Assembly (NCBI GenBank): GCA_903926075.1
Contig: CAIYHQ010000048.1
Location: 1-50,003 of the forward strand
Length of the DNA: 50,003 bases
From: an uncultured Methanomicrobiales archaeon
GTDB taxonomy: Archaea > Halobacteriota > Methanomicrobia > Methanomicrobiales > Methanospirillaceae
Reading direction: 5' to 3'
Each line of letters begins with the position of its first letter. The stretch's first letter is position 1. Positions 1 through 50,003 of this stretch are shown here, one piece after another. The notes under the pieces are model-generated. The model did not search any database. It worked only from the letters and a program-made list of their open reading frames with translations, and was not told the DNA's origin. The translations under genes were made by a program, and so were the position numbers.

Positions 1-105
1 AGTCTTGTTTGCCTTGTTCATAATATCAAGAAAGCTATAAAATTCGGACTTGAACGCTTCCTGAACCAAAGAAACTTAAGATTCAGTCCCGTTTCAGTAA
101 GATAA
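1..105 (+). CDS. 3' end of an unidentified gene, possibly a transposase (partial)
   Basis: An open frame runs from the window edge to a TAA at 103-105, giving 34 residues that include LVHNIKKAIKFGL. This resembles the hydrophobic/basic C-terminal tail of DDE transposases of the IS1182 type (pattern xHNxKK), but it is too short to classify firmly. It lies just left of a sensor gene that loses its 3' end near base 290, which would fit an insertion sequence end. The stretch 106-269 shows no coding potential on either strand. No terminal inverted repeat could be proven, because the other end lies outside the window. Confidence 0.35.
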   Translation, partial: SLVCLVHNIKKAIKFGLERFLNQRNLRFSPVSVR

Positions 106-269
106 GGCCAAAAAAGAATCGTATATCGGATTTAGAAGTTACCCGAATGGAGACACATTTAAATTGGTCTCCAAGAATGTAGTGAACGATGAATAAAAGA
201 TAAAATAGTGGTTATTAATGTTGAATTGTTGATGGGATCGGACGCCTACTAAACTGAATATGTACCTCA

Positions 270-1871
270 TTAAGCTTTTTTTATGTCCAAGCGACAGCCT
301 CCTGAGTCAAGGATATTTGCCGAATTCCATAATACCGTTTTTATGTCGCCATCTATGTCCAATATTGGAATTTCAACAGTCTCGAACCGTTCTCCTTCAA
401 ACGTCCTCTGAATTAAATTCATTGAGTATGAACGACTTTCATCCGGGAAAAGGAGGTCCAGGGTTTTTCCGATAATTTCATCCTTTTTTTTTCCTGTTAG
501 TTCCTCGAATGCTCTATTAAACCGTGTTATCCGAAAAAAAGGATCCCATGTTATTATCGGAGCGTTAGCGTAATTTATCAGGTTTTCGAGGTATTCAGTA
601 GTTTCAATAAGAGCGTTATCAATCTGTTTCCGTGCCGTGATATCTCTGATAATACATGTACTGATTGGCGTGTCTTTTAAATAACGCCGGGAAATATTTA
701 GTTCAACCGGGAAAATAGTCCCGTTTCTACGCCTGCAGTTAATTTCTAAAAGCTTGTCAAGCACTTCAGACGTTTCCTTTAATGAAATACTACTTATTAT
801 ATTTTTAAAGTTCGTCTTATCTCTCTCATCTATTGCCAGTTCAAGGAAACATGATCCAATTGCTTCCTTCTCTGTGTAGCCAAATATTCTCCAGGCTGCA
901 TTGTTCCAAAGGAGTACCAGGTAATCCTCATCAAAAGTAACAATAGCATCATTTGCCGCTTCTACCAGTTGTTTATAATTCTCCTGTATATCAACAAAAA
1001 AATTCGCGAGCACCCCTTCAAGTTTCAGCCCTTTTTCTATTGCAGATCTTTGTGCGATAAAAAAAATTGCAAATAATGCAAAAATGCATCCAATGTATTG
1101 TGTTATTCTTCCGACCCAACTGACAAGTGACCCTACTGATGAGGGGAAAAAGACAGAAATAAGACCTATTGATATTAATGCAAGTGAGACAGAGTACCAG
1201 AAGAAAAAATCACTTTTTGTCTTAAGGTATCTTAACGCCAGGATTATGGAAGATAGAACAAGAAACACAATTGTATTCTCTAAAATTAACTGTCTTGTAA
1301 TCGTAGGTCCAATTCCCTGTATGAAGAAAGGAGGGATTATTCCTTTAATTGTTTCAAGGGTAAAGAGAGTGACAAAAATGAGAATAACTGAATATAATGC
1401 AACAATATCCTTTTTACTTTCAATTCCTCTTCTTTTATTTGCTACATCTCTACTAATTCCAGCTCCTGCAAGGAAAAAAAGTGAACCAATACAGGAACAG
1501 GTATTATGAACTGTCACGCTCATGTTCGGGCCATCTGGAAAGGGACTTAACCAGCCTGCTACAATTGCACCAAGGCCGAATATTAGAAAACCAGCCCCAG
1601 TCATAAGTATATTAGGTGAGCCACTTTTCAAATAGACCCGAATCGAGATGTATACAATAAGGAGTGGGATTAATCCCTGAAATACTGAATTCATGACCGG
1701 TAGCAAAAAAATCGGCTCAAAGACCGTTGGTATATTCAAAGCTACGAGTATCGCAATAATTACCAGGGAAAATGGTATAAGAAGCACCGCTGCTGTTTTT
1801 CGGAGATCATGAAAGCTAAGTCTCTTATTTGAATCTGAAAATTTTTTAATTTTCTCCTTTACTTCAGTCAT
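270..1871 (-). CDS. Membrane-bound PAS sensor protein, C-terminally truncated (no kinase domain)
   Basis: A 533-residue protein. Residues about 25-285 contain seven to eight hydrophobic segments and form a membrane sensory region of the MASE kind. Two PAS domains follow, at about 300-415 (ending near IIRDITARK) and about 420-520. The second PAS breaks off after NSANILDSGG, where related proteins continue into a last beta strand, a linker and the His-kinase domain. Here eight unrelated residues (CRLDIKKA) and a stop follow. I infer truncation by a rearrangement at about 290, next to the possible transposase end. The ATG at 1869-1871 lies about 27 bases from a TATA-like CAATATATTG, so the mRNA is probably leaderless. 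The protein may still bind a ligand or partner, but it cannot autophosphorylate. Confidence 0.8.
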   Translation of the reverse strand: MTEVKEKIKKFSDSNKRLSFHDLRKTAAVLLIPFSLVIIAILVALNIPTVFEPIFLLPVMNSVFQGLIPLLIVYISIRVYLKSGSPNILMTGAGFLIFGLGAIVAGWLSPFPDGPNMSVTVHNTCSCIGSLFFLAGAGISRDVANKRRGIESKKDIVALYSVILIFVTLFTLETIKGIIPPFFIQGIGPTITRQLILENTIVFLVLSSIILALRYLKTKSDFFFWYSVSLALISIGLISVFFPSSVGSLVSWVGRITQYIGCIFALFAIFFIAQRSAIEKGLKLEGVLANFFVDIQENYKQLVEAANDAIVTFDEDYLVLLWNNAAWRIFGYTEKEAIGSCFLELAIDERDKTNFKNIISSISLKETSEVLDKLLEINCRRRNGTIFPVELNISRRYLKDTPISTCIIRDITARKQIDNALIETTEYLENLINYANAPIITWDPFFRITRFNRAFEELTGKKKDEIIGKTLDLLFPDESRSYSMNLIQRTFEGERFETVEIPILDIDGDIKTVLWNSANILDSGGCRLDIKKA

Positions 1872-1892
1872 ATAGGAACCATTTTTTTAATG

Positions 1893-1902
1893 CAATATAT
1901 TG
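1893..1902 (-). promoter_or_regulatory. TATA-like promoter element for the truncated PAS sensor
   Basis: The sequence CAATATATTG is centred about 27 bases upstream of the ATG at 1871 on the minus strand. This is the usual archaeal distance from TATA box to transcription start. It also separates this gene from the uvr operon, whose last gene ends at 1948. Confidence 0.5.
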
Positions 1903-1947
1903 GGCGAATGTTGTTAAGCAAGTTAATAATCCATCCTGGTTTGATTC

Positions 1948-3885
1948 TTAAAAAGAATTACCTAACCGTTTTCGAAGCTCCTTCACCTGCTCCCGCAATG
2001 CAATGGCATCTTCGAAGTCCAGTCTTTCTGCAGCCTCTTTCATCTTTGTTTCCAGTTCAATAATGAGATTTGGTATATCCCGTTTTGGAATGTGTCTTGT
2101 ATCTTTTATATCAATAACTTTCTCTTTTATAGGTTTTTTTATTGTTTCAGGTGTTATCCCGTGCTCTTTATTATAGGAGAGCTGGATAGTCCTTCTACGG
2201 TCAGTCTCATTTAGTGCTGTTGTCATGGACCGAGTGAGGTTATTGGCATATAGGATGACGTAAGAGTCCTGATTTCGTGCAGCTCTTCCGATTATCTGAA
2301 TAAGACTTCTTGCATCTCTTAAGAATCCTTCCTTATCTGCATCGAGAATTGCGATGAACCCAACCTCCGGAATATCAAGCCCTTCCCTTAGAAGGTTAAT
2401 CCCTACAAGCACGTCAAATTTGCCAAGCCTTAATTCCCGGATAATTTCGGTCCTTTCAAGTGTGTTTATCTCAGAATGAAGATATCGGGTTTTAATTCCT
2501 TCGGCTGCAAGATACTCTGCAAGTTCTTCAGCAAGACGCTTTGTCAGTGTTGTAACAAGGGCCCGGTATCCTTTTTGAATTGTCTTTCTGCATTCAATAA
2601 TCACATCCTCTATCTGTCCTTCTGTCTTCCGTACTGTAACTTCAGGGTCAATAAGGCCTGTTGGCCTGATAATCTGTTCAACCACCTGTGCTGAACTCGC
2701 GAGTTCATAATCTCCGGGTGTTGCAGAGACAAAGATTACATGTTTCATGTACTTTTCGGACTCCTGGAATTTCAGGGGCCGGTTATCATAGGCACTGGGG
2801 AGCCTGAACCCGAAGTTGACAAGAGCCTCTTTTCGAGAGCGGTCACCCCGGTACATACCATGGAGCTGTGGAATAGTCTGGTGGCTTTCATCGATAAAGA
2901 GGAGGAAATCGTCCGGGAAATAGTCGATGAGACAATAGGGTTTCTCTCCTGGAGCTCTCCTATCAAAATGGCGTGAATAGTTCTCTATTCCCTTGCAGTA
3001 CCCGGTCTCCTCGATCATCTCTATGTCATAGTTAGTCCTTTGCTCAAGCCTGTGAGCTTCAAGCATTGCAAGTTTTGGAAGTGATTCTGCGAGTTCAGTT
3101 CTGATAGTCTCAATTGCACTCTTTCGTACGTCTTCTGGGATCACGAAATGACGGGCAGGATAGAAATGGAAATAGGGAAGTTCCTGTAAAACTTTTCCGG
3201 AAGTCTTTTCGATTTCAAAAATTTTCTCAACCTCATCTCCAAAGAACTCAACCCTGATTATATTTGCAAGGTATGCGGGGATTATATCAATTGTGTCTCC
3301 TCTTACCCTGAAACGACCTGGTTCAAGCTCAATATCATTTCTTTCAAACTGTATTGTGATGAGTTTCCAGAGCACATCTTCCCTTTTGATTGTCATACCC
3401 ATTTTCAGGTCAAAACCCAGGTCGCGGAAGTTTTCAGGGTTCCCGAGGCCATAGATGCAGGATACTGAAGCGACAACGATTACATCCCGGGCTGATAGGA
3501 GTGAAGCTGTTGCAGAGAGTCGCATCTGTTCAATACGCGGGTTAATCTGGGCATCTTTTTCAATATACTGGTCTTTAGCTGGGATATAAGACTCAGGCTG
3601 GTAAAAGTCATAATACGAAACAAAATATTCAACCCTGTTATCCGGAAAAAAGTCACGAAATTCATTGTATAATTGGGCAGCAAGAGTTTTATTATGGGCT
3701 ATAACCAAAGCAGGCCTGTTAAGCGCTGCTATCACGTTTGCCATTGTAAAGGTTTTTCCTGAGCCTGTGACTCCGATAAGGGTCTGAAAACGGTTATCTT
3801 CCCTTAAACCCTGAACAAGCCTTCTTATGGCCTGAGGCTGTGATCCTGCAGGCGAAAATTCAGATTTGAGCTTAAAATCAGTCAT
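1948..3885 (-). CDS. uvrB: UvrB, excinuclease ABC subunit B
   Basis: The DNA damage verification helicase of nucleotide excision repair. UvrA loads it, it opens the strands around the lesion, and it recruits UvrC. At 645 residues it is close to the usual length (673 in E. coli). Visible motifs are Walker A GVTGSGKT at residues 38-45, the beta-hairpin YYDFYQPESYIP at about 91 that probes the lesion, the DESH box in FIDESHQT, helicase motifs GINLLREGLDIPE and QIIGRAARN, and a C-terminal UVR motif (about 605-640, with ERLDFEDAIALREQ) that binds UvrC. Its ATG overlaps the uvrC stop by four bases (ATGA), so it is the last gene of a uvrA-uvrC-uvrB operon and is probably translationally coupled. The family is bacterial in origin and was acquired by methanogens. 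Confidence 0.98.
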   Translation of the reverse strand: MTDFKLKSEFSPAGSQPQAIRRLVQGLREDNRFQTLIGVTGSGKTFTMANVIAALNRPALVIAHNKTLAAQLYNEFRDFFPDNRVEYFVSYYDFYQPESYIPAKDQYIEKDAQINPRIEQMRLSATASLLSARDVIVVASVSCIYGLGNPENFRDLGFDLKMGMTIKREDVLWKLITIQFERNDIELEPGRFRVRGDTIDIIPAYLANIIRVEFFGDEVEKIFEIEKTSGKVLQELPYFHFYPARHFVIPEDVRKSAIETIRTELAESLPKLAMLEAHRLEQRTNYDIEMIEETGYCKGIENYSRHFDRRAPGEKPYCLIDYFPDDFLLFIDESHQTIPQLHGMYRGDRSRKEALVNFGFRLPSAYDNRPLKFQESEKYMKHVIFVSATPGDYELASSAQVVEQIIRPTGLIDPEVTVRKTEGQIEDVIIECRKTIQKGYRALVTTLTKRLAEELAEYLAAEGIKTRYLHSEINTLERTEIIRELRLGKFDVLVGINLLREGLDIPEVGFIAILDADKEGFLRDARSLIQIIGRAARNQDSYVILYANNLTRSMTTALNETDRRRTIQLSYNKEHGITPETIKKPIKEKVIDIKDTRHIPKRDIPNLIIELETKMKEAAERLDFEDAIALREQVKELRKRLGNSF

Positions 3886-5432
3886 GAACGAACCTTTTTT
3901 GAACGGAGCAAGGTATGATATTTTATTGCAAACCTGTGTGTTTCATCCCGTATCTCGCGTATAAAGAGAGTTGCACGGGAATCTTTATCAAGCGGGAGCG
4001 GTTGACTCCGGCCAGGTACATAGACCTCTTCCAGTCGTTTTGCAATTGCTGCAACCGGGAGCGAAATATCAAGAGAACTAAGGGCCTTTTGTGCAGAAAA
4101 AAGCTGTCCCTGACCTCCGTCCACAATAACAAGGTCCGGATACTCCTGTGACTCCCGCTTAAGCCGTGAATACCTCCGTGTAACAACCTCCCTTATTGCA
4201 AGGAAGTCATCTATTCCCTCAACAGTCTTTATTTTGAACCTCCGATAGTTCTTTTTATCGGGTTTTCCGTTCGTAAACCTCACCATTGCACCGACAACAG
4301 AGGTGCCACTTGTGTGAGAGATATCAAAGCACTCAATTGCAACTGGATTATGGGGAAGGCCCAGGGCCTCACGCAGGGCTTCAAGTTTCAATTGTTCACG
4401 GAAGAAACTGTGTTCGATGTTTGTCATGACAAGGTCAAGGAGTTTCTTTTTCTCTCCCCTTTTTGGTATAGTTACCTGCACAGTCTTCCCTTTTCTTGAG
4501 GAAAGGAATTCTTTTATGATATCTTCAGGTTCGTGCGGCAGAATAAGGTCATCTGGGGGTAAATTCTCTCCATAGTACCTTACAATAAATTCTGATAATG
4601 CACCTTCTGTTGCAGGAAAACTAAATTCTCTCTTATTAATAAGTGTGCCGTTACGGACACTAAAGAGCATAAGTGAAAGAGTCTCCCCGGTTATAACGTA
4701 ATTTATTATATCCTCATTGCTTTCATTGGGCCTCTGCATGGACTGGTGTTCCCTGAGTCGTTGTATTGCTGAGATCTGGTCTCTAATAGTAATTGCCTTC
4801 TCGAACTCTTCCTTCTCTGACGCAATTCGCATCTGTTCCTTTAGGGAATGAAGAAGGCTGTCATCTTTTCCCTTCAGGAGAAGGATTGCATCGTCAACTG
4901 CCCTCACATAATCTGTCTCATTTTCATTACCCATGCATGGAGCCCTGCATGTCTTCATGTGATAGCGGATACAAGGCCGTTTTGGAAGTTTCCGACACGA
5001 CCGTAAACGAAATGTCCGCTTTACAAATGTTATAAGATCGTTTCGGTCCTTTCCGTAAACAAAAGGGCCGATAAACGTGCCTTTTTCATCACGTCTTCTG
5101 GCTATCCTTATTGCCGGGTATTTTTCATCGGTTAGAAGGATGTATGCAAAGCTCTTCGAGTCCTTAAGGTCGATATTATAGTGCGGCTGATGGGTTTTAA
5201 CCAGGTTGTTTTCAAGTATTAATGCTTCAAGTTCGTTTGCCGTTACAATATAATCGATATCTGTAACATGTGAAAGAAGGCTTCTCGTCTTTGCGTCATG
5301 GTCATGTTTCTGAAAATAGCTCGAGACTCTTTTCTTCAGATTCTTTGCTTTTCCAATATAGAGAATTCTGCCAGTTTCATCTTTAAAAAGATAAGTGCCA
5401 GGGTTTTCCGGAATACCTGAAAGGTCAATCAT
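3882..5432 (-). CDS. uvrC: UvrC, excinuclease ABC subunit C, short form without the HhH domain
   Basis: The nuclease that makes the 3' and 5' incisions around the lesion bound by UvrB. The N-terminal GIY-YIG domain (residues 12-95) has GTYLF, LYIGKAKNLKKR with Arg35, and the catalytic Glu in LILENNLVK. Four cysteines follow at about 140-165 (C-x7-C-x7-C-x3-C), the pattern linked to the [4Fe-4S] cluster of UvrC. Next come a UVR motif (about 200-235) and an RNase H-like endonuclease domain with Asp370 (CFDISH), Asp438 (VDGGQGQ) and His499 (ETHRFAIKYH). The protein stops at 516, whereas bacterial UvrC is about 590-610. The missing part is the C-terminal double helix-hairpin-helix DNA-binding domain. 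Both ends overlap the neighbouring uvr genes by four bases. The order uvrA-uvrC-uvrB ensures co-expression. Confidence 0.97.
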   Translation of the reverse strand: MIDLSGIPENPGTYLFKDETGRILYIGKAKNLKKRVSSYFQKHDHDAKTRSLLSHVTDIDYIVTANELEALILENNLVKTHQPHYNIDLKDSKSFAYILLTDEKYPAIRIARRRDEKGTFIGPFVYGKDRNDLITFVKRTFRLRSCRKLPKRPCIRYHMKTCRAPCMGNENETDYVRAVDDAILLLKGKDDSLLHSLKEQMRIASEKEEFEKAITIRDQISAIQRLREHQSMQRPNESNEDIINYVITGETLSLMLFSVRNGTLINKREFSFPATEGALSEFIVRYYGENLPPDDLILPHEPEDIIKEFLSSRKGKTVQVTIPKRGEKKKLLDLVMTNIEHSFFREQLKLEALREALGLPHNPVAIECFDISHTSGTSVVGAMVRFTNGKPDKKNYRRFKIKTVEGIDDFLAIREVVTRRYSRLKRESQEYPDLVIVDGGQGQLFSAQKALSSLDISLPVAAIAKRLEEVYVPGRSQPLPLDKDSRATLFIREIRDETHRFAIKYHTLLRSKKVRS

Positions 5433-8233
5433 GCCCCAAGGACCCGGGCGAGAAACCTCCCGGTATGGGAACCCGAATCATCTGCTATCATTTCAGGGGT
5501 TCCGACCGCAATTATTTCTCCACCCGCATCGCCACCGTCCGGGCCGAGGTCAATTATATAATCCGCCGACTTAATGACGTCAAGGTTATGTTCGATAACA
5601 ATGACTGTGTTTCCTTTCTCCACAAGTTCGTCAAGTACTGATATGAGTTTTTTAACATCATGAAAGTGTAGCCCGGTAGTAGGTTCGTCAAGCAGGTAAA
5701 CTGTCTTTCCTGTCGCCCTTTTTGCAAGTTCGCGAGTTAATTTGATTCTTTGTGCTTCGCCCCCGGAAAGTGTTGTTGCACTCTGGCCTAACTTGATATA
5801 TTCAAGCCCCACTTTCATGAGTGTCTCAAGTTTCTGGCGGATTCCTGGGAGCTTTTCAAACAGGGTGAATGCCTCTTCGACGCTCATTGCAAGTACATCG
5901 GCAATGGACTTTCCTTTATACCTGACTTCAAGAGTCTCGCGGTTATATCTGTGGCCATGACACTCTTCACATTCTACGTAGACATCAGGCAGGAAATTCA
6001 TCTCTATTTTAATAAGGCCATCACCCTCACAAGCTTCACATCTTCCGCCTTTGAGGTTAAATGAAAACCTTCCGGGTCCGTAACCCCTGACTTTTGCTTC
6101 CCGTGTCTCGGAAAAGATCTTGCGAATCTCGTCAAATACTTTGGTATATGTGGCTGGATTGCTGCGTGGAGTGCGTCCAATCGGACTCTGGTCGATTACA
6201 ATTACCTTGTCTACGGGTTTATCAAAGAAGAGCTCCCGAAACTTACCCGCTTCGAGAGTTGACTGGTGCAGCCTCTTCATCATGGCCTTATACAGTGTGT
6301 CATAGATAAGAGTTGATTTTCCACTTCCTGATACACCTGTAATAACAGTGAGGAGACCAATAGGAAGGCTGATATCAATGTCCTTCAGGTTGTTCTCCCT
6401 GCAGCCTTTAAGATGAATAAATTTATCTGCTATTCTCCGCTTTTCCGGGACATCAATCATCATTTTCCTGGAAAGGTACTGACCTGTGAGGGATTCAGGT
6501 ACTTTCATTACCGCCTCCGGAGTACCCTTTGCCACCACTTCTCCACCATGAAGTCCGGCTCCTGGTCCCATATCGACGACATAATCGGCTGCAAGGATGG
6601 TGTCTTCGTCATGTTCCACGACAATAAGCGTGTTTCCAAGGTCACGGAGTCGTTTTAATGTATCAACAAGCTTCTGGTTGTCCCTCTGGTGGAGGCCGAT
6701 TGAGGGCTCGTCAAGGACATAAAGGACACCGGTAAGGTTTGAACCTATCTGCGTTGCAAGCCTTATCCTCTGTGCTTCTCCGCCAGAAAGGCTCCCTGCA
6801 TTTCGTGACAGAGTGAGGTATGAGAGCCCGACCCTTTCAAGGAACAATAGGCGTGAATGTATCTCTTTTAAGACCTGCTTTGCTATCTCCTGCTCCTTTT
6901 TATCAAGGACGAGGTCTGTCATGAACTCCCGGCAGTTCTTAATTGACATGTCGGTTAGATCAATAATTGATTTATCTGCAATTTTTACTGATAGGACTTT
7001 CTCTTTAAGCCTCTTTCCATGGCAAAGAGGACAGGGTGAGATCTTCATGAAACGTTCAAGTTCCCGGCGCCTGTATTCACTCTGTGTCTGATGGTATAAA
7101 CGGTCCGCCTGCGGTGCAAGTCCTTCCCATTCACCAGTATGAGACCACTGGGTATCGCCCTGCCGCATCTCCATTTTAAATTTTATCCTTGCATTTGATC
7201 CCCACATCAGGGCATTGAACTGCTCAAGAGTCAGGTCTTTTATTGGTGTGAAGATCTCAAAGCCATAATGGTTGGCAACGGCCCCAAGGTACTGGACGCG
7301 GTAACTGTCCATTATATTCCTGTATAGTGCAACAGCTCCATCTGCAATTGATTTCTCCCTGTCCGGAATTATCAGATCAGGGTCAAATTCCATTCGGATC
7401 CCAAGCCCTTTACATTCCTCGCAGGCACCAAATGGACTGTTAAATGAGAACATTCGCGGCTGAAGTTCTTCATAGGTCATCCCGCAGACCGGGCATGCCA
7501 TTATGGAAGAGTAAATTTTTTCTGACTTTTCGTCCCATTGTGCAATTACGAGCCCTTCAGACCGGCTGACTGCAGTCTCAATTGCCTCAACAAGCCTTGA
7601 CCTGTCAGTTTCATTTATCCGATCGATGACAATGTCAATGTCATGTTTTTTGTACCTGTCAAGGTGAACCTCTTCATCAGTCCTCTGTATCACACCATTC
7701 ACCCTGACGCGAGTGAACCCATCTTTATTCAGGTCGAGAATCAGCTGTTGATACGTTCCTTTTTTCTGCCTTACGACTGGAGCAAGAATTGTTACCTGTC
7801 CCTTTTTTTCGGCAATGATACGGTCTGCTATCTTATCAGGCGATGAAGCTTCTATCGGATTGCCATGATTAGGACAGTATGCAATGCCGATTCGGGCATA
7901 GAGGAGTCTGAGGTAATCAAAAATTTCTGTAACTGTTCCTACCGTACTTCTGGGGTTTTTACTCGTTGTTTTTTGTTCTATTGAGATTGCAGGCGACAGT
8001 CCTTCAATACTGTCAACATCCGGTTTACTCATGAGACCGAGGAACTGGCGGGCGTAGGCAGACAGGGATTCAACGTACCTCCTCTGCCCTTCCGCATAGA
8101 TAGTATCGAATGCAAGAGTTGACTTCCCTGAACCCGAGAGTCCGGTAATGACTATAAGTTTGTCCCTTGGGAGTTCTATCGTTATATTTTTGAGGTTGTG
8201 CTGACGTGCACCTTTGATTATTATTTTTTTCAT
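5429..8233 (-). CDS. uvrA: UvrA, excinuclease ABC subunit A
   Basis: The dimeric ABC-type ATPase that first recognises bulky DNA lesions and loads UvrB. Its 934 residues match the usual length of about 940. The first half has Walker A GLSGSGKS at about residue 32, a zinc-binding [12 protein letters not shown]...CEEC module at about 248-283, CPLCHG, signature SGGEAQR and Walker [16 protein letters not shown]. The second half has GVSGSGKS, a second zinc module (CEACEGDG...[10 protein letters not shown]), signature LSGGEAQR and [10 protein letters not shown]. The ATG at 8231-8233 is chosen because [17 protein letters not shown] is the canonical UvrA start. It is the first gene of the repair operon, and its stop overlaps the uvrC start. 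The 153 bases upstream hold no obvious strong promoter that I could define. Confidence 0.98.
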
Positions 8234-8386
8234 GTCTTTCAGATGAAAAATGTTCGTTTCATAAGGTTATAGAGCACTCGATAGAGGTATTACGAGAGAG
8301 ATCATTCCTGTTGAATTGAAACGCCTTCCCCTTTGAAATGATTGTCAAAATCCCCAGATTGATATCTTTCCCTGGTAATGAATTAA

Positions 8387-8854
8387 TTACAATTTATGAA
8401 TTTCATTATAGAGTGACACAATCGACAGGCTGATTAGGTTCAGTGTTGTTGCAGCATACCAAAAATATTGTTCAATAACTGAGAGATGGGTTATCCAGCC
8501 TGACCAAAGCATAAAACAGATGATAAGAAAGGTTAAAAGAGTATCAATTGCAAGGAAAACCAACGGTCGACCCAGATAACGACCGGCCTGTCCAATTGTG
8601 CAATAATCAAAAGAACTCTCTTTATTTAGAAGGTCAATAATAATTCGGCCGGAGTTCATGAAAAAGTCTGTACCTGCCCATATCAATATAAAGAACCCGA
8701 TTGCCTTTAATATAAAATCTTGATCCCCACCTTCACGCAGGGCTGACATGCCAAACAATATTTTGAATATACAGAATGGAATACCTATAGTCAGGCTTAA
8801 AAAGAAAGGCCTTGCGAATAACGGGGGGTTATGGTTACTTTCAGGTTTCTCCAT
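8387..8854 (-). CDS. Small four-helix membrane protein of unknown function
   Basis: A 155-residue hydrophobic protein with four likely transmembrane segments (about 14-36, 47-66, 92-117, 124-147) and short charged loops. I recognise no family. Its ATG lies inside the end of the receiver-PAS4 gene (14-base overlap), so the two are almost certainly co-transcribed and probably translationally coupled. The partner has no output domain, so this protein could be its membrane partner or effector, but that is inferred from position only. Confidence 0.75.
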   Translation of the reverse strand: MEKPESNHNPPLFARPFFLSLTIGIPFCIFKILFGMSALREGGDQDFILKAIGFFILIWAGTDFFMNSGRIIIDLLNKESSFDYCTIGQAGRYLGRPLVFLAIDTLLTFLIICFMLWSGWITHLSVIEQYFWYAATTLNLISLSIVSLYNEIHKL

Positions 8855-10868
8855 TGATTAATTTTAACCTTGCTTCACAATTTTCAAGTTTTTCTTCCAG
8901 CTTTTTCTCGTGGGAAATATCTACGATGACTCCCCGGTAACCGACAATATTGTTATCCTTTGTTATTGGGGATGCATAAATAAGAACAGGTATTATTCTG
9001 CCGTATTTTAGAAACGCGGTATATTTATGTTCTTCTATTGAATTATAGTCCAGACCCGAACTGAGATTTTTAAAAATCCTGGAATGATCTCCTGGATCTA
9101 TAAATGACAATGCATTGATTCCATCTTTGATATCATTTTCATCAAAGCCCAATGCCTTCAGAGTATATTGATTTGTATAGGTTACATTAAAGTTAGTGTC
9201 CATCTCAAAGACCATCTGAGGCAGGAGGTCTGCGAGTTCACGATATTTTCTCTCGCTTTCAGTTATAACCTCTTCGGCTTTCTTGATATCGGTTATATTA
9301 TGAAGAATTCCTTCTACTCCTGCAACCCTGCCCTCCCTGTCATAGTAAATATGGCAGGAGGCAGATACGAAAACAGGTTCTCCATCCTTTCTTTTCAGAA
9401 TAAGCTCATACTTTTTTATTTCACCTAACGGTTCAATAATTTTCAGGAAACCATCCCGGTCTTCAGGATTCAGATAGAATGTATTCCGGACATTCTTCCC
9501 CAGGACCTCCTGGATGTTACCATATCCAAATTCTTTTACAAATGATGGACTGAACATTGTGAGGTTGCCATCTACGTCTGTTCTATAAAAAGCATCCTGT
9601 AAATTCTCTATAATTGACTGATAATCCTTTTTGCTCTCTTCAATAACACTGTTTTTCTCTTTTAATTCGTTAATTTTTACCAGCAATTCGTTTTTGGCAG
9701 ATATTAGTTGCTCATTTGCAGCTTTTAACTCATTCTCTGAATTTTTTCTCTCTGTTATATCGATAAGCATTGAAATAGCAGCAGGCCTTCCCTCAAAAAT
9801 TATCGATTCAGCATATACTTCTACCCAGCGTAATTCACCAGAACGGGTTATATACTGGACCTCATACCGGTTTGGGACTTCCTCGCCCCTTTGTCTCGCG
9901 AGCCCCCTGTCTTTTAAAATTGCCTGGTAGTCAGGATGAATAGCGTCCCAGAAGTCCATTTTACACAGCTCTTCTTTCGTGTACCCGGTTATTGAAGAAG
10001 TGTAATTATTTACGAAAACGTCCTTATTGCCCTGTATAACAGTGATTCCAATGGGAATTACGTCGGCAAGTGCCCGGAATTTTGCTTCGCTCTCCAAGAG
10101 TGCGTCCTGTGCTGCTTTTCTGTCTGTAATATCTCTTCCAACAGATTGATATCCGGTTAAAATGCCTTTGTCATCGAAAATTGCACGGTCACTCCACCAG
10201 TGCCACCTGATAGTGCCGTCAGGCATTATAACCCGGTGTTCAAGTTCGGCATCAGGTTTATCTATTGTCAGGGCTGCAAAGTGATTTCGAATTAATTCTT
10301 TATCTTCAGGAGGGAATTTGGGTATATATCTACTCCCGATTATTTCTTCACGCTTCTTACCAAAATAACGGCAGTAAGCATCATTAACAAAAATATATGT
10401 CAGGTCAGGCCGAAAACGTGCTATAAATTCAGTCTGGATCTCTACAATTTCACGGTACCTTCGTTCGCTCTCCTCAAGAGCCAATTCAGCTCGCTTTCGC
10501 TGCACTGACTGTTTTATTTTATGAGCCAGTTCTGCAAACTGGCTTTTTGGTTCCCCACCTTTTTGCAGATAAAAATCGACCCCCCTGTTAAGAGCGAGTA
10601 TCACCACTTCCTCCCTTCCTTTGCCAGTAAAAAGGATAAAAGGTAGCTCACCATATTCCTGCCTGACGAGTTCCAGAAATTCAAGCCCGTCCATTAACGG
10701 CATCTGGTAATCGGAAACAATAGCATCAAAAGATCTTTCTTTCAGGGTTTTAAGGGCTTTTTTTGCCGAGTTTTGGAGGGTTACGGTAAAATCTTTTGTA
10801 CGTTCAAGATAGATCTTCCCAATCTCAAGCAGGGAATCATCATCATCGACGTACAGGACTGATATCAT
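8841..10868 (-). CDS. Receiver-PAS4 signalling protein without a kinase domain
   Basis: A 675-residue cytosolic protein. The N-terminal response-regulator receiver (1-120) has the acidic pair Asp8/Asp9, phosphoacceptor Asp53 in VSDYQM, the Thr in LFTGKGREE and the Lys in YLQKGG. Four PAS domains follow at about 140-255, 262-380, 405-530 and 540-655, separated by a coiled coil at about 380-410. The protein ends in a short coiled coil (LEEKLENCEARLKL) without any HATPase domain, unlike its paralogs further right. An upstream GAGG about nine bases before the ATG serves as ribosome binding site. The preceding gene's TAA touches this ATG directly, so the three minus-strand genes from 11750 to 8387 form one operon. 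It probably acts as a phosphorylatable sensor scaffold. Confidence 0.88.
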   Translation of the reverse strand: MISVLYVDDDDSLLEIGKIYLERTKDFTVTLQNSAKKALKTLKERSFDAIVSDYQMPLMDGLEFLELVRQEYGELPFILFTGKGREEVVILALNRGVDFYLQKGGEPKSQFAELAHKIKQSVQRKRAELALEESERRYREIVEIQTEFIARFRPDLTYIFVNDAYCRYFGKKREEIIGSRYIPKFPPEDKELIRNHFAALTIDKPDAELEHRVIMPDGTIRWHWWSDRAIFDDKGILTGYQSVGRDITDRKAAQDALLESEAKFRALADVIPIGITVIQGNKDVFVNNYTSSITGYTKEELCKMDFWDAIHPDYQAILKDRGLARQRGEEVPNRYEVQYITRSGELRWVEVYAESIIFEGRPAAISMLIDITERKNSENELKAANEQLISAKNELLVKINELKEKNSVIEESKKDYQSIIENLQDAFYRTDVDGNLTMFSPSFVKEFGYGNIQEVLGKNVRNTFYLNPEDRDGFLKIIEPLGEIKKYELILKRKDGEPVFVSASCHIYYDREGRVAGVEGILHNITDIKKAEEVITESERKYRELADLLPQMVFEMDTNFNVTYTNQYTLKALGFDENDIKDGINALSFIDPGDHSRIFKNLSSGLDYNSIEEHKYTAFLKYGRIIPVLIYASPITKDNNIVGYRGVIVDISHEKKLEEKLENCEARLKLINGET

Positions 10869-11750
10869 TTAATGATCCTCTTTTTTAATTCTGACAGATT
10901 TATAATTTTGTGGATAATAGAAATGACCATTCAGCCTTAGAGGATCATAGATCACGAAATCATCCTCCTCCTTCTCAAATGAGACAATATATGAGTTATA
11001 GATAAGTCTTTTTATTTCAGGAATTTTTTTCAATTCTCTTTCTTCTGCTAAAGAAACCTGTTTGCGTTTACTAACAGTGACAAGTGGTGATATCCCACTG
11101 CCCAATGAACGGACTGATACTAAATAATCATTTTGTGTCTCTTTAATAATTGTCCAGCGTAATGGATTGAATGAAGGAATTGACTCCCCATCACTTGTAA
11201 AACCCACATATATCTTCAAAATAAAGAAGAAAAATAAGAATAAAAGAAAAAAGGAAGAATAGAAGCCCATTATCTGAAAAATATTGACATTTTCGATTAT
11301 GAGGAAGGTTGCAATAAGGCTCACGAAAAGAAATACAGGGTGAGGACCAGGTAAAACTCCTAATGTGTGTTTTTTTGGAGAAATGGGGGCAAATAATGGG
11401 ATTCCCGGATACGCAAGATAATCAAGCAGAATATGGGAAAGAGTTCCAACAAAAAAAGCGAAAATAAATGTAAGTGAAGTCTGAATTGAGATATAGTGGA
11501 TAACTGCAGTTAATAGGACCAGTATATAGAGAAGAGACAGTAATATTCCCAATGTCAGGGCCCCTATGATGCTATGGGTAATCCCACCGTGTATAAATAA
11601 GTAATATTTGGGTATTTCCTTCGAAAAAAGGCCTAAAAATATATCGATGTCTGGGATAACTGCACCAAGTGCCGCAAATGGAATAAGCCCGATATTCCCT
11701 GTCGCAACCAGCAGGGCTGAAATCGAAAAGGCATGGGTGAGCGAATCCAT
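10869..11750 (-). CDS. Membrane-bound metal-dependent hydrolase, YdjM/DUF457 family
   Basis: A 293-residue integral membrane protein. The N terminus MDSLTHAFS, the PDID motif (33-36), HGGITHS (53-59) and the later HILLDYLAYPG carry the conserved His and Asp residues of the YdjM/YbcI family of predicted membrane-bound metal-dependent hydrolases. About five to six transmembrane segments fill residues 8-185. A basic soluble tail of about 100 residues follows. The substrate is unknown. It leads the operon with the receiver-PAS4 gene, whose ATG directly follows this gene's stop codon. A TATA-like element about 26 bases upstream of the ATG suggests a leaderless mRNA, divergent from the surface protein gene on the other strand. 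Confidence 0.82.
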   Translation of the reverse strand: MDSLTHAFSISALLVATGNIGLIPFAALGAVIPDIDIFLGLFSKEIPKYYLFIHGGITHSIIGALTLGILLSLLYILVLLTAVIHYISIQTSLTFIFAFFVGTLSHILLDYLAYPGIPLFAPISPKKHTLGVLPGPHPVFLFVSLIATFLIIENVNIFQIMGFYSSFFLLFLFFFFILKIYVGFTSDGESIPSFNPLRWTIIKETQNDYLVSVRSLGSGISPLVTVSKRKQVSLAEERELKKIPEIKRLIYNSYIVSFEKEEDDFVIYDPLRLNGHFYYPQNYKSVRIKKEDH

Positions 11751-11770
11751 TAATAGTTTTTGTTACTCAA

Positions 11771-11780
11771 TGTTAAATCT
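11771..11780. promoter_or_regulatory. Shared divergent promoter region
   Basis: Only 63 bases separate the ATG at 11750 (minus) from the ATG at 11814 (plus). The A/T element GATTTAAC/GTTAAATC here lies about 26 bases from the minus ATG and about 36 bases from the plus ATG. It could serve as a TATA box in both directions, giving leaderless or nearly leaderless transcripts. No Shine-Dalgarno sequence is visible for either gene. Confidence 0.4.
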
Positions 11781-11813
11781 TTATCATCCCCCTCACCTTA
11801 TTTAGTGTTGAAA

Positions 11814-13436
11814 ATGGTATCTTCCAGTAATGACCGATTTAAAATAGAACCCGAAGCAGAAAAAATGTACCGGGAAGGACTAAAACATTACAGGGAGAAT
11901 CGTTACCGGACCGCTCTTTCTTATTTTAATAAGGCTCTGGAAATAGATTCAGGTTATGAATCGGCCCTGAACGCAAAAGGCGTTGCATTATATGCACTTT
12001 GCGAATATGACGAGGCACTCACCTGTTTCAATCAGGTCCTTGCAATTAACCCTCTAAATGATAAAGCCCGGAAGAACAGGGATAGCGCTCAAAAGAAACT
12101 GAGAACTACGTTAAACTCTTCCCCTGGTCCATCACTGTCCGGGGAATCCATTTCACGACAAAAAAACGAACCTGATTATGATTTATATTATAAGAAAAAT
12201 TACTTTCTTTATATCTGGTTATTTTTCTTAGTCATTTTTGCATTTGGTGGGAAAATAGGCATTTTTATTTATATAATTATCAGCGCAGTCTTTATTTATA
12301 TCGATTCAAGGCAGATCAATGCTGGCATTGAAAAGGGGTATAGCATTTTTACAGACATGGAACCCTGGGAATGGTCAGCCTTCACGTTCTTATTATGTAT
12401 ACTTGGATATCCCCTGTACCTATATTATCGCCATCTTATTTTTGATATTAATAATTATGACATTAAAGAAGGATACGAGCCGCCATACCGTGGTACAGGC
12501 ATTAAAATAGCAGGATTCATTTGTATTTTTCTTTTAGTTCTAACTGGTGCAGTAATTATAGGGGGAATTAACGAGAAGCCCAGGTATTTGAACCCCTCAT
12601 TAAATTCAGTGCCTGTTACTATCGCAGATTTCCCAACACTTAAACCCACCACGAATATAATTAGTGAAACCCCTACGCCCATGAAAAAAGTTACCACGGA
12701 TGCTCCTCAATATATTGGAGGATCCTTTGGCAGAAATATCGCATTAGTAAAAGAGATTATTGAAAAATATCATGCAACTCATACCTATTCACTAAATGAT
12801 CTCTATGTTTGCGGTGATATGTCGAGTGATGTTTGGGATATGCTTAAAACTCAGGGGATTAACGCAAAAATTGAAATTGGAAATGTAGATCAGGATATTT
12901 CAGATATAAAGGATTCCAACCATGCATGGGTTCTTGCCGAAGTGGCTCCGGGTTCCTGGGTAGCACTTGAAACGACAGGGGGCTATCTTGTCTGTAGCAA
13001 TGAAAATTACTGCCCTGTAAATAACCCTAGATATTATTCAGGGTGGAGTTTTGATTCGCCGAAAGAATTCAAAGACGCATTAGACAAATTGAAACATCCC
13101 TGCGGGGAAGGATATGTACTTGGTGATGACCATTTATGTCACTTATCCTGCGGAGGGAATTCATATTGTACTGGCGACAGTATATGCGTAAACGGACAAT
13201 GCAAGGGTTGTGATCCCGGATATATTCTTGGTTCAGACATGAAATGCCACGAGCCTTGTGGTAGCGCCAAATCTTATTGTTCTGATAATAGTGTCTGTGT
13301 AAGCGGGCAATGCAGGAGTTGCGATCCTGGATATATTCTTGGTTCAGACCTTAAATGTCATGAGCCCTGCGGGTCAACTGACCACTATTGTCCAGATAAC
13401 GATGTCTGTATAAACGGGAAATGTTTTAACGGATAA
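11814..13436 (+). CDS. Membrane-anchored surface protein: TPR, four TM helices, transglutaminase-like domain, Cys-rich repeats
   Basis: 540 residues from the ATG at 11814; an upstream in-frame TTG at 11760 is less likely. Residues 10-95 contain two TPR repeats. Hydrophobic segments lie at 129-163 (two helices), 187-210 and 230-251. A Thr/Pro-rich linker (265-297) leads to a domain at 305-425 with Cys333 (YVCGDMSSD), His370 (NHAWV) and Glu386 (ALETTGG). This Cys-His-acid order and spacing is typical of the transglutaminase-like cysteine protease fold. Three tandem EGF-like Cys-rich repeats of about 38 residues end the protein (GCDPGYILGSD...CHEPCG...YC...VCVNGQC). It is probably cytosolic at the TPR end and extracellular at the C terminus. 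A peptidase or cross-linking role is inferred. Confidence 0.85.
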   Translation: MVSSSNDRFKIEPEAEKMYREGLKHYRENRYRTALSYFNKALEIDSGYESALNAKGVALYALCEYDEALTCFNQVLAINPLNDKARKNRDSAQKKLRTTLNSSPGPSLSGESISRQKNEPDYDLYYKKNYFLYIWLFFLVIFAFGGKIGIFIYIIISAVFIYIDSRQINAGIEKGYSIFTDMEPWEWSAFTFLLCILGYPLYLYYRHLIFDINNYDIKEGYEPPYRGTGIKIAGFICIFLLVLTGAVIIGGINEKPRYLNPSLNSVPVTIADFPTLKPTTNIISETPTPMKKVTTDAPQYIGGSFGRNIALVKEIIEKYHATHTYSLNDLYVCGDMSSDVWDMLKTQGINAKIEIGNVDQDISDIKDSNHAWVLAEVAPGSWVALETTGGYLVCSNENYCPVNNPRYYSGWSFDSPKEFKDALDKLKHPCGEGYVLGDDHLCHLSCGGNSYCTGDSICVNGQCKGCDPGYILGSDMKCHEPCGSAKSYCSDNSVCVSGQCRSCDPGYILGSDLKCHEPCGSTDHYCPDNDVCINGKCFNG

Positions 13437-13441
13437 AAAGA

Positions 13442-13648
13442 TCAGTGATGTTGTGAAGCCATTTCGATGTCTTCTTCTTTGAGTGTCTTTCTTCCGGCAT
13501 GGTTAGCCAGTTTTGAGGCTTTACTAGTCAATTCGCCAATATACTCCTCTGTTTTCTTTGCTATCGACTCAACTGCATCTTTCCCTACCCGCTCGGCACC
13601 ATTAGCTTTTGCGATCCTGACAATTGCTGCACTTGGTAAGTCTGTCAT
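13442..13648 (-). CDS. Archaeal histone (HMf family)
   Basis: A 68-residue histone-fold protein. LPSAAIVRIAKANGAERV is the alpha-1/loop-1 signature, followed by the long central helix (VESIAKKTEEYIGELTSKAS) and HAGRKTLKEEDIEMA as loop 2/alpha 3. Length and motifs match HMfA/HMfB, which form dimers that multimerise and wrap DNA. A ribosome binding site AGGGAAG precedes the ATG. It converges with the surface protein gene, and the stop codons are only five bases apart. A hairpin at 13668-13685 lies in its upstream region. Confidence 0.97.
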   Translation of the reverse strand: MTDLPSAAIVRIAKANGAERVGKDAVESIAKKTEEYIGELTSKASKLANHAGRKTLKEEDIEMASQHH

Positions 13649-13667
13649 TTGTCTTCCCTAAAAATAC

Positions 13668-13685
13668 ATCTCTTTCAGAAGAGAT
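13668..13685 (-). promoter_or_regulatory. Inverted repeat upstream of the histone gene
   Basis: ATCTCTT-TCAG-AAGAGAT forms perfect 7-base arms around a 4-base loop, 20 bases upstream of the histone ATG and 38 bases downstream of the methyltransferase stop. It could be a protein-binding site in the histone promoter or 5' leader, or an RNA hairpin ending the methyltransferase transcript. The sequence does not decide between these. Confidence 0.35.
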
Positions 13686-13723
13686 AAAATGATCGATACG
13701 ATTTTCCAGGTCTCGACATTCCT

Positions 13724-14281
13724 TCAGTTGCCAGCAATTATCAGGTAGTGATATGGTCCAGAGTCCTCCACAGAATGCACCCTGAAACCCGCGGCTTCCA
13801 TCATCCCCTTTGCTTTGTCAATTGAGAACCGTTTCGCGAGCGGAGGTCCAAACTCCATCGACTCATTTTTCCAGTCAAGATCTATCAATTTTCCGTCGGG
13901 TTTAAGCATTTGCTTTGCATTTTTAATGACTCTTTCTGGGTCTGCAAAATCATGGAGATCTATTCCGAAAAAGACAATATCAGCACATCCATTACAGACT
14001 ATAGTCTCCTCCGCGGTCTTCACATCTGCAGAAAGGTTACTCAACCCTTCATTTGCCGCCTGCTCTGAAAGAACTCTTACTGCATCGGCATTGATATCAA
14101 CAGCGTAAACTTTACCATCCGGCCCTACCTGCCTCGCCGCTGGCAATGCAAAGTACCCCTCGGCACAGCCGACATCAATAAAAACCATACTTTTTGAAAG
14201 TCCGATTGTTCTAAAAATTTTTTCCGGATCCTGCCAGGCTTTTCTTTCCGGGTCAATAGCCCGGAACCTTCGTTTATTCAT
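13724..14281 (-). CDS. Class I SAM-dependent methyltransferase
   Basis: A 185-residue Rossmann-fold methyltransferase. Motif I is FIDVGCAEGYFALPAA (about 34-49), the acidic end of strand 2 is YAVDINADAV, motif IV is IVFFGIDLHDF, and LKPDGKLIDLDWK is the usual post-motif strand. It resembles UbiE/MenG-like proteins, but the substrate cannot be read from the sequence. It has its own promoter region shared with the divergent kinase gene, with a TATA element and an operator-like palindrome just upstream. Confidence 0.9.
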   Translation of the reverse strand: MNKRRFRAIDPERKAWQDPEKIFRTIGLSKSMVFIDVGCAEGYFALPAARQVGPDGKVYAVDINADAVRVLSEQAANEGLSNLSADVKTAEETIVCNGCADIVFFGIDLHDFADPERVIKNAKQMLKPDGKLIDLDWKNESMEFGPPLAKRFSIDKAKGMMEAAGFRVHSVEDSGPYHYLIIAGN

Positions 14282-14317
14282 AAGATATCTCCATTTTCGA
14301 ATACATTACAGATTATT

Positions 14318-14331
14318 ACGTGATGTCACGT
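14318..14331. promoter_or_regulatory. Palindrome ACGTGATGTCACGT, candidate operator
   Basis: Perfect 6-base arms (ACGTGA/TCACGT) flank a TG centre in the intergenic region between the methyltransferase (ATG at 14281) and the divergent kinase (ATG at 14489). A TATATA at 14355-14360 on the minus strand places the predicted transcription start at about 14331, right at the palindrome. A bound regulator would block transcription of the methyltransferase. Seen in sequence; function inferred. Confidence 0.45.
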
Positions 14332-14354
14332 TTAAGATGCAAGTATTTAAAACA

Positions 14355-14360
14355 TATATA
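14355..14360 (-). promoter_or_regulatory. TATA box for the methyltransferase gene
   Basis: CTATATATG on the minus strand, with an A-rich BRE-like stretch upstream. It lies about 75 bases from the ATG, so a leader of about 50 bases containing the palindrome is predicted. Confidence 0.45.
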
Positions 14361-14488
14361 GCAAAAATAAATGGATAATTGGGAGACGTTATTTATATGA
14401 AGTCAGTGAAATACCACTTACAGATGAAGGAGTTGAGATTACAGCTTATTTAGTATGATTCCAAATTTCAATATAAGGGAAGGCGGCC

Positions 14489-16573
14489 ATGATTCTTTTT
14501 GACCTGATAATTGCGATGCTGTTTATCTCCGGGATCAGCATGTTTTGTCTTGGTCTTTACGGAAGGCGTTTTATCGATAAAATCCCTGTTGCTACTCCCT
14601 ATATTTTCCTTATGTTCTGCGCAGCGGCATATGCTATACTATACGCTCTTGATCTCCTTACAACTTCTTTGCCCTTGCGCATTTTTTATCATAACTTAAG
14701 GTTTTTAGTCCTTCCATTCTTTCCAATGGGCGAGATCTGGCTTGTATTACTCTATGTAAATAGAAAAGAATGGTTACGATGGGACTGGATCGCGATTGCC
14801 CTTTTAATACCCATAGCCGGGGCAGTGCTTGGGGTTACGAGTGGACTCCATCCATATTTCCGTTACAATTTTTCGATAAATACAATTGGACCAGTTCCTG
14901 TCCTTGAATACACGGTCAGTCCATTTTATTCAGTTTACAGTATTTATTCAGCCATTCTACTTGTAATCGCGGTAACCATTCTGATAATCGAAACTTCACG
15001 GAAAAAGACGTTTCTAAAAATGCAGACTCAGCTTCTTCTCCTCGCTCTTATTTTCCCAACTATCCTTAACATTTTTTTCGAGGTCGGGATCTCCCTTATT
15101 CCAGGCGTTAACATGACACCGGCATTCCTCTGGGTCACTGCTATCCTGTATACTGTTGCACTTTACCAATACCAGTTTCTTAACATAGTGCCAATAGCGA
15201 GGAGCTACATCGTTGATAAGATAAGTATAATAATGCTGGTTCTGGACTCAAATGAAAAAATTCTCGATTTTAACCAGTCTGCTTCTTCTTTCTTTTCTTT
15301 CCATAAGCAGAATGCAATTGGTAGGCAGATCGATGAAATGATACCAGACTGGCCGGAACTCATATCATTCTTTCGGTCCAGAACTACGAAAAGAACTGAA
15401 CTCTCAAAAAAGATGAAGGGCGGTGATCATTACTTCCTCGTCACCAATGAAATAATATTTTCTGCAAATAATGAGGAGGAGGGATTGATACTTCTTATCC
15501 AGGATATAACTGACCAGAAAAAAACCGAACTTGCCCTTTTTGCAAGCGAAGAGAGGTACCGGACCATCTTTGAAAACATGCAGGACGTGTTCTATAGGAC
15601 CGATAATGAAGGGCGAATTACAATGATCAGCCCGTCCGGATTGAAACTTTCCAATTTTAAATCGATCGAAGAAATGATTGGGATTAATATAACAAACTTA
15701 TATGAAGACCAGAAAAACCGTGAAAAATTTCTCGAAAATCTCAAACTGACTGGTTCAGTTGATTCCTATCCGATTACAATAAGGTGGAGCGATGGGACTC
15801 TCCGGTTTTTAACTACGAACAGCCATTTTTATTATGATACAAACGGGAATATCCTGGGTGTTGAGGGAATTATCCATGACATTACCGAACTACGAAAGAC
15901 TGAGGAAATCTTAAGGACCGCCAACAAAAAACTCAATCTCCTTTCAAGCATCACGCGTCATGACATACGAAACCAGATCATGGTGTTAAAAGGATATCTA
16001 CATCTTTTAAATAATGTTTTGGATGACGTTTCAAAGGTTAATACATTCCTTTCAAAAGCTGAACATGCATTAAATACAATAGAACATCAGATAGAATTTA
16101 CAAAAGAGTACGAAGATCTCGGAGTTGCGTCCCCTGTCTGGCAGGATGTAAAGGAATGTATTGAAAATTCGATAGCTTTGATTCCAATAGTAAGTACAAA
16201 GTTCATTATTGAGCTTGTTGGGCTCGAATTATTCGCAGATCCGCTTTTAAACAAAGTATTTTATAATCTTATCGACAACGCACTCCGGTACGGCGGAGAT
16301 TCCATGGATACCATACGGGTCAGCACCACTCGTTCCGAATATGCCCTCTGCCTTATTTTCGAGGACAATGGTATTGGTATTACTGCAACGGATAGACTAA
16401 AGATCTTTAACAAGGGATACGGAAAGAACACAGGCCTTGGTCTTTTCCTGTCACGTGAGATCCTTTCAATCACCAGAATAACAATCGAAGAAACAGGAGA
16501 ACACGGGAAGGGTGCACGGTTCGAAATGACCGTCCCGCATGGGATGTACAGGGACACAGATCAAAGCGTCTAG
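14489..16573 (+). CDS. Membrane histidine kinase with N-terminal 7TM region and two PAS domains
   Basis: A 694-residue sensor. Residues 1-215 form seven transmembrane helices of the histidine-kinase N-terminal 7TM type. A degenerate PAS (about 230-340, ending LIQDITDQK) and a second PAS (about 350-465, ending IIHDITELRK) follow. The dimerisation region has phosphoacceptor His491 in SSITRHDIRNQ. The ATPase domain has the N box NLIDNALRYG, G1 FEDNGIGI and G2 GYGKNTGLGLFLSREIL, then GKGARFEMTVPHG near the end, so it looks catalytically complete. GGAAGGCGG precedes the ATG. The gene is probably monocistronic. No response regulator is adjacent, so its partner is unknown. Confidence 0.93.
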   Translation: MILFDLIIAMLFISGISMFCLGLYGRRFIDKIPVATPYIFLMFCAAAYAILYALDLLTTSLPLRIFYHNLRFLVLPFFPMGEIWLVLLYVNRKEWLRWDWIAIALLIPIAGAVLGVTSGLHPYFRYNFSINTIGPVPVLEYTVSPFYSVYSIYSAILLVIAVTILIIETSRKKTFLKMQTQLLLLALIFPTILNIFFEVGISLIPGVNMTPAFLWVTAILYTVALYQYQFLNIVPIARSYIVDKISIIMLVLDSNEKILDFNQSASSFFSFHKQNAIGRQIDEMIPDWPELISFFRSRTTKRTELSKKMKGGDHYFLVTNEIIFSANNEEEGLILLIQDITDQKKTELALFASEERYRTIFENMQDVFYRTDNEGRITMISPSGLKLSNFKSIEEMIGINITNLYEDQKNREKFLENLKLTGSVDSYPITIRWSDGTLRFLTTNSHFYYDTNGNILGVEGIIHDITELRKTEEILRTANKKLNLLSSITRHDIRNQIMVLKGYLHLLNNVLDDVSKVNTFLSKAEHALNTIEHQIEFTKEYEDLGVASPVWQDVKECIENSIALIPIVSTKFIIELVGLELFADPLLNKVFYNLIDNALRYGGDSMDTIRVSTTRSEYALCLIFEDNGIGITATDRLKIFNKGYGKNTGLGLFLSREILSITRITIEETGEHGKGARFEMTVPHGMYRDTDQSV

Positions 16574-16626
16574 GTGATACAATATAATTGCATCCTTCCG
16601 TAACCTCATTAGCGTGGCGCATAACA

Positions 16627-16788
16627 TCAATAATTTATCTCGAAGTTTCGTATAACTGCATCTTTTCGCCTTCGGTCCGCATAAAACTCATTATATGGTA
16701 TATCCTTTGTATCCTCCTCAATATTTTGAATAGCTTCAAAAATATCATCGAGGTATTGCAACTCAGTTCTATGGATAAATAATCTCAT
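16627..16788 (-). pseudogene. HEPN-domain toxin remnant (DUF86/HepT-like), truncated
   Basis: The minus strand reads ATG to TGA for 53 residues: MRLFIHRTELQYLDDIFEAI, then a charged stretch, then DAVIRNFEINY and a stop. This is the N-terminal half of the DUF86 HEPN family, where related proteins show LYLEDILEAIEKI and DAVIRNLEIIGEA. The C-terminal half, with the catalytic R-x4-6-H motif, is missing, so the toxin is dead. Its ATG overlaps the end of the MNT remnant upstream, keeping the normal MNT-HEPN order. Confidence 0.75.
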
Positions 16789-16915
16789 CGAGGATATAAG
16801 GCTTATAACGGATTTTAATTGTGTTCTCCATCACAAGATCAACTTTTCTCCCGAATAGTTCTTCAAGGTAGAACTTACAATCCATATAGTTTTCAAAACT
16901 CTTAACTTTACGGTT
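16769..16915 (-). pseudogene. MNT nucleotidyltransferase antitoxin remnant (C-terminal part)
   Basis: The minus strand carries SFENYMDCKFYLEELFGRKV, DLV and later KPYILDEIIYP before a TAG. This matches the C-terminal third of minimal nucleotidyltransferases paired with HEPN toxins (pattern LEELFGRKVDLV...KPYILKEVIY). The GSx10DxD catalytic N-terminal half is gone; an in-frame TAA bounds the remnant at 16916-16918. It is followed directly by the truncated HEPN frame. Confidence 0.75.
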
Positions 16916-16924
16916 TTAGTGCAA

Positions 16925-17204
16925 TTAGTAAAAATTGTAATTATTCACTGTCTCCTCTATAAACAGGATTCCACCAGGTTTAAGAGTGGTGAAGATCTCC
17001 TGTATTGCTGCTTCACGGTCTGGTATCTCACCAAGCACTGTTACTATAATAGCCCTGTCGAACTAGTCGGGTTCAAGCTTACCTTCACCAACCGCAACCG
17101 GCATCGAGCACCTTCATCCCAGGAGTGAGAGAAAGAATTTGGATTATTTTTTGTGTACGAGTGCTTACTTTGCCGGAAAAAGGGGATTCGAGAAATCCTT
17201 TCAT
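16925..17204 (-). pseudogene. SAM-dependent methyltransferase pseudogene
   Basis: Read on the minus strand in shifting frames: MKGFLESPF, then QKIIQILSLTPGMKVLDAGC (motif I), then after a frame change GEGKLEPD, a TAG, and FDRAIIVTVLGEIPDREAAI continuing into IFTTLKPGGILFIEETVNN and a stop. The order matches small class I methyltransferases, but the region between motifs I and III is deleted and at least two frame breaks and one stop are present. Its first part is antisense to the apparent start of the plus-strand beta-helix pseudogene frame. Confidence 0.75.
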
Positions 17205-17261
17205 CCATACCGGACAGGGAATCACATATCTACGGGAAGCAAAACGCCAAATCAGGCCGAT

Positions 17262-18290
17262 AATCAGGGTTCAGGGGTCACTTTAAACTCATCTACCAAA
17301 ACATTTTCGGGATTCGGACACGATTTTGCGATCCATATCAATTCGTCAGATGTCATTTTTGATGGTATGGGGGCAATACTTGACGGGGGCGGGTACACCC
17401 AATACGGAATCCTTGTGAACAACCAGAGTGCAAACAATTTTAATTCCTTATCATCCAACCCACTCGGCAAGATTAGCATTAAGAATATTACACTAATCAA
17501 TTTTGTGCAGGCAGGGATATTATTCAACAAAGTAATTGACACACTTTCCGGTCCAGGCTCAAATCCTTCAAGCATTACAAACGTAAATGCAAGTTATAAC
17601 GGCGATAATAGTGGGATAGTCCTAGAGAATTCTAATGGAATTGAAGTGAGTTCAAACACCGTGAGCAATAATCATAAAATAAATGTAGGGGGACTTGGTT
17701 ATGGCATATCTCTCGTTTCTTCCAACAACAACAACCTCATACGAAACATTGCTGATTATAACCCGGAATATGGTTTTAAGGTAGAGGATAGTTCCAGCAA
17801 CACATTCTCAGGCAACACTGCTACCGGGAATAATTTAAGCGGGTTCTATGTTTATCATTCTGATTCGAATACATTCACTGGAAACAAAGGATGTTATATT
17901 TGGGACAATTCAAGTTTTATCCCGTCAGACATCAATTACTGCAACTCAACACCATCACCTACAGGAACCCCCGACCCCTATTCACCTCCTGCGGCACCTT
18001 CATAGAATGTCGGGTCGATTACATCAGATCAGGGGACAAACAACGAAACACCGCATCCCTATGATATGCAGTTTGTCAGTTCAACGATACCTTCCGGATT
18101 AAACCCAGGTCAGACATTTACAGGGGTGATCACTGTCAAAAATACAGGTACAATGGCTTGGAACCAGTGAAGGAGTTAAATTCGGTTTGAGGTCGTTTGA
18201 TGATGCACTTAAGTTTGGTATTGGCGATATTATGCTCCCCCCAGGAACGACTGTCGAAAAAGGACAGGAATACAGCTTCCCCGTTACATT
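17262..18290 (+). pseudogene. Beta-helix surface protein pseudogene, paralog of the 21446 gene
   Basis: From SGVTLNSSTKTFSGFG onward the translation is clearly homologous to the intact gene at 21446-25021: DGMGAILDGGG, NGIEVSSNTVSNN, SGNTATGNN and the Cys-containing end FTGNKGCYIW. It has only a few of the roughly 26 repeats of the intact copy. An in-frame TAG at 18003-18005 occupies the position of a Trp. The frame then continues through the Ig-like domain (HPYDMQFVSS, ITVKNTGTMAW), breaks by a one-base insertion near 18164, and stops being homologous at SFPVTL, exactly where the HepT gene ends. The signal peptide and N-terminal Ser/Thr region are missing. The open frame extending left to 17139 runs into methyltransferase debris and is spurious there. 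Confidence 0.85.
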
Positions 18291-18706
18291 GATAAATCTT
18301 TTATTACCTGTTTCACTGTCTCGATATATTCCTTGATATCATCCATTTTTTCAACTATTGCTTCAATGTCCTGACGGTTCAGTCCAGTGTATTGATGAGC
18401 AAGTTTATTTCGGTAATAAACTAGATCTGACATAGTATGCATCAATTTTTCATCAATAATTCCATTATGATGTAATATGGTAAAAATATCACGGTAAGTA
18501 TGGGGGATTTTTCCGTGTATCAGGGATATCACTTCTTCACCCAGTTCAAAGCAAAGATTGAGAATTGTAAAGAGTACCATTGAAACACCATGGTATCTTG
18601 CAATATCACTCTCATCTGGGACACCCAATCTGGATAGAATAGTGAAATCTTTCTGGAAATGATCAATGTCTGCAATAATTGCTATAATTCTATCAGTTTC
18701 ACTCAT
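18284..18706 (-). CDS. hepT: HepT-like HEPN toxin (putative RNase)
   Basis: 140 residues from the ATG at 18706; a TTG at 18718 overlapping the upstream gene is possible. An all-helical HEPN protein with R-x4-H-x-Y: Arg99, His104 and Tyr106 in YYRNKLAHQYTGL. Known HepT toxins cleave RNA with the Arg/His pair, and the Tyr is AMPylated by the cognate MntA. Here all three residues are present, so it looks active. It follows the MntA gene with a 4-base gap, the usual antitoxin-toxin order. Its 3' end sits directly on the broken end of the beta-helix pseudogene, suggesting the pair arrived by insertion. Confidence 0.88.
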   Translation of the reverse strand: MSETDRIIAIIADIDHFQKDFTILSRLGVPDESDIARYHGVSMVLFTILNLCFELGEEVISLIHGKIPHTYRDIFTILHHNGIIDEKLMHTMSDLVYYRNKLAHQYTGLNRQDIEAIVEKMDDIKEYIETVKQVIKDLSM

Positions 18707-18710
18707 TATA

Positions 18711-19172
18711 TTAACCAAGTATTCTGATTTTCCATCGATTTCTCATTGATTCACAATCCATATAGGTTAGAATGACAGATCTTACAAGGTTCCGTTGATA
18801 ATTAGTGTCCCTGATAAATAATGGAATTCCATTAGTAAAAATCTGGAATTTTGCTGGGAGTGGTAAATCAGAAAAGACCTGTACATCATATTTTTTTGAA
18901 GAAAACGATCCTATACGCTCCTTTTGTTTCCGGGAAGATTTCGAAAAGCCTGTAATTACAGCAATATCAATATCAGAATATGGTTTCTGTTCTAAACGAG
19001 CATATGATCCATACAGATATACTGCCTGGACCTCTGGGTCCTTCCAAAGCTCACATAATATTGAATAAATCAATTGTTTGTCTTGATTTTCTAATCCTGT
19101 ACCCTTTAATAATTCAAATATTTCTTTGTTATCGGGTTTATTAGGCAATGGTTTTTTCATATTCTGATTCAT
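18711..19172 (-). CDS. mntA: MntA-like minimal nucleotidyltransferase antitoxin
   Basis: A 153-residue nucleotidyltransferase. It has the GSx10DxD signature, Gly55-Ser56 ... Asp67-x-Asp69 (YGSYARLEQKPYSDIDIAV), which defines MntA antitoxins that add AMP to the HepT tyrosine. The C terminus has the family pattern LTYMDCESMRNRWK. A second ATG at 19160 has GGATGA eight bases upstream and may be the real start, giving 149 residues. It is co-transcribed with the HepT gene. It is divergent from the kinase gene at 19286. Confidence 0.88.
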   Translation of the reverse strand: MNQNMKKPLPNKPDNKEIFELLKGTGLENQDKQLIYSILCELWKDPEVQAVYLYGSYARLEQKPYSDIDIAVITGFSKSSRKQKERIGSFSSKKYDVQVFSDLPLPAKFQIFTNGIPLFIRDTNYQRNLVRSVILTYMDCESMRNRWKIRILG

Positions 19173-19285
19173 CCGTTTTCATTGGGATGCTGTTCTGCAG
19201 GTTTGAACCCGTCTTTTTACTTCAAGTCTCTTTAATTAGTTTAATGATGTTCTGATACTCAATTCTTCGTTTTATACTTTAATCT

Positions 19286-20707
19286 TTGTTAGTGATACAT
19301 AATGATTCAGGTGGATTATTAAAGTATAGTTTGTCTTTTCTGAGATACTGTTCATTAGTATTTTGTAAGGAAATACAGGAAGATGAAGTAGTCCAAAATC
19401 ATAAGGAAAATTATGATGTCATAATTTCCGATTACCAGATGACGGGAATTGATGGAATTCAGTTCTTAACTCAGATCCGTAAAAAATTCAGAAAGATTCC
19501 ATTTATTCTTTTCACAGGGAAAGGCAGGGAAGAAGTAGTCATACAAGCGATAAACAGTGGAGCAGACTTCTATCTCCAGAAAGGTATAGAAACGAAATCG
19601 CAATTTGCAGAACTCGCGCAAATGATCAGGGAGGCGACATCCCGAAAAAGAGCTGAGCAGGCACTGCGGGAAAATGAAGAACAATTCAGAATATTGTCAG
19701 AGCAGTCCATATTAGGTATAGGTATTATCCAGGACGGGATCTTCCAGTATTTCAATGAAGGATATTGCGCAATCTCGGGTTATTCAGAAGATGAGATTCA
19801 CAGCTGGAACCGGTTCGAATATGCTAAAACTGTTCACCCGGAAGATTTGGATTTTGTAATGGAACAAATACAAAAAAAAGAGACGAATTCACCTGGTGCC
19901 GTAACGCATTACTCATTTCGCGCCCTCAATAAAGAAGGTGAGGTTATTTTCCTTGACCTTTACTCGAAGACTATCATGTACCATGGTCGTTACGCCGATT
20001 TTGTGACATTCATAGATATTACCGAACGTAAGCAGGCGGAGGAAGCAATCAGGCAGACAAACCAAAAACTTACCCTCCTCTCCAGTGTCACACGACATGA
20101 TATCAAAAACCAGCTGATGGTGCAGGACGGATACCTCAACATCCTCGAAGAAATGTTACCCGAACTTACTCATAATGACGATTTTCTGAAGGTTAAAACA
20201 GTTAAAGACCATATTTTTAACCTTATCCAGTTCACCAAAGAATATGAGCAGATTGGAATTAATGTCCCGTCCTGGCAGGACTGCCGGACCTTGATCAGTA
20301 TTGCAGCAAATCAAGCGAATTTTGAGCAGATTACGATAAAAAATGATTTACCGGCTGAATTTGAATTATTTGCTGACCCATTGATTGTTAAAGTATTCTA
20401 TAATCTGATTGATAATGCATTGCGATATGGCGAAATAATTACGAATATCCGGTTCTCTGTACAGGAACGCGATGGATCTTATATTATCTTATGCGAGGAT
20501 GATGGTATTGGTATACAGGCTGAAGACAAAAGTGAAATCTTTGAACGTGGGTTTGGTAAGAACTCGGGACTTGGATTAACCCTCGCAAAGGATATCCTTG
20601 ATATTTCTGGTATCACCATCCTTGAAAATGGTGAGCCTCAAAAAGGAGCAAGGTTTGAGATTGTAGTACCGATTGGGAAGTGGCGTTTTGAAAGAGACGT
20701 CAGGTAA
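19286..20707 (+). CDS. Receiver-PAS-histidine kinase with damaged receiver N terminus
   Basis: 473 residues in the open frame. The receiver keeps Asp49 (VIISDYQM), FTGKGREE and FYLQKG. Its first 40 residues do not resemble any receiver and lack the acidic metal-binding pair that paralogs show in LYVDDE. An out-of-frame ATG at 19302 starts M-I-Q-V, the usual beginning of these receivers, then hits TAA, so the N terminus has probably suffered a deletion or frameshift. Downstream lie one PAS domain (about 125-245), His271 in SSVTRHDIKNQ, NLIDNALRYG, EDDGIGI and GFGKNSGLGLTLAKDIL, all intact. The start is therefore uncertain, and the receiver is probably not phosphorylatable. The kinase core could still work. 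Confidence 0.75.
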   Translation: MLVIHNDSGGLLKYSLSFLRYCSLVFCKEIQEDEVVQNHKENYDVIISDYQMTGIDGIQFLTQIRKKFRKIPFILFTGKGREEVVIQAINSGADFYLQKGIETKSQFAELAQMIREATSRKRAEQALRENEEQFRILSEQSILGIGIIQDGIFQYFNEGYCAISGYSEDEIHSWNRFEYAKTVHPEDLDFVMEQIQKKETNSPGAVTHYSFRALNKEGEVIFLDLYSKTIMYHGRYADFVTFIDITERKQAEEAIRQTNQKLTLLSSVTRHDIKNQLMVQDGYLNILEEMLPELTHNDDFLKVKTVKDHIFNLIQFTKEYEQIGINVPSWQDCRTLISIAANQANFEQITIKNDLPAEFELFADPLIVKVFYNLIDNALRYGEIITNIRFSVQERDGSYIILCEDDGIGIQAEDKSEIFERGFGKNSGLGLTLAKDILDISGITILENGEPQKGARFEIVVPIGKWRFERDVR

Positions 20708-20745
20708 ATGGGAAATAATAATATATCTCGATTAAAAAATTCTGT

Positions 20746-20808
20746 TTATTTCGCCTTATTTTCTTTTATTATTCGGTATCCTCCTTTTGGCACAATTATC
20801 TTAAATAA
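20746..20808 (-). pseudogene. Fossil C-terminal tail of a histidine kinase
   Basis: The minus strand encodes FKIIVPKGGYRIIKENKAK and a TAA, matching the last residues of the PAS kinases here (FEIIVPKGGYRFSEN at the end of the 30587-32416 gene). About 30 bases are nearly identical to bases 30617-30647. Upstream on the same strand no kinase sequence remains. This is leftover from a lost or moved kinase gene. Confidence 0.55.
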
Positions 20809-20854
20809 AGAATAAATCACAAGGATTGTGATAACTGACTGGGAATGCTTACTG

Positions 20855-20878
20855 GTCTTCCGATATATTTCGGAAGAC
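20855..20878. promoter_or_regulatory. Inverted repeat around a TATA-like core
   Basis: GTCTTCCGA-TATATT-TCGGAAGAC: perfect 9-base arms around TATATT. The core is about 40 bases before the ATG at 20907, so a start near 20893 would give a 14-base leader. The repeat could be an operator that hides the TATA box of the small secreted protein gene. Alternatively it could be a terminator hairpin or a mobile-element end. Confidence 0.45.
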
Positions 20879-20906
20879 TTAAGCCGTAAAGAAAGAGAAA
20901 TCTTTT

Positions 20907-21320
20907 ATGAATAAACTATTGACCTTATTACTGCTGATTGTAGTAATTTTGATTGTAGCAGGAGCATTTGATGTTGTTTTAGCAGCTAGTACCACGACAA
21001 AGACACCTAGTACTAACAAAACCGTTACAATTATTAGCAATACAACCGGGACACCTACTAAAAACAAAACAATGACAATAGTTGCCACGAAGACCACAAA
21101 AGTTGTAAGTAACAAAACAACTGCGGTAACACTTACAAAAGCGATTATTAATTCTACTTTAATTCCAACGAAAACTCAATCTCAACCAACCAAAATAGCT
21201 TCCACTTCAAATCAGTCAGCATCAAATAGTTCCGCAAATTGTCCAGTTGGAAAATGCTGGGTGAATGGATATACAAAACAGGATGGCACGAAAGTATCTG
21301 GTTATTGCAGAGCTTGTTGA
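20907..21320 (+). CDS. Secreted Thr/Ser/Lys-rich protein with Cys-containing C-terminal motif
   Basis: A 137-residue protein. It has a clear signal peptide or anchor (MNKLLTLLLLIVVILIVAGA, then FDVVLAAS), a low-complexity Thr/Ser/Lys/Asn stretch (28-110) with many N-x-S/T glycosylation sequons (NKT, NTT, NST, NQS), and a compact C-terminal module CPVGKCWVNGYTKQDGT ending in GYCRAC with four Cys. The last part resembles the short GYTRKDGTxVxGY module seen in many small exported proteins. It is probably a glycosylated cell-surface or secreted protein. Function unknown. It is followed by a poly-T terminator. Confidence 0.8.
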   Translation: MNKLLTLLLLIVVILIVAGAFDVVLAASTTTKTPSTNKTVTIISNTTGTPTKNKTMTIVATKTTKVVSNKTTAVTLTKAIINSTLIPTKTQSQPTKIASTSNQSASNSSANCPVGKCWVNGYTKQDGTKVSGYCRAC

Positions 21321-21331
21321 TAAATTCATCT

Positions 21332-21348
21332 TCATTTCTTTTTTTTTT
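21332..21348 (+). terminator. Poly-T terminator after the secreted protein gene
   Basis: A pyrimidine-rich stretch ending in ten consecutive T (21339-21348) lies 12-28 bases after the stop codon. Such T-runs terminate archaeal transcription without needing a hairpin. Confidence 0.55.
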
Positions 21349-21411
21349 GGCGCATCGCTAAAATAATTGGGTAGTGATAAAAATTGCTGTATTTATAGCA
21401 TAATAAAATTA

Positions 21412-21419
21412 AAATATAT
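21412..21419 (+). promoter_or_regulatory. TATA box for the beta-helix surface protein gene
   Basis: AAATATAT is centred about 30 bases before the ATG at 21446, preceded by an A-rich stretch. The predicted transcript is leaderless or has a leader of only a few bases, although a GGGTG also lies eight bases before the ATG. Confidence 0.5.
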
Positions 21420-21445
21420 CAATATGATTCAATGGGTGTTTGTGG

Positions 21446-24400
21446 ATGAATCTATTTAGTAATCACTGCAGTATTCTATTTTTCTTTCTCGTCTTCTCAT
21501 TAATAACTGGAACAATTGTAACAGCAGATACAAATGGATTCTCATTGAATTCTACCGATATCTCATCATCTGATACAGGTTCTGTCCTAACGCCTGATGC
21601 AACCATTTCAACAGTAACAACTGCGGATCCAACAATTCAGCAAACATTCAGTATTGAGACTCAACTCCACCCAACCCCCACTATAACAATAAATGATCTA
21701 CCTACAATTACACCTACAGTAACTGAGAGCCTTCAGATTTTGGATACACCAACAGAAACTCAGAGCCCAAATGAAATTCACAAAACCGATTACGCAGTGA
21801 ATGAAAGTAGTTTCTCTATAAATAATGTAGAGGAAACCACTACTGCTCAAGCTGCTCAGGCCACATGGTCTGACCCTCCGTTGAATACATCGTCAAATAA
21901 TCCTTATTATTCCAATAGTAATAACAACTGGGTTATTAATGAGTCTGGCCATGACTGGACTATGGACCTTGATCCCAGTCATAATACAGGGTCAGGGGTA
22001 ACATTAAATTCATCTACTAATACATTTTCGAATTTCGGATCAACTTTTGCAATACTCATCAATGCTTCAGATGTATATTTTGATGGAATGGGTGCAATAC
22101 TTGACGGCGGCGGGAAAACACAATATGGTATTCTTGTGAATAATCAGAGCATTGGAAGTTATGATACTTTTTCATCAGATTCGTCAAATGCACTTAGCGG
22201 AATTAATATTAAGAATATCACACTTATCAATTTTTTAAACACTGGGATATTTTTTAATAATGTAATTGACACACTTTCGGGTTCAGGTTCAATCCCTTCA
22301 GCCATCACAAATGTGAATGCGAGTTATAATACAGGTAATGGTATTGTCATTAAAAACTCTAATGGAATTGAAATGAGTTCAAGTACTGCGAACAAAAACA
22401 TAGGGCAATATGGAATATATCTTTCTTCTTCCAATAACAACTATATCAACAGTAACACCGCCACCGGCAATCAAGGAGCTTGTGGTATTTCCCTTTCTGG
22501 AAATGATAACAAAGTCAACAACAACACTGCAGATAGCAACCTAATAAATGGGTTTGAATTATCGGGAAATAACAACATCATAAACAACAACACAGCAACT
22601 TATAGTCAATTGGCTTATGGATTTTGGCTCGGATCGAATTCTATCAACAATACCATCAACAACAACACAGCAACTGGTAATCAATATGATGGATTTTATA
22701 TTAGATCTAGTTCTAACAATAACCTCACTGGCAATATCGCTACTGACAATAAAGAGCATGGGTTTCACATTGATCAGAGTTCTAACAATAATCTCATAGG
22801 GAATGCCGCAACTGGCAATCAATGGGATGGCTTTTCCTTGGATGCAAATTCTAACAACAACAACCTCACAGGGAATACTGCAACAGGCAATTATCAGTCC
22901 GGGTTTGATATCAAAGGGAGTTCTATCAGCAACAACATTAATGGAAACAACGCAACTAGGAATTTTAATGGTTTTTCCTTGGATGCGAGTTCTATCAGCA
23001 ACAACATCAATGAAAACAACGCAAATGAGAATGCATTTGGATTTTCCTTGATTGGGAGTTCTAATAACAACCTGACAGGGAACGCTGCAAATGGGAATAC
23101 AGGAGAAGGGTTTTATCTTTATGGGATTTCTAACAACAACATCACCAACAATACAGCAACAGGCAATCACGAGTTTGGGTTTGATATCAGAGGGAACTCT
23201 AACAACAACAACGTTAATGGCAATACGGCAACTAATAATCATTGGGATGGGTTTTACCTTATTTCAAATTCTAACAACAACTTCAATAATAATAATGCTA
23301 ATAGCAATTACAATAATGGATTTAACTTTGAATCGAATTCTAACAATAACCTCACAGGTAATGCTGCAACCGGCAACCGTCAAAATGGATATTACATTAT
23401 TCAAAGTTCTTACAACAATCTAACTGACAATATCGCAACTGCCAATTGGTGGAATGGATTTAACCTCGAATCGAGTTCTTACAACAATCTTAATAATAAC
23501 ACCGCATCAAATAACCTCAATAACAAAACCGCCTATCAAGAGGGAGGATTTTACCTCCATTCAAGTTCAAATTACAATAACCTTAACAATAACATTGCAG
23601 CCGATAATAAATGGAACGGGTTTTTGTTTGATTCGAGTTCTTACAACAATCTCACCACCAATCATGCAACTAACAATTCATGGGAAGGATTTCTACTTGA
23701 ATTGAATTCCAATAACAATCTGACTAACAATACCGCTAATGACAATCAACAAAATGGAATTTTTCTTTTATCGAGTTCAAATAACAATCTGACTAATAAC
23801 GCCGCTACCGGCAATTCCGTGATGGGTTTTTCACTTGTACAGAGTTCAAATAACAATCTGACTAATAACGCTGCTACTAGGAATGGAATAAATGGATTTG
23901 AACTTTATAAAAGTTCAAATAATAACATTACCGCCAATACAGCAACCAGTAATAATTGCGATGGTTTTGTACTTTATCAAAGTTTAAACAACAATTCGCT
24001 CAACAATAATACGGCAATTGATAACCAATGGGATGGATTTTATCTTTATCAGAGTTTAAATAACACACTCAACAATAATACAGCATCAGGTAATCAATTG
24101 AGCGGGTTTAACCTCGAATCGAGTTCAAACAATTCGCTCAACAATAACACTGCTTTAAGCAATCAATTAAGCGGTTTTTATTTTGACAATTCAAATAACA
24201 ACACAATTATTGGAAACAATGGTACAGGACAAGATATAGGGTTCGATGTTAATTATTCTAATTCAAATACATTTACAGAAAATAAAGGATGTTATGTGTG
24301 GATAAATTCAAGTTTCATCCCTGTCGACATCAATTATTGCACAACAACTCCCATACCAACTCCAGTACCAACAACCAATCCCTCTACCTCTTCAGTTCCA

Positions 24401-25021
24401 ATGCCACCTTTCTGGAATAACGCCGGCTCCAGCACTTCAGACCAGGGGACAACAGATGAATTCCAACATCCCTATGATATGCAATTTATCAGTTCAACGA
24501 TACCTGTCGGAATTAAACCGGGCCAGACATTTACCGGGATTATTACTGTTAAGAACACAGGTACAATGGCCTGGACATCTGAAGGGGTAAAATTTGGTTT
24601 GAGACCGTTTGGTGATGCACTTAAGTTTGGTATAGGTGATATCATGATCCCTCAAGGTACGACTGTAGAACCCGGTCAGGAGTTTAGCTTTCCGTTCACT
24701 CTCATTGCTCCATTAGCCATGGGATCTTACGACCTTCAGTTCAGGACGTTCTTCATTACTCCTTCAAATAATGGAAATCCAGTAGCAACATTCTTTGGTG
24801 ACATAATTAATATAAACACAGACGTATCTTCAAACGCAAAGAAAACAGAGTCATTGGAGAAGAATCCGGGTTTTATTAGTTCTTTTACGTCCCCTGTTCC
24901 AACTCAGAAACAAGTTGCTCCAATTGTTACTTTATTAAGAAGATCGCCCACACTGATGTTAAAACCTACATCTACTAGTTATCACCCGACCCCAATCCTA
25001 GGACCTTATACAATAAAATAA
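21446..25021 (+). CDS. Giant Asn-rich parallel beta-helix surface protein with C-terminal Ig-like domain
   Basis: 1191 residues from the ATG at 21446. A signal peptide (to about residue 28, ending TIVTA) is followed by a Ser/Thr/Pro-rich stretch (30-145). A non-repeat cap follows (about 145-310, with DGMGAILDGGG), then about 26 repeats of 23-24 residues with consensus SSNNNLTGNTATGNxxxGFxL, typical of NosD/pectin-lyase-like right-handed beta helices. The cap ends at GCYVW. Residues about 1005-1125 are an NBR1-type Ig-like domain (FISSTIPVGIKPGQTF, ITVKNTGTMAW, DLQFRTFF). A basic Thr/Pro tail ends the protein with no obvious anchor. The many NxT/NxS sequons suggest dense N-glycosylation. It is probably an adhesin, a sheath component or a glycan-binding protein; no catalytic residues were recognised. 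Confidence 0.88.
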   Translation: MNLFSNHCSILFFFLVFSLITGTIVTADTNGFSLNSTDISSSDTGSVLTPDATISTVTTADPTIQQTFSIETQLHPTPTITINDLPTITPTVTESLQILDTPTETQSPNEIHKTDYAVNESSFSINNVEETTTAQAAQATWSDPPLNTSSNNPYYSNSNNNWVINESGHDWTMDLDPSHNTGSGVTLNSSTNTFSNFGSTFAILINASDVYFDGMGAILDGGGKTQYGILVNNQSIGSYDTFSSDSSNALSGINIKNITLINFLNTGIFFNNVIDTLSGSGSIPSAITNVNASYNTGNGIVIKNSNGIEMSSSTANKNIGQYGIYLSSSNNNYINSNTATGNQGACGISLSGNDNKVNNNTADSNLINGFELSGNNNIINNNTATYSQLAYGFWLGSNSINNTINNNTATGNQYDGFYIRSSSNNNLTGNIATDNKEHGFHIDQSSNNNLIGNAATGNQWDGFSLDANSNNNNLTGNTATGNYQSGFDIKGSSISNNINGNNATRNFNGFSLDASSISNNINENNANENAFGFSLIGSSNNNLTGNAANGNTGEGFYLYGISNNNITNNTATGNHEFGFDIRGNSNNNNVNGNTATNNHWDGFYLISNSNNNFNNNNANSNYNNGFNFESNSNNNLTGNAATGNRQNGYYIIQSSYNNLTDNIATANWWNGFNLESSSYNNLNNNTASNNLNNKTAYQEGGFYLHSSSNYNNLNNNIAADNKWNGFLFDSSSYNNLTTNHATNNSWEGFLLELNSNNNLTNNTANDNQQNGIFLLSSSNNNLTNNAATGNSVMGFSLVQSSNNNLTNNAATRNGINGFELYKSSNNNITANTATSNNCDGFVLYQSLNNNSLNNNTAIDNQWDGFYLYQSLNNTLNNNTASGNQLSGFNLESSSNNSLNNNTALSNQLSGFYFDNSNNNTIIGNNGTGQDIGFDVNYSNSNTFTENKGCYVWINSSFIPVDINYCTTTPIPTPVPTTNPSTSSVPMPPFWNNAGSSTSDQGTTDEFQHPYDMQFISSTIPVGIKPGQTFTGIITVKNTGTMAWTSEGVKFGLRPFGDALKFGIGDIMIPQGTTVEPGQEFSFPFTLIAPLAMGSYDLQFRTFFITPSNNGNPVATFFGDIININTDVSSNAKKTESLEKNPGFISSFTSPVPTQKQVAPIVTLLRRSPTLMLKPTSTSYHPTPILGPYTIK
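22410..24300 (+). repeat. Tandem coding repeats of about 69-72 bases
   Basis: About 26 imperfect in-frame repeats, each 23-24 codons, with conserved blocks for NNNLTNNTA and GFxLxSSS. Because the DNA is repetitive, several other frames on both strands stay open by chance. The repeat number is likely to vary by slippage or recombination; the pseudogene paralog at 17262 has only a few. Confidence 0.8.
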
Positions 25022-25096
25022 AAAAAACGAGGGGAAGTATTTCACTTGAAAGAACTGAAAGGATAATTGTGATTTAGAAATAAAGAGGAAGAGAAA

Positions 25097-27553
25097 ATGG
25101 AAAATGAGATAAGAGTATTATTTGTTGAAGATTCGCCAGACGATGCAATATTATTGACAAATGTATTTGAAGATGGTGGTTTTAAATTAAAACAACGAAG
25201 AGTTGAAAATGTCCCCGAAATGAAAGATGCAATAACTAACGAAACCTGGGATATAATTCTTTGTGATTATTCAATACCTGGTTTTGGGGCGATTCCCGCA
25301 CTGTCGCTTTTAAAAGAGATGAAGTGTGATTTTCCTGTAATCATATTATCAGGTGTCATAAGCGAAGAGATTGCAGTGGATGCAATGAGGGCTGGAGCAC
25401 GCGACTTTATCGTTAAAGGTAAATATTCCCGTCTTATCCCTGCAGTCAAGAGGGAGATTGAGGAATACATACAACTTAAAGAACGGGAGGCAGAAGCAAA
25501 GAAACAGAAAGATGAAGCAAAAAAGCAGCGTCAGCTTGCTTTCACGATGGTTATGCAGAATCCCCAGCCATTACTAATTATCGACACTGCCTTTAATATA
25601 AAACTTGCAAACGAAGCTTTCCTAACCATAAGCGGATATTCTGAAGATCACTTGCAGAAGATGAATATCAGTGAATTCAAAATTTTAAAAAAGAGCGGGC
25701 ATAACCTCAGGGAAGCTGTTGAGACAAAAAAGGGAGTCACCGGGCAGGTCATTGTTGAGTTCCCAAAAGCCACCCATACACTTGAACAGATCACTATCCC
25801 TCTGCTCGATAAAGATGGTGAGATAGTAAGCATCATGGCAGTGTATAACGATCTCACCGAGAAACTAAAAAAGGAAGAAAAACGAGAGGAACTGGCTAAC
25901 TATATCACTGCCTATCTCTCCTCAATGACTGATAATTTAATAGAACTTGCTAAAGGAAATCTCAATTTCAACTTAGAGATTGCACCTGCTTCCAAAACAA
26001 CCGAAGAAGCACGCCAATGGTTTACTGAGATCAATAATAACCTTGCCAAAGTTAGAGATGCACTCGATCTCTTGATTTCTGATGCTGATAGACTTTCAAA
26101 AGCTGCTATTGAGGGTAAACTTCACACGCGTATCGATTCACAAAAACATCAGGGTGATTATAAGAAGATAGTTGAGGGTATGAACGCAACTTTGGACGCA
26201 GTCATTGGTCCTTTGAATGTTGCTGCGGATTATATAGATAACATTAGTAAGGGAAACATACCCACAAAGATTACTGATTCATACAATGGTGACTTCAATG
26301 TCATCAAAAACAATCTTAATCAGTGTATTGAAGCTGTTAACCTGCTTGTTCATGAAGCCCACATGCTTGTCAGAGCAGCAGTAAATGGGAAATTGTCAAC
26401 GAGAGCAGATTTGACAAAACATCAGGGGGACTTTAGGAAGATTGTAGAAGGCGTGAATCACACCCTTGATAGTGTTATTTTACCTGTGAACGAGGCACTT
26501 CGTATCTCTAAGAGTTATGCTGATTATGATTTTACGAATCGAGTCTCAACATCGCTGAATTTACAGGGTGACTGGGTACCGTTTAAAGATGCTTTGGATA
26601 ATATTGGCATCAAGATATCAGAAGCAGTTTCCCTAATCAATAAGAAAGTGACAGAACTCGCGACAGGTGCAGAAAAAGCAAAGGCAAACATTCAGGATAT
26701 TTCAAAAGGGGCTCATCAGATAGCAACAAATTCAAATAAGGTTAGCAAGAACGCAGAACAAGGAGGAAATGGTATATCTCAGGTCCTGAGGGCAATGGAA
26801 GATTTAAACGAAACAGTTGCATCAGTCTCAAAAAAAGCAGAATTTGTTTCTGCATCATCGAGTGAAGCAAATAATTTTGCGAAGAATGGGATTGATCTTG
26901 CCAGGCAGACTGAGAAGGCCATGAATGAAATCGCAAAATCTGCAAAAGATGTTGATTCAATAGTGAATGATATTAATGAACAGATGAATGAGATAGGAAA
27001 GATTGTTAAGCTAATTTCTGATATTGCCAACCAAACCAATCTTCTTGCTCTCAATGCAGCAATTGAAGCAGCACGTGCCGGAGAAGCAGGAAGAGGATTT
27101 GCAGTTGTTGCAGCTGAAGTTAAATCACTTGCACAGGACTCGAGGAAATCTGCAGAAAATATAGCTGAAATGATCTCAACTTTGCAAAGCAAATCAAAAA
27201 ATGCCACTGAAGCGATGAATAAATCTACTACATCCGTTCAGGAAGGGAGCGTAGCTCTAGAGCAAACTCTGGCTGCATTTAATCAAATCGCAGATACTAT
27301 TGAGAATATAACTCAAAATAATGTAGAAGTAGCTTCTGCTTCTGAAGAGCAGGCAGCATCTGTTGAAGAAGTTACAGCAAGTATTCATGAAGTGTCAGAA
27401 CTTGTTCAGAATACATCCCATGAAGCAGAAAATACTGCTGCCGCTACTCAGGAAACGACTGCAGCAATCGAAGAGATTAGCGAAATTGTTAATAATGTTG
27501 TAGGAATTGTGGACAGTGTATCACAGGAGATGATGAAATTTAAGGTTACATGA
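25097..27553 (+). CDS. Soluble methyl-accepting chemotaxis-like protein: receiver, PAS, HAMP-like repeats, MCP domain
   Basis: An 818-residue protein without transmembrane segments. Receiver at 1-125 with Glu11/Asp12 and phosphoacceptor Asp57 (LCDYSIPG). Coiled coil at 130-150. PAS at about 150-260 (ending [12 protein letters not shown]). Poly-HAMP-like repeats at about 265-510, where [14 protein letters not shown] and [14 protein letters not shown] head two copies, each followed by KHQGDxxKIVEG. MCP signalling domain at about 520-818 with the hairpin tip [27 protein letters not shown] split here as [20 protein letters not shown] and RGFAVVA. GAGGAAGAG precedes the ATG. It is the first gene of the sensory cluster. 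It would normally control CheA, but none is in the window. The receiver fused to an MCP suggests input from a phosphorelay. Confidence 0.92.
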
Positions 27554-27725
27554 TATCCTCTAAATTCTTAAAAATATTTCTTAATCAATTAAAAATCGAT
27601 GAGATTTCACAAATAACTAATATCAAAATAACAATTAATCAATTCATTTGGAATAGATAGTAGATACAATTAATAAAGAAATATATATATATTATCAAAT
27701 TTTGTATTATATCACTGAAATTTTA

Positions 27726-28343
27726 ATGAATGTATCTGAAGAAGTAATAGATGGTATTCGTGAATTAGTCACAATAGGAGTTGGCCGCTCGGCTGGAATG
27801 CTTAACCGACTCACCAAAGCTCACGTAACGTTGACGGTTCCTGAAGTTCAAATTTCAAATGTCACTCAAGATATCCAACTAATCAAACCTACAGCAAATT
27901 CAATAAATTCGGAAGAAATTTCTCACATCATTCTTGAATTTTCTGGAGAATTGACAGGATCATTTGATCTTATCATTCCTTTTTTAAGTGCCCTAAATCT
28001 TGTTATGCTCCTTACAGGAGAAAAAGAATTATCAGATGAAATGGATGCTCTACGGGTTGAAACACTGCTAGAGGTAAGTAATATCATTATCAGCTCTGTA
28101 ATGAGTTCTCTGAGTATTTTTTTAAAATCTCGGCTTTTATTTCAATTTCCTCGTTAGCAGGTTGGAAAAGCCAAATCAATCATTCCTTATGCGATAACTG
28201 GAACCCTTATCGGAATTATCGCTCATACTCATTTTCTTGTTCAGGATAGACATGTGGAAAGTGATATATTCATAACCTTAACACCTGAATCATTTCAGTA
28301 TCTAAAAATCCATATAGAACAAGCGATGGAGAATGGATTATAA
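27726..28343 (+). pseudogene. CheC-like protein interrupted by an in-frame TAG
   Basis: From the ATG at 27726 (MNVSEEVIDGIRELVTIGVG) the frame runs 143 codons to a TAG at 28155-28157. It then continues without another stop, as QVGKAKSIIPYAITGTLIGI and onward, to a TAA at 28341-28343 that overlaps the ATG of the next gene (TAATG). The region after the TAG corresponds in position to the C-terminal third of the second CheC at 29911. CheC proteins dephosphorylate CheY-P at two ExxN sites; the second (EVSN) is intact, while the first reads ELVT, lacking Asn. It is either a recent nonsense mutation, or the TAG is read through or decoded. The truncated 143-residue product would lack part of the core. 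Confidence 0.7.
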
Positions 28344-29458
28344 TGTGGGATGAGAAAAAATCTCTCATTGCTCTCAATCTCAATACACTTCCAGTGGGTA
28401 TCTGTATAATAAGAGAGAATTATACTATCTCTCTATGGAATCGGACAATTGAACAATGGTCTGGTTTAATAGCAACGGATGTACTTGATAAACCAATTGA
28501 GGAAGTGGTTCCACGATTTGCAGATCCGCTCATTCAGGAGCGTGTACGAGTAGTCTTTCGAGGTGGAGGTCCTGTTATTTTCTCATCCAGGTTTCATTCG
28601 AGAATCTTCCCAATTTTATCTGAAACTCAGAATGAAGGAAAAATTCAAAGAATAACCGTATCTCCCTTTGAACTGTCTGATGGAGAACCACGTGCAATGA
28701 TATCAGTTGAAGACGTTACTGCAATTACTGAACAGGTTCTAAAATACCGTCAAATAAAAGATATGATAAAAAATGAACTTGAAGAGAAAAAGAAAACTGA
28801 ACGGGCATTAGCAATTGCTCTAAGTAAATTAAATACACTCTCATCTATCACCCGACATGATCTCAACAATGTTCTGACAGCATTCCTGGGTTATCTCACC
28901 TTTGCACTAGATGAAAAACCAGAAGGAAAAATCATTACATATCTTGGAAAAATGAAACAGGCTGCTCAACTAATGCAAAACCACATAGCCTTCGCCCGTG
29001 ATTATCAGGAGATGGGAAATTCACTTCCATCCTGGTTCAATGTTGAATCACTTGTTAGATCTTCAGGGGTTGGCCCAACTTTTTCGGGCATGACACTTAA
29101 CGTTGATACTGGGACACTTGAAGTCCTTGCAGATCCACTTATTGAAAAAGCAATCTATAATCTACTGGAGAATGCAGTTAGACATGGAGAACATACGACA
29201 CAAATCACTATTCGAAGTATACCAATGGAACAGGAAGTAATAATCATTATTGAAGATAATGGAACCGGTATTCCTCTCCAGATTAAAGGGCGGATATTTG
29301 ACAGGGGATTTGGTTCAAACACAGGATTAGGATTATTTCTTGTTAGGGAAATCCTTGGAATAACTGGTATGCAGATTATCGAAACGGGTACAGAAAATAT
29401 AGGTGCTAAGTTTGAAATACGTGTTCCAACAGGTCATTTCAAATATACAGGACATTAA
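28343..29458 (+). CDS. Cytosolic PAS histidine kinase
   Basis: 371 residues. One PAS domain (about 5-125, ISLWNRTIEQWSG to ISVEDVTAITEQ), a coiled coil (125-155), phosphoacceptor His172 in SSITRHDLNNVL, N box NLLENAVRHGE, G1 EDNGTGIP, G2 GFGSNTGLGLFLVREIL and the end NIGAKFEIRVPTG. All kinase motifs are present. The ATG overlaps the stop of the CheC-like frame, so it is coupled to that gene. Sitting between two CheC genes and a CheY gene, it could be the phosphodonor of the cluster in place of CheA. That role is inferred from position. Confidence 0.9.
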   Translation: MWDEKKSLIALNLNTLPVGICIIRENYTISLWNRTIEQWSGLIATDVLDKPIEEVVPRFADPLIQERVRVVFRGGGPVIFSSRFHSRIFPILSETQNEGKIQRITVSPFELSDGEPRAMISVEDVTAITEQVLKYRQIKDMIKNELEEKKKTERALAIALSKLNTLSSITRHDLNNVLTAFLGYLTFALDEKPEGKIITYLGKMKQAAQLMQNHIAFARDYQEMGNSLPSWFNVESLVRSSGVGPTFSGMTLNVDTGTLEVLADPLIEKAIYNLLENAVRHGEHTTQITIRSIPMEQEVIIIIEDNGTGIPLQIKGRIFDRGFGSNTGLGLFLVREILGITGMQIIETGTENIGAKFEIRVPTGHFKYTGH

Positions 29459-29513
29459 TTAAAGTTAGTTAATATGAAAAATTGTGCAAATATGCTTCAT
29501 ACAGAAATGTAGG

Positions 29514-29521
29514 AATATATA
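29514..29521 (+). promoter_or_regulatory. TATA box for the cheY-cheC pair
   Basis: GAATATATATC is centred about 36 bases before the ATG at 29553, giving a predicted leader of about 10 bases. It suggests that the receiver and second CheC genes have their own promoter in addition to read-through from the kinase gene. Confidence 0.45.
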
Positions 29522-29552
29522 TCTTTATTAGAAACACACTTATGGTTGTTAA

Positions 29553-29918
29553 ATGACTCGCATCTTAATCGTTGATGACTCATTATTCCAGCGTCGTATT
29601 ATCACTGTACCTTTAAAAGCCAAAGGATATGATGTTATTGAAGCAGTGAACGGAAAAGAAGGCCTGGAAAAGATCATTGCGGATAAACCAGATGTGATTC
29701 TTCTGGACATTTTGATGCCTGAAACCGATGGGATTAAAGTACTAAAAGAACTCCAACGAATTCAGAATAAAATTCCAGTGATTATGCTCACTTCTGATGT
29801 TCAGGATACAACACGTGAAGACTGTCTTTCGATAGGTGCAAAGGCATTTATTAATAAACCTGTGAAAGCGGAAGATTTAATTCCGGTTATTGATTCTCTT
29901 CTCTCGTGCCATGAATGA
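29553..29918 (+). CDS. CheY-like single-domain response regulator
   Basis: A 121-residue stand-alone receiver: Asp8/Asp9 (VDDS), phosphoacceptor Asp52 (LLDILMP), Thr80 in MLTSD, and Lys in FINKPVK. No output domain. It overlaps the start of the second CheC gene by eight bases. Unlike the N-terminal receivers of the hybrid kinases it has the CheY form, so it is the likely diffusible signal carrier of this cluster and a substrate of CheC. Confidence 0.93.
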   Translation: MTRILIVDDSLFQRRIITVPLKAKGYDVIEAVNGKEGLEKIIADKPDVILLDILMPETDGIKVLKELQRIQNKIPVIMLTSDVQDTTREDCLSIGAKAFINKPVKAEDLIPVIDSLLSCHE

Positions 29919-30525
29919 TATGCCTGAATTAATTCTTGACGGAATTCAAGAACTGGTTAATATTGGAATTGGCAAATCTGCCGGGAGTCTGAATTCTCTT
30001 ACAGGACATCATGTAACCCTGAATATTCCAGTTATTTCTCTCAATCTCGTTAATAAACTTACAGATATATTTTCATATCAGGATGCATCGTATTCGATTG
30101 TCAGCCAGGATTATTCTGGAGCATTTGAGGGAACTGTAATTCTTATTTTTCCTGAAAAGAGCTCAGATAGTTTGTTTTATCTTCTTACGGGAGAAGAAAA
30201 AAGGACACCAATGAATGACGATCTTTGGAAAATGACCTTTGTTGAAATCGGTAACATAATAATCAATGCAATTATGGGATCAATTGCTAATATTCTTGAA
30301 AAAAAAATAGAATTTCATCTTCCTGTATATCATGAGAAATTTCCAGACAATCTTCTCATTTTTACACAGTCCGATATATCACAATCTGTTATCATAGCTC
30401 GAACCCAATTTTCAGTTGATGAAAATGAGATTTTTGGGGAGATTCTCCTTCTTCTTGCAGATCCGTCAATTGGCGTTCTCACTGAAGCAATTAATAAAAA
30501 AATGGGAATTTGCGGGGAGATATAA
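29911..30525 (+). CDS. cheC: CheC-like phosphatase
   Basis: 204 residues from the ATG at 29911, which overlaps the CheY stop; a TTG at 29890 is less likely. Two pseudo-symmetric CheC motifs are present: ELVNIGIGKSAGSLNSLTG (about residues 12-30) and EIGNIIINAIMGSIANIL (about 112-129), both with the ExxN phosphatase pair. Known CheC proteins dephosphorylate CheY-P and may bind CheD; no CheD is visible here. It is intact, in contrast to the amber-interrupted copy at 27726. Confidence 0.88.
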   Translation: MNDMPELILDGIQELVNIGIGKSAGSLNSLTGHHVTLNIPVISLNLVNKLTDIFSYQDASYSIVSQDYSGAFEGTVILIFPEKSSDSLFYLLTGEEKRTPMNDDLWKMTFVEIGNIIINAIMGSIANILEKKIEFHLPVYHEKFPDNLLIFTQSDISQSVIIARTQFSVDENEIFGEILLLLADPSIGVLTEAINKKMGICGEI

Positions 30526-30586
30526 AATAATAAAACCGTTTGCTGCATAGGAGAAAGAATCCATGCTTATAGCATTATTGTAAGTG

Positions 30587-32416
30587 TTAGGTAGGATCGC
30601 TTTTGTTCTCTGAAAACCTGTATCCTCCTTTTGGCACAATTATCTCAAATCTGGCTCCTGAATAAAATGTTCCGGTTTCTTTAATATTTATATCGGTAAT
30701 TGTAAGGATTTCTCTTGAAAGGTTCAATCCAAAACCTGTATTTTTAAAATATTCACGGTTGAATATGGCATTTTTAAGATTGTCAGGGACCCCAACTCCA
30801 TCGTCCTCTACAATAATTACCAAAGACTCCCCTGTTTGCTGTGCATAGTAACTGAGTTTTGTCGCTTTTTCTCCATATTTAATGGTATTTTCTGTGAGAT
30901 TGTAAAACACCTTCTCAAGAAGTGGATCCGCATAAACAAGAATCCCTTCTACTTCATTATTCAATATTAGTTTTTCAAACTTGAATGATTTTATTATCTT
31001 ATTAATTAGATCGTGAATATTCTGCCATGTAGGAGCCTTTACACCGATATCCTGATAATCTCTCGAAAAAATTAATTGGCGATAAATATTATTAGTTGAC
31101 AACCTTATCTTTTCGATATAATTTGTTAATGAATTATCATTATTTTGTTTTGAAATTATATCACTATAATAAAACAACACCTGAATCTGGTTCAGGATAT
31201 CATGGCGGGTTATACTGGAGAGTAGATTCAGTTTTTTATTGACAGTCTTGAGTGCAATTTCATATTTTTTATTTTCATCTATATCTATTACGAATACAAT
31301 GAGCTTTTCCACTTCACCTTTGCCATTTAAAAGGGGGATTTTATCTGTTTGCACCCATCTTATCTCTCCATTTGATAATGTCATCTGCTCTACAATTCCA
31401 GTTTTAGGTGTTCTGGATTTTATAACTTCAAGATCATCTTGATAATATTTATCTGCGAGGTCAGGAAATAACTCATAAGTACTCTTACCTTCAATCTCTT
31501 CAATCGATTTTCCTAAATATTGTGCACCATTTCGATTGACTCTTATGAAGTTATTATTCGTATCTTTATACCAAACCATTGCAGGGATATTATCAAGAAT
31601 AATTTCTTGATCTAACACCATTTGTCTGATAACTTCTTCATTATGTTTTCTTAAACTAATATCACGGACGACTGCAAGTGCTATTTCTTTCTCCTGAAAA
31701 GAGTAAATATGGACGTTAATCTCAACGGGAATTATAGTTCCATCCTTTTTTTTATGTCCCGTCTCAAATATTGCCGATTTCATTATTTTAAGACGATTTC
31801 CAATCTCTTCAAGTGGAATACTGTGGTACTCTGTTGAAAATTCAAGAGGACTCAAACGGAGCATCTCTTCACGAGTATAGCCAAGCATTGTACATGCGAT
31901 ATCATTTACCTCAATTAAAGTGCCAGGTAAATAATCATCTCTAACTTCGTGTACATGAATAGCATCATTTATATGATTAAATATCTTGTAAAATTGATCC
32001 TTTCTATAGGCAAGCTCATCTAAAATCTTTTTCTGATTTATGATATCCTTGATCCAATGTCCGAGTTCGAAAAAAATTCCCTCAACATTTTTATCTTTTC
32101 TGATGTAATAAGCAGCACCAGCATTTAATGCTTCAATTACGATATCCTCATTTCCTCTTCCGGTTAAGAGGATAAAAGGTATTTTATTACCTTCTTCTTT
32201 CAATTGCTTTAGGAAAGAGATCCCATCCAAATCCGGCATATCGTAATCTGAGACAATTACTTCATAAACTGAGCCTTTCAGTTTTTTTAATGCCTCATTT
32301 GCAGATGTAGAACTTTCAACAATAAAATTCTCATGAGTCTCAAGAATTCTTTTTCCCATTTCAAGAAAATCAGGTTCGTCATCAACGTAAAGAACATGGA
32401 TTAGATCGTCATTCAT
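30587..32416 (-). CDS. Receiver-PAS2-histidine kinase
   Basis: 609 residues. Receiver 1-120 with Asp12/Asp13 and phosphoacceptor Asp57 (VSDYDMP). PAS1 at about 140-265 (AIHVHEVRDDYLPG to VVRDISLRK). PAS2 at about 270-390 (NIPAMVWYKD to FVIDIDENKK). Phosphoacceptor His near 405 in SSITRHDILNQ. N box NLTENTIKYG, G1 EDDGVGVP, G2 YFKNTGFGLNLSREIL (slightly variant), end FEIIVPKGGYRFSEN. The ATG overlaps the stop of the upstream kinase gene (ATGA). Receiver and kinase in one chain may allow an intramolecular relay or cross-talk with the co-transcribed paralog. Confidence 0.92.
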   Translation of the reverse strand: MNDDLIHVLYVDDEPDFLEMGKRILETHENFIVESSTSANEALKKLKGSVYEVIVSDYDMPDLDGISFLKQLKEEGNKIPFILLTGRGNEDIVIEALNAGAAYYIRKDKNVEGIFFELGHWIKDIINQKKILDELAYRKDQFYKIFNHINDAIHVHEVRDDYLPGTLIEVNDIACTMLGYTREEMLRLSPLEFSTEYHSIPLEEIGNRLKIMKSAIFETGHKKKDGTIIPVEINVHIYSFQEKEIALAVVRDISLRKHNEEVIRQMVLDQEIILDNIPAMVWYKDTNNNFIRVNRNGAQYLGKSIEEIEGKSTYELFPDLADKYYQDDLEVIKSRTPKTGIVEQMTLSNGEIRWVQTDKIPLLNGKGEVEKLIVFVIDIDENKKYEIALKTVNKKLNLLSSITRHDILNQIQVLFYYSDIISKQNNDNSLTNYIEKIRLSTNNIYRQLIFSRDYQDIGVKAPTWQNIHDLINKIIKSFKFEKLILNNEVEGILVYADPLLEKVFYNLTENTIKYGEKATKLSYYAQQTGESLVIIVEDDGVGVPDNLKNAIFNREYFKNTGFGLNLSREILTITDINIKETGTFYSGARFEIIVPKGGYRFSENKSDPT

Positions 32417-35400
32417 AGTAAATCCTCAAAAAAACGCCACTTTCCGTTCGGAACTGTTATCTCAAACCGTGCTCCTTTTCCAAGTTCCCCGGTCTCCTTT
32501 ATCGTCATTCCTGTAATTGCAAGTATTTCGCGAGAGAGAAACAATCCAAGTCCCGTATTCTTCCCGAAACCTCTCTCGAATATTATTTCCTTCTGATTAG
32601 AAGGAATACCTACACCATTATCTGACCAAATAATCCGAATATTATCATTATTGGTAATAACCGATATATGGACCTCGGTTGCAGTCTCTCCGTGACGTAT
32701 TGTATTGTCTATCAAATTATGAAGGACCCTTTCAAATAGTGGATCTGCAAATACCTGGAAAGATCCCGTTTCATTGATAATATTAATTGCAGGATTTCCT
32801 GTCATTGCTATAATAGTTGATAATTTCATCCATTTAGGCTTTAATATACCTAAATTTTGATAATCCTTTGAGAAATCTATACGATTTTCAATCACCTTTA
32901 ATGAATGTTCTATTTTATCAAGAAACGGTTTAATTTCTTCTATACTTTTTCGTTTTCTTGCGAGTTGCAAGAAACCCTGAATAGCAATCACTTTATTTTT
33001 TATATCATGCCTATTGACATCGGACAAAAGATTAAGTTTTTTATTTGCCTTATCTAATGCCTCTTCAAATTGTTTACTGTCAGTGATGTCGCGAATAATA
33101 CCAATTATGCCAATAATTTCTCTAATCCCATTAAAATGAGGGCTATAAATCCCGGATATCCATCCTGATTTTTTAGTCTTTGGAACATAGTATGGTATAT
33201 CTGGCGATTGGAGGACTTCCCCATTCAGTGCCCTTTTTAGCAAAATATCAACTTTCTGCTCCAGGAGGTGAGGAAATAGATCGAAGGCATTTTTCCCTAG
33301 CGCTTCTGGTTCTGTGATCCCAGTAAGTAACTCCATGAAGGGGTTCCAAATAAGATAATTAAAATTCCGATCATAAACAATGATACCCTCTTTTGCATTG
33401 TAGATAATCTCTTTTGTGAATTGTTCACTCTCCAGAAGTGCGTTCTCCACCTTTTTCCGCTCGGTAATGTCGAGGAAGGTTCCAATAAGTCCTCCAACGG
33501 ATCCATCGTTGTTGATGAAAGGGGCTTTATAAAAAATCACATTGTGACGGGTACCGTCAAAGAAAATAAGCTCTGTCTCATAATTCTGAATAATTCTACT
33601 CTCAAAAACCGTCTGGTCTGCGGCTTTGTAAATATCGGCAAGGTCTTTCGGAAAAATCTCATGAACAGTTTTTCCAATCAAGTCACTACGAGCGGTCCCG
33701 ATGTATTCCTCAAACTGTATATTGCATCCAAGATATTTTCCCTCAACATCTTTGTAGAAAATAGAGATTGGAAGAGTATCCATCAACGTTGAAAGGAAAT
33801 GGGAATGTTCTGAGATCTGCTGCTCATACTGCTTATGTTCGGTGATATCAGTGCAGAAAGCTATGTATTTTTCATTAGGTAGCTCCACAGCATTAAGAAT
33901 TACTGGTATTGTCTCACCATTTTTTTTCTGGAGCAATAATTCTTCCTTTAATTTTCCAGTCTTCTTCAATTTAACAAATCTTAAAAGACTATTTTTAGGT
34001 GAATTAAGAGGATTTAGATCACGAATGGATAAGGTGAGAAGTTCCTCGTGAGAATATCCAACCATAGAACATGCAGAAGGATTTGCATCCAGGTAATTAC
34101 CTGTTGCATCCACAATAAATATCCCATCAGGCGAATTATCAATGTATGTTCGGTATTTTTCTTCGTTTTCACGTAATTCGTTTTCCATCTGTTTCTGGAC
34201 GGTTATATCATTTCCTGAAAACAATACACCGATTATCCCTTCTGGACCACTCATAGGTGTATTATGAAATGCAATAATGCGTTTTTTCTTAGTCTTTGTT
34301 AACACAGAGTTCTCATAGTACTCAGTGGATGCAAAATTGCCGTTCATAATCTTATCGAAAATTTCTTTTATTTCTGCTTGCGATTCCACCGGTAGGAACT
34401 TTTGGAACCAGTTTTGACCTAGTATCTCCTCTTTAGAGTACTCGAGAATCTCGCAACCTTTTCTGTTGATCATAGAGATTGTCCCATCTCGATCCAACAC
34501 GACAAGCATCACTCCTGCTACATCAAGGTATTGTTGTATTTGGTCACTTTTCGTCCGGAGGGCCTTCTCTGCCAGTTTTCGATCTGTTATGTTGGTATGT
34601 TGTACTACGGCATTCGAAATTTCACCATCTGTATCAAATATAGGAAATATAGTAACCTCTAAAATAGTAAATGTCGATTTGATCAGTTTAACGTTTTGCA
34701 ATTTTGAAGTATCGTAGATAATTTCGAAATGCACCACCTTTTGCTTATCAAAAACATCCCTGACCAATGGAAGAAAACCTTGATTTTCAACTAGGTTATC
34801 ACTGAAAATATTGTATTGACCGACAACCTCTTCCTTCGTTATATTGAATAAATTGCAACATGCCCTATTAAGATGAATAAGTGTTCCCTTTTCGTCAGAA
34901 ATCCATGTGGATGTAGGACTTTGATCGATAATGCTGTTTAAGAATCGAATTGAATTCTGCAGTTTGTATTCGGCTTTTTTTCGTTCAGTTATGTCTCGAA
35001 TACTACCGCGTTTCCCTAGATAATATCCATTACTATCATATACTGACTGATATTCGTGACCTATCCATCGTTCTTCCCCATCTCTAGTTATAATCCGAAA
35101 GTCTAGAACGCCATGATCGTCGTGCAGTTCCTGTAATGAAGAAAAATAATCAATAATTTTGTTCCGGTCATCGGGATGTGTTATTGTAACTAAAAGGTTC
35201 GGGTCAAGGTAAAACTCTTCAGGAGAATAACCGGTTATCCGTTCACAGGAGGGAGAGATATAATTAAATTTTGCATCGGGTGCAATCCAATATTCCCAGT
35301 CATAAGTAAGATCTGCTACAATTCGATAGTACTCCTCACTTTCCTTTAATGACTTTTCTGAAGTGCGCCGTTCTACCGCTATTCTTATTTGATTGGAAAG

Positions 35401-35742
35401 TTCGGCAAACTGTGCTTTAGGCAGACCACCTTTTTGGAGATAGAAATCAGCACCACTATTGAATGCTTCAATTACAACCTCTTCGCGTCCTCTGCCAGTA
35501 AAAACAATGAATGGTATATCATTGCCACTTTCACGAAGAATTTTTAAAAATGTGATACCATCCATCTCCGGCATCTGATAATCTGAAATAATCGCATCAT
35601 AATATATTGATTTAAGACGAATGAGTGCTTCTTTAACAGAAGTCAATGTATCGACTTTAAATTCCCCATTCATCTCAAGAAAGACTTTGCATAATTCCAA
35701 TAGATCAGGTTCGTCATCAACATAGAGAACTGAAATTGTCAT
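32413..35742 (-). CDS. Receiver-PAS6-histidine kinase
   Basis: 1109 residues. Receiver 1-120 (LYVDDEPDLLE, ISDYQMPEMDG, FTGRGREE, YLQKGG). Six PAS domains: starts near YYRIVADLTYDWEYW, FLNSIIDQSPTSTW, QQYLDVAGVMLVV, KYRTYIDNSPDGIF, FLSTLMDTLPISIF and FTKEIIYNAKEGII, each ending in a DITE/DITD-type strand. Kinase region with His in SDVNRHDIKNK, NLIDNTIRHGE, WSDNGVGIP and GFGKNTGLGLFLSREIL, all intact. First gene of a two-gene operon with the 30587 kinase. Its N-terminal 200 residues are nearly identical to those of the pseudokinase at 40478-42679, showing a recent module duplication. Confidence 0.93.
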   Translation of the reverse strand: MTISVLYVDDEPDLLELCKVFLEMNGEFKVDTLTSVKEALIRLKSIYYDAIISDYQMPEMDGITFLKILRESGNDIPFIVFTGRGREEVVIEAFNSGADFYLQKGGLPKAQFAELSNQIRIAVERRTSEKSLKESEEYYRIVADLTYDWEYWIAPDAKFNYISPSCERITGYSPEEFYLDPNLLVTITHPDDRNKIIDYFSSLQELHDDHGVLDFRIITRDGEERWIGHEYQSVYDSNGYYLGKRGSIRDITERKKAEYKLQNSIRFLNSIIDQSPTSTWISDEKGTLIHLNRACCNLFNITKEEVVGQYNIFSDNLVENQGFLPLVRDVFDKQKVVHFEIIYDTSKLQNVKLIKSTFTILEVTIFPIFDTDGEISNAVVQHTNITDRKLAEKALRTKSDQIQQYLDVAGVMLVVLDRDGTISMINRKGCEILEYSKEEILGQNWFQKFLPVESQAEIKEIFDKIMNGNFASTEYYENSVLTKTKKKRIIAFHNTPMSGPEGIIGVLFSGNDITVQKQMENELRENEEKYRTYIDNSPDGIFIVDATGNYLDANPSACSMVGYSHEELLTLSIRDLNPLNSPKNSLLRFVKLKKTGKLKEELLLQKKNGETIPVILNAVELPNEKYIAFCTDITEHKQYEQQISEHSHFLSTLMDTLPISIFYKDVEGKYLGCNIQFEEYIGTARSDLIGKTVHEIFPKDLADIYKAADQTVFESRIIQNYETELIFFDGTRHNVIFYKAPFINNDGSVGGLIGTFLDITERKKVENALLESEQFTKEIIYNAKEGIIVYDRNFNYLIWNPFMELLTGITEPEALGKNAFDLFPHLLEQKVDILLKRALNGEVLQSPDIPYYVPKTKKSGWISGIYSPHFNGIREIIGIIGIIRDITDSKQFEEALDKANKKLNLLSDVNRHDIKNKVIAIQGFLQLARKRKSIEEIKPFLDKIEHSLKVIENRIDFSKDYQNLGILKPKWMKLSTIIAMTGNPAINIINETGSFQVFADPLFERVLHNLIDNTIRHGETATEVHISVITNNDNIRIIWSDNGVGIPSNQKEIIFERGFGKNTGLGLFLSREILAITGMTIKETGELGKGARFEITVPNGKWRFFEDLL

Positions 35743-35770
35743 TTGGTATTTCGTAGAATGTTTTTCGGGA

Positions 35771-35780
35771 TAATAAATAT
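35771..35780 (-). promoter_or_regulatory. TATA-like element for the 32413-35742 kinase gene
   Basis: ATATTTATTA on the minus strand is centred about 33 bases from the ATG, predicting a leader of about ten bases. Confidence 0.4.
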
Positions 35781-36021
35781 GTTGATAATTACTTCAGATT
35801 TAGTGTTGAAGATGTTACACAATTCATTTGATTTATACAATTGGAAGAATGGAGTCTAATTAAAAGTCAAAATTGATAGTAATTTTTGAGTGGATAGCCA
35901 AATATTATCCTTTTGTATCACTAATTTTCGTTCATACAATAACATCATATAATCTTCTCAATATGTAGTGTCTACTCATCTGGTAATATCGCGAGGATTC
36001 CTTTTTCGTTAATTTAGGAAT

Positions 36022-36031
36022 AAATATTTTA
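36022..36031 (+). promoter_or_regulatory. TATA-like element for the Fe-S protein gene
   Basis: AAATATTTTA is centred about 37 bases before the ATG at 36064, predicting a short leader of about ten bases. Confidence 0.4.
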
Positions 36032-36063
36032 ATCGTTGAACAGAGACAATATAACATAGAATT

Positions 36064-36717
36064 ATGGATGATTTCCTGAAAGAAAGATTAATAAAATATG
36101 ATACTTGGCTGGAACGAAAACAAATTTCATTTTCTTCAAAAATTATTCCCTTAAATAAATCTTTATCTGCTCAGCAATGGGTATTACCCTCAGAACAGGT
36201 ATTAAAGATATTGCGCAACGCACAATCCGTTGCAGTACAAAAATGCGGATGCCGATTACATTATTCTCGGTGCGATAATCCACTAGAAGTCTGTTTTGTA
36301 CTCAACAAGCTAGCTGAACTTTCCATTGCAAAAGGTCGAGCACGCCCAATTTCCATATCAGAAGCTATGGACATATTTCATAAATCAGATGAAAACGGGC
36401 TTATTCATCTTACTCTTTATCAACCTGACCATGAGATTTATGCACTATGCAACTGTTGTCCTTGCTGCTGTCATGATCTCCTGCTTATGAAGATATGCGA
36501 CCGCCGAGATCTAATTGCCCACTCTGAATATGTTGCAGTTACTAATATGGAATCCTGCAATAATTGCGGCAAATGCATTCAGAGATGTATTTTTGAAGCC
36601 AGGACTTTGAATAATAACCGGATGCAATACAATTCCAATTTATGTCTAGGTTGCGGACTTTGTTCCACGATTTGTGAGGTCAATGCAACCGTGATGATGC
36701 CAAGAAATCCTCAATAA
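36064..36717 (+). CDS. Cys-rich 4Fe-4S ferredoxin-type protein
   Basis: 217 residues. The C-terminal part (about 160-212) has two ferredoxin motifs, CNNCGKCIQRC and CLGCGLCSTIC, which bind two [4Fe-4S] clusters. The N-terminal part carries further Cys groups: CGCRLHYSRC (about 60-69) and CNCCPCCC (about 129-136), suggesting another metal site. A cytosolic electron-transfer or redox-sensing role is likely; no catalytic domain is recognised. It lies alone between two minus-strand kinase arrays and is transcribed against them, so a link to sensing, for example a redox input, is only a possibility. A T-run terminator follows. Confidence 0.88.
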   Translation: MDDFLKERLIKYDTWLERKQISFSSKIIPLNKSLSAQQWVLPSEQVLKILRNAQSVAVQKCGCRLHYSRCDNPLEVCFVLNKLAELSIAKGRARPISISEAMDIFHKSDENGLIHLTLYQPDHEIYALCNCCPCCCHDLLLMKICDRRDLIAHSEYVAVTNMESCNNCGKCIQRCIFEARTLNNNRMQYNSNLCLGCGLCSTICEVNATVMMPRNPQ

Positions 36718-36747
36718 AGAAGGAAATCAAGGAAATTTCTCTTCGCG

Positions 36748-36756
36748 TTTTTTTTT
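36748..36756 (+). terminator. Poly-T terminator after the Fe-S protein gene
   Basis: Nine consecutive T about 30 bases after the stop codon, in a pyrimidine-rich context. No stem-loop is needed in archaea. The rest of 36718-36912 shows no recognisable feature. Confidence 0.5.
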
Positions 36757-36912
36757 GTTTCCTGAATATTACACTGCAATTCAAAATATGATACAGCTTT
36801 TCAACCGCATGAATAGTTCCGATAGGAAAGGATATATTTAGATTGGGAACAATTTCATATGTTCCTGGTTTTTTGGGCTTAAATCAATTAGACCACGAAC
36901 ACTCTTATTCTT

Positions 36913-36987
36913 TTAGTGGCAAACTTGGGCTTCAAGAAAATCAGGTTCATCATCGACATAGAGGACGCGGATTAGATCGTCATTCAT
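36913..36987 (-). pseudogene. Truncated start of one more receiver-kinase gene
   Basis: The minus strand reads MNDDLIRVLYVDDEPDFLE, then AQVCH and a TAA: 24 codons. The first 19 residues match the start of the 30587-32416 kinase almost exactly (MNDDLIHVLYVDDEPDFLE). Its ATG overlaps the stop of the 36984-40481 kinase in the same ATGA arrangement as the other array junctions. The homology stops right after GATTTTCTTGAA. The rest of the gene has been deleted from the array. Confidence 0.75.
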
Positions 36988-39900
36988 AGCGAATTCTCAA
37001 TAAAACGCCACTTCCCATTCGGTACTGTAATCTCGAACCTTGCCCCTTTACCTTGCTCACCTTTTTCACAAATAGTGATACCAGTTATACCTAAAATCTC
37101 ACGGGAAAGAGAAAGTCCTAATCCAGTATTCTTCCCATACCCCCGTTCGAAGATTCGCTCCTTATCCTCAATTGGTACACCATTGCCATCATCCTCGCAC
37201 ACTATTATTTTATCTTCATCACATTCCTCAACATAGAACCGAATGGTCGTTATTTTCCCGCCATAGCGAATTGCATTGTCCATTAGATTATAACAGACCT
37301 TTACAAACAACGGGTCTGCGAACACTTCTGCACTCACTGGAATATCGTTTTTTATTTTGATGTACTCCAGTGGGGCTTCCTTTGCAACATCGTTCACTAG
37401 CATGTGAACATTCTGCCATGAAGGGGAATGAACACCAATCTGCTCGTATTCTTTGGTGAACCTGATCATGGATGAAATTCGTTGTGCAGCGATACTGGCT
37501 TTCTGAAAATATTCAGCAAATCTTGGTTCATCCTTTTTTTTCTCAAGAATAGAAAGATAACCTTGTAACATCGTGAGCTGGTTGTTGATATCATGACGGG
37601 TGATGCCATTGAGCAGGTTAAGTTGTCGATTTGCTCTACGGAGAGTATCTTCAGCTCTCTTGCGTTCAGTGATATCATGACAGATGCCCAGGAAGGAAAC
37701 AATGTTTCCGCAGGAATCACGTATGGGAGAAGCTGTTGTGGTATGCCACTTCCATATACCCTCCTTGTGCCTAATCCGGTACTCGATCCCGCTTTTCTTT
37801 TCCCCGCTCATAAGAGTTTGCTGCACGAATTCATGACATGCGGGAAGATCATTGATATGAATAAAAGCATCAAATGATTTTCCAACAACTTCGCTGGAAT
37901 CATGCCCTAGCATGTCAGTCCATGTAGGGGAGACATAGGTAAAAATCCCATCAGGTGTCAGCGAATAGATGATATCATTCGCGTTCTCCACATATGAGCG
38001 GAACTTTTCCTCGCTCTGCTGTAAGGCATGTTGTGAATGTCTCTGTTCGGTGATGTCAGTCAGTACATTTAATATTGCAGGAGAATTGTCGAATTCAATG
38101 ATAGAACCACGGATAAGAACAATCCGCCGACCTCTCACATGAGATAGGAGTTCAATTTCATACGGATCATCGAGCCCGGTTTCAATCCGCTTTTGAATTG
38201 CTGCGGCAATACGTGGATGATATTCAGGAGTTATATAATCATAAATCGATTTGTTCATAACCTGATCCGGACTTATCCCCATGGTGTCAATCATTGCGGG
38301 ATTGACATATTGAATGATCCCGTTCCTATGTACTAGTACGAGATCTGGTAAATGATCAAGAACCATGCGGAAATTATCCTGGCTTTTCCTTAAAGCAGTT
38401 TCAATCTCTTTTTGTTCTGTAATATCTCTAATAATTCCAAGAATCGCCGGTTGATTTTGATAGAGGATCCGGTTTACAAAAAACTCGCAGTCAAGAACTT
38501 TACCACTCTTTTTAATTATTCTCCCTGTAAAGTTTGGAGGGAGATTACGACCAGAGATTCTCTGTTTCCCAGATTCACGGAGGCGAATCCGGTCATCTGG
38601 ATGGACGAGAACCCATATGTCCATTGCCAAGAGCTCTTCATTAGTATAACCGGTGAGATCCGCTGCCATCTTATTGGCAAAAAGGATATGGTGATCCCGG
38701 TAAATATAAACGGCATTATAACTGTTCTCGACAACAGTTCGATAAAGTTCCTCGCTTTCGATTAGTGATTCCTCAGTTTTCTTGCGTTCGGTGATGTCAA
38801 GTAATGATATAATAACAGCATAGGGTTTCGAATCACCCTGCCTAATAAGAGGGCTTGTGTTGATATTAACCCATGAAAATCTTCCATCAGCACTCGTGAT
38901 GCCCATGACAACATTTTTGTATGCTTCACCGGTTGCGAGAGTATACATGGAAGGGTGATCAGAATCTAAAAATTCTGTTCCATCTTCGTGGATTGTTTTC
39001 CACTTCTGGCCAGTTTGCGTATGCCCAACCATTTCCATGGCTGTGACACCAAATAACTTTTCTGCTGCGGTATTCCATGTAACTATCTCTCCCGTTTTCT
39101 CCTGGAGAATGATAGCTTCATTAACAGATACTACAAGTGTCCTATATCGCTCTTCACTTTCTTTGAGCGATTCTTCGTTTAATTTTCTGTCTGTAATATC
39201 TTCAAGAGTCTCTACTGCTCCAATAATATTACCTTCTGAATCTTTTATTGTCGATGCAGTAAAAAAGAGCCATACTCCACTCGTACCCATATGAGGAAAA
39301 AAGTCAGTTGCCTCATAACCCTCTTCAACATATTTGGAATGTTCATATTTTCCTGGATACCATAGAGGGATTTTGTCAATATTACGCTCAATAAGTAGAT
39401 CTGCCATTACTGGACGTTCTTTTTCATAAAACGCCCTCCAGGCAAAGGTTGTACCTAATACTTCTTCAGCATTAATCCGGCTGTATTTTTCAAGAGCTTT
39501 ATTCCAACTTATAATTTTATGATCTTTGTCTATTACAAACTGTGGAGTCGGAGAGCCATGAACAATCCCCTGAAATTTTTTCTCACTCTCATGAAGTGCC
39601 TGAGTAGCAACTTTATTCTCTTCAAATTGTTGTCGTAATTCTTCTTCAGCAGAGGCTATTTGTTCATATGCTGCCCGAAGTTCATAGTTTTTCTCATTTA
39701 ACGCTAATTCGCGTTCTTTTAACTCGGTGATATCCCGACCTACTGACTGATATTCCTTTAACTTACCATTAGTGTCAAAAATAGCACGATCAACCCATCT
39801 TTGCCATCGGGTACTGCCGTCTGGAAGATAAATTTGTTGTTCGATTGTTACAAACGGGTTATTCTGAGTGAGGGAAGAAATTAGTTTACCAACATTCTGA

Positions 39901-40481
39901 TTGTCTTTCAGAGGCATTTTTGGCTTGAATTTACTGCCTATAATTTCTTTGCGATCAAATTCGAAATATCGACAATAGGCTTCATTCACAAATACATGCG
40001 TTCCATCAGGAAGAAACCGGCAGATAAATTCACTCTGATCCTCAACAACACTCCTGTACCGCTCCTCGCTCTCTTTCAACAAATTTTCTGTACGTTTTCG
40101 GGATGCTGCATAACGAATTTTGTTTGAAAGTTCTGTAAATTGTGCTTTTGGTGCACCACCTTTCTGAATATAAAAATCTGCTCCACAGTTAAGAGCTTCA
40201 ATTACGACTTCTTCACGCCCCCTTCCAGTAAAAACGATAAATGGTGTTTGATTCCCCATTTTTTTAAGATGTCGCAGGAACTGGATCCCATCCATTTCCT
40301 GCATCTCATAGTCTGACACTATGACATCGTAATGAGTGGAATTTATGCAGTCCAATGCATCCTGAATTGATACGGCTGTATCGACAATAATCATCCCATC
40401 TTTCTCAAGGAACAGTTTTCCTACGTTTAAAAGTACAGGTTCGTCATCGACATAGAGGATCCTAATCGGAACTTCATTCAT
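36984..40481 (-). CDS. Receiver-PAS6-histidine kinase
   Basis: 1165 residues, the largest sensor here. Receiver 1-120 (LYVDDEPVLLN, VSDYEMQEMDG). PAS1 at about 138-255 (SVVEDQSEFICRF). Coiled coil at about 255-300. PAS2 at about 300-425 (GIVHGSPTPQFVIDKD). PAS3 at about 435-560 (VVSVNEAIILQEKTG). PAS4 at about 565-690 (VVENSYNAVYIYRD). PAS5 at about 690-805 (VLDHLPDLVLVHRNG). PAS6 at about 815-935 (YVENANDIIYSLTPDG). Kinase core with His in NGITRHDINNQ, NLMDNAIRYG, CEDDGNGVP and GYGKNTGLGLSLSREIL, intact. Its ATG overlaps the stop of the upstream gene. The first half is a close paralog of the 45381-48671 kinase. Confidence 0.93.
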   Translation of the reverse strand: MNEVPIRILYVDDEPVLLNVGKLFLEKDGMIIVDTAVSIQDALDCINSTHYDVIVSDYEMQEMDGIQFLRHLKKMGNQTPFIVFTGRGREEVVIEALNCGADFYIQKGGAPKAQFTELSNKIRYAASRKRTENLLKESEERYRSVVEDQSEFICRFLPDGTHVFVNEAYCRYFEFDRKEIIGSKFKPKMPLKDNQNVGKLISSLTQNNPFVTIEQQIYLPDGSTRWQRWVDRAIFDTNGKLKEYQSVGRDITELKERELALNEKNYELRAAYEQIASAEEELRQQFEENKVATQALHESEKKFQGIVHGSPTPQFVIDKDHKIISWNKALEKYSRINAEEVLGTTFAWRAFYEKERPVMADLLIERNIDKIPLWYPGKYEHSKYVEEGYEATDFFPHMGTSGVWLFFTASTIKDSEGNIIGAVETLEDITDRKLNEESLKESEERYRTLVVSVNEAIILQEKTGEIVTWNTAAEKLFGVTAMEMVGHTQTGQKWKTIHEDGTEFLDSDHPSMYTLATGEAYKNVVMGITSADGRFSWVNINTSPLIRQGDSKPYAVIISLLDITERKKTEESLIESEELYRTVVENSYNAVYIYRDHHILFANKMAADLTGYTNEELLAMDIWVLVHPDDRIRLRESGKQRISGRNLPPNFTGRIIKKSGKVLDCEFFVNRILYQNQPAILGIIRDITEQKEIETALRKSQDNFRMVLDHLPDLVLVHRNGIIQYVNPAMIDTMGISPDQVMNKSIYDYITPEYHPRIAAAIQKRIETGLDDPYEIELLSHVRGRRIVLIRGSIIEFDNSPAILNVLTDITEQRHSQHALQQSEEKFRSYVENANDIIYSLTPDGIFTYVSPTWTDMLGHDSSEVVGKSFDAFIHINDLPACHEFVQQTLMSGEKKSGIEYRIRHKEGIWKWHTTTASPIRDSCGNIVSFLGICHDITERKRAEDTLRRANRQLNLLNGITRHDINNQLTMLQGYLSILEKKKDEPRFAEYFQKASIAAQRISSMIRFTKEYEQIGVHSPSWQNVHMLVNDVAKEAPLEYIKIKNDIPVSAEVFADPLFVKVCYNLMDNAIRYGGKITTIRFYVEECDEDKIIVCEDDGNGVPIEDKERIFERGYGKNTGLGLSLSREILGITGITICEKGEQGKGARFEITVPNGKWRFIENSL

Positions 40482-42679
40482 AGTAAATCCTCAATAAAAC
40501 GCCACTTTCCATTCGGCACGATTATCTCAAATTTTACTCCATACCCCGATTCTCCAGTTTCTTGGATAGTAATATCAGTTATGCTAAGAATTTCACGGAT
40601 AAAGAATAGATCATAATCTGAATAGTTTCTGTGAATTGGCTGAAAAATACTTTCCTTTTTCTCAAAAGGAATACCAATTCCATTGTCTGTGAAGATAATT
40701 CGAATGTTGTCCTTTTCAGTTACGACATATATATTAATATCAGTTGCAGTTTCTCCATAACGGATTGTATTTTCAACCAGATAAAGAAACATATTCGCTA
40801 TGAGAGGATCTGCAAATATCTCAAGATTTCTTATTTCACAAGCGAGGTGTACAGAAGAGTTGCTGGCTAATACAACCAATTTGAACAAATTCATCCATTT
40901 TGGAGGCTTTACACCTAAGTCTTGATAACACTGTGAAAATTTTATTTGAGTTTCAATATTTTTAGCCAAATCATATATCTTATCGAAGAAAGATTCTATC
41001 TCTTTAATATTTTTTATTTTATCTATATAGTGTAAGAAACTCTGAATTGTTATCACTTTGTTCATTATATTATTGCGAGTAATATTCGAAAATAAATTCA
41101 GTTTTTGGATTGCATTTTGGACTGCTTTTTCCATTTGTCTTCTTTCTGTTATATCACGAGCAACCGAAATTGCAACTTCGTTCCCTTTCAGTTTTAAAAT
41201 CCGGGTACTGATTTCCACTGGAAATTCTGTTCCATCTTTTCGCCGATGTATAGCATCAAACACTCCACTTTTGTTTAGAGAGAGATCGATGCTAATCTTT
41301 GGAATTTTAGGAAGATGCTTAGAAGATACAATATCAAATGGTGTTTTTTGGAGTAATTCATCTTGGGTCATGCCTAGACGTTGACAGGCAATATTATTTA
41401 CTTTGATATACTTTCCAGGAGTTCCATCTGGTGAAATATAGTGTAGGAATATTGCATCGTTGGCACCTTCAAATATACCTTTAAATAATTCTTCCTTCTC
41501 TTTGAGTGTTTCTTCCATCTGTATATGGGAAGAGATATCATTTCCTGAAAATAATATTCCACAAATCCCCTCGCGATCTTGAATGAATGCGTTATGAAAT
41601 GCAATGATTCGTTTCTTATTCGTTTTGGTTAGAATCGGATTTTCATAGTACTCAACCGTTGCCATATCAGCGTTCATAATTTTGTTAAAAATACCCCTCA
41701 CTTCTACACGCAATTCCTCAGGAATGAACATTTCAAACCAGTTTCTGCCAACTATTTCTTCCTTAGTGTACTCAAGAATTTCACACCCTTTTCTGTTGAT
41801 CATTGTGACAATTCCATTTCGGTTGAGCACAACCAACATCACACCTGCTATATCAACGTATTGCTGTGCTTGGTCACGTTCGGCTTGGAGAGTTTCCTCT
41901 AATATTTTTCGATCAGTAATATCACGATTACTACCACGATTTCCCCAGTAATCTCCGTTAATTTTATATACTGGTTGGCATTCGTGTTCTATCCACTTTA
42001 ATTCACCGGTTTTTGTAATGATTCGATACGGAAGTGTTTCATTTTTTTCATGAGGGGTCAAAGCATTATTAAGATGATTTTTAATCTTGATTTGATCATC
42101 AGGATGTGTTATTTTAATTAAGAGGTTCGGGTCAAGGTAAAACTCTTCAGGAGAATAACCGGTTATTCGTTCACAGGAGGGAGAGATATAATTAAATTCT
42201 CCATCGGGTGCAATCCAATATTCCCAGTCATAAGTAAAATCTGCTACAATTCGATAGTACTCCTCACTTTCCTTTAATGACTTTTCCGAAGTGCGTCGTT
42301 CTACCGCTATTCGTATCTGATTGGAAAGTTCGGCAAATTGTGCATTAGGTTGACCACCTTTTTGGAGATAGAAATCAGCACCACTATTGAATGCTTCGAT
42401 TACAACCTCTTCTCGTCCTCGACCAGTAAAGACGATGAATGGTATATCATTGCCACTTTCACGAAGAATTTTTAAAAATGTGATACCATCCATTTCTGAC
42501 ATCTGATAATCTGAAATAATCGCATCATAATATACAGATTTAAGATGAATGAGTGCTTCTTTAACAGAAGTCAATGTATCGACTTTAAATTCCCCATTCA
42601 TCTCAAGAAAGACTTTGCATAATTCCAATAGATCAGGCTCGTCATCGACATAGAGGATTCTAATTGAAACTTCGTTCAT
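40478..42679 (-). CDS. Receiver-PAS3-pseudokinase (lost phosphoacceptor His and ATP lid)
   Basis: 733 residues from the ATG at 42679; a TTG at 42685 overlapping the upstream stop is less likely. Receiver 1-120 intact (LYVDDEPDLLE, ISDYQMSEMDG). PAS domains at about 135-255 (YYRIVADFTYDWEYW), 262-385 (YVDIAGVMLVVLNRNG) and 388-510 (IFEGANDAIFLHYISPDG). In the kinase region the conserved SSITRHDIxNQ reads SNITRNNIMNK, with Asn instead of the phosphoacceptor His. The G2 lid GFGKNTGLGLFL reads PIHRNYSDYDLFF, without glycines. The N box (LVENTIRYGE) and G1 (DNGIGIP) remain. The frame is open and the rest is well conserved, so this looks like a maintained regulatory pseudokinase rather than a decayed gene. 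Confidence 0.9.
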   Translation of the reverse strand: MNEVSIRILYVDDEPDLLELCKVFLEMNGEFKVDTLTSVKEALIHLKSVYYDAIISDYQMSEMDGITFLKILRESGNDIPFIVFTGRGREEVVIEAFNSGADFYLQKGGQPNAQFAELSNQIRIAVERRTSEKSLKESEEYYRIVADFTYDWEYWIAPDGEFNYISPSCERITGYSPEEFYLDPNLLIKITHPDDQIKIKNHLNNALTPHEKNETLPYRIITKTGELKWIEHECQPVYKINGDYWGNRGSNRDITDRKILEETLQAERDQAQQYVDIAGVMLVVLNRNGIVTMINRKGCEILEYTKEEIVGRNWFEMFIPEELRVEVRGIFNKIMNADMATVEYYENPILTKTNKKRIIAFHNAFIQDREGICGILFSGNDISSHIQMEETLKEKEELFKGIFEGANDAIFLHYISPDGTPGKYIKVNNIACQRLGMTQDELLQKTPFDIVSSKHLPKIPKISIDLSLNKSGVFDAIHRRKDGTEFPVEISTRILKLKGNEVAISVARDITERRQMEKAVQNAIQKLNLFSNITRNNIMNKVITIQSFLHYIDKIKNIKEIESFFDKIYDLAKNIETQIKFSQCYQDLGVKPPKWMNLFKLVVLASNSSVHLACEIRNLEIFADPLIANMFLYLVENTIRYGETATDINIYVVTEKDNIRIIFTDNGIGIPFEKKESIFQPIHRNYSDYDLFFIREILSITDITIQETGESGYGVKFEIIVPNGKWRFIEDLL

Positions 42680-42681
42680 AA

Positions 42682-45384
42682 TCAATCATCAATAAAACGC
42701 CACATGCCATTCGACACAATTATCTCAAATCTGGCTCCTTGACCAGGTTCCCCGGTCTCCTTTATCGTCAATCCTGTAATTGCAAGTATTTCGCGAGAGA
42801 GAAATAATCCAAGTCCAGTATTCTTTCCATATCCATATTCGAAGATCTTCTCTCTCTCCTCCTCAGGTATACCAGTACCATCGTCTTCGAAAATGAGAAT
42901 ATAATTATTTTCATGTTTCTTTGCAGAGAATCGTATTGTTGTGATCTTACCTCCATATCTTATTGAGTTGTCCATCAGATTGTAAAAAACTTTGATAATT
43001 AGCGGGTCAGAGAATACTTCAATATCAGCCGAAATATCGTTTTTAACATAACCTTGCTCTGACGGAGTTTGCGTTATCGCACTATCCACAAGTGTTCTGA
43101 TATTATGCCAGACTGGAGAATTGACACCGATTTTCTCATATTCCCTTGTGAACTGAATCATCGAGGATATTCGTTCTGCTGCGTTTGTGACTTTCTGAAG
43201 ATAGTAATCAATCGAAGGATCCAATTGTTTCTTTTTAATAATAGCAAGAAAACCATCTATTATCGATACTTGATTTTTTATATCATGACGAGTGATGCTA
43301 GACAGAAGGTTGAGTTTTCGGTTTACCTGACGGATTGCTTCCTCTGCCCGCTTTCGTTCGGTAATGTCGGTAACCATTGCGAATGCGCCGGCAAATCCAT
43401 TATCTTTAAAAATTGGAGTCGAAGAAACAAGTCCCCATACCTTTTTACCATTTTTTGTGCGATACAAACGTTCAAACTTTCCACTAATTCCCCTTTTACG
43501 CTCCTCTGTAATATGTTCGTGGCTAGTTAATTCACTCGAATCAAGAAAATCAATAAGAGGACGTCCCTGCATTTCATCTTGCGAGTATTCAAGCAATTCT
43601 GCCATATAACCATTAATCGAAATGATGTGGTATTGAGGATCGAGAATTATAATCCCTTCCTGTGCAGTTTCGATTATTCGGCGATATCGTTCTTCACTTT
43701 CCTTTAATTCATTTTCCATCCTCTTTCGGTCTGTAATATCCCTTCCTGACATTATGACATGTTTAATCTCATCGTTCGATGAATACTCAGGGACAGTATT
43801 TATTTCAACCCTAATACCGTTTGGGAGCAGAAATTCATTCTGTATCTTCATCCCGGTATCAAAAACAGAATCTATCATCTTTTCTAATTCATCCGAAATT
43901 GTGTCGGGGAATCCAAGTTCCCTGTGAGTTTTATCTATAAAATCCTCTATATTAATTCCCGTTTGCAGCTTCATTGAATGATTTACATACTGATGACGGT
44001 GATTTCGATCGATTCTAGTTATACCCTCATTAATGGACTCTGCAAGACTACGGAATTTTGCTTCACTTTCTTGAACCTTTAAGTTAAGGGTCTTGATCCC
44101 TTCAAGAGTTTGCCTTAGTTCGTCTTCAATACGATATCGTTCATCAATCTCTCGTTTTAAATCGGAATTCCTATTTTCGAGTTGATTCGTCCGTTCTTTT
44201 ATTTGAGATTCCAGGTTTTCCTGATGATTTAACAGTTGGGCTTTTGTCTTATTATATTCGGTTATATCTCTAATTGTCCCTAAATACCCCTTAACAGAGC
44301 CATCTTCGTTTCGTCGGCATACTGCAGTAATTAAAACGTCAAAAATTGTACCATCTTTTTTTATACCCTGTGCAGGATATTCTTTGATATATCCTTTCTG
44401 TTCAATATGTTTTGTGAAATAATCCCGGTTCTCCTGATGTGCATAGACTGAAATAACTGGTATTTGAAGCATTTCTTCCCGGGTTTCATAACCAAATAAT
44501 TCAATTAATGAATCATTAAAATCAAACCATTTTCCATCAAGAGTGGTAAAAAACAGACTATCAAGGGATGTTTTAAAAAATTCATGGTATAGAGCTTTAC
44601 TATCCCTTAATGCATCCTCGGCATTTTTTTGTTCGGTAATGTCAATGAGAAAATTCAATGTTGCTGGCCGGTCTTCCCATATGATAGCAATAGAATTGAG
44701 ATCTACCCATCGAATCGTTCCATCTTTTCGAATTAATCTGAATGGATTATGAGAAGGAATATTTTCTCCATTAATTCGTTTAGAATATTGTTCAAACACC
44801 TGATCACGATCTTCCGGATGAAGAAATTGAGTGAATGGATTAGTCAGCAATTCATTTTCAGAATACCCAGATATTTTAACACATTGCGGGTTGAACATCT
44901 TGAACTCATCATCCTGTACTACAGCAATAGCCTCTCTAGCGTTCTCGATCAAATTGCGATAATTACATTCACTTTTTTTTAGAGCTTGATCTACTTGTCT
45001 TTTTGAGATGGAATGTTGGATCTTGTGTATAAGTTCAGTATAGACAGATTTTAAATCGTTACCCTTTTGTAAATAAAAATCAGCCCCTGCATTAAGAGCA
45101 TCAATGACAATCTCTTCCCGTCCTCGACCTGTAAAGATAATAAATGGAATGGAATTTCCTTCTGAACGGATGTTTTTAAGAAATTCTATTCCATCCATCT
45201 CGGGCATCTGATAATCTGAAATAATTGCATCATATCTTACTGTTTTAAGGTGATTGAACGCTTTCAAAACGGATGGACATGTATCAACAGCAAATTCCCC
45301 ACTTTTTTCAAGGAAACGTTTCCCGATTTCTAATACATCGCGTTCGTCATCAACATAAAGAACATGGATTAGATCGTCATTCAT
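42682..45384 (-). CDS. Receiver-PAS4-histidine kinase
   Basis: 900 residues. Receiver 1-120 (LYVDDERDVLE, ISDYQMPEMDG, FTGRGREE). PAS1 at about 137-255 (LIENAREAIAVVQDD). PAS2 at about 260-380 (FFKTSLDSLFFTTLDG). Coiled coil at about 380-440. PAS3 at about 445-560 (LAESINEGITRIDRN). PAS4 at about 568-685 (IIETAQEGIIILDPQ). Kinase core with His in SSITRHDIKNQ, NLMDNSIRYG, FEDDGTGIP and GYGKNTGLGLFLSREIL, all present. ATG overlaps the upstream stop (ATGA); the next gene starts two bases after its own stop. Confidence 0.93.
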   Translation of the reverse strand: MNDDLIHVLYVDDERDVLEIGKRFLEKSGEFAVDTCPSVLKAFNHLKTVRYDAIISDYQMPEMDGIEFLKNIRSEGNSIPFIIFTGRGREEIVIDALNAGADFYLQKGNDLKSVYTELIHKIQHSISKRQVDQALKKSECNYRNLIENAREAIAVVQDDEFKMFNPQCVKISGYSENELLTNPFTQFLHPEDRDQVFEQYSKRINGENIPSHNPFRLIRKDGTIRWVDLNSIAIIWEDRPATLNFLIDITEQKNAEDALRDSKALYHEFFKTSLDSLFFTTLDGKWFDFNDSLIELFGYETREEMLQIPVISVYAHQENRDYFTKHIEQKGYIKEYPAQGIKKDGTIFDVLITAVCRRNEDGSVKGYLGTIRDITEYNKTKAQLLNHQENLESQIKERTNQLENRNSDLKREIDERYRIEDELRQTLEGIKTLNLKVQESEAKFRSLAESINEGITRIDRNHRHQYVNHSMKLQTGINIEDFIDKTHRELGFPDTISDELEKMIDSVFDTGMKIQNEFLLPNGIRVEINTVPEYSSNDEIKHVIMSGRDITDRKRMENELKESEERYRRIIETAQEGIIILDPQYHIISINGYMAELLEYSQDEMQGRPLIDFLDSSELTSHEHITEERKRGISGKFERLYRTKNGKKVWGLVSSTPIFKDNGFAGAFAMVTDITERKRAEEAIRQVNRKLNLLSSITRHDIKNQVSIIDGFLAIIKKKQLDPSIDYYLQKVTNAAERISSMIQFTREYEKIGVNSPVWHNIRTLVDSAITQTPSEQGYVKNDISADIEVFSDPLIIKVFYNLMDNSIRYGGKITTIRFSAKKHENNYILIFEDDGTGIPEEEREKIFEYGYGKNTGLGLFLSREILAITGLTIKETGEPGQGARFEIIVSNGMWRFIDD

Positions 45385-48300
45385 ATTGAATCCTCAATAA
45401 AACGCCACTTCTCACCTGGTATTATTATCTCAAAGCGTGCTCCTTTTCCAGGTTCTCCTGTTTCACGGACTTTTATATTAGTAATATCCAGAATTTCTCT
45501 TGAAAGGGCCAGACCAAGTCCTGTATTTTTACCAAAACCGCGTTCGAAGATTTGTTCTTTTTCATTGAAAGGAACACCATATCCGTCATCCTCACAAATC
45601 ATTATCATATCTTCATCTTTTTCATCAAGATAAAACCTGATAGTCGTAATTTTCCCGGCGTAACGCACTGCATTATCTATCAGGTTATAACATACCTTTA
45701 CAAATAGCGGGTCTGCAAATACTTCAAAATTTGCAGGGATATCGTTTTTCACTATAACGTTTCCAATTGGGGCTTGATTTACTGCATTATCTACAATTTT
45801 GAGAGCTTTCTGCCAGGAAGGGGAATGTACTCCTATAAGTTCATATTCTCTGGTAAACTGGATCATTGACAGGATTCGTTGTGCAGCTGTTGAAGCTTTA
45901 TGAAAATATTGATCGAGTGTGGAATCTGGTTGTTTATCTTCCAGAATAGAGAGATATCCCATCAATACAGTAAGCTGATTGTTAATGTCATGTCGGGTGA
46001 TACTGGAAAGAAGAGTAAGTTTCTTATTCGCTATGGCGAGTGAAGTCGAGTATTTTCTGAGCTCCTGTTCATGGTACTCCATTTCCAGTTCCAGTTCTTT
46101 GCGCTCAGTGATATCACGGATACTATGAACTGTTCCTATCAGTTTGTGTGTCTCGTCCAGAATTGGATCTGTAACAACAACAAAAAGCTGGTTACCTATC
46201 TCGAGTTCCATCGTTTCCCGTTTCAGCGAACTCTGCATACGGATGAATGGGCAACCATGAATCGGCCCTAAAGAACCATGCACAACCTTCCAGCATTGTA
46301 ACCCAATAATGTCATCTGGGTTCTTTGCACAAACTATGTCCTGCATAGTTCGATTACACATTATTATTCTCTGATTCGCGTCTAAAAGACAAATTCCATC
46401 CTGATTTGAATCAAACGTATGTTGCCAATTGAGTACTGCGTCATGAAGGGCTTCTTCAGCAATTTTACGCTCAGAGATATCACGAATGGATTCTATAGCT
46501 CCGATACGGTTACCGTGGAGATCGAATATAGGTGATCCAGTCACCCATAAGTATGCCCCTTTTCCTTCGTATAAAGCAGGGGCAAAGACTTCTGCATAAA
46601 GTGTTTTTCCTTTTTTCTGGACATACCGATATTTCATTTTCAGGTCATTATCATCCAGATCAATAAGATCAAGCAGGTGTTTCCGTCGCTCGCCGTAGAA
46701 GGGAATTGTGTATGCATAGTCTCCTTCGCCAATCATCTCATCCTTGCTAATTCCTGTCATCTCCTCCATCGCAAGGTTCCATGCCACCACAATTCCATCA
46801 CGGTCAATGACTATTGTTGCATCAGGGAGAAATTCAATAATATCAGTAAGTTCCCGCTTTGATTGTTCCAATGCCTGTTGTTGCTGGTTTAATTCCTCCA
46901 AATTGGCGCGAAGTTCCTCTTCTGTTGCTGCAATTTGCTCATATGAAGATTTCAGTTCTTCCTCTGCATGCTTGCGCTCGGTAATGTCCAGCAATGAAAT
47001 GACAACTGCATAGGGTTCCGGCTCTCCTTGTCTGATAAGTGGGCTTGTATTGATACTAACCCATGAAAATCCTCCATTAGCACTTGTAATGCCCATAATA
47101 ACATTTTTGCATGATTCACCGTTTTCCAATGTATGAATTGATGGATGTTCTCTCTCTGGAAAATCAATTCCATCTTCGTGAATTGTCTTCCACTTGTGAC
47201 TTGTTGAAGTATGACCTATCATTTCCATGGCAGTAACGCCAAATATCTGTTCAGCTGCTTTATTCCATGTTATTATCTTTCCCGACTTTTCCTGGAGGAT
47301 TATTGCCTCATTTACTGATAGAACAACGTTTCTGAACTTCTCTTCGCTTGCTTTAAGCGCTTCTTCCTTGAAAATTCTATCAGTTATATCTTCAAGTGTC
47401 TCTACTGCCCCTATCACAGAACCATCTGAATCCATAATTGAAGAGGCTGTAAAATACAACCAGACCCCGCTCACCCCCATATACGGGAAAAAATCAATTG
47501 CTTCGTAGGCATCCTCAACATACTTAGATCTATGATATTTTCCGGTATACCATTCAGGGATTTTCTCTATTGATCCATCTAATATTAAATCTGCCAACAC
47601 CGGGCGTTCTTTCTCATAAAACGCTTTCCAGGCTAATTTTGTACCGATCACTTCTTCAGATTTAATCTGACTGTATTTCTCAAGTGATTCATTCCAGCTT
47701 ATAATCCGATGATCTTTATCAATCACAAACTGAGGAATTGGTGAACCGTGAACTATCCCCTGAAATTTTTTTTCAATCTCGTGCAATGCCTGCGAAGCGA
47801 TTTTATTCTCTTCTAACTGCTGTCGTAATTCTTCTTCATTCGAGGCAATTTGTTCATATGCTGCCTGAAGTTCATAGTTCTTCGCATTCAGTGCTTCTTC
47901 ACGTTCTTTTAGCTCTGTTATATCCCTGCCAACTGACTGATATTCCTTTAACTTACCATTAGTGTCAAAAATAGCACGATCAACCCATCTTTGCCACCGG
48001 GTACTGCCGTCTGGAAGAAAAATTTTTTGCTCAACTGTTACATACGGGTTACTCTGATTGAGGGAAGAAATTAGTCTGCCAACATTCTGATTGTCTTTAT
48101 GAGGCATTTTTGGCTTGAATTTAGTGCCGATAATTTCTTTACGATCCAATCCAAAATATCGACAATAGGCTTCATTCACAAATACATGCGTTCCATCAGG
48201 AAGGAACCGGCAGATAAATTCAGTTTGATCCTCAACAACATTCCGATACCGTTCTTCGCTGTCTTTAAGCAGTTTTTCAGTTTGTTTTCGAGATACTGCG

Positions 48301-48671
48301 TACCGGATCTTGTTGGAAAGCTCGGCAAATTGTGCCTTTGGATTACCACCTTTCTGAATATAAAAATCTGCTCCACAGTTAAGAGCCTCAATTACAACTT
48401 CTTCACGCCCTCTTCCAGTAAAAACGATAAATGGTATTTGATTCCCTGTTTTTTTAAGATGTCGCAGGAACTGGATTCCATTCATTTCCTGCATCTCATA
48501 GTCTGATACTATGACATCATAATGAATGGAATTCAGAAGATCAAGTGCCTCTCTAACTGAAACTACAATATCAACATTAAAATTTCCTTCTTTCTCAAGG
48601 AAAAGTTTCCCTAAAGTTAAAAGTTCAGTTTCATCATCGACATAGAGGACACGGATTGATTCTGAATTCAT
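45381..48671 (-). CDS. Receiver-PAS5-histidine kinase
   Basis: 1096 residues. Receiver 1-120 (LYVDDETELLT, VSDYEMQEMNG). PAS1 at about 138-255 (VVEDQTEFICRF). Coiled coil. PAS2 at about 300-425 (IVHGSPIPQFVIDKD). PAS3 at about 435-560 (VVLSVNEAIILQEKSG). A second coiled coil at about 560-600. PAS4 at about 605-725 (IIEFLPDATIVIDRDG). PAS5 at about 735-850 (TFDSNQDGICLLDANQ, with a Cys-containing loop GPIHGCPFIRMQ). Kinase core with His in SSITRHDINNQ, NLIDNAVRYA, CEDDGYGVP and GFGKNTGLGLALSREIL, intact. The ATG lies one base after the upstream stop. Confidence 0.93.
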   Translation of the reverse strand: MNSESIRVLYVDDETELLTLGKLFLEKEGNFNVDIVVSVREALDLLNSIHYDVIVSDYEMQEMNGIQFLRHLKKTGNQIPFIVFTGRGREEVVIEALNCGADFYIQKGGNPKAQFAELSNKIRYAVSRKQTEKLLKDSEERYRNVVEDQTEFICRFLPDGTHVFVNEAYCRYFGLDRKEIIGTKFKPKMPHKDNQNVGRLISSLNQSNPYVTVEQKIFLPDGSTRWQRWVDRAIFDTNGKLKEYQSVGRDITELKEREEALNAKNYELQAAYEQIASNEEELRQQLEENKIASQALHEIEKKFQGIVHGSPIPQFVIDKDHRIISWNESLEKYSQIKSEEVIGTKLAWKAFYEKERPVLADLILDGSIEKIPEWYTGKYHRSKYVEDAYEAIDFFPYMGVSGVWLYFTASSIMDSDGSVIGAVETLEDITDRIFKEEALKASEEKFRNVVLSVNEAIILQEKSGKIITWNKAAEQIFGVTAMEMIGHTSTSHKWKTIHEDGIDFPEREHPSIHTLENGESCKNVIMGITSANGGFSWVSINTSPLIRQGEPEPYAVVISLLDITERKHAEEELKSSYEQIAATEEELRANLEELNQQQQALEQSKRELTDIIEFLPDATIVIDRDGIVVAWNLAMEEMTGISKDEMIGEGDYAYTIPFYGERRKHLLDLIDLDDNDLKMKYRYVQKKGKTLYAEVFAPALYEGKGAYLWVTGSPIFDLHGNRIGAIESIRDISERKIAEEALHDAVLNWQHTFDSNQDGICLLDANQRIIMCNRTMQDIVCAKNPDDIIGLQCWKVVHGSLGPIHGCPFIRMQSSLKRETMELEIGNQLFVVVTDPILDETHKLIGTVHSIRDITERKELELEMEYHEQELRKYSTSLAIANKKLTLLSSITRHDINNQLTVLMGYLSILEDKQPDSTLDQYFHKASTAAQRILSMIQFTREYELIGVHSPSWQKALKIVDNAVNQAPIGNVIVKNDIPANFEVFADPLFVKVCYNLIDNAVRYAGKITTIRFYLDEKDEDMIMICEDDGYGVPFNEKEQIFERGFGKNTGLGLALSREILDITNIKVRETGEPGKGARFEIIIPGEKWRFIEDSI

Positions 48672-48672
48672 T

Positions 48673-50003
48673 TTATTTCACTTTCAATCTCCAAATCCCA
48701 TTCGGAACAGTAATTTCAAACCTGGCACCTTTACCTGGAATGCCTGTTTCCTTTATCGTCATTCTACTCAAAGAGAGAATTTCCTTAATTAAAAAAAGTC
48801 CATAACCGGTATTTTTTCCAAATCCACTTTTGAATATATGTTTTTTATCACTTGCACTGATACCTTCACCATTATCTTCCCATACAATAGTTGCTTCCTC
48901 ATCAGTTCTATTGACATAAACATCAATGCGGGTCACACATTGACCATGTCGGATAGAATTATCAAGAAGATTAAAAAATATTTTTTCGATAATAGGTTCA
49001 ACAAATATCTGAAAACCTGAAATATTAGAATTCAATTTTATTGACTCAGGCATTTCCAATCGTTGTAGCATATCCTCAATGTCCAGCCATTGAGTTTTGT
49101 GACTTTGAAGACTCAAATACATTTTAGTAAATGCAATCTGATTTTGAATAGTATGTGAAGCAGATTCTATCTTCTTGCAATACTCATCCAGAGGAGGAAT
49201 AAGTTCCTTTCTTTTTAGGAGATTGACATACCCAAGAATTATAATAACCTGGTTAAGAATATCATGCCTCGTCATACTTCCAAGAAGGTGCAATTCATTG
49301 TTTGCTTTAGACAAGGATTGTTCAATCTGTTTAAATTCAGTAATATCAAAAAATGTTGCCAAAATATTCTCTTCAAGTAATATCCCTGAAATAATGACAT
49401 TCCGTTCTACACCGTTTTTACATGTAATCCGGTATTCTCTTGGTTCAATGTTAGTCTGTTCCAATTTAGCCCGTGTGATATCTTCTTCCCATGTTCTTAG
49501 TACCCATGTGCGATATATTTCATCTGGATAGGCTTTAAGCCACCAATTTTCTAATGAATTGAGATCGTTACCTGAATAGCCAAAAATCTGAAGAAATGCA
49601 CTGTTACAATATACTGTTTTCCCGTCCTGATTGATCAATCCTAATGGAACAGGCATCTTTTCTATTATAGTTTTAAACCGGTTTTCGCTTTCTATTAATG
49701 CTATTTCGGCTTTTTTGCGTTCAGTAATGTCTTCTATAGATGATAGAATATGAGGTTTACCATCAATAATGATAGTTTTCGATGAAAACCTGCAATTTCT
49801 GACTTCACCATTTTTCCTTTGACAGTGAACTTCTATGCCCGATATCTGCAAATTATTTTTCAATAGAGTAGTTATCTGTAAATATTCATGTACCTCTGCA
49901 AAAATTTTCAAATCTCCAGAGGTTTTTCCGACAACTTCTTCTTTGGTGTATCCAGTTTCTTGTAAAAAAGGTTCATTTACATCAACAAACGTGCCATCAA
50001 CTG
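48673..50003 (-). CDS. PAS histidine kinase, 5' end beyond the window (partial)
   Basis: The frame is open to the window edge; the TTG at 49911 is not the start, because the upstream codons (VDGTFVDVNEPFLQETGYTK) continue a PAS domain. Visible: a partial PAS, then a PAS with FRLN-type end (about 70 to 195 from 49911, IIEKMPVPLGLINQDG to FFDITEFKQ), His in GSMTRHDILNQ, NLLDNSIRHGQ, WEDNGEGIS, GFGKNTGYGLFLIKEIL and GKGARFEITVPNG. The kinase is complete. It is the most upstream visible member of the five-gene array; whether it has an N-terminal receiver cannot be seen. Confidence 0.9.
   Translation of the reverse strand, partial: VDGTFVDVNEPFLQETGYTKEEVVGKTSGDLKIFAEVHEYLQITTLLKNNLQISGIEVHCQRKNGEVRNCRFSSKTIIIDGKPHILSSIEDITERKKAEIALIESENRFKTIIEKMPVPLGLINQDGKTVYCNSAFLQIFGYSGNDLNSLENWWLKAYPDEIYRTWVLRTWEEDITRAKLEQTNIEPREYRITCKNGVERNVIISGILLEENILATFFDITEFKQIEQSLSKANNELHLLGSMTRHDILNQVIIILGYVNLLKRKELIPPLDEYCKKIESASHTIQNQIAFTKMYLSLQSHKTQWLDIEDMLQRLEMPESIKLNSNISGFQIFVEPIIEKIFFNLLDNSIRHGQCVTRIDVYVNRTDEEATIVWEDNGEGISASDKKHIFKSGFGKNTGYGLFLIKEILSLSRMTIKETGIPGKGARFEITVPNGIWRLKVK

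Follow-up and report, generated by a model that had tools for sequence, protein, structure and literature searches.

A CheC-type gene on contig CAIYHQ010000048.1 of an uncultured Methanomicrobiales archaeon, within the 50,003-nucleotide stretch that we analysed (the window), is interrupted by a single in-frame TAG. We consider it likely that this stop is a recent nonsense mutation, which turned the TAT or TAC codon of a conserved tyrosine, Tyr144, into TAG; the affected gene is the first of two CheC-type genes in a conserved CheC-kinase-CheY-CheC operon. Translation bears out the initial annotation on the layout of the frame, which occupies positions 27726-28343 of the forward strand and consists of 143 codons, the TAG at 28155-28157, 61 open codons, and a TAA at 28341-28343; the overlap of this TAA with the start of the downstream kinase (TAATG) is likewise confirmed, at 1 nt. 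The operon and its upstream neighbor comprise the following features.

25097..27553, forward strand: receiver-PAS-HAMP-MCP protein, chemoreceptor-like (domain matches)
27726..28154, forward strand: part of the CheC-type gene before the TAG, 143 codons (alignment, Pfam matches below cut-off, structure profiles)
28155..28157, forward strand: in-frame TAG, in an alignment column occupied by Tyr
28158..28343, forward strand: 61 open codons and TAA, covering the strands at the C-terminus of the CheC fold and its last helix (alignment, model)
28343..29458, forward strand: PAS histidine kinase, with its ATG at 28343-28345 overlapping the CheC stop
29553..29918, forward strand: CheY-like single receiver protein (Response_reg, E 3.9e-28)
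29917..30525, forward strand: CheC-type paralog, intact, with ELVN and EIGN as its two ExxN motifs and TAT as the codon of the conserved Tyr (domain matches, alignment)

The nature of the change is most apparent from the codon itself. The initial annotation had proposed comparing orthologs at this position, and we aligned 27 homologs: four orthologs, the paralog at 29917..30525, and 22 CheC-type proteins at a greater distance. All 27 have Tyr in the TAG column, encoded by TAT or TAC. With the column Tyr throughout, the change amounts to a single third-base substitution from Tyr to amber. The tail at 28158..28343 is untranslated unless the TAG is read through. At the local composition, 61 codons would stay open by chance with a probability of about 0.011, and stops are present in all five other frames of the same stretch. 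All 61 residues align with the C-terminus of intact orthologs and share their end point, and we therefore regard the tail as real coding sequence. The earlier description of the tail as CheC-like thus stands where it is aligned to orthologs, but the isolated 61-residue tail has no Pfam match, and its CheC character is visible only in that alignment.

The genomic context points in the same direction. The gene order is CheC, PAS kinase, CheY-like receiver, and CheC, with the affected gene first of the four and the intact paralog 2 kb downstream of it; the CheC proteins probably have the CheY-like receiver as their partner. ORFs that match in order and size, with intact reading frames, are found in two relatives, G006 and G023, the latter probably M. 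hungatei-like (relatives that bear a name are Methanospirillum genomes), so that intact syntenic orthologs carry a sense codon where the host has TAG. The CheC-kinase overlap is 1 nt in the host versus 4 nt in G006 and G023. In G023, no counterpart ORF of the chemoreceptor-like gene was found directly upstream. Elsewhere in the window, the receiver domain of another kinase, at 19286-20707 (forward strand), matches profile positions 38-104 only, and its start may be truncated.

Assignment of the interrupted protein rests mainly on fold. A profile search against solved structures recovered CheC (2f9z and 1xkr, E 4e-19) over most of the length, as well as the archaeal CheC-like 3qta, whereas the Pfam CheX/CheC matches of the part before the TAG lie below the curated cut-offs. 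A model of the read-through sequence, built from a shallow alignment and with a mean pLDDT of 73, has CheC, FliY, and CheC-like chains as its best fold matches (TM about 0.76 to CheC), and fold and sequence of the read-through protein together agree with CheC. The family's two ExxN motifs are not both present: the second, E116-V-S-N119, precedes the TAG and is retained, but the first reads E13-L-V-T16. The protein is thus CheC-type by fold and not a canonical two-site CheC; in CheX-type proteins a single site suffices. The altered first motif had been taken as a sign of relaxed selection, which we reject, as the motif is ELIT or ELVT in four intact orthologs, including those of Methanospirillum and G006; being common to intact orthologs, the change predates the TAG.

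These motifs also bear on whether the 143-residue product could be a functional short CheC with one active site. The TAG leaves the second ExxN motif in place, and intact orthologs already have an altered first motif. We nevertheless find a short functional form very unlikely, because all aligned homologs, including the diverged ones, extend beyond the TAG point, because the model places long strands at 161-172 and 175-185 and a last helix at 187-202 after it, and because no other match across 61 genomes contains an internal stop.

The initial annotation left open whether the stop is a very recent mutation or is suppressed or decoded; our results favor the former, and no support was found for the latter. 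Decoding of the TAG, as pyrrolysine or as Tyr by a suppressor tRNA, would give a full CheC of 205 residues. The open and conserved tail suits such a reading, under which the absence of a second lesion is also expected, and the ancestral Tyr could be restored by a Tyr-type suppressor. The search for pyl genes that had been proposed came back negative, however. In the host genome, a 134-contig draft that is 97% complete, PylS has no match above the family cut-off, PylB has only weak matches (at most 32 bits against a cut-off of 348), and neither PylD nor MttB (TIGR02369) has any match. Across the order, PylS above cut-off was found in none of 232 Methanomicrobiales genomes, while the M. acetivorans positive control matched. 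No CUA anticodon occurs among 46 Rfam tRNA matches in the host genome, an absence that is strong and not complete, as at least two tRNA genes found later are not in the Rfam list. Pattern searches for tRNA-Pyl and amber tRNAs returned known tRNAs or, where checked, matches without tRNA structure. Thus, none of the features by which we judged pyrrolysine decoding (PylS, pylB with pylD, a CUA tRNA, MttB) was found in the host at the cut-offs applied, and we reject it on the results for PylS, PylB, PylD, and MttB. An amber suppressor tRNA is rejected as well, since no CUA tRNA was found and the tRNA-Tyr carries GUA, although at 97% completeness a suppressor tRNA or aminoacyl-tRNA synthetase gene could sit in a gap. 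The tRNA-Tyr gene, which the Rfam search missed, has a short intron and adjoins tRNA-Asp on contig C50 (L110:16619-16723, about 116.6 kb); its anticodon was read as GUA by eye from the stem pairing, and ARAGORN calls it Asn.

Stop usage bears on the same question. In sampled stretches of the host genome totaling 450 kb, TAG terminates 24 of 258 ORFs of at least 200 aa (9%), including a SecY-like and a uL2-like ORF, which we take to be such from their C-terminal sequences. TAG is therefore a working stop in the host, and genome-wide reassignment is rejected on this count. The longest extensions past TAG in this sample resemble the next gene in the same frame. Taken with the missing decoding genes, the use of TAG to end SecY-like and uL2-like ORFs makes decoding or suppression at the CheC gene highly improbable. 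The six bases after the TAG, CAG GTT, also fail to match CAR-YYA, the known readthrough context. We give equally little weight to an unrecognised tRNA or leaky readthrough yielding some full-length CheC. If the UAG were read, the efficiency of readthrough would set both the level of phosphatase and the coupling to the kinase, and this in an order that lacks pyrrolysine. According to the initial annotation, a pyl-free genome with orthologs carrying a sense codon would mark a simple recent pseudogene, and this is the situation found, as far as tested.

A recent nonsense mutation also agrees with how often frames are broken in this genome. The host has a very large signalling repertoire, with 134 receiver-domain matches in 3.1 Mb, and in-frame stops occur in five of these (three TAA, two TGA); the absence of TAG among the five is a further point against decoding. 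This share is close to the archaeal pseudogene fraction of about 3.6% given by a survey of 64 prokaryotes (PMC522871). One nonsense-broken signalling gene in the window is within expectation. We consider it unlikely, if less so than decoding or a short functional CheC, that the consensus of the draft assembly is wrong at one base of the TAG, with TAT or TAC as the true codon and the gene intact. TAG is a single base away from the ancestral Tyr codon, the tail shows no damage, and in a draft of 134 contigs a lone consensus error would look identical to a young mutation; however, substitution errors are rare in well-covered consensus, and with in-frame stops common enough in host signalling genes, such an error is not needed.

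A second TAG-interrupted gene in the window, of the NosD/beta-helix type (17139-18300, forward strand), is decayed and carries several lesions. Its frame runs over 17139-18005 and ends in a TAG at 18003-18005, after which homology to the C-terminus of an intact protein at 21440-25021 continues through a frameshift (an extra base near 18160) until the end is lost at about 18280. A HepT-like RNase and a nucleotidyltransferase, forming an MNT/HepT type toxin-antitoxin pair at 18284-19172 on the reverse strand, abut the cut end and are possibly part of the insertion that cut the gene.

Returning to the nonsense mutation in the CheC-type gene, several comparisons speak to its age. Every comparison shows lower conservation in the tail than in the remainder of the gene (G006 and G023, for instance, are 62% identical before the TAG position and 38% after it), and the tail's low identity is thus no sign of decay. 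Unique changes in the host versus G006 number 8 versus 11 before the TAG and 5 versus 3 after it, with no excess of lineage-specific changes after the TAG in the host. On the host branch, a branch codon model estimated omega at 0.07 for the part before the TAG and at 0.34 for the tail, neither significantly different from background, and omega = 1 was not rejected for the tail, a weak test given that 61 codons are too short. These results agree with a mutation of young age relative to the split from G006, and such youth would account for a tail without visible decay. No relative turned up in a scan of viral contigs.

If the TAG acts as a stop, translation would end after 143 residues. According to the model, the protein would then lack the greater part of a short strand starting at 143, both of the long beta strands that follow, and the final helix; it would keep the second active site but is unlikely to be a stable phosphatase. 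The kinase may be affected as well, as the TAG lies 185 nt from its start and gaps of about 20 nt nearly abolish stop-start coupling in Haloferax volcanii and E. coli (PMC10666635). The kinase has thus probably lost some or all of its translational coupling, and less of it may be made unless the GGAG located 11 nt upstream of its ATG suffices. CheC of B. subtilis is an established CheY-P phosphatase (review, PMC2666748), and the intact second CheC of the operon, having both motifs, can probably still remove phosphate from CheY-P and may buffer the loss. Most likely, then, no new genetic code is involved, and the CheC gene was broken recently by an ordinary mutation (or the assembly is wrong at one base). 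A possible recoding lead in Methanomicrobiales is closed, given the lack of PylS above cut-off throughout the 232 genomes searched and the ordinary use of TAG as a stop in the host. With this mutation, one of the operon's two CheC genes is caught just as it is being lost, and the broken gene would offer a test of translational coupling to a sensor kinase.

Compared with known systems, the gene resembles the pyrrolysine-decoded amber genes mtmB, mtbB, and mttB in its in-frame TAG and conserved tail, but differs from those systems in that the host has no pylS, pylB, or pylD above cut-off, with neither tRNA-Pyl nor MttB found, and in that its homologs have Tyr, not TAG, throughout. It is like the CheC phosphatases (T. 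maritima 1xkr and 2f9z, archaeal 3qta) in profile and fold match, in the ExxN motif of the second half, and in the CheY-like receiver gene nearby; unlike them, the host's ortholog group has ELxT in place of the first ExxN, and the host copy ends at residue 143. With single-lesion prokaryotic pseudogenes it shares syntenic intact orthologs, one disabling change, and little further decay, and it differs from them in no notable way, the lesion here happening to be an amber codon.
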